A stretch of DNA of 41,578 nt from a virus: positions 1 to 41,578 of the IMG/VR virus record IMGVR_UViG_3300003886_000017; one strand, given 5' to 3'. The translations under genes were made by a program, and so were the position numbers. The notes under the pieces are model-generated. The model was not told the DNA's origin, did not search any database, and worked only from the letters and a program-made list of their open reading frames with translations. Of this stretch, positions 1-41,578 are shown piece by piece (within the stretch, counting starts at the first letter, position 1; every line of letters starts with the position of its first letter).

Positions 1-63
1 ATAAGAGTCAATAACTTGAAGAAGTTTAACGCAGAAAAAGATCCACATAGCCGGGAGGGTACT

Positions 64-186
64 ATGCAGATCAATTTTATAACACAAATGGAGTTCGTGG
101 GTGTCTATGCCACTGTTAGTATAATATGTATATTATTTATGTTTGTCAAGCTATACTATAAGTTGTACTATACTACGAAATCTTAA
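64..186 (+). CDS. Small predicted membrane protein (40 aa)
   Basis: I do not recognise this gene. It opens with ATG about six bases after a strong GGGAGGG ribosome site and encodes 40 residues. A hydrophobic stretch of about 18 residues (roughly 11-28, including VSIICILFMFV) is followed by a Lys/Tyr-rich tail, so it looks like a single-pass membrane peptide with a basic cytoplasmic end. The same frame is open all the way back to base 1, so it could instead be the end of a longer gene that enters from outside the window; the ribosome site favours the short form. It lies just before the late block. A small holin or superinfection-exclusion peptide would look like this, but nothing decides it. 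Confidence 0.5.
   Translation: MQINFITQMEFVGVYATVSIICILFMFVKLYYKLYYTTKS
143..171 (+). promoter_or_regulatory. Possible sigma-70 promoter for the late block
   Basis: TTGTCA (143-148) and TACTAT (166-171) are 17 bases apart, about 35 bases before the first well-defined late gene. The -35 box matches consensus at five of six positions, the -10 box less well. It lies inside the small membrane gene, and AT-rich sequence gives such matches by chance, so confidence is low. Confidence 0.25.
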
Positions 187-205
187 CCTATTAGAGGATT
201 AAATC

Positions 206-550
206 ATGGCTGGCTGGCAAGGACTTTATGACGATGTAATTGGTGTAACTTATGCACCACTTGGTACACCAATTCCAATTAGCAGGCGCACATTTATAGA
301 TATGCAGAAGCGTGGCAATTATGCTATCTCACAGAATTTACAGGATAGTGTTGGTGCACCAATGCTTACATTATCTACACGCGAAAATGTTCAGTACCTA
401 AATAATGATTTGGGTGGTAAGCGTACAATCGTTCCAAACAATGTTGTCAATGCTGTAACTGATGCACAATTACACGGTATTTTCGACACCAAAATTACTC
501 TTAATATGGTTGGTGATTCAAGTGGTAATGGCGGAGCACTATTCATATAA
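206..550 (+). CDS. Unknown protein before terminase (114 aa)
   Basis: I do not recognise a family. The start ATG follows AGAGGATTAA at good spacing. The 114 residues are soluble, without signal peptide or membrane segment, rich in Asn, Gly and Thr, and end in a Gly/Ser-rich stretch with a hydrophobic terminus. The composition resembles a small virion or head-decoration protein, and it lies at the head of the packaging/structural block, directly before another unknown gene and the small terminase. The role is inferred from position only. Confidence 0.6.
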   Translation: MAGWQGLYDDVIGVTYAPLGTPIPISRRTFIDMQKRGNYAISQNLQDSVGAPMLTLSTRENVQYLNNDLGGKRTIVPNNVVNAVTDAQLHGIFDTKITLNMVGDSSGNGGALFI

Positions 551-573
551 TTAAGTAAGTGTAGGAGCATAAA

Positions 574-1671
574 ATGGCTGGCGAAGCTGCTGCTTTTCGA
601 TCACTAACTCCAGAAGTGCAACAAAGAGTTGCTAGAAGAATGGTACAAGGAATCCCATCTAGTACGGCTTTTAGCAATGCACTTCGTGAGGCGCAAACAT
701 CAGATTTTGTTGCCAGAGATGCATTAAAAATTCATGATTCAATGGTTGAAGAATATAATAGTGGGCCAAGTATTAATGATACAATAAGCCAAGGAATCGA
801 ACCTACTCAGCCACAATTACCTATAGCTACACAACCTGCCCAAGAACAACCAAATTATCCCCAGCAACAACCAGGTCTACCACCAATCAATGAAAATCCA
901 ACACAAGGAAATGAGTTCCAAAGTGGCCAAGACAAATCTTTTACTGATATATTCACTGATAATCCAAAAACAACTGCAACTGTTACCGGTCTAGCTGCTG
1001 CTCCATTTGCGATGCGAGAATTTGTGAAGCGTAGACGCGCACAAACTCCTAATACTATTCCAGGTACACCATCAACTGAGGATTTAGCAAGTCAGGTTGA
1101 ATTTGCATTAACTGGTGGACAAGAAAAAGGTCAACTTGATTTACTTGATAATAGTGTTACTCCTAATAAACAACTACCGCCTGGTACACCAGAAATTGAT
1201 CCACGACAAGCAGATATGTTCGCTAATGGCGGTGATCCACGACAACAAAATCTTGCATTAGATCCCGAAATACCATCAATACCAAAGAAACGCACAACCA
1301 AAAAGAAGAAAGTTGCAAAAATTGCGGCTGATTTTGCTCTTGCCGATGAAATTCGCCCTAAAAGACGGCAACGAGAAAAAGGTGCGTCACGCTTTGTAGA
1401 TAAAGATGTTGATAAAACAGGTGAGATAAAAAGAGTAATCACTAATCCTGATGGGAGTAAGACAGCTGTAAATAAAGATCACAAGCGTTGGCGTGAAGTT
1501 ATAATCAGTGGCAGCAGTCGTAATAAAGATCAAAAAGTAATCATAGATGAAGTATCTGGACTGGTTTATGACGCTGAAGGATTTCAAGTTACTGGTGCAG
1601 AACGCTTGAGTAGATTAAAAAAGGTACTTAAAAGTAAAAAACTCGCTAATATCATAAAGGTTATATTCTGA
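574..1671 (+). CDS. Unknown Pro/Gln-rich protein with basic C-terminal half (365 aa)
   Basis: The start ATG follows TAGGAGCATAAA. The protein has distinct parts: an N-terminal helical region (about 1-65), a low-complexity Pro/Gln-rich linker (about 75-115), a short hydrophobic segment (TVTGLAAAPFAM, about 134-146) followed by basic residues, a Lys/Arg cluster near 235-250 (KKRTTKKKKVAK), and a basic C-terminal domain. No family is recognised. The basic tracts suggest DNA or RNA contact; a packaged DNA-binding protein or a packaging accessory are possibilities. It overlaps the small terminase gene by a TGATG stop/start, which points to translational coupling. Confidence 0.6.
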   Translation: MAGEAAAFRSLTPEVQQRVARRMVQGIPSSTAFSNALREAQTSDFVARDALKIHDSMVEEYNSGPSINDTISQGIEPTQPQLPIATQPAQEQPNYPQQQPGLPPINENPTQGNEFQSGQDKSFTDIFTDNPKTTATVTGLAAAPFAMREFVKRRRAQTPNTIPGTPSTEDLASQVEFALTGGQEKGQLDLLDNSVTPNKQLPPGTPEIDPRQADMFANGGDPRQQNLALDPEIPSIPKKRTTKKKKVAKIAADFALADEIRPKRRQREKGASRFVDKDVDKTGEIKRVITNPDGSKTAVNKDHKRWREVIISGSSRNKDQKVIIDEVSGLVYDAEGFQVTGAERLSRLKKVLKSKKLANIIKVIF

Positions 1672-2300
1672 TGGAGAATGCTGTACTAGAACTTCCTGAT
1701 GGAACATTAATTGATCCAACAAGTGGTAGGGTAATAAATCCTACACTAGAAGAAATCCGTGATGATGCGTTTATACAAATTCCGAGTGGAAGTGAAGCAA
1801 TTGCCTTAGTTACGACAACGCGTAGAAAGCTTTCTGATTTGCCTGATATTCCTGCAAGAATGAATACTATAAGTATTGTACTCACTTATCACATGTTCGG
1901 TCTTAGCGACGATGAAATAGCTATTGCATCTGGGCTTAAAGTTGAGCAGGTTACATCAATTAAACTTTTAGATGCTTTTGATAAAATGTTGGCGGCTGTT
2001 AGTAAGGGCATTCTTCGTGAAGATAAAGGCGAAGTACAAAGTATAATCGAAAATGCTGGTGTAACTGCTATTAATACTGTAAAAGGCATAATGGCTGATG
2101 GTGATGATGATAAAGTACGTTTAACTGCTGCAAAAGATATTCTTGATCGCGGTGGACACCGTGCTGCTGACATTTTAGAAATACGTGGTAAAATGGCCAA
2201 CACACTTAGAATTGAGCATGTTATCCGTAGTGATGATATGGAAGCACCAATAATTGATGTAACTCCTATAGAGGTAATTGAAAATGGCAACCGTAGTTAA
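1671..2300 (+). CDS. terS: Terminase small subunit-like protein (209 aa)
   Basis: Likely DNA-recognition subunit of the packaging motor. The N-terminal 60 residues are variable. Residues about 70-105 form a predicted helix-turn-helix of sigma-region-4 type (LSDDEIAIASGLKVEQV), the DNA-binding part usual in small terminases. A following helical segment (about 105-175) would serve oligomerisation. The start is fixed by the TGATG overlap with the previous gene. The large terminase follows two short steps downstream, the expected order. The family assignment comes from the HTH and the position rather than from a full-length match. Confidence 0.65.
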   Translation: MENAVLELPDGTLIDPTSGRVINPTLEEIRDDAFIQIPSGSEAIALVTTTRRKLSDLPDIPARMNTISIVLTYHMFGLSDDEIAIASGLKVEQVTSIKLLDAFDKMLAAVSKGILREDKGEVQSIIENAGVTAINTVKGIMADGDDDKVRLTAAKDILDRGGHRAADILEIRGKMANTLRIEHVIRSDDMEAPIIDVTPIEVIENGNRS

Positions 2301-2463
2301 TGTAGCATTTCCTGCAAATTCAACAAGTGCTGATGGTAACATCACAATTAAGCAGAGTATTGTTGATCCACAAATTGATACAATGAATACTGGTGGTACA
2401 ACTTTAATTGTTGGTGCTTTTCCTGCACTTGATGACCGTAATGCTGGCGTACCAAATGGCTGA
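2284..2463 (+). CDS. Small unknown protein between terminase genes (59 aa)
   Basis: A short gene starting at ATG 2284, preceded by AGAGGTAATTGAAA, inside the last bases of the small terminase gene, and ending in a TGA that overlaps the start of the large terminase (ATGGCTGA). The product is soluble, rich in Thr, Asn and Gly, and no family is recognised. Its good ribosome site and tight overlap with both neighbours support it as a real coupled gene. Its main effect may be to bring ribosomes to the large terminase start, which has no strong ribosome site of its own. Confidence 0.5.
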   Translation: MATVVNVAFPANSTSADGNITIKQSIVDPQIDTMNTGGTTLIVGAFPALDDRNAGVPNG

Positions 2464-4030
2464 AGTATTTAGAGTATACAGTAATTCACTACAAGAAAGG
2501 TTTGCACAATCGCGTAAAAAGGTGCAAATCTTTGGTGGTGGTTTTGCTAATGGTAAGACCGCAAATTCAGTAGTACAACGTATACTCCCAATTGCAAAAG
2601 ATTATCCTGGTGCAAATATACTGGTAGCTCGTGCAACATACCCAAAATTAAATGATACTATAAGAAAGGAATTCATAAAATGGTGTCCTAAGCAGTGGAT
2701 AAAAAGCTTCCCCAGAAGTGCAAATGGTTCTAATACATGTACACTTGTAAATGGTACAACAATAAACTTTCGTTATATACAGCAACAAGGTAAAAAAGAA
2801 GACGTATCAACATCTAACCTACTTTCTGCTACATATGATTTAATTGTTGTAGATCAAATGGAAGATCCTGAAATTGTTGAAAAGGATTTTGATGACTTAC
2901 TGGGGCGTCTTCGTGGTAATACTGAATACATTGGTGATGATGGATCAATGCCGAAAACTGGGCCACGTTGGTTTGTTATTACAATGAATCCTACGCGTAA
3001 TTGGTGTTATAAAAAGCTAATCAAGCCTCTACACCGTTACCAAAAAACCGGTATTGTTGATGATAATTTACTTTGTATTAGAGATTTAGAAAATCACCGC
3101 GCTATTCGCGATGAAAATGGTAAACCAACCTTACTGATTGATTTATACGAAGGCAGCACTTATGAGAATAAAGAGAATCTCGGCGCTGATTACATACAGG
3201 CTTTAGAGTCATCTTATCGGGGACAAATGCGTGATAGATTTCTATTAGGTTTATGGCACGCTTATGAAGGTCTTATTTACCCGCAGTTTGACGAAAGTAC
3301 CCATTTAGTAAATCGTGCTGTGGCTGAAAAATATTTAGATAGCATTAAAAATCAAGGTTATGTTATTAATTGGATTGAAGGATATGATTATGGTATTGCC
3401 GCTCAGTCATGTTATTTACACGGTTTTGCTGATAATGCAGGCAATGTAATTATCATTGATGGGTTTTATAAAAAAGAATATCCGCCTGATGAGCAGATTA
3501 GAGATGTTAAAGCTATCAGAAATAAATATGATACGCCTAATAATAGTTGTGTAGATGCCGATCCAGCTATTTTCAGACGCGGCCCTGGTGGTAGAAATAT
3601 TGTTGGTAGAAGTGTAGCTGATATACTATGGGATCATGGTGAAGGTTTTATGACACGGCGTGGTAACAGTAGTATTGTTAATGGTATTACAAAGGTACAG
3701 GGATATCTTGCAACAGTAGAAATGCATCGTAATCCATTCACAAATAACTACGGCGCACCACATATATACTTCGTTGATGATCTTGAATTTATTGCTGATG
3801 AATTTAATGCTTATATGTGGAACATGCCAAATCAAGGTACAGATCGTGAAGACAAACCTAAATTAGGTCAAAAAGATCATGCGCTTGATGTGATAAAATA
3901 TATGCTTTCACGTAGACCAAAACTTAGTACACTATTAAATGCTAATACAGGTGAGCGTGTACCTGATACAACTGTTTGGCAAGAAGTTGATGATACTCCA
4001 CAAAGGGTAAGTGCATATAGATATGGTTGA
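2456..4030 (+). CDS. terL: Terminase large subunit (524 aa)
   Basis: Motor ATPase and headful/cos nuclease that drives DNA into the prohead. Using ATG 2456, the Walker A loop is GGGFANGKT (27-35) and Walker B is DLIVVDQME (128-136) with the catalytic Glu at 136. The C-terminal half has the RNase H-like nuclease fold with acidic residues in GYDYGIA and CVDADPA. Length is normal for the family. An earlier in-frame start at 2408 would add 16 hydrophobic residues without a ribosome site, so I prefer 2456, which overlaps the previous stop. The gene overlaps the portal start in the same ATGnnTGA pattern. Confidence 0.92.
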   Translation: MAEVFRVYSNSLQERFAQSRKKVQIFGGGFANGKTANSVVQRILPIAKDYPGANILVARATYPKLNDTIRKEFIKWCPKQWIKSFPRSANGSNTCTLVNGTTINFRYIQQQGKKEDVSTSNLLSATYDLIVVDQMEDPEIVEKDFDDLLGRLRGNTEYIGDDGSMPKTGPRWFVITMNPTRNWCYKKLIKPLHRYQKTGIVDDNLLCIRDLENHRAIRDENGKPTLLIDLYEGSTYENKENLGADYIQALESSYRGQMRDRFLLGLWHAYEGLIYPQFDESTHLVNRAVAEKYLDSIKNQGYVINWIEGYDYGIAAQSCYLHGFADNAGNVIIIDGFYKKEYPPDEQIRDVKAIRNKYDTPNNSCVDADPAIFRRGPGGRNIVGRSVADILWDHGEGFMTRRGNSSIVNGITKVQGYLATVEMHRNPFTNNYGAPHIYFVDDLEFIADEFNAYMWNMPNQGTDREDKPKLGQKDHALDVIKYMLSRRPKLSTLLNANTGERVPDTTVWQEVDDTPQRVSAYRYG

Positions 4031-6182
4031 TTCCGCAGACGCAATTGCAAATAACAAAGACCTCGAACGTAGCTTAGAGAAGGGCGGTGTGCCTCGCGCT
4101 AAGCAGAAGGTAACATTTACACCTAGTTATCAGGTTATTGGTACTGATAGTAAAATTCCTGTAAGCAGTTCCCACGGTAAGTTGTGGAAAAGTCGTATGC
4201 AAGCTGCAATGGCAAAACGCATAAATAATAACGAGTTGGAATCCTGGCATGAAGCCGTTAAGTATTATAAACATGATCAGTTGGATTTTCGGGCTGAAGG
4301 TGCAGACGTAAGTGGAAATGAACCAATATCACGCAAGTATGGTAGGCATTTTAGGGAGACAGAAAATATTGTATTTGCTAATACATCTGCACTTGTCCCA
4401 GCAATCTACTCAAAAAATCCAAACATTGAAGTTACGGTTGTAAACAACAAAAGTAAGGATCTAGCTCTTGTAAGTGAACGCTTAATTAATGTTCTACTGT
4501 CAAAACGTGCAAGTCCCGGCGTAAATTTAAAGCCTAAAGCACGACGAAGTGTTGTTTCAACAGCACTGAAGAATATTGCTTATATAGAAACAGGTTACAC
4601 ATTTAAGAAGGATTCATCCCAACAAGCTGTAGAAGAAATGACGCAGCTTGCAGCAGATTTACAAAATGCTAAAACACCACAAGAAGTTGAAAAGGTTGAA
4701 GGCAAACTTACTGCTATGGAAGAAAAAATTGATCTTCTTCGTCCAAGTGGGCCATGGTGTAAATTCCGTAGACCAGAGCAAATACTTCGTGATTCTGATA
4801 GTGAAAGTGAAGAGCTAAGTGATTGTAAGTGGATAATGATATGGGAATATGTAGCTACTTCATGGTTGGAAGCTGTCTTTTTCGACGATAGCAAAGGTAA
4901 CTGTGCAAAATCTATTTATAAACCAACACATGTACTTAATGCAAGTAGTGATGGCCGAAATGATGCTGAAGGTGAGATAGATACATTTACTTTACTCGGC
5001 GATGATAATCAAGCTACAGGTTCAGAGTATGGCTATGATGATGAAGTTTCATATAAAAAAGCACAGCGCACAAAAGTGTATTATGTTTGGGATAAAGTTA
5101 CCCGACGTATTTATATGTATAATAGTGGCGATTGGACGTGGCCTATTTGGGTTTGGGATGATTATTTACATTTTGATACATTCTTTCCACTATCCCAACT
5201 TGTTTTTTATGCTGACCCAGAAGAAGGTATTGCAAAAGGTGAGGTAGTTTATTACCTGGATCAACAAGACGCGATTAATGAAATCAATAGTGAATTCCGC
5301 TTTGCTCGCCAACAAGCAAAAAATAATATTGTATATGACAAAAACCGTGGCAATAAAGAAGATGTAGAAAAGCTTATAAAAGGTGATGAAGCTGTCGCAG
5401 TCGGTATTGATGTACCAGAAGGTTATACCTTAAAAGATACAATACAAAGTATACTACCACCAAGTATGCAATATGCTGAATTATTTGATAAACGCACACA
5501 ATATGATGCAATTGATCGTATTTCATCTATTACAGGTGTAATGCGTGGATCTGAATTTAAAACGAATACAACTAATCAAGCAATTAATCAGTATACCAAT
5601 TCAACACAGAATCGGCTGGATGAGAAAATAGATGCTATTGAAGATTACATCGGTGATATTGGTTGGAAAATACTACAACTTTGTATTCAATTTATGGGTC
5701 GGGAACAGGTAATAGCACTTATTGGTGAGCGCGGCGCTGCTTGGGTGAATATGAATCCTCAGGATATACAGGCTAATGTGCAAATGCGCGTTCTTGGTGG
5801 TAGTAGTATAAAGCCTACATCACAGATTAAAAAGCAAATGGCTTTAGAAGTTGGCCAGGTACTCGGACAATTTGTAAATGCTGCACCACAAGCTGTAACA
5901 AATATAATGCTGAAGGTATTTTCAACTGCATTTGAAGAAATTGTTATTACAGAGGAAGATTGGACAAGTATTGCACAAAGTGTAGCGCAACCTGCCCAAC
6001 AATCAGGACAGGGTACATCCCAAGATGGTAAAGGTGATAATATTGAGCAAGTTATCAGTAAGTTACCTCCTGATGCTCAACAAGCTGTACAACAAGCAAT
6101 ACAAAAAGGTGTTCCACCTGATGTTGCTGTGCAGAAAGTTATTGGAATGTTACAGGGTGGGCAAGAACCACCACAACAATAG
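4023..6182 (+). CDS. Portal protein, P22-like size (719 aa)
   Basis: Dodecameric ring at the unique capsid vertex through which DNA enters and leaves. Length is close to the P22 portal (725 aa) and larger than siphovirus portals. It has the expected mix: an N-terminal wing domain, a central region with a long coiled-coil helix (about 200-235, LAADLQNAKTPQEVEKVEG), a crown-side domain, and a Gln-rich C-terminal helical tail (about 650-719), like the barrel of P22-type portals. The start overlaps the terminase stop (ATGGTTGA); a GTG at 4011 is an alternative. It lies directly before scaffold and capsid, the canonical order. Confidence 0.85.
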   Translation: MVDSADAIANNKDLERSLEKGGVPRAKQKVTFTPSYQVIGTDSKIPVSSSHGKLWKSRMQAAMAKRINNNELESWHEAVKYYKHDQLDFRAEGADVSGNEPISRKYGRHFRETENIVFANTSALVPAIYSKNPNIEVTVVNNKSKDLALVSERLINVLLSKRASPGVNLKPKARRSVVSTALKNIAYIETGYTFKKDSSQQAVEEMTQLAADLQNAKTPQEVEKVEGKLTAMEEKIDLLRPSGPWCKFRRPEQILRDSDSESEELSDCKWIMIWEYVATSWLEAVFFDDSKGNCAKSIYKPTHVLNASSDGRNDAEGEIDTFTLLGDDNQATGSEYGYDDEVSYKKAQRTKVYYVWDKVTRRIYMYNSGDWTWPIWVWDDYLHFDTFFPLSQLVFYADPEEGIAKGEVVYYLDQQDAINEINSEFRFARQQAKNNIVYDKNRGNKEDVEKLIKGDEAVAVGIDVPEGYTLKDTIQSILPPSMQYAELFDKRTQYDAIDRISSITGVMRGSEFKTNTTNQAINQYTNSTQNRLDEKIDAIEDYIGDIGWKILQLCIQFMGREQVIALIGERGAAWVNMNPQDIQANVQMRVLGGSSIKPTSQIKKQMALEVGQVLGQFVNAAPQAVTNIMLKVFSTAFEEIVITEEDWTSIAQSVAQPAQQSGQGTSQDGKGDNIEQVISKLPPDAQQAVQQAIQKGVPPDVAVQKVIGMLQGGQEPPQQ

Positions 6183-6191
6183 GAGAGTAAA

Positions 6192-7292
6192 ATGTTTATA
6201 GATGATGATGATACTGTTGATGATGTAGTAGCAAAGCATATTAAATTTGCTGAAGATAATGCTGCTGATGATCCTGAATTTACCGCTGATGCAGCTGTTA
6301 GCGATGATAATGATGATGATAATAGTGCTGAGGATACCAAAAATGCGCTTACGACAGAAATACCAACGGAAACCGTTGGTGAGGGAGATCCCGATGCAGC
6401 TACAACTGACAATACCACTGGCGAAAGCACTGGAGAAAACGAAGGCACACAACAAGAACTTACCCAAACAACAACAAAGCCTGTTCCTACCAACAAAACT
6501 ACTGCCGACGCAGAAGGAAACTTTGTAGACGCAGAAGGTAAAATCATTGCTCGTGCTGGTTCTGAGCGCAGAATGTACGAAAGATTGCAGCGTTCAGAAC
6601 GTAGTGCACAGTTTTTTGAAGGTGAAGTTACTCGTTTACAACAGGAAAGTGAGCAAGTTAAGGCACTTAATGGTATGCCAGCAAAATATAACCTCAATGA
6701 ACAGGAAATTGGCCTTGGTTTGCAGATTATTGACCAATTGAAGACAAATCCTGTTGAAGCTGGCAGATGGATATTGCAAGAAGTAATGAAAAATGGTTAT
6801 AATCTACAACAGATACTTGGTGAAGTAGAAGGCGTTCCATCTTCATCAATGGATATGGGAGCAGTTACGCGTATAATCCAGGAACAACTTCAGCCGATTA
6901 CATCGAAGTTTCAGGAACAGGAGAGTGCAACACAAACTGAAACTGATAACCAGAGAAATGCTGAAAGATTTATAGCAACACATGAGTATGCGGATGTTCA
7001 CCTTGATCCAATTGTAAATCTTATGAAACAAAATCCTCAAATGTCATCAGAGAGAGCATATTTTGAGGTAAGGCAGTATGCGCAAGCAAATAGCCTTGAT
7101 TTTAGTCAACCACTTGGCCCACAAATTGAAGCAAGGCGCAATACAGGGTCTAATGTACAAAATCAGCCTAACCGTGCAATGCCTAATGGTACTGCAACGA
7201 GTACGACAGAGACTCAACAGCCAGCAACATCTAGTGCTGATGATGATTGGGATTCTATTATCAATCAATCAATGTCTGATGCAGGTATGTAA
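6192..7292 (+). CDS. Capsid scaffolding protein (366 aa)
   Basis: Probable internal scaffold that shapes the prohead and leaves before packaging. The start follows TAGGAGAGTAAA. The first 100 residues are very acidic (Asp/Glu runs such as DDDDTVDD), the middle is predicted helical and coiled-coil (about 120-260, rich in Gln, Glu and Leu), and the C-terminus is Gln/Thr/Ser-rich. This composition and the position between portal and major capsid protein are typical of phage scaffolds. No protease motif is seen. The call rests on composition and gene order, not on sequence identity. Confidence 0.8.
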   Translation: MFIDDDDTVDDVVAKHIKFAEDNAADDPEFTADAAVSDDNDDDNSAEDTKNALTTEIPTETVGEGDPDAATTDNTTGESTGENEGTQQELTQTTTKPVPTNKTTADAEGNFVDAEGKIIARAGSERRMYERLQRSERSAQFFEGEVTRLQQESEQVKALNGMPAKYNLNEQEIGLGLQIIDQLKTNPVEAGRWILQEVMKNGYNLQQILGEVEGVPSSSMDMGAVTRIIQEQLQPITSKFQEQESATQTETDNQRNAERFIATHEYADVHLDPIVNLMKQNPQMSSERAYFEVRQYAQANSLDFSQPLGPQIEARRNTGSNVQNQPNRAMPNGTATSTTETQQPATSSADDDWDSIINQSMSDAGM

Positions 7293-7322
7293 TACTTCTG
7301 TTAGGCAGAGCGAGGAACTAAA

Positions 7323-8285
7323 ATGGCTAGTACAACAATTGCTACCGTATTACATTCCACTCTCACGAAAAGTCGTAAGAAGCTGATTTTGGCAAGCATT
7401 AAAAGTAATGCTCTGCAAGCCTGGGCATTTGCGACCAATCGTGTTGAGTATGAAGACGGTGGTCACGAAATAACAAACCCGCTAACTATCGGGCGTAACC
7501 CAAATGTAACCAGTTATGAATACTATGATACTTTGCCTATGGCACAGACAGATGAATTCACAACTGCTACATATGATTGGTCACGTGTTGCGGGTAGTTT
7601 AATTATTTCCGATCAGGAACAGGATGAGAATACTGGACGTGCTGCAATTTTCAAATTGCTTAAAGGCAAGATGGAAGTTCTAGAGGAAAGTATTAAAGAG
7701 AAATTCTCTACCTATCTATATGGTGCTGGTGCGGGTAAAGATCCTTTGGGACTTGCTGCATTAATACCAGATGATCCTACCTTGGGAACACTTGGTGGCA
7801 TTAATCGTGCTGCTGAGACACAATGGCGCACATCTTCTTACGATTTCTCTTTGGCTGTACTTGATCAGACAAACGTAGAAGAGGCATTTGATGATGTAAT
7901 GTTGGATTTAACAATGAAAGGTCAAAAGCCTGACATTATTATTGCTGGCAGAAACATTATACGAGTTTATCGTGCAGCTGCAAGAGATAAAATTACTTTT
8001 GCTCTTTCTGATACAAAGAATGGCAGCAGAATGGTTGATCTCGGTTTTGGTGGTGTTTCTTTTAACAACATTCCTATGGTTTATGATGAGGATTGTGGCG
8101 TTGATAAAGCATATTTTATTAATTCCAGGTTCCTTCGTTTGCATATTCTAAAGCATGTCAATATGAAGCTGAAGAAACTTGCGGCACCATGGACACAGGA
8201 TGCAATTGGTCGCCGTGTTGTTTGGCAAGGGCAGTGGTGCTTATGGAAGGCATACAGAACTCACGCTGTTGTCATTAGAGCATAA
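7323..8285 (+). CDS. Major capsid protein (320 aa)
   Basis: The shell subunit, expected to adopt the HK97 fold. The start follows a GAGGAACTAAA ribosome site. Features of environmental podovirus coat proteins are visible: an N-terminal helical region, KDPLGLAALIPD followed by GTLGGINRA (about 138-160), and a C-terminal half with alternating strands ending in a hydrophobic strand. It follows the scaffold and is itself followed by a strong intrinsic terminator, as expected for the most heavily expressed late gene. I am sure of the role and less sure of the exact family. Confidence 0.88.
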   Translation: MASTTIATVLHSTLTKSRKKLILASIKSNALQAWAFATNRVEYEDGGHEITNPLTIGRNPNVTSYEYYDTLPMAQTDEFTTATYDWSRVAGSLIISDQEQDENTGRAAIFKLLKGKMEVLEESIKEKFSTYLYGAGAGKDPLGLAALIPDDPTLGTLGGINRAAETQWRTSSYDFSLAVLDQTNVEEAFDDVMLDLTMKGQKPDIIIAGRNIIRVYRAAARDKITFALSDTKNGSRMVDLGFGGVSFNNIPMVYDEDCGVDKAYFINSRFLRLHILKHVNMKLKKLAAPWTQDAIGRRVVWQGQWCLWKAYRTHAVVIRA

Positions 8286-8306
8286 GTTGTGATCATGTAG
8301 TAATAG

Positions 8307-8337
8307 GGGTTACATTCAACTGAGTGTAACCCTTTTT
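8307..8337 (+). terminator. Rho-independent terminator after capsid gene
   Basis: GGGTTACATTCA (8307-8318) pairs with TGAGTGTAACCC (8321-8332); about eleven base pairs can form around a four-base loop, followed at once by TTTTT. This is a classical intrinsic terminator, 21 bases after the capsid stop. It probably lets some transcripts read on, since no obvious promoter follows and the next genes run in the same direction. Confidence 0.9.
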
Positions 8338-8359
8338 AATTAAATTATGGAGAGTAATT

Positions 8360-8686
8360 ATGCAACAGAATGTTAAACCAGCATTTGAAGTAGAAATTCT
8401 TGAAGGAACTATTCCTCGGCAAGTGGTTAAAATGGTTGACGGCGAAATGAGCACTGAAATCATCGATGAACCACGCGGTTATATGGTTTACTTTCCCTCA
8501 GGACATTCAATAAGAGTTCGTAACCACAAAGATTTGGTTTCACTTGGATTTGAAAAAGCACCTAATCTGGTTGATATGGATAACGGTGATGAATTAACTC
8601 TACATTCACATAGAAGTTTAAAATCTGAAGTTGAACGTAAAACTAAACCAACTAGAGCAAAAAAGCAGGAGTTGAAAGATGAATGA
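8360..8686 (+). CDS. Unknown small protein after capsid (108 aa)
   Basis: The start follows ATGGAGAGTAATT, a strong ribosome site. The first 80 residues look like a compact beta-rich domain (FEVEILEGTIPR, YMVYFPSGHSIRVR), and the last 25 are Lys/Glu-rich and probably disordered. No family is recognised. It is the first gene after the capsid terminator and overlaps the next gene (ATGAATGA), so the two are probably translated together. A head-completion or minor decoration role is plausible from position only. Confidence 0.65.
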   Translation: MQQNVKPAFEVEILEGTIPRQVVKMVDGEMSTEIIDEPRGYMVYFPSGHSIRVRNHKDLVSLGFEKAPNLVDMDNGDELTLHSHRSLKSEVERKTKPTRAKKQELKDE

Positions 8687-9215
8687 ATCACCGAAACAAC
8701 TAGGTAATTTGAATTGTGGTAGTCGCACACCTAATCTATCTCCAGGTGGAGCACCCAATGTAGATAATAATACATATGCGTACTCATGGGATGTAGATAA
8801 GGACAAACTTGAAATTACTACAGCAGTTGTAGCAATTGGTATACCTACTAAATCACCTTGTGGGCAGAACATTATTTATAGTGCTGCTGCAACAGCGATT
8901 GGTCGTGATTATCTCGGCCAGATTATGACTGAAACAGTTGCATTAGCGGGTGCCGGTAAAAAAGCATTTGCAGTTGTTAGTTCCATAAGTGCGGGTACAG
9001 CTACATGGGGAGATGAATACGGACTTCCTTATGCAGGAGCAAGTACAACTGATGCAGCCGGAGCAATTACAGCAGCAGATGTCAATGTAGCAACAGCAAC
9101 CACTGGCGATGTTCGTGGAACAGTAAACTTTACGGCTAATCCCGATGGATTAACAGATAAATCATTTACTTATTCATGCAATAGTGGTGACTTACATGGT
9201 GTTGTTCAGTTCTAA
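8679..9215 (+). CDS. Probable head decoration or minor structural protein (178 aa)
   Basis: No family is recognised with certainty. The 178 residues have an N-terminal Asn/Pro/Gly-rich segment, a central Ala/Thr-rich region with small residues (about 60-140), and a beta-rich C-terminus ending in Phe. The low charge and high Ala, Thr and Gly content are common in virion surface proteins. The start overlaps the previous stop. It is followed by a 72-base gap holding a short hairpin (9241-9263) before the adaptor gene. The structural role is inferred from composition and position. Confidence 0.6.
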   Translation: MNESPKQLGNLNCGSRTPNLSPGGAPNVDNNTYAYSWDVDKDKLEITTAVVAIGIPTKSPCGQNIIYSAAATAIGRDYLGQIMTETVALAGAGKKAFAVVSSISAGTATWGDEYGLPYAGASTTDAAGAITAADVNVATATTGDVRGTVNFTANPDGLTDKSFTYSCNSGDLHGVVQF

Positions 9216-9287
9216 CTCTCTACGGAGATGCTTGGATGACGGGAAGGTCGCTCTCCCCTTCCCTGATTCCTCTTCGGAGATAATACA

Positions 9288-9953
9288 ATGGCAGAAACAT
9301 TCTCAAATTTAATACAGCGATGTGTTAAGCGCCTGGGTATGGTTGTTGGTACAGGTGTGCAAGTTTATGCAGAAGATACTTTAGCTGAAATGTTGCAAGA
9401 GCACTTTGGACAGTTATTTGATGCATATTGGTGGGAAGATTATATGACAACACTTGTTACACCTTTAACAATGCTTGGTGTAACTGCAACGAATATGAGA
9501 ACAACCGAATCTCTTGATCGTTTTACAGATATTCAATATGTCTGGTATAAAAAAATTCATCGTCCACTTGGAAGATTATCTTCTCGCGGTAATATTGCAG
9601 AACTACTTGTTCAAGGTAGACAACCGCAGGGAATATTACCCGTTAATTCAGACAAAGTATTTCAGTTACTTCCTTATGGAACCAGTGGCGAAAATATAAC
9701 AGTACGTTTTAGAGCGAGACCAGCTAAATTTATAGCTGATGATCCTGTTTTGATGGATGATCTTGCACTTATATTTGGCACAGTTTATGACTATCTTGAA
9801 GATGATGGTACTAATGCTGGAGCAACCGAAAAAATGTTGAATATGTACAACACACGTCTTCAACAATTAAAGACTATGCGTAATGAACAGGATATCCCAT
9901 TATTTACAGACAATCTTGGTGTCGTTATGACTGAATGGACATACGTTAGATAA
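9288..9953 (+). CDS. Head-tail adaptor protein, gp4/gp11-like (221 aa)
   Basis: Probable adaptor ring attached below the portal, equivalent in role to P22 gp4 or T7 gp11 (tail tubular protein A). The start follows CGGAGATAATACA. The sequence begins with an amphipathic helical stretch (SNLIQRCVKRLGM), has WWEDY near residue 49, a beta-rich middle, and ends with helices (about 160-205), matching the mainly helical architecture of the family. It lies directly before the large tail-tube/stopper gene with a TAATG overlap, the order seen in P22- and T7-like phages. Role confidence is good; identity to a named family is not proven. Confidence 0.7.
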   Translation: MAETFSNLIQRCVKRLGMVVGTGVQVYAEDTLAEMLQEHFGQLFDAYWWEDYMTTLVTPLTMLGVTATNMRTTESLDRFTDIQYVWYKKIHRPLGRLSSRGNIAELLVQGRQPQGILPVNSDKVFQLLPYGTSGENITVRFRARPAKFIADDPVLMDDLALIFGTVYDYLEDDGTNAGATEKMLNMYNTRLQQLKTMRNEQDIPLFTDNLGVVMTEWTYVR

Positions 9954-11896
9954 TGTTGCCATTACAACGACCGATTAAAAATCGAAAGAATGAGTTGGAG
10001 ACTACTGTTCTTCGTGAATTTGATGGTGGTTGGAATGTACTTGATAATGACCTTTCACTATCCACAAAATTTAGTAAGATATTAGAAAATGTCAGCCGCA
10101 GGGATGATGGCAGTATGGAGGTGCGTTGGGGAACACGATTATTTGCTGATATAAATACAAGTACAATTGGCAATATAATTGCAATGGAATACTTCCAGAA
10201 TAATATTATTGTAGTTGTGTCTACTGGTGAGTTATTTTATGTAAACTCATCCGGTACAGCTAATGATTTATGGACAGCAACAATAGCAACATGGCAGGGT
10301 GCTGCTGCTTGGGGTGCAACCGACTTTGCAAGTTTTATAGCTTTCAATGGTGAATTAGTTGTATGTAATGGTGTGGATAAACCACTTGTAATTGATTTAA
10401 ACCAAGCTGAACCACAAAATAAGTGTCAATACCTACAGGATTTAGGTGTAGGTTCAAATGCAAACACACCTATTGGGCGGTATGTAACTGTTGCAAATGA
10501 CTATGTTGTTATTGCCGGTGATGTACTAAATCCAGGACGAATTCACATAAGTAACTCTGGTACTAGTGGCACATGGTACGGTGATGCAGCACCAAATGAT
10601 GGTCTTTATGTTGATATTGATCGCAAAGTTAATACTAATACCGGCATAATCAATGGTATATCATTTTACAAAAATCGACTGATAATATTATTTGATGAAA
10701 TTATTGTTGCCGGTAAACTTGGTGCATATAACGCTTCTGGTGCACATGTTCCTACATTTGATGACGTATATTATGCACACGGAGGTATCGCTCATCGAAG
10801 TATTCAACATATCGGTGATGATTTACTTCTTTGTGATAATATTGGCACGCCGTCACTTAAACAAAATACATTTGTAGACACAATATCACCGTATCGTCCC
10901 AGTGAACTAATAGATGATGCTATTCAATCAAATTTAAGTCAATTAACTGTCGGAACAATTACGAAAGATATTTGGGCATTATATAATCAACTTGAACAGC
11001 AGTACATGCTTTTTATTCCCAACCACGAAAATAATGTACAAGTCTTGTCAGAAGATCCATTTGTTGTTGGTGATATAAATAATAATATCATCATTGTGAC
11101 AATGGTTGATCATATTCTTAGCGAAGAAGATCAAATCACTTTTAGCGGTGCAACAGGGTTTAACACTATTACTGCTGGAATGTTAAACACAACGCATAAT
11201 ATTTATACTATCATTGACGATGATACATTTACTATTAATATTACTGGTGTAACGCTTAATCCACTTTTACGAATATATGGTGGTGGATTAGTAGTTTCAG
11301 CTACTGTACCAAGAACGCAAAGCACTGGTTATATCATGAACAAACTTGCTAAGAACAAAACAACCGGTGCTTGGACTAAGCTTGTTGGCTGGAACTTTTC
11401 TAGTGGGTGTAAGAGCCTTCTTGGTCGGTTATTTTTAAGTGAGCAAAGTGGTACAAAGATATACATTTATGGTACGAAACAGGATCGTATTAATCAAGAT
11501 TTTATAGGTGATGTACCTACACCTATTAATTGGATATTTGAGTTTCCATGGACAGCTTTGAAACGTAGGATGAACACAAAAAAGTTTCGTTATATTGGTT
11601 TTGATACGCGTGGTGATGCACGATTTAAAGCTATGATGTTTGTTGATGATATATACAAAGATTCACTTGGGAGACGAATTCCAGATTTAGAAACAGAATT
11701 TCTTGGCGGTGATGCTTATGGCTTTGGGCATGGTACACAATCATATGGTGGTGGACGGCGATCAGATTCAGAACTACTATTTAACTGGACAACAAAGGGT
11801 AAAATAGTTAAACTAAGGCTTGAAGGCACAACAACGAAACCACTTCGGATCATTGCCATAATGTTTGCATTCTTATTTGGTAGTATTCGTCGATGA
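9953..11896 (+). CDS. Tail tube/stopper protein, gp10/gp12-like (647 aa)
   Basis: Large beta-rich protein likely to form the nozzle that retains packaged DNA, equivalent to P22 gp10 or T7 gp12. After a short N-terminus it contains repeated beta-strand blades (about 60-300, for example ILFDEIIVAG and DLLLCDNIG) that suggest a beta-propeller or barrel, an inserted domain (about 360-450, VDHILSEEDQITF and DDTFTINITG) that resembles a small tube-interface beta domain, and a final beta-rich part. Start and adaptor stop overlap as TAATG. Length and position fit well. A tail fibre would be the main alternative. Confidence 0.7.
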   Translation: MLPLQRPIKNRKNELETTVLREFDGGWNVLDNDLSLSTKFSKILENVSRRDDGSMEVRWGTRLFADINTSTIGNIIAMEYFQNNIIVVVSTGELFYVNSSGTANDLWTATIATWQGAAAWGATDFASFIAFNGELVVCNGVDKPLVIDLNQAEPQNKCQYLQDLGVGSNANTPIGRYVTVANDYVVIAGDVLNPGRIHISNSGTSGTWYGDAAPNDGLYVDIDRKVNTNTGIINGISFYKNRLIILFDEIIVAGKLGAYNASGAHVPTFDDVYYAHGGIAHRSIQHIGDDLLLCDNIGTPSLKQNTFVDTISPYRPSELIDDAIQSNLSQLTVGTITKDIWALYNQLEQQYMLFIPNHENNVQVLSEDPFVVGDINNNIIIVTMVDHILSEEDQITFSGATGFNTITAGMLNTTHNIYTIIDDDTFTINITGVTLNPLLRIYGGGLVVSATVPRTQSTGYIMNKLAKNKTTGAWTKLVGWNFSSGCKSLLGRLFLSEQSGTKIYIYGTKQDRINQDFIGDVPTPINWIFEFPWTALKRRMNTKKFRYIGFDTRGDARFKAMMFVDDIYKDSLGRRIPDLETEFLGGDAYGFGHGTQSYGGGRRSDSELLFNWTTKGKIVKLRLEGTTTKPLRIIAIMFAFLFGSIRR

Positions 11897-11928
11897 GATA
11901 ACGTCATAATTTCATTAGGAAAAGTGGT

Positions 11929-13305
11929 ATGGTAAGTCTTGGCCCCCTATTAGGAACAACCCCAAATTTCGGATTCAATCTGGTCAATTTTGACTGGGTA
12001 GCTTGGCATGACTACGACCGAGAGAATTGGACAGTTATTGATGCACTACTTGCTGCATTTATTGGTATTAATAATGTTTCAGGACAATGGGCAAACAATA
12101 CAGCATATTTAGTTGGTCAACGTGTTGTTGACAGCGATGATGGCACAATATGGGAAGTATTAGTAGCACATACATCAGCTGTTGCTGGTACATTCGTAGC
12201 AGATAGAACAGCAAATCCTGGTTTCTGGCAAACAATCTCACCATACACTCCGATCTACAAAGGTATATGGGCAAATAATACTATATATTCTAAATCAGAT
12301 TTTGTAAGTGATCCTAATCGGTATTTTATAGCAAATACAACGCATACATCTAATGCTGCTGGTACAGTTGACAATGATATTGCAAACTGGGATACGCTGA
12401 TTGATTTAACTGCGTGGAGTGCAAACCTAGCAAACACAAATGCACTAGTTAATGCCAACATACTTGATATTGCTACTAATACAGGTAATATTGCAACCAA
12501 CACAGGTAATATAGGTACTAACACTATAAATATTGCTACCAATGTTACTGATATTGCTACTAATGCAACTAATATTGGTGCGATAACCAGTGATTCAGGT
12601 GCTAATGTTATAAGTAAAGCTGTGGATTATGTAATACTGCCTGCTGACTTGGTAGGATATGATTCATTGATTGTATTGGTTGATGCAAGTTTGGCTACAA
12701 GAAATATAACGTACCCAGCCCCAGCAGATTATTTAAATAAAACGATTATTGTTATTGCTGATGCTGATCCAGCAGGAAATAGTGTTATTACAAAGCTGTC
12801 TGGTGGAACTGAACGCCATACTAGTTATGCTAAAGGGGACTTTATAAAGGGTATATCTGATGGGATAAATGATAATCTTCTGGATGAAAAAGTAACTATC
12901 ATAGGCTTTCTTGCAAAAACACTGGATCAGTCATTTGCTGCTGCTACAACTGCTAATGGTTTTGCTACTGATTATTCAGTTGAGAAAAATATCGGCGATT
13001 GGCATGACTCGGTGACAAACCATAGGGTAAACATGGGTTTTAATGTGCGGATTGCATATTGGTATGGCCCATTGAGTGGATTTGCTGAAATTGCCCCAAA
13101 ACCAAACATAACCGGTACACCTAAAATTAATACTGTCGGGAATGATAACCCAGCACCAAACTACTACGAAGAAGATTTGCTATCAACAGATTATATCGTA
13201 CCTGAATTATATAACACTGTTGGGAGCGCGGCGCGTATATTAAAAGGTGATGCTGCAAAAAATGAGTCTACTTTCAACTGGCGCGTTATTGAGAGGCTAA
13301 GATAA
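11929..13305 (+). CDS. Tail fibre/appendage protein with carbohydrate-binding-like repeats and coiled coil (458 aa)
   Basis: Likely trimeric tail appendage. Residues about 40-85 and 100-140 are two related modules beginning IWANNT, with Trp and Tyr spacing like carbohydrate-binding (ChtBD3/CBM5-12-type) modules. Residues about 165-225 are a heptad-like repeat of Asn-Thr-Ile units (IATNTGNIATN), the kind of triple coiled coil common in fibre shafts. A beta-rich C-terminal domain (about 240-458) is probably the tip or a structural cap. It follows the stopper gene by 32 bases with a weak GGAAAAG ribosome site and overlaps the next gene (TAATG). Confidence 0.75.
   Translation: MVSLGPLLGTTPNFGFNLVNFDWVAWHDYDRENWTVIDALLAAFIGINNVSGQWANNTAYLVGQRVVDSDDGTIWEVLVAHTSAVAGTFVADRTANPGFWQTISPYTPIYKGIWANNTIYSKSDFVSDPNRYFIANTTHTSNAAGTVDNDIANWDTLIDLTAWSANLANTNALVNANILDIATNTGNIATNTGNIGTNTINIATNVTDIATNATNIGAITSDSGANVISKAVDYVILPADLVGYDSLIVLVDASLATRNITYPAPADYLNKTIIVIADADPAGNSVITKLSGGTERHTSYAKGDFIKGISDGINDNLLDEKVTIIGFLAKTLDQSFAAATTANGFATDYSVEKNIGDWHDSVTNHRVNMGFNVRIAYWYGPLSGFAEIAPKPNITGTPKINTVGNDNPAPNYYEEDLLSTDYIVPELYNTVGSAARILKGDAAKNESTFNWRVIERLR
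12468..12577 (+). repeat. Imperfect in-frame repeats encoding fibre coiled coil
   Basis: About five imperfect copies of a roughly 21-base unit of the kind ATTGCTACTAATACAGGTAAT, encoding seven-residue units rich in Ile, Ala, Thr and Asn. They form the shaft segment of the fibre gene. Such tracts can lengthen or shorten by slippage or recombination, changing fibre length. Confidence 0.7.
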
Positions 13306-13886
13306 TGAAATATGTAACCTATGATTCAAGTCTTAGTTATCCACAGCCAGCGAAATTCGGGCGCGGTGTTGAACACGAAGATGGAACCCTTACTCCGTCA
13401 CCTGGATTATCATATTTTAGTGTTGATGATACATCACTAACCCTTGGTCTTGATGAACGATTTTATACCGTAACAGCTGTTGATACTTTAACTCCAAAAT
13501 CACAAACTGAAGTTGATGCAATCACAGAGCAGGATACCCTACCAACAGCAAAGACAACAAAACAAACAAGCATAGATACAAATTACCAAGCTGCTGAAGA
13601 TATACCAGTTAGTATTGGTGGTTTCACATTTGATGCGAATACTAAAGCATTAACTGAAGCTATGTCAGTAGTTGTTGCAGTACAGGAAGGTTACATACTT
13701 CCTGGGGGCTTCACATGGATTGATGCAATTGGCGTACCACGCCCAACTAATGCAGCAGGAATAAAAGCTCTGTTTAAAAAGATCAGCATCAAGCATTATC
13801 AAGATGCTCACAATTATGCAAGACTAACAAAACAGGTCAAGGCCGCAACGACACTTGCTCAAGTTGCTGCTGTAGTTGACTGGTAA
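13305..13886 (+). CDS. Tail appendage-associated protein with DUF4376-like C-terminus (193 aa)
   Basis: The N-terminal 90 residues are a variable beta-rich region. Residues about 95-190 match the pattern of DUF4376 domains as I know them: a strand pair PVSIGGFTFDAN, helices around a variable mid-part, and a final helical segment (KHYQDAHNYARLTKQVKAA). Such proteins lie next to tail fibres and are thought to be assembly chaperones or fibre-linked proteins. Start and fibre stop overlap as TAATG. The domain call is moderately sure, the function uncertain. Confidence 0.6.
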   Translation: MKYVTYDSSLSYPQPAKFGRGVEHEDGTLTPSPGLSYFSVDDTSLTLGLDERFYTVTAVDTLTPKSQTEVDAITEQDTLPTAKTTKQTSIDTNYQAAEDIPVSIGGFTFDANTKALTEAMSVVVAVQEGYILPGGFTWIDAIGVPRPTNAAGIKALFKKISIKHYQDAHNYARLTKQVKAATTLAQVAAVVDW

Positions 13887-13909
13887 TTTAATACAACGAG
13901 GATATAAAA

Positions 13910-14410
13910 ATGGCAGCAGGTGTTATTACAATTTATGACAAGTATGTTAAATCTTGTCTCGACGGTGATGCAGCAGGTCTACTTAGTGGTACACCTGTTG
14001 ATCTAAATGCAGATGTAATTAGAATTATTCTTCTTATAAGTACCTGGGTAGCAGATGCAACTGAAACTACCGCACAGGAACATATTGATAATCTTGTGGC
14101 AGCAACAAATGAAGCGACAGTTGGTACAGCTTATACAACGCTCGGCGCAAATACACCATTAACAGGTAAAACTGTAACATCACCTGGTGCTGGATTGCTA
14201 CGATTTGATGCAACGGATCTTGTAATTGCCCAAGATGCTGGTGGTGGATTTACAAATGCCTATTTTATTGTTGGTGCTAAATGGAACGCACTTGATACAA
14301 CTTCACCAATTATTTTTACAGGTGATATGGGTGCAAATAAATCAAATGTTACTGGCACATTAACACTTCAATGGAATGCTAACGGAATATTCCAGTTTAG
14401 CACTGTATAA
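13910..14410 (+). CDS. Conserved phage structural protein in fibre cluster (166 aa)
   Basis: The start follows CGAGGATATAAAA. The sequence has the layout of a common phage protein found beside tail fibres: an opening helix (YDKYVKSCLDGD), a beta-rich body of low charge, a segment GGGFTNAYFIVGAKWN, and the ending TGTLTLQWNANGIFQFS, which resembles the conserved close of that family. Its role is not established; it is presumed to be a virion component on the tail or capsid surface. Family recognition is from memory and should be treated as tentative. Confidence 0.55.
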   Translation: MAAGVITIYDKYVKSCLDGDAAGLLSGTPVDLNADVIRIILLISTWVADATETTAQEHIDNLVAATNEATVGTAYTTLGANTPLTGKTVTSPGAGLLRFDATDLVIAQDAGGGFTNAYFIVGAKWNALDTTSPIIFTGDMGANKSNVTGTLTLQWNANGIFQFSTV

Positions 14411-14424
14411 GTGAGGTATTAAAG

Positions 14425-14874
14425 ATGGCTTTTAGTATTGAAAATCCCACAAATTTAGCGACGCTTAAAAATGAAATTATTAGTGATCCAATAAATATGG
14501 GATACAATGTTGATATTACTCAGGTAGGTATTATTGATAAATTAAATAGTTCTGCATCAAATGTTGGTGGTGAGAATATTAATAAAAATGTGGAGGATAT
14601 TGATATACCAGAAATCTCGGCTGTTATTGACGCAACTGAATATGGAACATTAAACGCATATGATAGACAATGGATACAAATGTTTATTAATCGTCCTATC
14701 AATGAATTAATTACCCCTTATAAAGCAAAACTACTTTCAATTTTTCCTTCTGGTACTACTACAAGAACTGCGATGCTTGCTTTATTACCTAAACCAGCAA
14801 CAAGAGCAGAAATACTTTTTGGTGTTAATACAATTATTACTCGTGATGATTGGATAACAGCGAGGGATTCATAA
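14425..14874 (+). CDS. Conserved phage protein in fibre cluster (149 aa)
   Basis: The start follows GTGAGGTATTAAAG. The sequence resembles a small family common near phage tail-fibre genes: an opening with ISDPINMGY, a middle part about choosing helices (ATEYGTLNAYDRQWIQMF), then LLPKPATRAEILFGVNT. Function is unknown. It is mainly helical and soluble. Its stop overlaps the next start (TAATG), so it belongs to a translationally coupled run of small appendage genes. Confidence 0.55.
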   Translation: MAFSIENPTNLATLKNEIISDPINMGYNVDITQVGIIDKLNSSASNVGGENINKNVEDIDIPEISAVIDATEYGTLNAYDRQWIQMFINRPINELITPYKAKLLSIFPSGTTTRTAMLALLPKPATRAEILFGVNTIITRDDWITARDS

Positions 14875-15314
14875 TGGCTGGAGAAACAATCAATCAACCG
14901 AGTACCTTATGGTATTCAGTGCAAGCAGCTTCTTCTACAGTGGATGGAGTTGTATCTGTCGGTGCAAGAACTGCTATTAATGCATTAGGGCTGAGCGTAA
15001 ATGAACGCAAATATCCTTTGCTTGATTTTAAACTTATTATTTCAGTAGGTACTCCAGTAGTTAATCAAACAGTAGATTTATATCGCAGACCAAAAGCAGA
15101 TGGAACAAACGAGGCTCCGGCAGTAACTGCGACTTATCTACATAAATTTGTCGATAGCTTTGTTCTTAACGCTTTAGCTGGCCCCCAGTATTATTACATT
15201 GATAGCATTCCAAACCCTGATCCAAACGCTACTTATTATCTTGTAAATCAATCAGGGGCGACACTAACAATAGCACTGGCAGTAGCATCGAGAGGTTGGA
15301 ATACCGCAGTCTAA
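14874..15314 (+). CDS. Unknown beta-rich structural protein (146 aa)
   Basis: The start is fixed at 14874 by the TAATG overlap and a GCGAGGG ribosome site; an in-frame start 24 bases earlier lacks support. The product is soluble, beta-rich, with ISVGTPVVNQTVDLYRR and QYYYIDSIPNPDPNATYYLVN typical of jelly-roll-like phage surface proteins. It lies between two small appendage genes and overlaps the next by TAATG. A virion decoration or fibre-linked role is likely, but no family is assigned. Confidence 0.55.
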   Translation: MAGETINQPSTLWYSVQAASSTVDGVVSVGARTAINALGLSVNERKYPLLDFKLIISVGTPVVNQTVDLYRRPKADGTNEAPAVTATYLHKFVDSFVLNALAGPQYYYIDSIPNPDPNATYYLVNQSGATLTIALAVASRGWNTAV

Positions 15315-16027
15315 TGGGCCAGGTAATAGTTGACAATATTGACCTGCTCGAACCGAATCTTCGGATTCCGGGGAAGAAGCCTGTTGGGAATGTAACTGCA
15401 ATAGATGGCTGGTCAGCATGGATGATGGGGGGGCTAAGGTCTCATGGAGTCGGAAAAACTAGCCGAGTATTAACCTCATTTAATTCTACAACTGAAAGGA
15501 ACGATTTAAGATTAAACGGGACAACTAGTTATGCAACGATAGATAATAATGATGATTTTTTTACCAATGAAGCTGGTGGTGACTTTAGTTTTATATTTGA
15601 CTTTATTTCAGGCGGAGCAAATGCAAATTCAACACGGTATATTGGTCTTAAAGATGTATGGTCTGGGACACAAGGCTGGTCACTGGAATCTTCAACGCCG
15701 AATGTTGGAATTTTATTGGCGGGTAGTGCATTTTATACAATACCCATAAATTATGATTCGTCTATCGTAGGTTCCAGACTCATACTTGTCGGAGTTTGGA
15801 GCGGTGGGGTTATGAGTATATATGTAGGTGGGGAGAAGAAAGGGGCAACCTTGTCTACTGCAATTAATGCATCAACTTACAGCTTAACTTTAGGAAGAGA
15901 GGCGGCAGGTTCTGCCAATTTTCTTAATGGAACAATTAAAATGTTTGCATATCGCCATGGGGGCATAAGCGCATCGAAAGCAAAGTTGTTATCGCTTGAT
16001 CCTTATCAGTTCTTAATACCACAATGA
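15314..16027 (+). CDS. LamG/concanavalin-like virion protein (237 aa)
   Basis: Probable carbohydrate-binding appendage. After a 35-residue N-terminus, residues about 55-235 have the pattern of a LamG-like jelly roll: a strand with SYATIDNNDDF, alternating hydrophobic strands (FSFIFDFISGG), the exposed loop with SIYVGGEKKG, and the closing LNGTIKMFAYRHG that is typical of these domains. The start at 15314 is set by the TAATG overlap. The GC content of the first 130 bases is a little higher than the neighbours. A role in host-surface or polysaccharide binding is inferred from the fold. Confidence 0.65.
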   Translation: MGQVIVDNIDLLEPNLRIPGKKPVGNVTAIDGWSAWMMGGLRSHGVGKTSRVLTSFNSTTERNDLRLNGTTSYATIDNNDDFFTNEAGGDFSFIFDFISGGANANSTRYIGLKDVWSGTQGWSLESSTPNVGILLAGSAFYTIPINYDSSIVGSRLILVGVWSGGVMSIYVGGEKKGATLSTAINASTYSLTLGREAAGSANFLNGTIKMFAYRHGGISASKAKLLSLDPYQFLIPQ

Positions 16028-16968
16028 GATCTCCATTTTTACGCTTTATCGGTGCTAAGACTGCAACCGGAACAACGGTTTCATTTCTTAGTAAAACTAT
16101 TACAGTAACTGGACAGGCATTTACATCAAATGATGCAATATCATTTACATTCAATACTAAAACAGTTGCTATAGCTGGCCAAGTATTTACTTCTAACGAT
16201 GCTACATCATTTACATTTAATTCAAAAACGATAGCTATTGCTGGTCAGCTTTTCACAGCGAATATATCAGTAACATTTGGTGGTAAAACCATAACTGTAA
16301 TTGAGCAACCTTTTACGGTAATTGGAGGTGGAAACACTGTTGTATCATTTTTAAGTAAAACTATAGCTGCACAATCTCAGCCATTTACACTCATAGAAAA
16401 TGATTCAATTAATTTTGCAACTAAAATAGTTGCGGTTACTCCTCAAGCATTTATTACAAATGATGCTGATACTGCAACATTTAATAGTAGAACAATTGCC
16501 GTACAAGAGCAGCCATTTACATCTGATGATGCTGTAAATGTTACATTTCTAACTGATACTATTACTGTAAGTGGCCAAGCATTTACCAGCACCATTCCAT
16601 CCAGCATTGCATTTATTACAAAAACTATCGCAGTTGCATCACAACCATTTACAATAAACGATGCTGATTCATTTGGTTTCAATGCAGGCGGAGTTGGTAT
16701 AGCTGGTCAGCCATTTACAACTATATCAGGTAACATAGTAGTATTCAGTGCCAAGACTATTACTATTGCTACACAAGTGATGACAATTGTTGGCACAAAT
16801 GCTAATATTGATTATCTATCAGGAATTGTAACATTAACACCAATACTTATAGGAACACCTAATATTTCTTACCAGCTTAGTGGCGATGTCACCTTAAATG
16901 CTGGAGTAACAAATACACCAATATTAGTAGGTACAATTCGTATATATCCATCAAGCGGAGGCCCATGA
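16024..16968 (+). CDS. Tandem beta-repeat protein (314 aa)
   Basis: Ten to eleven degenerate repeats of about 22 residues fill residues 15-255. Each carries a core like FNSKTIAIAGQLFT, that is, a Lys-Thr-Ile strand, a Gln, then a Pro/Ala-Phe-Thr. The last 55 residues lack the unit and contain paired strands (SGDVTLNAGV). The pattern suggests a solenoid or a chain of small beta hairpins, suited to a fibre or a surface array. No named family is recognised. The start overlaps the LamG gene stop (ATGA), and the stop overlaps the next gene (ATGATG). A spacer or adhesin-like appendage is likely. Confidence 0.6.
   Translation: MRSPFLRFIGAKTATGTTVSFLSKTITVTGQAFTSNDAISFTFNTKTVAIAGQVFTSNDATSFTFNSKTIAIAGQLFTANISVTFGGKTITVIEQPFTVIGGGNTVVSFLSKTIAAQSQPFTLIENDSINFATKIVAVTPQAFITNDADTATFNSRTIAVQEQPFTSDDAVNVTFLTDTITVSGQAFTSTIPSSIAFITKTIAVASQPFTINDADSFGFNAGGVGIAGQPFTTISGNIVVFSAKTITIATQVMTIVGTNANIDYLSGIVTLTPILIGTPNISYQLSGDVTLNAGVTNTPILVGTIRIYPSSGGP
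16075..16795 (+). repeat. Degenerate ~66-base coding repeats
   Basis: The repeats at the DNA level have a unit near 66 bases with a recurrent core around the codons for Lys-Thr-Ile and Phe-Thr (such as AAAACTATTACAGTAACTGG). They have drifted in sequence, which argues for an old expansion rather than a fresh one. Confidence 0.6.
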
Positions 16969-17279
16969 TGCCAACACTTTATCTTACAACAGATAACATT
17001 ATAGAAATTCCTGCACTTACTGATGGAATTACAGGTGCAGCGGTTAATACTGCTACAGTAGATTGCATACTGTATGACCAAGACAACGTAGAAATTACTG
17101 GTCAAGTTTGGCCATTAGTAATGGGATATGTAGCTGCAAGTGCTGGAATATACCGAGCAACACTAAAAGATACACTAGGCTTTATTGCCGGTCAGTTAGT
17201 TAGAGCGGTAGTTACTGCTGATGATGGCCCAGATCGTAAACGTACATGGACGGCAGACTATTATGTCCAACGGGGATGA
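16965..17279 (+). CDS. Small beta-rich structural protein (104 aa)
   Basis: The start is a double ATG after GCGGAGGCCC; either could serve. The product is short, beta-rich and resembles a single Ig-like or minor head/tail domain: DNIIEIPALTDGITGAAV, a strand with VDCILYDQ, and a conserved ending like YYVQRG. It closes the appendage cluster and is followed by the lysis genes. No exact family is recognised. Confidence 0.55.
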   Translation: MMPTLYLTTDNIIEIPALTDGITGAAVNTATVDCILYDQDNVEITGQVWPLVMGYVAASAGIYRATLKDTLGFIAGQLVRAVVTADDGPDRKRTWTADYYVQRG

Positions 17280-17580
17280 TAACGGCATGGGAAAAAATTT
17301 CAGATTTCTCGATGTATTAATGATTATTTCAATTGCACTTGTTGGTTGGAATTTAAAAGAAACTATTGCTATTAAAAACCAACAGGGAGTTAATACATAT
17401 CGCATTGAAACACTTGAAATAGAGCGTGAAAAAGGTGAACGCTTTACTACATTACATGGTGAGTTTCTAAAGAATGATCTAAAATATACAAGACAAATAT
17501 TTAATGATCATATTACACGAACAGAACCACTATTAGCTGCACTTTATAAGTTTATACTACGAAATGAAGCTAAGAAATAA
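17263..17580 (+). CDS. Membrane-anchored small protein, possible holin or inner spanin (105 aa)
   Basis: Starting at ATG 17263 or 17287, the protein has one N-terminal hydrophobic segment (LDVLMIISIALVGW, about residues 15-31 of the longer form), followed by about 70 residues of charged, predicted coiled-coil helix (RIETLEIEREKGERF). This layout, cytoplasmic N-terminus, one membrane pass and periplasmic coiled coil, is that of inner spanins and of some pinholins. It lies directly before the M15-type peptidase and overlaps it, supporting a lysis function. The choice between holin and spanin is open; no outer-spanin lipobox gene was seen nearby. Confidence 0.55.
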   Translation: MSNGDDNGMGKNFRFLDVLMIISIALVGWNLKETIAIKNQQGVNTYRIETLEIEREKGERFTTLHGEFLKNDLKYTRQIFNDHITRTEPLLAALYKFILRNEAKK

Positions 17581-17908
17581 ACAAGTAAACATTGCAGGTC
17601 TTCATGCTGCTTTTTGGCCCAAACTATTTGATGTTGATCGCTATTGGCGTACTGTTGTAGGTTACGAACTAATAATAACATACGGACGTGATGGTGTTCA
17701 TGCAAAAAATAGTGCTCATTACAGGAATGAGGCAATTGATATGCGTACTTGGGAAAGTTTAACTAATTATACTCAATTAACAGGTACACGCAGAACTGTT
17801 TTACATAATGCTGTCAGAAAAATTATGGGTAAAGAGTTTATTGTAATAGATGAAACTGAAGATGAAGGTCACTTTCACATACAACTGAGAAAAAATCATG
17901 GCGCATAA
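17564..17908 (+). CDS. M15-type peptidase, probable endolysin (114 aa)
   Basis: Probable cell-wall peptidase, D-Ala-D-Ala carboxypeptidase or L-Ala-D-Glu endopeptidase type, that cuts peptidoglycan at lysis. Zinc ligands of the M15/VanY group are visible: SAHYRNEAID gives His52 and Asp59, and GHFHIQL gives His103/His105, with an acidic patch DETED just before for the catalytic residue. Length (114 aa) is that of a bare catalytic domain. There is no signal peptide, so a holin would be needed for access. It overlaps both neighbours in the lysis cassette. This is the only clear murein hydrolase of the window. Confidence 0.8.
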   Translation: MKLRNKQVNIAGLHAAFWPKLFDVDRYWRTVVGYELIITYGRDGVHAKNSAHYRNEAIDMRTWESLTNYTQLTGTRRTVLHNAVRKIMGKEFIVIDETEDEGHFHIQLRKNHGA

Positions 17909-18128
17909 ACATCCTAACTACTTATGGCGTATATTTATTGCACTTGATCAACTTGCTAATACCATTCTCGGCGGTGATGAAGATGAAACTATATCATCAC
18001 GTATAGGCAAAATTGTTGAGGGTAGAAACAACTGCTGGATATGTAGGATTATTTGCAACCTATTAAATAAAATTGACCAAAATCACTGTAAAGAGGCTAT
18101 TGAGCCTGATGAGGGACTGGACAGATGA
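17898..18128 (+). CDS. Lysis-cassette-associated small protein (76 aa)
   Basis: The sequence resembles a short protein often found directly after phage endolysin genes: an N-terminal helix RIFIALDQLANTILGGDEDETISSR split by conserved Gly and Asp, and a second half NCWICRIICNLLNKI with several Cys and a final DQNHC. In databases such proteins often carry unrelated labels; no function is established that I know of. The hydrophobic helix could be membrane-associated. It overlaps the peptidase stop by 11 bases. The family match is from memory. Confidence 0.6.
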   Translation: MAHKHPNYLWRIFIALDQLANTILGGDEDETISSRIGKIVEGRNNCWICRIICNLLNKIDQNHCKEAIEPDEGLDR

Positions 18129-18215
18129 CCCATAATATAGTAATATTTTATAGGCAAGACTCCGCATCTGACCCTGATAAGGCGTATTTTTTACTTGATA
18201 ATAGAGGTACTTATC

Positions 18216-19370
18216 ATGGGTAGTCATATAACCAACCCATTTGCAACACCACAATTCAATCCATACATCAATATGGATCCTAGTGCTAGAGTACCGGTTT
18301 CTGGATCAGGTGGCGGTACAACATATGCCGGTGACATGGCACAACTTTGGGCATCGGGTGGTGGAAACTCAGATCAAGTATTACAAAACTGGTATAGCGG
18401 AGGTTATGAAAATACGTTTACACCGGGTGCACCTACTCCAGCACCAATTGCTGCTTCTACACCAAGTATTAGCGGTGGAAATAATAACAGTGGGAATTTA
18501 AACCTCCAGTCAGCAATACAAGCTCGCCCACAAACTGAGGCACAAACTCGCGCAGCCCAACTTGCAAAAGCAACAACTGCTCAAACAGCTGCACGTGGGT
18601 ATGGACTTGATAAGCTAAACAAAGATTTTAATTATTTCGGATTTAATCCGGCTGATTATTCCACTCAAATTGATCGCTATCTAAATAACATTGGTGAGAC
18701 AATTGATCCGTATGATGCCAATGCTAAACAGTATTATACTGGTAATCTATTTGGAGAATTAAAAGGTAATATTGAATCACAAGATGTAACCAAATACCAA
18801 AATCAACTCGATCAATTTTTAGGTGCAGGTTGGGAAAATAACTTTGTAAATAACTCACTTGGTGAAGGTACACTTAATAATATTTTAAGTCAGCAATATA
18901 ATACAGCAAGTGACACAATTGATCGTGCAGCTAAGCGTGGAACACTTACTGATACAGGTAAACAATATTCTTTAGGTCAACTTGGACAACAACGCTCTGC
19001 TGGCTACAGTGTGATGGACAACTTACGCGATGGAATTGTTTCTGGATATCGTAATGATCTTGTCACACAAGGTAATAATGCATACGATAAATTAAACACA
19101 TACTCACTCGGAGATTCATTTGATTCACAAGCAATTAAAGGTGACATAAATAATTTTTACAACAACCAAAAAGCAGGTTTTGAAGGTAACTTTAGGTCTG
19201 ATTTTGGTAATCAACAATTATTTGATGTAAATTCACTAATCCAAAAAGGTGGTGTTAATCAAGGTGTAACAAATCAATCTAAGAATGCTCCAGACGTACT
19301 TGGCGCACTTAACTTACGCAAAAATGATGAAGAATCCAGGCGCGGAATAGGATCGCAGGGAGTATTCTGA
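18216..19370 (+). CDS. Probable virion ejection protein 1 (384 aa)
   Basis: The start at 18216 follows AGAGGTACTTATC. The N-terminal 110 residues are low-complexity (Gly, Asn, Ser, Pro-rich), and the rest is helical with many Gln and Asn. No enzyme motif is seen. It is the first of four large proteins after the lysis cassette, a position where podoviruses such as T7 and P22 encode internal proteins released into the cell at infection. It overlaps the sulfotransferase-like gene (TGATG). The role is inferred from layout and composition. Confidence 0.55.
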   Translation: MGSHITNPFATPQFNPYINMDPSARVPVSGSGGGTTYAGDMAQLWASGGGNSDQVLQNWYSGGYENTFTPGAPTPAPIAASTPSISGGNNNSGNLNLQSAIQARPQTEAQTRAAQLAKATTAQTAARGYGLDKLNKDFNYFGFNPADYSTQIDRYLNNIGETIDPYDANAKQYYTGNLFGELKGNIESQDVTKYQNQLDQFLGAGWENNFVNNSLGEGTLNNILSQQYNTASDTIDRAAKRGTLTDTGKQYSLGQLGQQRSAGYSVMDNLRDGIVSGYRNDLVTQGNNAYDKLNTYSLGDSFDSQAIKGDINNFYNNQKAGFEGNFRSDFGNQQLFDVNSLIQKGGVNQGVTNQSKNAPDVLGALNLRKNDEESRRGIGSQGVF

Positions 19371-19801
19371 TGAAGTTTGTTGTAACAGGTTTACCTAGAT
19401 CACGCACCAAATGGGCATCTGTATTTTTATCAACACCTAACTGTCCTTGTGAGCATGATACTAACAAAGGTGATTATGGTATAAGTGATGCAAGTATATT
19501 ACTTATCTGGGAAACATTACCTGATGATATTCCCATTACTTATATACATCGACCACTTAAAGAAGTTATTGTTGCACTAAAAGATTTTTTTATTACTGAA
19601 TCATTTATTATTGATCTTCAACGTAGAGCAGTAAAAATGATTACTACGCGCAAAGTATTAATACTTGATTATCATAATTTTGACGCTAAAGCATTATGGA
19701 AACATTGCCATGACACAGCAATATCCAATGAATATATAAAGGTATATACTGATATGAATATCCAACAGCAGAAGATGGAAACTTTGCGGAGGGTAGCATA
19801 A
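19370..19801 (+). CDS. Sulfotransferase-like P-loop protein (143 aa)
   Basis: The N-terminus FVVTGLPRSRTKW (3-15) is the 5'-phosphosulfate-binding loop pattern of sulfotransferases (G-x-P-R-S-x-T), and THIH/THIR-like ITYIHRPLKEVIVAL (about 55-70) is in the place of the 3'-phosphate region. The family usually exceeds 200 residues; at 143 this one is short and may be a reduced form. Small genes of this type occur in other phages with the same GLPRSRT start, as I recall. The substrate is unknown. It sits between two ejection-protein genes with start/stop overlaps at both sides, so it is expressed late. Confidence 0.65.
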   Translation: MKFVVTGLPRSRTKWASVFLSTPNCPCEHDTNKGDYGISDASILLIWETLPDDIPITYIHRPLKEVIVALKDFFITESFIIDLQRRAVKMITTRKVLILDYHNFDAKALWKHCHDTAISNEYIKVYTDMNIQQQKMETLRRVA

Positions 19802-20853
19802 TGGCCGCAGCTTTAGCTTTTTTCGCTGGAAGTGCTATACTAAGTTTTTTAGGTAGTCGTTCAGATGCAAGTGCACGAAGTCGTGCATCAAGTAATGCAC
19901 TTGAAGCAGGCAGAGAAAATACAGCAGCCAATAAAGAAATTGCAGCCAACAATCTCACATGGGAACGTGATAGATTCAATCAATTACAACAGTTAGCAGA
20001 GCAACTACGTCTCGAAGGTAAACTTGGTAATGTTGATGCCTATGGCAATGCAAGTTACTTTACAAAAGATCGCGGATTTGTAACTGATCCACATCCAACT
20101 GTTAAACGCTTAATGGATGCTAATCTACGTGGACAAACACTTGATAAAACTGTACTTGACCGTCAACAACGTGAACGTAGTGACAGACTCTCAACAGATC
20201 AACGTGGTGAGAATCTTGTTGCACAACAGAATCTATCAAAATACAATCGAACAGACCAAATTGGTGTTAAAGAATTAACTGATCTACTTAATAAACAGGG
20301 AATGGCTGGTTACAATAATACATTAGATCGGCAAACAGAAAAAATGATGACTGGTTTTGCACGCCAGCGTAATTTACCGGCATCACAGCAATGGATGACC
20401 AATGCAGCCAGTGCTACAGCACGTGATTTTATGGATCTACGCGCAGCAAACGAATTGAAAGCACTTACTAGTGTTGATGCAATTAACAATACACGCCTTA
20501 GTAATAATGCAGACCAATACTTTAAGTTTAGAGACGCTAGCGTAGCACCATGGAACGGTACATTTAATTCAGCTTCGATACCATTAAGCACACAAGCAGG
20601 AGTTGGCACACAAGGTAATGCTCTAACAACAAGTTTAGCATCACAACCGACGCCGACATTAGATTATTTACAACCTGATTTTGGTGGTGCAATGAATATC
20701 CTTGGTCAAGGTAATGCACGTAGTAGTATGTATAATGATCTTGGTGGACTTGTAAGTTCTTTAGGTAGTTCGTGGGATACATATAACACACCGAATAGAC
20801 AGGTTGGCCGTGATCTAAATAAACTTATCAAGGGTAATTCAAACCTATTCTAA
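19801..20853 (+). CDS. Probable virion ejection protein 2 (350 aa)
   Basis: The first 20 residues are hydrophobic (LAFFAGSAILSFLGS), then follow an Ala/Arg/Ser helical region and Gln-rich helices (about 60-200). The C-terminal third is Asn/Gly/Ser-rich. An N-terminal hydrophobic segment followed by long helices is common in podovirus internal proteins (T7 gp14-like), which enter the host membranes during ejection. The start overlaps the previous stop (TAATG). No enzymatic motif is seen. Confidence 0.6.
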   Translation: MAAALAFFAGSAILSFLGSRSDASARSRASSNALEAGRENTAANKEIAANNLTWERDRFNQLQQLAEQLRLEGKLGNVDAYGNASYFTKDRGFVTDPHPTVKRLMDANLRGQTLDKTVLDRQQRERSDRLSTDQRGENLVAQQNLSKYNRTDQIGVKELTDLLNKQGMAGYNNTLDRQTEKMMTGFARQRNLPASQQWMTNAASATARDFMDLRAANELKALTSVDAINNTRLSNNADQYFKFRDASVAPWNGTFNSASIPLSTQAGVGTQGNALTTSLASQPTPTLDYLQPDFGGAMNILGQGNARSSMYNDLGGLVSSLGSSWDTYNTPNRQVGRDLNKLIKGNSNLF

Positions 20854-20867
20854 TTAGGGGAAATCTT

Positions 20868-21641
20868 ATGGCAGGAATGCAACCAAGTCCTACAGGTGGT
20901 GCAAATCCATATGGGCAGATCAATTCAAATTACTCTAACCCAATTTTTGATAACATTATGCGTTATCAGTTGGGTAGGCAAGGTTTGCAATCAAATGAAC
21001 GGTCAACTGAACTTAATACGATGGCTGCACTTCGTCAAGGTATTGCAAATAACCCAGGTAATCAAACAGCTGTTGGCCCTTCAAATCAAACAGCAATTAT
21101 TCAGGGTCTACTTAATAGTAATCCGAATGCTATACGCAACGGAATTGGTGTACCATTAAATAGTAATTATCCATTACAAGCTGGTGATGCAAATATAAGT
21201 AGAATGCGTGCTGAAACAGCAAAAATTCTTGGTGAAGCAAATAAATTTTCACGTACTACAGGTCAAGCTGTAACTAATGAAGGACAACTGCGACCAATGA
21301 CACCACAAGAACTCGCTGCTGGAATTGCAATTAATAAGTCTGCAACACCTCAAGGTGAAGTTGCTGGTGCAACAACTAATACATCAGAGCGGTATGTACC
21401 TGGTAAAGGTGCTGATGGAAATTATGGCGTTGATAAACAAACAACTGAAATTGTAAACAAAGTTAAAGCAGCAATCCCAGCTACAAAAGCTGAAGCAATT
21501 ATCCAACGAATGATAGTTAATGATCCTAAAATGGCATTTCTAATTGAAAGCGGTTATATATCTGTAGTTGATAATCCCGATGGAACTGTTGACGTTTTAG
21601 CAGGTGGTCAAATACTACAATCAGATGTTCAAGTACGCTAA
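20868..21641 (+). CDS. Probable virion ejection protein 3 (257 aa)
   Basis: The start follows GGGGAAATCTT. The protein is soluble, rich in Gln, Asn, Gly and Ala, and has a Thr/Ala-rich central stretch; no family is recognised. Its stop overlaps the start of the 1348-residue gene (TAATG). Its composition is like that of the two preceding ejection-type proteins, and the group looks like one internal-core operon. Confidence 0.55.
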   Translation: MAGMQPSPTGGANPYGQINSNYSNPIFDNIMRYQLGRQGLQSNERSTELNTMAALRQGIANNPGNQTAVGPSNQTAIIQGLLNSNPNAIRNGIGVPLNSNYPLQAGDANISRMRAETAKILGEANKFSRTTGQAVTNEGQLRPMTPQELAAGIAINKSATPQGEVAGATTNTSERYVPGKGADGNYGVDKQTTEIVNKVKAAIPATKAEAIIQRMIVNDPKMAFLIESGYISVVDNPDGTVDVLAGGQILQSDVQVR

Positions 21642-24600
21642 TGGCCAACAATGCAGATGACATTAAAGCATTATTAAGTCGTTCTGCACGACAAGTAGGC
21701 GCTGGTGCAATAGAAACATTTGGTTATAGTCCAAAAGCCGCAAAAGATGTGCCACTCGGACTTGGTTCTGTAATCCCTAACTTTGTGTGGGGACTAATGT
21801 CACTACCAGAATTGGGACGCAAAGTTGGCTATGGTCTTGCAGGTAAAGAAGCACCTTATAACTCTTTTACATCACCTTCACTTGAATATTTACAATCTGG
21901 CATCAAAGATGCTGAAGCTGTCACAGGTGCTACACGCGAAAAGTCTACCTATGATATGGCATTACGCTTAATGGGTGGTGGAGGTCTATTTAGCCTGCCT
22001 GTTAAAGCATTAAGCACAGCACCAAAAGCTGTAAAAGCTTTGACATACGGATTCATTCCATCAATCCAATCTAAAACATTACCTGGTGCGATTGCTGAAA
22101 ATGCTATTCCAACTGTGATAGCAGATCAAATGATGGAATTTAGTGATCCAGAATATCAATCATATGTTAATACAATAAATGATGCCGAAGCATATCCAAC
22201 TGTAGTAAAACAAGAAAATGATCCTACTCCAGAAGGTGTTACACAGCAAATAAATACACTTCTTGATCCAGATATTGCACAACTAAATGCAAAGATCCGC
22301 GCACTCACCAAAGTTGATCCAAATATCCAAGGTTCAACACTTGATGATACATTAATACTTAATGGATTAGCTGAAGAAGACACAACTAAATTAGATATTG
22401 CCGGTGAAGAAGCCAAAACAGATTGGTTTAAAGTTTGGGCAGGTATAACTGGTAGTACACTAACGGGTGCTGGTGCACTCTACTTAGCTGCAAAAGGTAA
22501 AGCTAAGTATGCAAATAAATTCTTTGATGAAGTTGCTGGAGCAAGTGACTTAGTTAGCAATCGTTCAGCCAAACAACGTCCAGCGAAAGTTACAAAACAA
22601 ACACAGACTCCTGACAGCATTTATTCAAAATTAGATAAAGGTTACTTTGACTGGATAGCATTAACAAACGCAAATCTACGTGACCCAAATGCACTACTAA
22701 AGATTGCAATCAACGATATGGCAAAGGTAGGTACTATATCAAAAACAGTCGCAAAAAAACTTGGTAATGACATAGTAACAACACTTGAGATACCAGCGTT
22801 GGGTAATAAAATTAAAGCGTTCGTAAAGAGTGGTGCATTTCCTGGTAATGAAAGCTTACCTTTTGCCGAACGTAGACAAACAATACCACTTGGTTATCTT
22901 GTAGAGCGAATCGCAGGTTTAGATGTTAAAAAACGCAGAGAACTTGAAGATGCACTTGTTGCTGGAACTATAATTGATGATTTAAATGTCAACCCAAAAC
23001 TTGGTGATGTATGGGGTACGGGTGATGCAATGAAAACAAAAGCCGAACTACAGCGTACATATAATATTGCTGATAACATGAACAATCCGATTGTTAAAGC
23101 ATTAAAAGATGATATATACAAATACTTTAATGACTTTAGAGATTACTTACACAATCCTGATTCACGTGTGATTGATAAAACAACGTATGACAAGTGGCGA
23201 TTCGATCACAAAAGATTTGTTCCATTACGTTATGCTGATACACCAGACTATGGTACTGATTCACGTATGGCACGGCAACTTGGCAGTGAAGGTATTCAGC
23301 CTGGTAATGTTCTCATGCCGACTGAGATGCTCGGTGAATATACAATTCGCATGATTAAATTTGCAGAGCATAACAAATTACGTGGACGCCTGCTAGATAA
23401 TTTAGAATCTAGCCCATTAGCAACACTTGCCGGTAAAAAGTTAGTACGCCTTGTAGATAAAAATGAAAAGTTTGCAGATACAAATATGGTTAAGGTATTT
23501 GCGGGTGGTGATGAGCTAGTATATAAAATAGAAGATCCATTTATGGTTGAACTACTGCGTGAAACACCACAATGGGCTGAAAACTACTACCGCGGTGTAC
23601 AACGCTTTATGGTGGGTACATCCAAATTTATGAAAAATGTGACAACTGGTAAATTTGCATGGCAATTTGCACCAGTATCAACTCAATATGAAAAGATGCT
23701 TGCACTTGCACAACACCCAAAGGGCCAAGCACTAAGTTGGGTAGGTAAACACACACCAGCAGCATTACGTGATAAATATGATCCAACTGTTTTAATTGCT
23801 GAACTTCCTGGCACCATTCGCGGTATATGGGCAGATGTACATTACGCTGGTGCACGTAAAATGGCTGCTATGCTTGCTGATGAAACAAATACACCATACC
23901 TCAGCCGTATGATTAGCAAACCAAATCGTGCAGTATTCCAGAAAATTATGGAAGATGGTTATGTAAACTCATCAAAGTATAATGCTGAAAAATACGGTGG
24001 TGGTACAAGCGCACTTTGGGGTGATGTAAATGATGATTTACCACAGATTATAACAGAAGCATCAGCCAAAGCAGGCCGTCAAGCACACTCAGCAAACATT
24101 GAAGCAAATTCCATCGCCAATGTATATATGAAGGCACTAGAAAACTTTCACTCAAGTATTCGTTTAGAGGGCGCTGCAAGTAACATGCGCCGCAGAAAAG
24201 TAGGAGTTACATATATCAATGACAATGGTAAGAAAATACCACTAATAAACTTCCGATATATAATAAATGAAACTGATGGTAATCTTGAAGATGCTGTTCG
24301 TGCTATGCGTGAACTTACAGGTGATCTTGGCAAAAAGGGAGGTCTGCCAGGTTTCCGTGGTGGCAATCAAATGCGTCTATGGCAAGATTCAACTCCATAT
24401 GTAAATGTATCACTACAAGCCATCGGTAAATTTGGTAAGGCATTTGTTGATCGCCCAGTTCAAACCATTAGCGCAATGTTTGCAACAGGTGGTATAACTA
24501 TTGCTTATTTACTTTCAAGTGTACTCAGCGACCCAGTAAAGCGTAAAGAGTTCATGAGTCAATCACCGCGACAACGTGGCCGCGCAATTCCATTTTACAA

Positions 24601-25687
24601 CGACAAAGGTGAGTTAATATATAAATATGCAATTCCACATGAATGGCGTGCTTTCTATAGTGCAGCATTAGAAGGAACATTACTCACATTAGGCTATAGT
24701 TCACCAAAACAGGACATTTTATCAGACTCACTTAGTGCTGCTGTAGGTATCGCATTTCAAGATTTACTTCCCGATCCTGTACCAGTTGCAGCCAAAGCTG
24801 TAGCTACCGGTATTATGGGGCAAAATTTACCACAAATTCCACTAAGCAGGTACACAATAAATGACGTACAGAAAAATAAACTTCTTCCTGAAGATGATGC
24901 AGAACTAATTGCACGTGTACGTGGTGTTGTGCAAGAAATTCTAGGTGCATCAGCTACCATGGCAATCGGTACTGTAGAAGAACTCTATATGGCGACTAAT
25001 CGCCAAAAGGAGTGGAAGAGTGCATTAAAGAGTATCGGCGATTGGCTACACGTCCGTGAAACACGCACTGCACAGCTACCTATATCACTTCCTATACTTG
25101 GTCGAACTGATAATATTACACCACAAACATACTCAATAGCACAGCAACCACAAGTAGAATACTACGTTGAAACATTAAAGAAAACAAATGAGTGGTTACG
25201 ACTCTATGAACAGGGTAATGAACGGCGTGCTGCAACCAAATTTGAGCCTACAAGTGCACAAAGTTTCTGGGCAAGAGGTCTGCCTGGTAAAACCGATATG
25301 CAAGGTAAAGACGGACAACGTAAAGCAATCATTATTGCTGCTATGCGTAATATGAAACAAACACTAACTAATTTAGATATACCTGCAACCCGTAAGGATC
25401 AAACACAACAGAAAAATATGAATCAATTAGAACGTCAATTCTCTGATCCGCGTTCACAAGAAGCTATGAAAAATCAATTATTCATTGAAAGGATGCAACA
25501 ATACAATGAAGGTATAGCTATTATCCGTGAATTTGAATCAAATATCACCGAAAAACTTGCTCAAATAGGTATAGACGAAGCCTTCACATTTAGTCATTTA
25601 CCAAGCCATCCACAGACATCTGGTTGGGGTGCTATCAGCCCAAATATGAATGCAATTGAACCCTTCATGCCACGTGTCAATCAATAA
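21641..25687 (+). CDS. Giant virion ejection protein (1348 aa)
   Basis: The largest gene of the window and the last of the late block, in the position of T7 gp16-like internal proteins. It is largely helical and has several hydrophobic stretches, including WAGITGSTLTGAGALYLAA (about 266-284) and ISAMFATGGITIAYLLSSV (about 943-961), which could cross membranes after ejection. A central region (about 660-690) with FMKNVTTGKFAWQFAPVS resembles the conserved patch of large polyvalent phage proteins, but I cannot confirm this. No lysozyme or protease signature is obvious. Its 3' end overlaps the convergent helicase gene by 11 bases. Confidence 0.7.
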   Translation: MANNADDIKALLSRSARQVGAGAIETFGYSPKAAKDVPLGLGSVIPNFVWGLMSLPELGRKVGYGLAGKEAPYNSFTSPSLEYLQSGIKDAEAVTGATREKSTYDMALRLMGGGGLFSLPVKALSTAPKAVKALTYGFIPSIQSKTLPGAIAENAIPTVIADQMMEFSDPEYQSYVNTINDAEAYPTVVKQENDPTPEGVTQQINTLLDPDIAQLNAKIRALTKVDPNIQGSTLDDTLILNGLAEEDTTKLDIAGEEAKTDWFKVWAGITGSTLTGAGALYLAAKGKAKYANKFFDEVAGASDLVSNRSAKQRPAKVTKQTQTPDSIYSKLDKGYFDWIALTNANLRDPNALLKIAINDMAKVGTISKTVAKKLGNDIVTTLEIPALGNKIKAFVKSGAFPGNESLPFAERRQTIPLGYLVERIAGLDVKKRRELEDALVAGTIIDDLNVNPKLGDVWGTGDAMKTKAELQRTYNIADNMNNPIVKALKDDIYKYFNDFRDYLHNPDSRVIDKTTYDKWRFDHKRFVPLRYADTPDYGTDSRMARQLGSEGIQPGNVLMPTEMLGEYTIRMIKFAEHNKLRGRLLDNLESSPLATLAGKKLVRLVDKNEKFADTNMVKVFAGGDELVYKIEDPFMVELLRETPQWAENYYRGVQRFMVGTSKFMKNVTTGKFAWQFAPVSTQYEKMLALAQHPKGQALSWVGKHTPAALRDKYDPTVLIAELPGTIRGIWADVHYAGARKMAAMLADETNTPYLSRMISKPNRAVFQKIMEDGYVNSSKYNAEKYGGGTSALWGDVNDDLPQIITEASAKAGRQAHSANIEANSIANVYMKALENFHSSIRLEGAASNMRRRKVGVTYINDNGKKIPLINFRYIINETDGNLEDAVRAMRELTGDLGKKGGLPGFRGGNQMRLWQDSTPYVNVSLQAIGKFGKAFVDRPVQTISAMFATGGITIAYLLSSVLSDPVKRKEFMSQSPRQRGRAIPFYNDKGELIYKYAIPHEWRAFYSAALEGTLLTLGYSSPKQDILSDSLSAAVGIAFQDLLPDPVPVAAKAVATGIMGQNLPQIPLSRYTINDVQKNKLLPEDDAELIARVRGVVQEILGASATMAIGTVEELYMATNRQKEWKSALKSIGDWLHVRETRTAQLPISLPILGRTDNITPQTYSIAQQPQVEYYVETLKKTNEWLRLYEQGNERRAATKFEPTSAQSFWARGLPGKTDMQGKDGQRKAIIIAAMRNMKQTLTNLDIPATRKDQTQQKNMNQLERQFSDPRSQEAMKNQLFIERMQQYNEGIAIIREFESNITEKLAQIGIDEAFTFSHLPSHPQTSGWGAISPNMNAIEPFMPRVNQ

Positions 25688-26993
25688 GACCTTCAATCTT
25701 ATCAATCAGACGTGCACGTTTACCAAAGTTTGTGAGCATTGGTGTCATTGTCCATATAACAGGCTTTAATCCACGACCCTTCATGCCACTAAATTCTCTG
25801 CGTCGTGTAACCATTTTAAGTTCAAGCATGATATTTAATATATAGTGCATTGACTTACCATCCATATACTGTTTTACAGTGCGATATATATCACAGGTTT
25901 TTACACCAATACTACCAGCAGTAATTAGTGTCTGCACAAGCTTATTAATGCCTATTTGTGTATCTTCTGGCCGCGTACCACCTTCAAACAAATATGAGCC
26001 AGTATCCTTAGCAGTTCTAATTATACGAATTGCTTGCATTATACTAACATTATCTATTTGATACTCACCATTATTAATAGCAAGACAAGCAGCTAATCGC
26101 AATACATGAGAATCTTCACGACTCTCAAAACTACTACTATATTGTGCAACAGATTCTTCCTTTTCCTGATACCACAGCGAAAACTTCTTCATAGCACCAT
26201 CAGTCATTTTTATATTTTTAACTTGTTGGGCAAGTGTTACAACTTTGTGTAATGCATCTAAAATATCATCATCATTATTATTACCCTCCTCTGGCCATGG
26301 AATCTTCTTCTTACGCTTTTCTGCTTTAACAAATATAGTACGCGATGTAAAACCACCCTCAATAACTGTAGGATTAACTGTCATATTTAACCAGCGAGGT
26401 GTGCTTGCAGAAAAGAAAGTAATATATGGCTTAATAGCAAATGCTTTACCACGTGCAACTGTCGTAAATTGCATGGATATAGGCATATCATACATATCAA
26501 CTAATAGTGCAGGCATTTTCATCATGTATTGTTCTTTGCCCAGGAACCGAGTAAGTTCACTAGAATTAAGTGCCATCCAAGCAGAACCAAATGCATCACT
26601 TACTTCTGACATTTCTCGTTCAAATGCTTCAGGTGAACTTTTACCATCCAACAAACAAATTGGTGGATTAAAACGCTCTCGGTATAAATTAAGCATACTT
26701 TTTGCTGCATTTACAGCCGTACTTTTACGTGTGATACCACTATTTGCAACTATAATAATATACCAATTCATGTACACAGGTGCATGTGGGCGCGGAACAA
26801 CGATCTCACGTCCAAGCACCGTACCGAGTATCCACATTGCAGACCAAAAATCATATATAGCAGGTGTTTCACCACTACTCATCTTCTTCATATACAACCC
26901 AAGAAATGTATCAGTATTAATATACTTTTTGAATATACTTCTTGTTTTATACCTAGCCAATTTTAGTTCCCTTCGCACCCATACTTGCGACAT
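25677..26993 (-). CDS. DUF3987-like replicative helicase/ATPase (438 aa)
   Basis: Last gene of the early block, probably a replication helicase-type ATPase. Residues about 70-100 carry a noncanonical P-loop SGITRKST, with Arg where a Gly normally precedes the Lys, a feature I associate with DUF3987-type ATPases of mobile elements. LLDGKSSPEAF (about 114) and a central acidic Walker B-like LLVDMYDM (about 163) follow. The C-terminal third has winged-helix-like segments (CDIYRTVKQYMDG). The start 26993 lies inside the preceding 78-residue gene, behind a GAGG site at slightly long spacing. The stop overlaps the late block. Confidence 0.65.
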   Translation of the reverse strand: MSQVWVRRELKLARYKTRSIFKKYINTDTFLGLYMKKMSSGETPAIYDFWSAMWILGTVLGREIVVPRPHAPVYMNWYIIIVANSGITRKSTAVNAAKSMLNLYRERFNPPICLLDGKSSPEAFEREMSEVSDAFGSAWMALNSSELTRFLGKEQYMMKMPALLVDMYDMPISMQFTTVARGKAFAIKPYITFFSASTPRWLNMTVNPTVIEGGFTSRTIFVKAEKRKKKIPWPEEGNNNDDDILDALHKVVTLAQQVKNIKMTDGAMKKFSLWYQEKEESVAQYSSSFESREDSHVLRLAACLAINNGEYQIDNVSIMQAIRIIRTAKDTGSYLFEGGTRPEDTQIGINKLVQTLITAGSIGVKTCDIYRTVKQYMDGKSMHYILNIMLELKMVTRRREFSGMKGRGLKPVIWTMTPMLTNFGKRARLIDKIEGLID

Positions 26994-27189
26994 TCATACC
27001 AATTACCTCGTTAAGACTAAAACCAGGATTAGGTACATTAGTATTAGTATTCCAATAACCGCGCATACGCATCCACTGAATAAGTACCTGTCTATTTTTG
27101 CCTGAGTTTACAATTTTACCATTATACGTTACATTATAATGACTTTGTTGATGCCCTAAATTATTTCCTTCTGTATAGCTTCGCGGCAT
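26953..27189 (-). CDS. Unknown small protein between polymerase and helicase (78 aa)
   Basis: It begins one base after the polymerase stop and runs 41 bases into the start of the helicase gene. The 78 residues are polar and include GYWNTNTN and a C-terminal GAKGTKIG. No family is recognised. It has a plausible ribosome site (GGAGATATAAA) directly in the polymerase 3' end. Whether the long overlap is real depends on the helicase start; if the helicase starts at a later Met, the overlap vanishes. Confidence 0.5.
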   Translation of the reverse strand: MPRSYTEGNNLGHQQSHYNVTYNGKIVNSGKNRQVLIQWMRMRGYWNTNTNVPNPGFSLNEVIGMNVASMGAKGTKIG

Positions 27190-27190
27190 T

Positions 27191-29653
27191 TTATATCTCC
27201 ACAGTTTTTAAAGTTGACCAACGTTCTATACCATGTACATCTGGCTGACTAATCTTACATTCAGCTGGAATAATAAGTGGCATATCATTGATTATTATTG
27301 GTTCTTCAGCATACTTTTTCATAATTGCAAGACATCCTTTGACTTTAGCATGTGGTGCAAGACAAATAAGCGCATCATGTATATTAAGACAAATACGAGC
27401 ATCACGTGGCCACGCAGAATCATCTTCTGATTGGTAAATAATTGCTGATACTTTATCACCGATTGTACTTTGAGGTTTAAATGCAATAACAGCATCAAGT
27501 GCATCATTGTCTAGTCTCCCTAAAAAGTATAAACGCCGTCCAAGTGGTGAAAATAATTGCCGAGTATCTTTAACTTCGGCAATGACTGAGTGCCACCATA
27601 CAGCCAATTCAGGAGTCTCCTGATGATACACAGTAAATGCTTTTTGTGCCGTAATTAATGGAAGATTAGCCGTCTTAGCAAGTGTTGGTGGTTGCATACG
27701 ATAATTTAAACCATGTCGACAACGCTTTGCAATATAACGCATAGTCGGTGTACCATCTTTTTCGTGATCATATGTTGGTACATCATTATATGCCACATTA
27801 AATAACCCACTTGCTAATGCACAATGAGCATCATATTTACCATCTATTCGTGCACGTTCAAACTGTTCAATCCAATTTGGAATCATTGCAAGCCACGCAA
27901 CAACTCTTGCCTCAGCTTGTGCTAGATCAAAGTATCCAAAGCTATAACCAGAATCAGCAATAAACATATCATAAGCGCGTTTTGGTTGGTTCTGTAAATT
28001 AGCACCAGACCCCCACATCACACCAGCACTTGATAATCTTCCAGGTGCCGACTGTACACCCATCTGTTTATATTCACTCCTAATGCGACCATCAGGATCA
28101 ATCTTCATTTCCGCATACGTCGATAGGAATTTACTTTCTGTTTTGTATGTATCTAATGTTCGTAACAAGTCCTTTGCATCTTCGGATGTACGTGGATGAT
28201 CCATAATATATGCACGATTATGTACATCAGTGCTTAAACCTTTACCATTAAGATGTAAGTCACGAAATAAAAATGTACTCAACTGTGCTGGTGAGTTAGG
28301 ATTTACAATTCGAGTTTCATCATGCGTGATATCTACAACATGCTTTTGCCATTTAACAAGTAATTGTCCAACGGATATTCGCATTTCTTCGGCAATTTTA
28401 TTTTTTAATTCAACATCAATTTTAACACCACCAACAGTCATACGAACTAAGTGGTGTTGCAATCGCATAACATGGCCAAAAAAGAATTTATCCAGTTTTT
28501 GTTCCTTGAGTTCACGCATGATACACTCAGATATAGCAAGTGTTAAACAGCAATCCTTAACATTATATCGCCAAAATTGATCTATGTTTCCGCCTTCTCG
28601 CCACGTTTTACCTTCGTCCTTGTAATATGGGTGGTTTGTATACTGGGTAGTAAGGAAACCAAGATTGTGGGGGAGAGTTGAGTAGAGGGTATGATGACCG
28701 AGCATAGTGTCAAACCAGATTTTTGCGACACGAATCTTATCTTTGTACCATAAGTAATAGCTGTCGAATGATCCATTTTGCGCGACCAATTGGACGCTTG
28801 AAGTAGACAATACCCGTTGTGCAGCTTTTCTAACCCACTTTTCGTCCTTAACAGACCATCTGTTATCCTGTAAATTTCTGAAGTTAATACACATACCTTG
28901 CTGTGTAGAGTTTGCAAATCCAATACAAGCTGTTTCATTACTAATTACCTCGATGTCAAATGCTACTGGTTTATGTTCATCTATCATCTTATTACACCAA
29001 CGAACACTATCTAACGGTGATGGATTGATAATAGGTTCTAACTTATATACACTAAATTTGCCTTTGACTACTTTGTCCAATTTTGCCAAATCCAAATGAA
29101 ATACAGGCTCCATAGCAGGTTTACGAAGACAAAACGCCGGATTATATGCACAAATAACCGTGAAACTTCTGCGATGAATTTTAAGCTGACCATTAATAAG
29201 TTCAGGCCATGTAAGTTCCTTTTCAAGTACACTACCCCGCCACTTTGTGATGCCCTGTTCACATGCAATAGTTCTAAGTGCATAATCACCTAATAAAAGT
29301 ATATATTTCACATTAGGTAATTGTAATAATTCCCAGTGAAGCAGCTGCTCCCACTTTGTAAACTCTGCTACTGAAACCACACGCTTACTCATTGTAAGTT
29401 GAAGCTGTTTTTTAATTACATTAGTAATATATACATTGTTTCTATTCAAACCATATTTACGCAAAACTTTCCACAACAGTTGGCCACTTCCACCAACGAG
29501 GGGAAGTTTGACACTTGCTTCACGCTCACCAGGTGCTTCAGCTACTATAGCAACTTCTCCATGAATATTACCATCCATAAGACAATCATAAGACAATCCC
29601 ACAGCATCAATCTTTTTTGCACAGATTGTTTGCAGTTCCATAAGTGACTTCAT
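27191..29653 (-). CDS. Uracil-DNA glycosylase/DNA polymerase A fusion (820 aa)
   Basis: Replicative polymerase of the phage. Residues 30-195 form a family-4-type uracil-DNA glycosylase domain (AEAPGERE 38-45, PLVGGSGQLL 51-60, NPAFCLRKP 171-179). Residues 225-375 are a 3'-5' exonuclease: DIE (233-235), NGSFD (293-297), YNVKD (363-367). Residues 440-800 are the polymerase domain: motif A DLAQAEAR (576-583), motif B R639...K643...Y651, motif C HDA (759-761). Two residues are unusual: motif C ends HDA instead of HDE, and the position equivalent to E. coli Phe762 is His647. A UDG-polymerase fusion is known from SPO1 and others. N-terminal Cys for an iron-sulfur cluster are incomplete (C10, C24), so glycosylase activity is unsure. 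Confidence 0.92.
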   Translation of the reverse strand: MKSLMELQTICAKKIDAVGLSYDCLMDGNIHGEVAIVAEAPGEREASVKLPLVGGSGQLLWKVLRKYGLNRNNVYITNVIKKQLQLTMSKRVVSVAEFTKWEQLLHWELLQLPNVKYILLLGDYALRTIACEQGITKWRGSVLEKELTWPELINGQLKIHRRSFTVICAYNPAFCLRKPAMEPVFHLDLAKLDKVVKGKFSVYKLEPIINPSPLDSVRWCNKMIDEHKPVAFDIEVISNETACIGFANSTQQGMCINFRNLQDNRWSVKDEKWVRKAAQRVLSTSSVQLVAQNGSFDSYYLWYKDKIRVAKIWFDTMLGHHTLYSTLPHNLGFLTTQYTNHPYYKDEGKTWREGGNIDQFWRYNVKDCCLTLAISECIMRELKEQKLDKFFFGHVMRLQHHLVRMTVGGVKIDVELKNKIAEEMRISVGQLLVKWQKHVVDITHDETRIVNPNSPAQLSTFLFRDLHLNGKGLSTDVHNRAYIMDHPRTSEDAKDLLRTLDTYKTESKFLSTYAEMKIDPDGRIRSEYKQMGVQSAPGRLSSAGVMWGSGANLQNQPKRAYDMFIADSGYSFGYFDLAQAEARVVAWLAMIPNWIEQFERARIDGKYDAHCALASGLFNVAYNDVPTYDHEKDGTPTMRYIAKRCRHGLNYRMQPPTLAKTANLPLITAQKAFTVYHQETPELAVWWHSVIAEVKDTRQLFSPLGRRLYFLGRLDNDALDAVIAFKPQSTIGDKVSAIIYQSEDDSAWPRDARICLNIHDALICLAPHAKVKGCLAIMKKYAEEPIIINDMPLIIPAECKISQPDVHGIERWSTLKTVEI

Positions 29654-31020
29654 TTATTTCTCCGTAACCGTTCAACCCTACTAATAGTGTTAAACACTGC
29701 ATTGGTTAGCGAATATTGATCTGTAATTATGGTCACGTGTTTTTTTGCTCTAGTAATAGCTGTATAAAAATTCGGTCTACATTGAATAAATGCCGTTGAA
29801 CTATTTAATACATAAATTATTCTATCATACTCGCTTCCCTGTGATTTATGTGTAGTTATACAATAAGCAAGTTCAATTGCTTTACGCGGATCAAATTGAT
29901 ATATACCATATTTATTTTCACCAGTCACACTTACAGGAACAGATACCACTCGATCCCCGACATCAATATCAATATCACCACTATCATATATCTTTTTAAT
30001 AACACCAATTTCACCATTCATAATCTTCTTGTTAGGTGGTACTTCTATAAAATTATCAGCAATATGTTCGTCACTGCTATAACATTCCCAAACATCACGC
30101 AGATCGTATCTATTTTCTGTCCAGATAATTTTATCACCAACGCCAACTGATACAGGCAACTTTTGTTCCCAAGCATGACGTGCAAGTTTTAGTTTACAAT
30201 CACCGCGCTTAGTTGGGCAGAATATCTTTTGTAATACCTGGTTGATTTTATATGTACCAACCCATGATTTTTTAGTCGGAGAAATAATTTGATAACCGAC
30301 CGCACCAAAATTAATATCATCTTCAACAGCTGCCATTACATAATTACTAAGCTCTTTAACTGGCTGCTTAGTTATTATCATTGTAAAGTCATCTTCTCTT
30401 TTGGGTATTCGACCACACAAAATGAGCTTCCCGTTTTTAACAATTCCGCTTCCTTCAGAATGTCTATGGATTGTTGCAAGAACAATACCGTTAAATCTTC
30501 TAATGCCTTGTTCAAATGGAGATTCTTTTCGATACAATTTATGTTGTTCAATGGGTCGTAACTGATTAACGTCACCGAACATGAGAAGTCTTCCACCACT
30601 TGGTAAGGCTGCAACGAGGTTACTGTGCAACTCCAATCCGACCATCGCGTATTCATCTGCGATGATGATTTTTTGGTCGAGTGTATGCTTCCGGCCACGT
30701 TTTGGATCAGTCGGTACAAGTACCTTACCAGTTTTTTCATCTCTTTCCCCAGGATAAGGATATTCTAGCAGACTATGAATTGTTTGTGCCTTTATACCAG
30801 TTGCTTCATATATTCGTTTTGCTGCTTTCCCAGTCGGAGCACAAAGCACAACATTATAACCAGCAGCACTCAGGGTATTATACACAAATTTAATGATTGT
30901 TGTCTTGCCTGTACCAGCTACGCCACTAATAGGTACTATACGATTTGTAGATGACATATCAACACAACGATTAACAGCAATTTGCTGTGTTTCATCGAGT
31001 ATAAATTCTGGCTCAATCAT
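29650..31020 (-). CDS. RecD-like superfamily 1B DNA helicase (456 aa)
   Basis: Probable 5'-3' DNA helicase. From ATG 31020 the motifs are in order: Walker A GVAGTGKT (33-40), motif II IIADEYAM, GDVNQLRPI (motif III), then THKSQGSEYDRIIYVL (motif V) and YTAITRAKKHV (motif VI). The SH3-like insertion before motif V (IMNGEIGVIKKI) is also typical of RecD2/Dda-like enzymes. Starts further upstream lack a ribosome site; GGGAG lies nine bases before 31020. The stop overlaps the polymerase start. In phages such helicases act in replication or recombination. Confidence 0.88.
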   Translation of the reverse strand: MIEPEFILDETQQIAVNRCVDMSSTNRIVPISGVAGTGKTTIIKFVYNTLSAAGYNVVLCAPTGKAAKRIYEATGIKAQTIHSLLEYPYPGERDEKTGKVLVPTDPKRGRKHTLDQKIIIADEYAMVGLELHSNLVAALPSGGRLLMFGDVNQLRPIEQHKLYRKESPFEQGIRRFNGIVLATIHRHSEGSGIVKNGKLILCGRIPKREDDFTMIITKQPVKELSNYVMAAVEDDINFGAVGYQIISPTKKSWVGTYKINQVLQKIFCPTKRGDCKLKLARHAWEQKLPVSVGVGDKIIWTENRYDLRDVWECYSSDEHIADNFIEVPPNKKIMNGEIGVIKKIYDSGDIDIDVGDRVVSVPVSVTGENKYGIYQFDPRKAIELAYCITTHKSQGSEYDRIIYVLNSSTAFIQCRPNFYTAITRAKKHVTIITDQYSLTNAVFNTISRVERLRRNK

Positions 31021-31297
31021 CAGCATAATCTCCCGCGTTATTTTGCCAATCAGTATGTGCAGCAATAATCTCATGAGCACAATTAAGTGCACACCAACGG
31101 AAAAATGTAGCATTATCCGTAATAGCTAGAATTTCGCATGCGTCATTGATGATATTATCCTCTTCAATTGATAAGCGAATTTGTGCACGAATACCCGAGC
31201 TTGTACGATTAAAAATACCACGCGTATACTCACGTATAAGTGCCATAATTGGTGTATGAATAGTTATAAACATTGGTGGGATAAAAAGTGTCTTCAC
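31013..31297 (-). CDS. Ribbon-helix-helix-like DNA-binding protein (94 aa)
   Basis: It starts with GTG (31297) at nine bases from AGGAG. Residues about 35-80 match the ribbon-helix-helix/DUF1778 antitoxin pattern: a strand RAQIRLS, then EEDNIINDACEIL and ATFFRWCALNCAHEI, as in TacA-type proteins. I do not see a toxin next to it, so it is more likely a phage regulator. The leader carries a 9-bp inverted repeat that covers the ribosome site, which could be its own operator or an RNA switch. The stop overlaps the helicase start. The fold call is moderate. Confidence 0.55.
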   Translation of the reverse strand: MKTLFIPPMFITIHTPIMALIREYTRGIFNRTSSGIRAQIRLSIEEDNIINDACEILAITDNATFFRWCALNCAHEIIAAHTDWQNNAGDYADD

Positions 31298-31307
31298 TAT
31301 TTACATC

Positions 31308-31345
31308 TCCTAAGTAAAAAAAGCCTTTTACAGTCATACTTAGGA
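31308..31345 (-). promoter_or_regulatory. Inverted repeat sequestering the ribosome site of the RHH gene
   Basis: Read on the minus strand, TCCTAAGTA (31345-31337) pairs perfectly with TACTTAGGA (31316-31308) around a 20-base loop. The second arm overlaps the AGGAG ribosome site of the GTG-started gene. It could be an RNA hairpin that restricts translation, or a dyad operator bound by the RHH protein. A T-rich run in the loop makes a termination role less likely. Confidence 0.6.
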
Positions 31346-31366
31346 CTTTGATGCTGAGATTATTTA

Positions 31367-31555
31367 CTATGCGATACTGATCTTCTGATATTTAATTGTC
31401 GGATCATTATCAATCATAGCTAACACCTGTTCAGGTTTGCGATGTCCTTCCAGGATCTCCGCATCACCACGATACATAATATAAATAGGTTTTGGGCCGC
31501 GTGGACGCGTCTTTTTACCTACTGGTGTTGATGCAGCTGTATCTTTTGATACCAT
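31367..31555 (-). CDS. Unknown small basic protein (62 aa)
   Basis: The start follows TAGGAGAGTAAAA, a strong ribosome site, so it is well translated. The 62 residues open with a Lys/Thr/Arg/Pro-rich stretch (KKTRPRGPKP) followed by a compact part (YIMYRGDAEILEGHRKPEQVLAMI). No family is recognised. It lies between the single-strand-binding-like gene and the RHH gene. DNA or RNA contact by the basic N-terminus is possible. Confidence 0.6.
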   Translation of the reverse strand: MVSKDTAASTPVGKKTRPRGPKPIYIMYRGDAEILEGHRKPEQVLAMIDNDPTIKYQKISIA

Positions 31556-31591
31556 TTTTACTCTCCTATAGAATTTTGAGTATAATTAATA

Positions 31592-32014
31592 TTAAACAGC
31601 TTCTAATCGACGAATTTCTTCGCGGAGAATACCTTCGTATTCTGAGACATCAATAAGTGCTGTTGCTTCCAGGTTCACCCAGTCATTCAAATCAATTCTC
31701 GAAGACATAGGTGCACCAATTGCTTCACAAAAACGACGCATAGTGAATCGTGCTTGTGGTGTATCCTCAAGTGACACACGCCGATAAATTATGGTTTTTC
31801 CATCAGGTGCATTTTCCGTTGGATAATCCGCCGGATAATCTTCTGGCGAAATATAACAACCAACCGCTGCATAGCGTTTACCGGTATTAAGACTTTCACG
31901 CGCTTCTGCACTGCGAATTGTAATTGGATAATCGCCCATAGGAAGCGGCTCTGGTTGTTCAGCATCAGAAATATCTTCGCTGTAATCAATAATCGTTGGT
32001 AATTCTTCACTCAT
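31592..32014 (-). CDS. Probable ssDNA-binding protein (140 aa)
   Basis: The start at 32014 follows ATGGAGTAGCTATT; the longer reading frame upstream has no ribosome site. The protein begins acidic (DISDAEQPEPL), then has MGDYPITIRSAEAR, a GKRYAAVGCYI strand pattern and later beta strands, as in OB-fold ssDNA-binding proteins of the DUF669 type. The position between a Sak4-like ATPase and replication genes supports this. The fold is inferred, and no Phe-rich acidic tail is seen at the C-terminus. Confidence 0.5.
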   Translation of the reverse strand: MSEELPTIIDYSEDISDAEQPEPLPMGDYPITIRSAEARESLNTGKRYAAVGCYISPEDYPADYPTENAPDGKTIIYRRVSLEDTPQARFTMRRFCEAIGAPMSSRIDLNDWVNLEATALIDVSEYEGILREEIRRLEAV

Positions 32015-32039
32015 AATAGCTACTCCATTAAGTAGTTTG

Positions 32040-32079
32040 TGTCCAGCTATTTTTAAAGCGACTATACATGTGCTGGACA
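32040..32079. repeat. Inverted repeat in leader of ssDNA-binding gene
   Basis: TGTCCAGC (32040-32047) and GCTGGACA (32072-32079) form a perfect 8-bp dyad with a 24-base spacer in the 84-base gap before the ssDNA-binding gene. A second dyad of TACATG/CATGTA type overlaps it. The gap could hold an internal early promoter with an operator, but no good -35/-10 pair at 17 bases is evident. Confidence 0.4.
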
Positions 32080-32098
32080 AATCATGTACAACCGCTAT

Positions 32099-32893
32099 TT
32101 AATCAGGTATTTGTATCTTCCTGAATCCATTTTCCTTCCAAGCAGTAAACCAACCATCAATAGTCATACCTTTTAATGTTTCAGCATCATAATGCCAATC
32201 AAATTCAGCTTTCTTTACCGTATTAAACATTCTACTTTTCATCGGCTTACGGAAGCGCATATTACGCACAGCAATACGACGCTTACGACCTGTGTCAGAT
32301 AGATTCCAACACTCACTAAAATTAAGTGTAGCTTGTTCGGGTAATTGACCACCAAGCATAACTGTAATTGATATAATCGCACCTGTTGCATCAGTAACGG
32401 GTGTGGCTTCATGTGCAATACAAATGATATGTTTCTTTTCTCGCCCAGTTAGGCGCAGTAAGTTCATAACAAGTTGAAGTGTTAATGCATTGCGTACCAT
32501 ATATGCACCAGGACTTGGTCGCTCGATAGTTGCACCTTTTGTATGTGTGATTCCATGTGCAAGAGCCATCTGAGCAACACTGGTAAGTGAGTCAACTATA
32601 ACAGTATCATAATCCGCTATAACACTCTGCACACCAAGAGGATTATCACTCTTAAACTTTTCAACTGTCATTGACTTTGCATTACTTAAATCAACCACAT
32701 CGACATCATCTCTGTTTGCAATACTTGCAGCACCATCTGGATCAAAACTAATTAAAAGTTTCTTACCTGGCGCTGTTGCTGCAAAAGTTGTCTTGCCACA
32801 CCCAGATGTTCCCCAAAGTAACAATGATATACGCTGCTCTTTTGCACTAGCACGTTCAATTTTTACACCGCCTACACTAGCTGTATCAGACAT
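32099..32893 (-). CDS. Sak4-like RecA-fold ATPase (264 aa)
   Basis: Probable single-strand annealing ATPase for phage recombination. The Walker A motif is GTSGCGKT (28-35); Walker B is in YDTVIVDSLTSV (about 94-105). A His-containing loop (CIAHEATP) follows at the place of the sensor residues. Length and layout match phage Sak4/RecA-core ATPases. Neighbours are a PD-(D/E)XK nuclease upstream and an ssDNA-binding-like protein downstream, a usual three-gene recombination set. The start follows a GGAGATAAATA ribosome site in the preceding gene. Confidence 0.8.
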   Translation of the reverse strand: MSDTASVGGVKIERASAKEQRISLLLWGTSGCGKTTFAATAPGKKLLISFDPDGAASIANRDDVDVVDLSNAKSMTVEKFKSDNPLGVQSVIADYDTVIVDSLTSVAQMALAHGITHTKGATIERPSPGAYMVRNALTLQLVMNLLRLTGREKKHIICIAHEATPVTDATGAIISITVMLGGQLPEQATLNFSECWNLSDTGRKRRIAVRNMRFRKPMKSRMFNTVKKAEFDWHYDAETLKGMTIDGWFTAWKENGFRKIQIPD

Positions 32894-33973
32894 TTATTTA
32901 TCTCCATCTTCTAAAGGATTCCAAAATTCAACTTCCATATCATCAAATTGTTCTTGCCGATCTTCGGCATGACTACCGCACACACACATATAATTACAAG
33001 TATTAAAATAACGGTTACATGAATGAGAAAACTTTGGCTGCTCTAATGGATTTTTAAAGCCGTTGTAATATATTTGAGCATTGTGCAATATCCATCGCAA
33101 AAACTGGGGAAAATGAGATTCGGCGGTTCGACGTTCGGGAATGCGAAGAAAGCCACCAGCATTATAATTACGAGGTAAAGGCAGCGCCATACCATAGACA
33201 TGAACATCTTCAACAACCCTCCGTAACATAGTAGACATTGCAAGTGCATAACCTGTTAATTGATGTGACATCATAAATGAATCACGCCAATTGTCAGTCA
33301 ATCTACTCGTTGTCTTGTTTTCGTTAAGAATTATTCTACTTGGATTATTCTTTTCTGTATGAATACCATCGACTCGGCCAACATAACGCACATTTATAGT
33401 GTTATCATCTGCAAAATTATAACCAATGACCATGTCAATCTTATTCTCAATTCCAGCAAGTTTTTTATCATCACTAACCCATACCGGATACCGCTCGAAA
33501 TCATAACGATCCAAATATGCCATACAACTTTCTTCTATATTGCCGATTGTACGTCGTGTGTCACTATCATCATCTTCAAATCCAGATGAATACAAAGCTT
33601 CAAGACAAAAACTCATTCTACGATTTCGAGCATCAGGATTATTTAAAAAAGATGTCATTACATTAAAGCGTTCATTGCCGAAAAGATTCCGGCCAACATT
33701 TGTAAATAGTTCATCTTCACCTTGATCTAATAATTGAAGAAGTCGTGCAGCAGCATATACTTCATGTGCTGCACTTCCAGCTTCAAGAGCCATTTTCCTA
33801 TTACCACGTGTATTGATCTTTCCATAACCATGCCTAATAATTCCATAAGTAGGACATGTAGCAAGATCAGTTAATGTACTGTAATCAAACCAATTATCGC
33901 CAGACCAATCCTTCGGTGTATTGACAATATTAATTTCAGTCGCATCTTTGACATCATAATAGGTATAGCTCAT
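32894..33973 (-). CDS. Cas4/RecB-like PD-(D/E)XK nuclease with Fe-S cysteines (359 aa)
   Basis: Probable 5' exonuclease of the recombination module. Motifs seen: GSAAHE (66-71), GRVDG with Asp202, NENK with Glu218-x-Lys220, and QLTGYA (238-243), in the order of the RecB/Cas4 family. One Cys lies near the N-terminus (C40) and a group at C319, C326, C330 and C332, the arrangement for a 4Fe-4S clamp as in AddB and Cas4. The gene ends directly before the Sak4-like ATPase with no gap. No CRISPR array is present, so a CRISPR role is unlikely. Confidence 0.85.
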   Translation of the reverse strand: MSYTYYDVKDATEINIVNTPKDWSGDNWFDYSTLTDLATCPTYGIIRHGYGKINTRGNRKMALEAGSAAHEVYAAARLLQLLDQGEDELFTNVGRNLFGNERFNVMTSFLNNPDARNRRMSFCLEALYSSGFEDDDSDTRRTIGNIEESCMAYLDRYDFERYPVWVSDDKKLAGIENKIDMVIGYNFADDNTINVRYVGRVDGIHTEKNNPSRIILNENKTTSRLTDNWRDSFMMSHQLTGYALAMSTMLRRVVEDVHVYGMALPLPRNYNAGGFLRIPERRTAESHFPQFLRWILHNAQIYYNGFKNPLEQPKFSHSCNRYFNTCNYMCVCGSHAEDRQEQFDDMEVEFWNPLEDGDK

Positions 33974-34246
33974 TTAACCATTACCTCCCTGGAAATTATT
34001 ACCATCATCTATATCATCATCTTTAACTATTTTGCTCATCTTTTGCATAATCCGCATTGTATCAGCATTGTAATTACTAATTTGAAGCAATATATCTGAC
34101 ATAGCAATAAGTTGTTTAACTGCTTCAGCTAATTCCTGTCGTAAGACGGCATTATCTTCTGCAAGTGTGCTTAGGATATAAACAATACCGCGTTCTTGAC
34201 CTTTATTACGCAGAATGCTTTCGATGTCACGACTTTTTAACGGCAT
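33974..34246 (-). CDS. Unknown helical protein (90 aa)
   Basis: Predicted all-helical: residues about 20-75 form amphipathic or coiled-coil helices (EDNAVLRQELAEAVKQL), then an acidic and Asn/Gly-rich tail. It overlaps the basic protein gene upstream by 20 bases and directly abuts the nuclease gene, so it is coupled to both. No family is recognised. A small oligomeric partner of recombination or replication proteins would fit. Confidence 0.55.
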   Translation of the reverse strand: MPLKSRDIESILRNKGQERGIVYILSTLAEDNAVLRQELAEAVKQLIAMSDILLQISNYNADTMRIMQKMSKIVKDDDIDDGNNFQGGNG

Positions 34247-34592
34247 TTTTTCTGGCCTTCTTTGGTGAGCGTTTTTTGACCGCCTTTTTGGTTGGAGCTT
34301 TACTTGGTGATTGTGTGTGCCTTGTATACTTACGTTTTACCTTTCTTTTTGTTTTTGCAGGAACAAGCACCTCATTTAAATCATCGAGCAATTCACGTTT
34401 TGTTGCGTGAACGTGCGATTCGATTTGCCCAAGAGTTTCATCAGCAGGAAATCTTCCAACTAAGTATTCTATGTGTCCAAGATTTGTATCTGCATCAATT
34501 AATCCTAGTTTAGTTTGGTCAACACGCTCTAGTAAATCTTTTTCAATTTTGACCAGTAGTTTAGGATTTATAACCATTTTGACTGTCGTCAT
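34227..34592 (-). CDS. Unknown protein with histone-like basic tail (121 aa)
   Basis: The first 78 residues are helical and mixed-charge (LLVKIEKDLLERVDQTKL). The last 40 residues are Lys/Arg/Pro/Ala-rich (KRKVKRKYTRHTQSP, KKAVKKRSPKKARK), like H1-type or nucleoid-protein tails. It probably binds nucleic acid through the tail, while the N-terminal part may oligomerise. The start has a clear site (GGAGACGTATA) and overlaps the previous stop as TAATG. Function unknown. Confidence 0.6.
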   Translation of the reverse strand: MTTVKMVINPKLLVKIEKDLLERVDQTKLGLIDADTNLGHIEYLVGRFPADETLGQIESHVHATKRELLDDLNEVLVPAKTKRKVKRKYTRHTQSPSKAPTKKAVKKRSPKKARKNAVKKS

Positions 34593-34894
34593 TATACGTC
34601 TCCAATTTCAAGTTTAATTGCACGAATATTATTAATCCGTTTATTGAGTACCACAAGCACTTTATCTGCCCTAGTGATTTCCTTTTTAAGCATCCCTGCC
34701 TGTTTAGCTAACTTAGTCCGTAATTTTTCATCTCGAACTTTCATCCGCATTTCTTCTGCTTCGAGAAATATATGATATGAATGCATACGACAATCTTGTA
34801 TGCGTTTAATTAATGCATCCAGATGTTTATCATCCAACATAGAAATATCAGTCGGAGTAATAAAATTGGGTACAACTACAGTTGGATCATTCAT
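34592..34894 (-). CDS. Unknown helical protein (100 aa)
   Basis: The protein is almost wholly helical (DKHLDALIKRIQDCRMHSYHI then EEMRMKVRDEKLRTKLAKQ), with a coiled-coil heptad pattern and alternating Lys/Glu charge. It overlaps the upstream gene by ATGA and the downstream gene by TAATG, so the run is translated as one. No family is recognised. Confidence 0.55.
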   Translation of the reverse strand: MNDPTVVVPNFITPTDISMLDDKHLDALIKRIQDCRMHSYHIFLEAEEMRMKVRDEKLRTKLAKQAGMLKKEITRADKVLVVLNKRINNIRAIKLEIGDV

Positions 34895-35160
34895 AATAGA
34901 TTAGCCTTGCTAAATTTATCAATACATTTTCGTGATGCAACTCTACTGGAACGTAATGATGAAGCAAATCCGTGATGGTAGTTTGTAGTAATAATTTTAA
35001 ACTCCCACACAAAATCATTTGTTTCTTTGCGGTAGAGTATTCTGATTGTATATCCTTTATATGCTTCAGTTATTAATCGGTCAGCCTGCTTTTTTTGTCT
35101 GTGTATCGAGTGAACATTCCCTGTTGATTTCTTTGTCAATGATAGAGTCTTCTTTAGCAT
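34891..35160 (-). CDS. Unknown small basic protein (89 aa)
   Basis: Starts at ATG 35160, four bases after AGGAGA, and overlaps the end of the preceding gene by 80 bases. That overlap is unusually long, but both frames have good ribosome sites. The N-terminal 30 residues are Lys/Arg/Gln-rich and the rest forms a beta-alpha pattern (GYTIRILYRKETNDFVWEF). A basic Ser/Arg part (SLRSSRVASRK) follows. No family is recognised. A later start would shorten the overlap but would lack a ribosome site. Confidence 0.5.
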   Translation of the reverse strand: MLKKTLSLTKKSTGNVHSIHRQKKQADRLITEAYKGYTIRILYRKETNDFVWEFKIITTNYHHGFASSLRSSRVASRKCIDKFSKANLL

Positions 35161-35536
35161 ATGCTCTCCTAACTTGTTCTACAACTAACTCAAGTCGTGG
35201 AGAAGCTGATTTACTACTGTCATTAATTAATGTTTCAATTTCAGGAGCAGTTAAACCTAGTTTAGCCAAATTTATAATAAGTAGTTGTTTATTGAGACGT
35301 AAACCAGGTTTCATATATGTACCCACAACGCTGAATAATCCATAGTCTGGTTCTTTGAATGTTACAAAACAATCTTTTTCTATTGCAGATGTTTTAGCGG
35401 CTTCTGATATTACGGAGAGAGATTTTACAATTTCGTTTTTACTAGTTGTGTATGCAAGATTTGCGGCATCGTGTAGTTTTTTTGCGGCTGTGAATTGTTG
35501 TGCGAGAGATGTACATTGTTGTTGATAAGTTTTCAT
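35081..35536 (-). CDS. Unknown helical protein (151 aa)
   Basis: The start at 35536 follows GGAAGAGCCAC; the longer frame has no ribosome site. Residues about 1-55 are helical (SLAQQFTAAKKLHDAANL), the middle contains a beta strand pair around FVTFKEPDYGLFSVVG, and residues 85-151 are helical again with LGLTAPEIETLI, a short helix-turn-helix-like piece. No family is recognised. It is separated from the GC-richer gene upstream by 157 bases that hold a weak hairpin. Confidence 0.55.
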   Translation of the reverse strand: MKTYQQQCTSLAQQFTAAKKLHDAANLAYTTSKNEIVKSLSVISEAAKTSAIEKDCFVTFKEPDYGLFSVVGTYMKPGLRLNKQLLIINLAKLGLTAPEIETLINDSSKSASPRLELVVEQVRRAYAKEDSIIDKEINRECSLDTQTKKAG

Positions 35537-35568
35537 GTGGCTCTTCCATTTGTATACTAAAATATAAA

Positions 35569-35596
35569 ACACATTGAATAGACATTTCCAATGTGT
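35569..35596 (-). terminator. Weak terminator-like hairpin
   Basis: ACACATTG (35569-35576) and CAATGTGT (35589-35596) form an 8-bp dyad with a 12-base loop. On the minus strand it is followed by TTTATATTTT. It lies after the GC-richer gene and could reduce transcription into the next genes, but the stem is AT-rich and the T run broken. Confidence 0.4.
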
Positions 35597-35693
35597 GAAG
35601 TACCATTATATACTATATCCAGATGCTAATCAAGTTTGGTATATATTAGTGTGTGGTTATTTAATAATAAGATTACAATCTATAATGGTAAGA

Positions 35694-36140
35694 TCACTCT
35701 TCAATTTCCTCTACGAATTTAATTCTACAACCATTAGGATTACTACAGAAATGATTTCTCGCAAGCCGATCTCTGCCGCTGCTTTCAGGGACATAAATAA
35801 CTCTCGGTTTACGCTTCTCTTTTTTGATTGGGGCTATTTCATCCCAGCCATTCAGCATCCCGGAAATATCTTCCGTAATAAACTTATCTTCAAACATACC
35901 CCGGTAGATACACCCATAATCCTTAAACGGTGCGCCTGCTGTTTTAACCAGTACCGGCTCCCCTACCTCAGCCGCCCGTTCTTCTACTTCCTCGACAAGG
36001 TGGTATTGAGTGCTGCCATAAACATTTTTATCCGTTTTTAGCCCCCAGGTATGCAAGTCTTTATTATACCACTCCACATTCTTTCCATCTTCAAGCGCCT
36101 GCGCCGTCTCAACAAAGCTTAAATCTGTGTACTTTTTCAT
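35694..36140 (-). CDS. GC-richer accessory protein (148 aa)
   Basis: The start at 36140 follows AAAAGGGAGCAATAAC. The gene uses many codons such as CGG, GCC and CCG that its neighbours avoid, and is clearly less AT-rich. The product begins TDLSFVETAQALEDGKNVEWYN, has a central beta-rich segment (GCIYRGMFEDKFI), then a basic linker and a Cys pair (CSNPNGC). It resembles small accessory proteins of enterobacterial phages by style; no function is known. Codon bias, the gap upstream of its successor and the hairpin behind it suggest a recent insertion. Confidence 0.65.
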   Translation of the reverse strand: MKKYTDLSFVETAQALEDGKNVEWYNKDLHTWGLKTDKNVYGSTQYHLVEEVEERAAEVGEPVLVKTAGAPFKDYGCIYRGMFEDKFITEDISGMLNGWDEIAPIKKEKRKPRVIYVPESSGRDRLARNHFCSNPNGCRIKFVEEIEE

Positions 36141-36141
36141 G

Positions 36142-36441
36142 TTATTGCTCCCTTTTGGTATGCATATCATAGAATGGATTATCAATAATTGTCCATGCTA
36201 ATCCAAGAATAAATCTATCACCAACAGATTGATTATTTAATAATCTACGAATTGTAGACAAGCACACTGATGCACTAAGTTTATCAACATACTGCTTATC
36301 AATATCAGCGAAGAAGCGTTCGTACTCTTTTAATTTATCTTCGCCTAGATTAGTTATGTATTTATGTGCACTTACTGCTGCTGGATGAGGCACACCAAGC
36401 GGTAATAGTTGTATTAATTTATTACTACAGTTTTCCGACAT
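36142..36441 (-). CDS. Unknown helical protein (99 aa)
   Basis: I prefer ATG 36441 (after GTGGGGATAAGAAAC) to the GTG at 36456. The protein is helical, with a probable small domain KEYERFFADIDKQYVDKLSAS and a C-terminal VGDRFILGLAWTIID. No family is recognised. It overlaps the zinc-finger gene upstream by 17 bases. It is one of a run of small early genes with tight spacing. Confidence 0.5.
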   Translation of the reverse strand: MSENCSNKLIQLLPLGVPHPAAVSAHKYITNLGEDKLKEYERFFADIDKQYVDKLSASVCLSTIRRLLNNQSVGDRFILGLAWTIIDNPFYDMHTKREQ

Positions 36442-36640
36442 GTTTCTTATCCCCACGTTTTAATTGAGCACCGACTCGATTTCCCCTTTTTCCCCACATA
36501 TCAATTCGATCAAGTTGATTCATAAAATCCGTTACAGTTCTACCTTTCCAATATAACATCCACGCATAACACCGTTTACACAAACCACTATACGGATGTT
36601 CTATGTCACGCTCTTCACACAAACGACATTTTTCATGCAT
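36425..36640 (-). CDS. Small zinc-finger protein (71 aa)
   Basis: Starting at ATG 36640 after a GGGGAGAAAAAAG ribosome site. Residues 4-23 contain CRLCEERD and CKRC, two Cys pairs 12 residues apart, a treble-clef or ribbon-type zinc site. The rest is basic (KRGNRVGAQLKRGDKK), suiting nucleic-acid or protein binding. An upstream Met at 36655 is possible. Related small Cys4 proteins are common among phage early genes as host-takeover or transcription regulators; the target here is unknown. Confidence 0.6.
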   Translation of the reverse strand: MHEKCRLCEERDIEHPYSGLCKRCYAWMLYWKGRTVTDFMNQLDRIDMWGKRGNRVGAQLKRGDKKHVGKL

Positions 36641-36941
36641 CTTTTTTCTCCCCATCAGTTGATTGACACGCTTTAATTGCGATATCAAGTGTTGTAATCA
36701 CTAATTCAGCGTTGAGACTATAATCAATTACACCGCGTTTTCGATTAGCTAAAAGTTTATTGGCAAACTCAATCATTAATAATAAGTCTACTGGTAGTTT
36801 TTTAACAACTACATCGCCTTCCTTCATAACACTGTATAAGAGGTTTTGCATTACATCAGCTAGGTCAAAATCACTTTTTACAGGGCAATTTTCAATCATG
36901 TACTGTAATAACCGTTTACGCTTTTCATCGGTTTGTTTCAT
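36633..36941 (-). CDS. Unknown helical protein (102 aa)
   Basis: The start follows GTGGAGCTAACAG inside the end of the HNH gene. The product is helical with a basic start (DEKRKRLLQYMIENCP) and a long mixed helix containing LPVDLLLMIEFANKLLANRKRG. No family is recognised. The stop overlaps the zinc-finger gene by eight bases. It may be an early host-directed factor. Confidence 0.5.
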   Translation of the reverse strand: MKQTDEKRKRLLQYMIENCPVKSDFDLADVMQNLLYSVMKEGDVVVKKLPVDLLLMIEFANKLLANRKRGVIDYSLNAELVITTLDIAIKACQSTDGEKKDA

Positions 36942-37383
36942 CTGTTAGCTCCACATGTTTATATGAGACACCGCGATTAATTGCTGTGATATTCTCTCTA
37001 GTTGTGCCATATAGTTTAGCAATTTCCGCGTGAGTCTGTTTACCTTCTTTAAGTAACTTTTTAATATTGCGAACAGTATGGTGAGGCATGCCATGACGTT
37101 CACGTTCTGTCATATCATCCATATTTTCCTGGTGAGTACCACGAACCAGGTGAAATGGATTACAACAGATTGAGTTATCACATGTATGACGTACAAGTTC
37201 ATCATCTTTGAGTATAAGATCATTCATAATATCAAACATGATTCGATAGACAAGAAGTTTCTTCCCTTTGATTACAAAATAAGGTCGGCTTTTATCTATT
37301 GTACCTTTCCATTCCCAACAGATTGAACGATCACCATGATGCATGTCAATCTTACGAAATATATCCACAGGACGATTTGCCAT
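36925..37383 (-). CDS. HNH endonuclease with helix-turn-helix (152 aa)
   Basis: Free-standing HNH (HNH_3-like) endonuclease. ICWEWKG near residue 21 and RHTCDNSICCNPFHL (65-79) supply the beta-beta-alpha metal site with His66 and His78, followed by GTHQENMDDM (82-91) with the conserved Asn. A C-terminal helix-turn-helix (HAEIAKLYGTTRENITAI, about 118-135) would read a DNA sequence. This combination is that of phage homing endonucleases. No intron is seen next to it, so it would act on another site or on an allele lacking the gene. It overlaps the next gene by 17 bases. Confidence 0.85.
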   Translation of the reverse strand: MANRPVDIFRKIDMHHGDRSICWEWKGTIDKSRPYFVIKGKKLLVYRIMFDIMNDLILKDDELVRHTCDNSICCNPFHLVRGTHQENMDDMTERERHGMPHHTVRNIKKLLKEGKQTHAEIAKLYGTTRENITAINRGVSYKHVELTDETNR

Positions 37384-37396
37384 TATGATTCCCCCA

Positions 37397-37606
37397 TTAA
37401 AACGCAGAAGAGTGTTCTACTATTTCATCGGCACCATTGATAAGACAAAATTCAGTAACAAGATCGTCATCATTGGCAGTTCTGTATCTTTCAGTGTTTA
37501 GTGCTACTATCCTCATATAGGTTATAACTTGTTTCTCAGAAATTCTGATCCTAGCACTACCACCTGTAATATGTGGCTCATAAAATTCATACATTATTTG
37601 TTTCAT
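37397..37606 (-). CDS. Unknown small protein (69 aa)
   Basis: The start follows TAGGAGAATCCTA, a strong ribosome site. The 69 residues include a beta strand (SARIRISEKQVITYM), helix and an acidic end. No family or membrane segment is recognised. It lies directly after a 35-residue membrane protein, 13 bases apart, and is followed by the HNH gene. Function unknown. Confidence 0.6.
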   Translation of the reverse strand: MKQIMYEFYEPHITGGSARIRISEKQVITYMRIVALNTERYRTANDDDLVTEFCLINGADEIVEHSSAF

Positions 37607-37619
37607 TAGGATTCTCCTA

Positions 37620-37727
37620 TTAAAATACTGATTTGAATACAGTTGTCCAAAAGGATATTAATGCCCACCAAATTAAGATGCTGATTCCACCAGCAAGTAT
37701 ATAAGCTAATAATTGTATACGTGTCAT
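37620..37727 (-). CDS. Very small membrane protein downstream of E1 (35 aa)
   Basis: Starts at ATG 37727 after AGAGGATAATAAA. A basic tip (MTR) is followed by one continuous hydrophobic stretch with LLAYILAGGISILIWW and a second hydrophobic part with two more aromatic residues, ending in FKSVF. The 28-residue apolar span would cross the membrane once. It is the gene right after the E1-like gene, 17 bases beyond its end. It could anchor, sense, or be a target of the conjugation system, or be an independent early membrane peptide. Confidence 0.6.
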   Translation of the reverse strand: MTRIQLLAYILAGGISILIWWALISFWTTVFKSVF

Positions 37728-37744
37728 TTTATTATCCTCTATTA

Positions 37745-38414
37745 TTACCAATTAAATGTATATATCCCAACTGGATTGAGCATGATATCTGCACGATAAT
37801 CCACACAACGCCTATCTTCAATAATCAGATAATTAATCATCATATTAACAGCGAGATTTGCTATTATACTTGCAGTTGTTCCAATTGATAAACTTGTACC
37901 ACACATTGATGCTTCACCGGTATCATCTGATATTAAACTGTCACACCATAGTTTATATATACGCATAGAATTTTGATAGTGCCATGCGCGTTTCAATTAC
38001 AAGCTCAACCCTTGGATTCAGACGTAAACTATTCTTGGCAATTTCCCTTCTACTTTCCATTGTATCGGTAAGTAAAAACACAATGCGCTTCATTTGATGG
38101 CGCATGTCACCCTCAATACGTTTACGAATGAAATTTGTCTTAGGATGTACACCATTTTCATGTTCATCTACTTTTCTGCGTAACCAACGATCCAACCCAC
38201 TAACTTTACTTTCATACATATCTTCTTGAGTATAAATTTGATTAGCAAGATTGTGTGACTCAACTATATCACTATCATAAACGGTAATATCACGTAAACC
38301 AAGATTAATTAGTGCTTCAAATACTCTGCTTCCAACAGCGCCAGCACCAATTATAACAATTGATTTATTATGTTTACGCGGATCAAAATAACTTCTGTGT
38401 CTTGAGGTATCCAT
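37745..38414 (-). CDS. E1/ThiF-like ubiquitin-activating enzyme, split by a frameshift (~223 aa combined)
   Basis: Adenylates the C-terminus of a ubiquitin-like protein and passes it on. The first part (38414-37953) has the Rossmann nucleotide loop GAGAVGS (23-29), YDSDIVESHNLANQ (46-59) with the Asp and Asn that follow it in E1 proteins, Lys70, and LTDTMESR with Asp117. The second part, in the +1-shifted frame to 37745, contains SDDTGEASMCGTSLSIG, the Cys-containing strand and following helix expected at the end of ThiF-type E1 domains. Together they match one domain; neither half is complete. The shift lies in TATATATA at 37954-37961. Two residues too few (or one too many) would explain it. 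The start lies three bases after the JAB stop. Confidence 0.85.
37954..37961 (-). other. (TA)4 tract at the E1 frame break
   Basis: Read on the minus strand, TATATATA runs into the TAA that ends the first E1 part. Adding one TA unit restores a single frame (…FYAYIYKLWCDSL…), with E1-like sequence on both sides of the junction. Frame change could arise through slippage, programmed shifting or sequencing error; see findings. Confidence 0.7.
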
Positions 38415-38417
38415 TAT

Positions 38418-39146
38418 TTATGAACCCCCAAAGTTAGAATATTCATCAAACAATTTATAGTAAAGATGATCTGGTATATCACGAAGCTCTTTTTGTGAAT
38501 AATCATCAATAGTTTTATTTGGATCAAGCTTGGTTAGCAACTTCTGTTCGTTGTGTGGTCTGGCTGCTCCAAATGGTTTATAATAGTTTTTATGATATAT
38601 ATTGTAGCCACTGCAACTAACATTTTCATCTAAACGTGTTGATAAAATTGTTTGCTCCTCAGCTGATAACTCAGCATATTTAACATGCCAATTACAATTA
38701 GAATATAATAAATTTTGTTGGAATAGTGCAATATCAACGCGTATATTACCTGCTTTATTGTGAATTGTACGTATAAAGAATGGGCAAGTTTCACTATATA
38801 CATTGAGTTGTTCATCATCTTGTCCTGATGGATTTACAGGGCCATTAACGTGTGAATGTCCCCATCCGTATAAATGTTCTGCTGGATCTTTTCCTTCTTC
38901 CTCAAGGACATTGAACCAATCAAGATATGCTTGCGCTTCTATATCAGTTTCAGCACCATTAACAATTTGCTTCGGCGTAAATATTTCGGTGACAATATAA
39001 TTATTATTATTATCCACATCAACTGTGAATAACCAACCAACTTCATCATCGGATTCATTAACTATATAGCGAATTGACTCGAATATCTTTGGTGTAAAGA
39101 TGAGTGTAGGTGCTATCCCAGGTTTAATAACTGTTACTGTAGGCAT
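38418..39146 (-). CDS. JAB/JAMM metalloprotease, deubiquitinase-like (242 aa)
   Basis: Predicted zinc isopeptidase that trims or removes a ubiquitin-like modifier. The JAMM signature is complete: Glu35 (in DDEVGWLF), then His97-Ser-His99, seven residues, Ser107, two residues, Asp110 (GWGHSHVNGPVNPSGQDD). The first 150 residues form the JAB fold; the last 90 are an extension of unknown role with several Tyr and Lys. Its start follows ATGGAGAACAAAA, part of a leader shared with neighbouring genes. It sits between E2- and E1-like genes, as in PRTRC-type cassettes. Radical RadC-type or siphovirus tail JAB proteins differ in context. Confidence 0.9.
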   Translation of the reverse strand: MPTVTVIKPGIAPTLIFTPKIFESIRYIVNESDDEVGWLFTVDVDNNNNYIVTEIFTPKQIVNGAETDIEAQAYLDWFNVLEEEGKDPAEHLYGWGHSHVNGPVNPSGQDDEQLNVYSETCPFFIRTIHNKAGNIRVDIALFQQNLLYSNCNWHVKYAELSAEEQTILSTRLDENVSCSGYNIYHKNYYKPFGAARPHNEQKLLTKLDPNKTIDDYSQKELRDIPDHLYYKLFDEYSNFGGS

Positions 39147-39194
39147 TTTTGTTCTCCATTTGTGAGTTGCGATTAATTATACTTAATTGAGACT

Positions 39195-40697
39195 TCACTC
39201 AATTTCTATATCTTCATCTAACCATTTTGGCCAATATTTACCAGCTGAATCGCTTGCAGTTGCCGTCGAAAGAAACATTATGAGTATGTCGATTAATAAT
39301 GGAATATCACCAGCTGCATAAGCATCACTTACAGCATCAATGTATGTTCCGAAGCAAGCATTACCAGCGTTAAATACATGTGGTGCTTGCATACCAGATT
39401 CATAACCATCGATTTCAGCACCTTGTTCAGCAAATATTTGGATAGCACTTGCACCAGCATCTAAATCAAAGAATTTTATTATAATATTATATGAACCAAT
39501 ATTAATACCAGTATGCTCTGCAAAAAATTCATCATATTCTGGGCTAAAATGATCTGGTCGCATATAAATATCATCAGTCCAAAGGTGTAAATGGTTACCT
39601 AAACCATACCAGCGAACTATACGCGAATTATTAATTGTTTCGGTTGTTACGCAATCTATGCCTAATCCAGCTTTCAAAGCATTTAATATAACATTTGTTT
39701 CATTTATAGCAGTTGCCGTAGATAATATCCATGATTGTTGGTCAACAAACTGCGCTTCGTAGTCAGCTAATTTATCTTCCAGCTGTTCACTACGCAAAGC
39801 TTGAAAATTAAAACACTGCGTGCCGCCTAGATATTTTGTTATTGCCTTTATGTCACCAAAGTAAATATTATTGATAAGTTCACGTTGGATTTTACTTGCT
39901 GGCCCACCCGTAAATGCATCTTTACAGCGTATTAAATCATCTACTATACACAAAGCTTTTCGTAAGCTGTCTGGATGCCATTGATCAATCGGTAATGTAT
40001 GCCATGATTCATCAAATATAGGTTTAGGTGACCATAATTCTAATATAAATACATTGCTGGCAGGAGCGTTGATTATTACCATACCAACTAAATTTCCTTC
40101 AACAATTACAGGTAATTGTCCCTTCACTAACAGTTCTTGGTCGATGTTTATTTTATCGTCAGATACTACCGTTATATATGACGATACACGATGCATAATG
40201 ATAAGGCATACAGGATATACAGGACGATTACGCCCAGTTTTCTTACTTATATAAGACCATAGTTGATCGTGAGCAGCTTCTCCCCAAACAGCATCGTAAG
40301 TTCTTAGTGCTGTTTCTTTGGTATAACATTCTGGATTTCTGAGTGTATAAAATTGTATTCGATTGGTTTCACCAATATAATCATAAATTGCATTAGGATC
40401 ATTTTGTGTTGCAGCTCTAAAATGTTGAACTACATCAGTGAATGCAGCTGTAACTGGATTATGTAAACCTGAAGTATTCTCTTCGATATCATCATCAACA
40501 TGTAGATGATTATCATCGTGATTAAGTGTCATACCTTGTGAAATTCCAATTCTTGGTCCAATTCCAATTCTTGTTTGATTGTTCGTATTAGCATCAAGCA
40601 CAACACCAGCCCGGAATTCAAATTGTGTAGCAACCTCACGATCATCAACAGTTGCAGGAACATCAGCTACACAGCTATCACCATCTTCATCAGACAT
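39195..40697 (-). CDS. Prokaryotic E2-like protein with long N-terminal extension (500 aa)
   Basis: Probable conjugating enzyme, receiving the modifier from E1. The last 62 residues carry the E2 signature of bacterial families: PHVFNAGNACFG, with His440 and the candidate thioester Cys448, followed by DIPLLIDILIMFLSTATASDSAGKYW, as in PRTRC protein B-type E2 domains. Residues 330-438 supply beta strands of the fold. The first 300 residues, which start acidic (DDNHLHVDDD), contain a separate alpha/beta region of unknown type. Typical bacterial E2 proteins are 150-250 residues, so the extension is unusual. The start has the shared AATGGAGAGTTAAA leader, and the gene is 48 bases from the JAB gene. 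Confidence 0.75.
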   Translation of the reverse strand: MSDEDGDSCVADVPATVDDREVATQFEFRAGVVLDANTNNQTRIGIGPRIGISQGMTLNHDDNHLHVDDDIEENTSGLHNPVTAAFTDVVQHFRAATQNDPNAIYDYIGETNRIQFYTLRNPECYTKETALRTYDAVWGEAAHDQLWSYISKKTGRNRPVYPVCLIIMHRVSSYITVVSDDKINIDQELLVKGQLPVIVEGNLVGMVIINAPASNVFILELWSPKPIFDESWHTLPIDQWHPDSLRKALCIVDDLIRCKDAFTGGPASKIQRELINNIYFGDIKAITKYLGGTQCFNFQALRSEQLEDKLADYEAQFVDQQSWILSTATAINETNVILNALKAGLGIDCVTTETINNSRIVRWYGLGNHLHLWTDDIYMRPDHFSPEYDEFFAEHTGINIGSYNIIIKFFDLDAGASAIQIFAEQGAEIDGYESGMQAPHVFNAGNACFGTYIDAVSDAYAAGDIPLLIDILIMFLSTATASDSAGKYWPKWLDEDIEIE

Positions 40698-40722
40698 TTT
40701 AACTCTCCATTTATGAGTTTAA

Positions 40723-40757
40723 AAATCTATAACAAGCATAACACCTGTTATAGATTT
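40723..40757 (-). terminator. Terminator-like attenuator between modifier and E2 genes
   Basis: A perfect 12-bp dyad, AAATCTATAACA (40723-40734) and TGTTATAGATTT (40746-40757), with an 11-base loop. On the minus strand the stem end runs into TTTTT. It is 32 bases after the modifier stop and 25 bases before the E2 start. It resembles an intrinsic terminator that is AT-rich, so partial readthrough is expected. This would give more modifier than E2, JAB and E1. Confidence 0.6.
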
Positions 40758-40788
40758 AAATTATTTACTAAGTTATTACTATTTACTA

Positions 40789-41052
40789 CTATTTATTACC
40801 CTTAGCACCAACGGCAATTGTTACGCGATCACCGTCATGTACAATACTACTAAGTGTTGCTGGAACTGAATTAACTTGGTAAATTGATTCACCTGTAGAT
40901 GTGATTGATGCTGCTGCACACACAGCATTAACAGTTGAACCTGGTGGAAGTGTTACAATCTTTGGTTGGCCAGGCACAGGCGAAACACGAACAGCAATAG
41001 TATCTTCATTTACATCTACAACATTAGTAGACATATTATTATCATCTGACAT
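40789..41052 (-). CDS. Ubiquitin-like (beta-grasp) modifier (87 aa)
   Basis: Predicted small modifier of a conjugation system. The first 16 residues are acidic and disordered. Residues 17-82 have the beta-grasp order: strand (DTIAVRVSPV), strand (KIVTLPPGST), helix (VNAVCAAASI), strand (SIYQVNSV), then VHDGDRVTIAVGAKG. The ending resembles AVGTKG of PRTRC protein C, as I recall it. The last Gly (85) is followed by Asn-Lys, so two residues need removal to expose it, a job for the JAB protease. The ribosome site is ATGGAGATTTAAT. It precedes the E2 gene. Confidence 0.75.
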   Translation of the reverse strand: MSDDNNMSTNVVDVNEDTIAVRVSPVPGQPKIVTLPPGSTVNAVCAAASITSTGESIYQVNSVPATLSSIVHDGDRVTIAVGAKGNK

Positions 41053-41085
41053 ATTAAATCTCCATTTTAGAAGTTAAAGTTAAAT

Positions 41086-41099
41086 CGTCTAGCTAGACG
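41086..41099. promoter_or_regulatory. Perfect 14-base palindrome
   Basis: CGTCTAGCTAGACG is fully symmetric and lies 34 bases before the modifier gene, in the 94-base gap after the first gene of the early block. The form suits a dimeric regulator's operator; as a hairpin it has a 5-bp stem and a 4-base loop without a T run. Confidence 0.45.
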
Positions 41100-41146
41100 C
41101 TCTAGTTGCTGGCATTATTACCAGTAATTAAAGAAGTTTTGAATGG

Positions 41147-41470
41147 TTATTGAACAAAACCACTCATATTCATATCACGCAGAGCATTCTCACGTACTTG
41201 TTTGCGTTGTTTGGTTTGAATAAAGTCATTAAATGCTTCAAGGCGATGCTGGATACGTTCACACACAACAAAATCTTCAGCTGCATTTTCCCAACGTGTT
41301 ACAATTCCACTTGGATAAACATAACCATATTCATCATCATTATTTATATCAGAAATCATCCACGAATGTTTATCGTCTGCGCTAGGCGAAATTTCTGCGT
41401 GTTCTTTTCCAACGAGCCATAAAGCAATCTGTTCTAGTGTGTAATCACATGTAGCGAGGAAATTAGACAT
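41147..41470 (-). CDS. Unknown protein opening the early block (107 aa)
   Basis: I take ATG 41470, preceded by AAATGGAGAATTAAA, over an earlier start with no ribosome site. The product is soluble, with a helix CDYTLEQIALWLVGKEHAEIS, a polar middle that includes DKHSWMISD and VYPSGIVTRW, and a basic, Gln-rich helical end (FIQTKQRKQVRENALRD). No family is recognised. It is the first gene after the promoter, and its leader is nearly identical to that of the E2 gene. It could be a regulator or substrate of the ubiquitin-like system or an independent early factor. Confidence 0.6.
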   Translation of the reverse strand: MSNFLATCDYTLEQIALWLVGKEHAEISPSADDKHSWMISDINNDDEYGYVYPSGIVTRWENAAEDFVVCERIQHRLEAFNDFIQTKQRKQVRENALRDMNMSGFVQ

Positions 41471-41537
41471 TTTAATTCTCCATTTATGAAATTTAAAGTG
41501 TATAGAAAGTAAATTTGTTGTACCATTTACAAACACT

Positions 41538-41566
41538 ATTATAACAGAGTGTAGATTGGTAGTCAA
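41538..41566 (-). promoter_or_regulatory. Consensus sigma-70 promoter of the early block
   Basis: On the minus strand TTGACT (41566-41561), a 17-base spacer and TATAAT (41543-41538). The -10 is perfect and the -35 has one change. Transcription would begin near 41531, about 60 bases before the first early gene. A strong host-type promoter at the start of a phage block without its own RNA polymerase fits immediate-early expression. Confidence 0.9.
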
Positions 41567-41578
41567 ATCGTACTCCTT

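Follow-up and report, generated by a model that had tools for sequence, protein, structure and literature searches.

A ubiquitin-like modifier cassette in a phage genome

The DNA analyzed here, referred to as the window, spans an entire IMG/VR virus record (41,578 bases). It contains a phage cassette for a ubiquitin-like modifier (Ubl), an E2-like protein, a JAB protease, and an E1, with the following features.

40789 to 41052, minus strand: ubiquitin-like modifier, 87 aa; ORF ending in DRVTIAVGAKGNK
40798 to 40800, minus strand: codon for Gly85, proposed mature C terminus and JAB cut site (G85/N86); the only column invariant among 32 aligned relatives (alignment A8), and the residue on which PRTRC_C ends (AVGAKG)
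40795 to 40797, minus strand: codon for Asn86, conserved cap residue, proposed propeptide (DNA read and relatives)
40792 to 40794, minus strand: codon for Lys87, variable tail, proposed propeptide (DNA read and relatives)
40783 to 40791, minus strand: in-frame stops TAG TAG TAA right behind Lys87, the first at 40789 to 40791 (DNA read)
39195 to 40697, minus strand: predicted E2-like conjugating enzyme, 500 aa, with the E2-type motif APHVFNAGNACFG near its C terminus
38418 to 39146, minus strand: JAB/JAMM metalloprotease, 242 aa, with E35, H97-S-H99, S107, and D110 (alignment of 10 relatives; RPN11 profile match)
37953 to 38414, minus strand: E1-like (ThiF) adenylation part, 153 aa, with an early stop (Pfam ThiF; E1 model positions 2 to 143)
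37745 to 37996, minus strand: C-terminal part of E1 in another frame, with the conserved SxCG cysteine (SMCGTS; E1 model positions 153 to 222, E value of 9e-19)

The modifier ORF translates to a C terminus of VTIAVGAKGNK with in-frame stops directly beyond, and this end is firm because the codons read GGT AAT AAA TAG TAG TAA. The original prediction of a modifier ending in VGAKGNK was thus borne out; the positions assigned to the Gly-Asn-Lys end, 40789 to 40797, hold Asn86, Lys87, and the first stop but not Gly85. The ubiquitin-like identity proposed for the protein was also supported by structure modeling and profile matches. An AlphaFold2 model built from 32 sequences had a beta-grasp fold (pLDDT of 84), while folding from the single sequence reached a pLDDT of only 36. 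The modeled elements are strands 19 to 26 and 31 to 35, a helix at 41 to 47, and strands 56 to 60, 63 to 65, and 76 to 81; residues from 82 onward form a loose tail. Its best fold match in the PDB was Caldiarchaeum ubiquitin (6fj7; E value of 6e-4), with further matches to ubiquitin, SUMO, SAMP1, and MoaD, and the family profile matched PF1061 and SAMP2 (E value of 2e-6). The beta-grasp fold of ubiquitin-like modifiers is therefore present in both model and profile; the candidate for an activatable Gly is the invariant Gly85, but Asn and Lys come after it.

The 500-aa protein had no Pfam or NCBIfam match and is predicted to be E2-like from a PH..C.G motif, found in this protein and in 15 of the 15 relatives shown (16/16 in total); in most near relatives the gene with this motif precedes JAB and E1. 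The JAB was predicted to have all its catalytic residues, and it does: E35, H97, H99, S107, and D110, the complete JAMM/MPN+ set (E, HxH, S, and D), are present and invariant across 10 aligned relatives. The JAB family profile matched RPN11 structures (E value of 4e-8), and the Prok-JAB Pfam score of the window protein lies under that model's cutoff.

The E1 contains a ThiF Rossmann domain (Pfam ThiF, E value of 1e-15; 57.7 bits versus a cutoff of 28.1). Instead of one continuous frame including the conserved cysteine, however, the window E1 (37745 to 38414, minus strand) is divided near a TA run into two overlapping frames, with the cysteine in the second; in relatives, E1 is mostly a single frame of ~225 residues. 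Because E1 is split between two frames, the window copy of the cassette may be nonfunctional. A decaying system, in which the frame change leaves the modifier no longer activatable, would explain why the two E1 parts depart from the single frame typical of near relatives, and it is compatible with every reading of the modifier end considered below. The remaining cassette genes, however, are open and conserved, and the split frames would look no different if they came from a sequencing or assembly error at the TA run or from programmed frameshifting; we consider decay possible but somewhat unlikely.

Similar cassettes are common in phages

Single-sequence scans of IMG/VR with the JAB, the 500-aa protein, and a neighboring phage gene returned no relatives, so alignments were used as queries. 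Scans with E1 and JAB alignments yielded 80, 80, 72, and 20 IMG/VR loci and 7 loci in bacterial and archaeal assemblies, to which GenBank phages were added. One JAB pattern matched 72 loci in viral contigs; across assemblies representing 84,980 species of bacteria and archaea, it matched 7. After removal of repeats, 136 E1 types with a candidate Ubl remained; 97 of the 136 were classified by modifier end, with the clostridial branch, crAss-like phages, and unclear cases set aside. A search with Prok_Ub (PF14454) gave zero matches anywhere in 145 genomes and was uninformative. Complete Ubl/E2/JAB/E1 cassettes are common in phages, with about a hundred nonredundant examples.

Genes downstream of two of the cassettes were recognized by eye: an HNH-endonuclease-like ORF in the window (36925 to 37383, minus strand) and, beyond the Ubl, E2, JAB, and E1 genes of MT835544.1, a reverse-transcriptase-like gene (L001, 6954 to 8291). 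In crAss-like loci (L004, 4319 to 6660, and similar), JAB adjoins an E1 whose N terminus carries a long extension; the surroundings showed no clear Ubl.

A conserved Asn follows the invariant Gly

The residue behind the conserved Gly was Asn in 71 of the 97 classified modifiers, whereas Asn makes up 5% of all residues in these proteins; Gly (12), Ala (10), and Ser (1) accounted for most of the others, two cases were unclear, and one modifier had an LG end. Gly-Asn formed the very C terminus in 37 of the 97, was followed by one more residue in 24 (the window included), and carried a longer extension in 10. Tails beyond the Asn position were gained or lost 23 times on the E1 tree, and the residue at that position changed 11 times. 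Within the window's own branch Asn was as constant as Gly, the sole exception being a KGA end (L178). The proposal that two residues need trimming is therefore only partly upheld: a short extension does lie behind an invariant Gly, but its residues are not equivalent, Asn86 being conserved and Lys87 free. Since Asn86 is conserved and is often the true C terminus, a cut between Asn86 and Lys87, or a mature Gly-Asn end, is possible.

More than 12 relatives encode tandem Ubls, in which K-G-N links two or three copies, an arrangement that calls for a processing protease; those of L098, L105, L144, and others resemble a small polyubiquitin. Long tails rich in Gly/Arg or Lys/Pro/Ala follow K-G-N at L162 (6267) and L088 (4222). 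L166, L173, and L089, whose E1 is intact, have R, CPLHLSRD, or A behind K-G-N. In the clostridial branch, modifiers end in KxDNA, mostly without Gly there, and JAB is still carried. At several clostridial loci (L011, L014, L015, L023, L026, L027, L029, and L032), the Ubl, encoded upstream of E2, is fused to a domain of ~130 residues right behind the KxDNA-like motif; elsewhere in this branch Ubl and domain are encoded separately, with DNA as the last residues of the Ubl.

Extensions behind Gly accompany JAB

Residues beyond the conserved Gly were present in 89 of 91 JAB-bearing phage cassettes, the other two ending exactly on Gly. Conversely, nearly all cassettes whose modifier extends past this Gly have JAB. 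No JAB was detected in five phage records of 141 to 238 kb, including Xanthomonas phage PhiXhv-15 (228,725 bases), the IMG/VR records among them being classed as linear and possibly incomplete; in all five the modifier ends exactly in Gly-Gly. A sixth record without JAB (L036) is a 19-kb fragment, too short to judge, whose modifier ends in AGN. Four further loci initially taken as JAB-less by motif (L112, L121, L127, and L239) were rejected since a divergent JAB is present. In JAB-bearing lineages of the branch neighboring the JAB-less clade, the tail follows directly behind GG (GGF, GGC, GGI, GGVK, and GGNK). The five JAB-less Gly-Gly phages form one supported branch on the E1 tree, so the phage test rests on a single event, and the Fisher P value of 2e-6 for the link between JAB and tail, coming from one JAB-less clade, is not usable as a probability.

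Xanthomonas jumbo phages carry a JAB-less cassette of Ubl (ending in SGG), E2-like protein, and E1 (L003, 2805 to 6684; PV764602.1). Its E1 is annotated as a "thiamine biosynthesis protein" and has a relative in Erwinia phage Ep032.

Comparison with PRTRC plasmids and other modifier systems

The PRTRC system, or operon type 6d of Iyer, Burroughs, and Aravind (2006), consists of a Ubl, an alpha-helical protein, an E2-like protein, JAB, and E1, and the window cassette shares these functions and their order (C, F, B for E2, A for JAB, and ThiF), with Ubl, E2, JAB, and E1 in succession. The AVGAKG of the window modifier is identical to the end of Polaromonas PRTRC_C, the phage E1 profile matched PRTRC ThiF (E value of 3e-19), and several JAB-bearing PRTRC members have tails behind KG. 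The window cassette was nevertheless rejected as a PRTRC member, its E1 scoring 27.1 bits against the NCBIfam PRTRC_ThiF cutoff of 144.75. Further differences are that phage Ubl and JAB profiles failed to find PRTRC_C or PRTRC_A, that neither ParB nor protein E was recognized beside the window cassette (the record ends 526 bases beyond the Ubl start), and that the phage family has tandem Ubls and a conserved Asn behind Gly.

PRTRC_C ends exactly in AVGAKG in Polaromonas, while in others AAGAKG is followed by SYA, AYAQI, AVESVAIYA, or longer tails; because the residue behind Gly is not conserved, Gly is most simply the mature end. Tails were found in 5 of 10 JAB-bearing plasmids and in 0 of 6 plasmids without protein A, all six of which end exactly at KG. 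A whole-plasmid search found the JAB of the Pelobacter PRTRC plasmid across the record start, and as this plasmid has JAB, the association (5/10 versus 0/6) is weak. The PRTRC trend agrees, weakly, with the link between tail and JAB in phages.

Among other systems, the Ubl profile matched ThiS and SAMP2 (entry 5lda, which contains JAMM1 as well). The modifiers of the SAMP2/JAMM1 and ThiS/ThiF systems end in Gly-Gly, and neither system is known to have an E2. CBASS Cap2/Cap3 and Bil bring E1, E2, and JAB functions together on mobile elements; CBASS differs in its Cap2, an E1-E2 fusion, and in using the cyclase as modifier. PADLOC gave no specific match to the whole cassette, with no Ubl or E2 match, only generic E1-E2 matches for E1, and a weak JAB match; NCBIfam leaves the cassette unclassified. 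The extra Asn of yeast Rub1 and Ubi4 is removed by cysteine proteases and is not known to be removed by a JAMM enzyme. The precursors of both carry this one Asn behind the mature Gly, as the window modifier has Asn86 behind Gly85, but end their mature forms in di-Gly, and that of Rub1 must be removed (PMC8122580).

The Caldiarchaeum subterraneum system resembles the one proposed for the window: it has an 87-residue pro-modifier with a tail behind Gly, the closest fold match of the modeled Ubl (6fj7), and a JAMM enzyme, CsRpn11, that both matures and deconjugates. CsRpn11 cuts the pro-ubiquitin behind Gly-Gly and later removes the modifier (PMC5654768, PMC6043591). That system, however, belongs to a cellular archaeal operon that includes a RING E3, and its modifier has di-Gly and a 9-residue tail; the window modifier has a single Gly and a 2-residue tail, and no RING protein was seen in the cassette. 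The dual role proposed for JAB is not new as an idea: a 2006 analysis by Iyer, Burroughs, and Aravind predicted processing as well as removal of the modifiers by the JAB of such operons and pointed out tandem Ubls (PMC1779556), and the role has been shown for CsRpn11. The literature searched, which stops short of the Bil papers, yielded no description of the phage K-G-N signature or of the natural comparison with JAB-less members.

A phage pro-modifier probably matured by its own JAB

We propose, at a probability of about 0.62, that the cassette encodes a phage-borne pro-modifier in which JAB cuts behind Gly85, freeing this Gly for E1, and later removes the modifier; the kit's own protease would thus probably remove an end cap before the tag is used. 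The folded part would end at about residue 81, with the loose tail GAKGNK protruding. Cleavage by JAB between Gly85 and Asn86 would release Asn86-Lys87, and E1 would adenylate the exposed C-terminal Gly and pass the modifier via the E2-like protein to targets, from which the same JAB would later strip it. The conserved Asn86 would be a single-residue cap, holding the protein inactive until it is processed yet small enough for the JAB site. In the Caldiarchaeum system, uncut pro-ubiquitin is refractory to E1 (PMC5654768), and bulky residues directly past the cut site block CsRpn11 (PMC5654768, PMC6043591). In MccB, once a C-terminal Asn is activated, its own side chain captures it, whereas a Gly at that position yields a thioester (PMC13255007); this favors a working Gly end, to which Asn would be a sensible cap.

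The strong conservation of Asn, far greater than a discarded residue needs, fits a different end less awkwardly. The mature modifier could end in Gly-Asn, with Asn86 replacing the last Gly of ubiquitin and activated by E1, and with at most Lys87 removed by JAB or another peptidase; relatives ending in K-G-N would then be mature as made, and the work of JAB would be limited to deconjugation or to separating tandem copies. Consistent with this, the position behind Gly is nearly always filled and by small residues, 37 relatives stop there, the tail beyond is unconstrained on the E1 tree, and clostridial Ubls end exactly at DNA or are fused directly behind it. One E1-like enzyme, MccB, works on a C-terminal Asn (PMC13255007), and Gly and Ala ends are both accepted by CBASS Cap2 (PMC10097602). 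However, JAB-less members end in Gly-Gly, with the exception of the 19-kb fragment, PRTRC ends at KG with unconserved residues beyond, the activated Asn of MccB cyclizes, and CBASS cyclases ending in Ser, Val, Arg, or Trp are not conjugated (PMC10097602). A Gly-Asn end keeps some weight because Asn is well conserved and the clostridial branch ends in KxDNA without Gly, but we judge it unlikely. Distinctly unlikely, too, is its corollary of a large phage modifier family with Gly-Asn as the mature, E1-activated end, which would give conjugates, or cyclic (succinimide) ends, unlike any known among ubiquitin-like proteins.

Trimming might instead be unnecessary and the tail neutral, if E1 tolerates short extensions or conjugation does not run via the C terminus, leaving JAB for removal only. 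Two JAB-bearing phage lineages and five JAB-bearing PRTRC plasmids have modifiers ending on Gly or Ala, cases in which JAB is retained although there is nothing to trim. Tail and JAB nevertheless co-occur, tandem Ubls exist, and the refractory pro-ubiquitin of Caldiarchaeum is the closest tested precedent; the chance of this explanation appears slighter still. A random Gly followed by a random tail was rejected, given the invariant Gly column and the excess of Asn over its background.

Maturation of a pro-modifier by JAB, as originally predicted, thus remains the favored reading on the tails found with JAB, the Gly-Gly ends found without it, the tandem Ubls, and the PRTRC_C ends; the place of the trim was less well drawn, as a cut between Asn86 and Lys87 or a mature Gly-Asn end is possible. 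Against cleavage behind Gly85 stand the degree of Asn conservation, the clostridial KxDNA ends that lack Gly in cassettes with JAB, the two JAB-bearing lineages ending on Gly, and the broken frame of the window E1.

If JAB removes the Asn cap, activation of the phage modifier would be controlled like that of yeast Rub1 and archaeal ubiquitin; if Asn is retained, the chemistry would be new. The K-G-N signature at or near the C terminus helps to locate unnamed modifiers beside E1 proteins called "thiamine biosynthesis protein" in GenBank.
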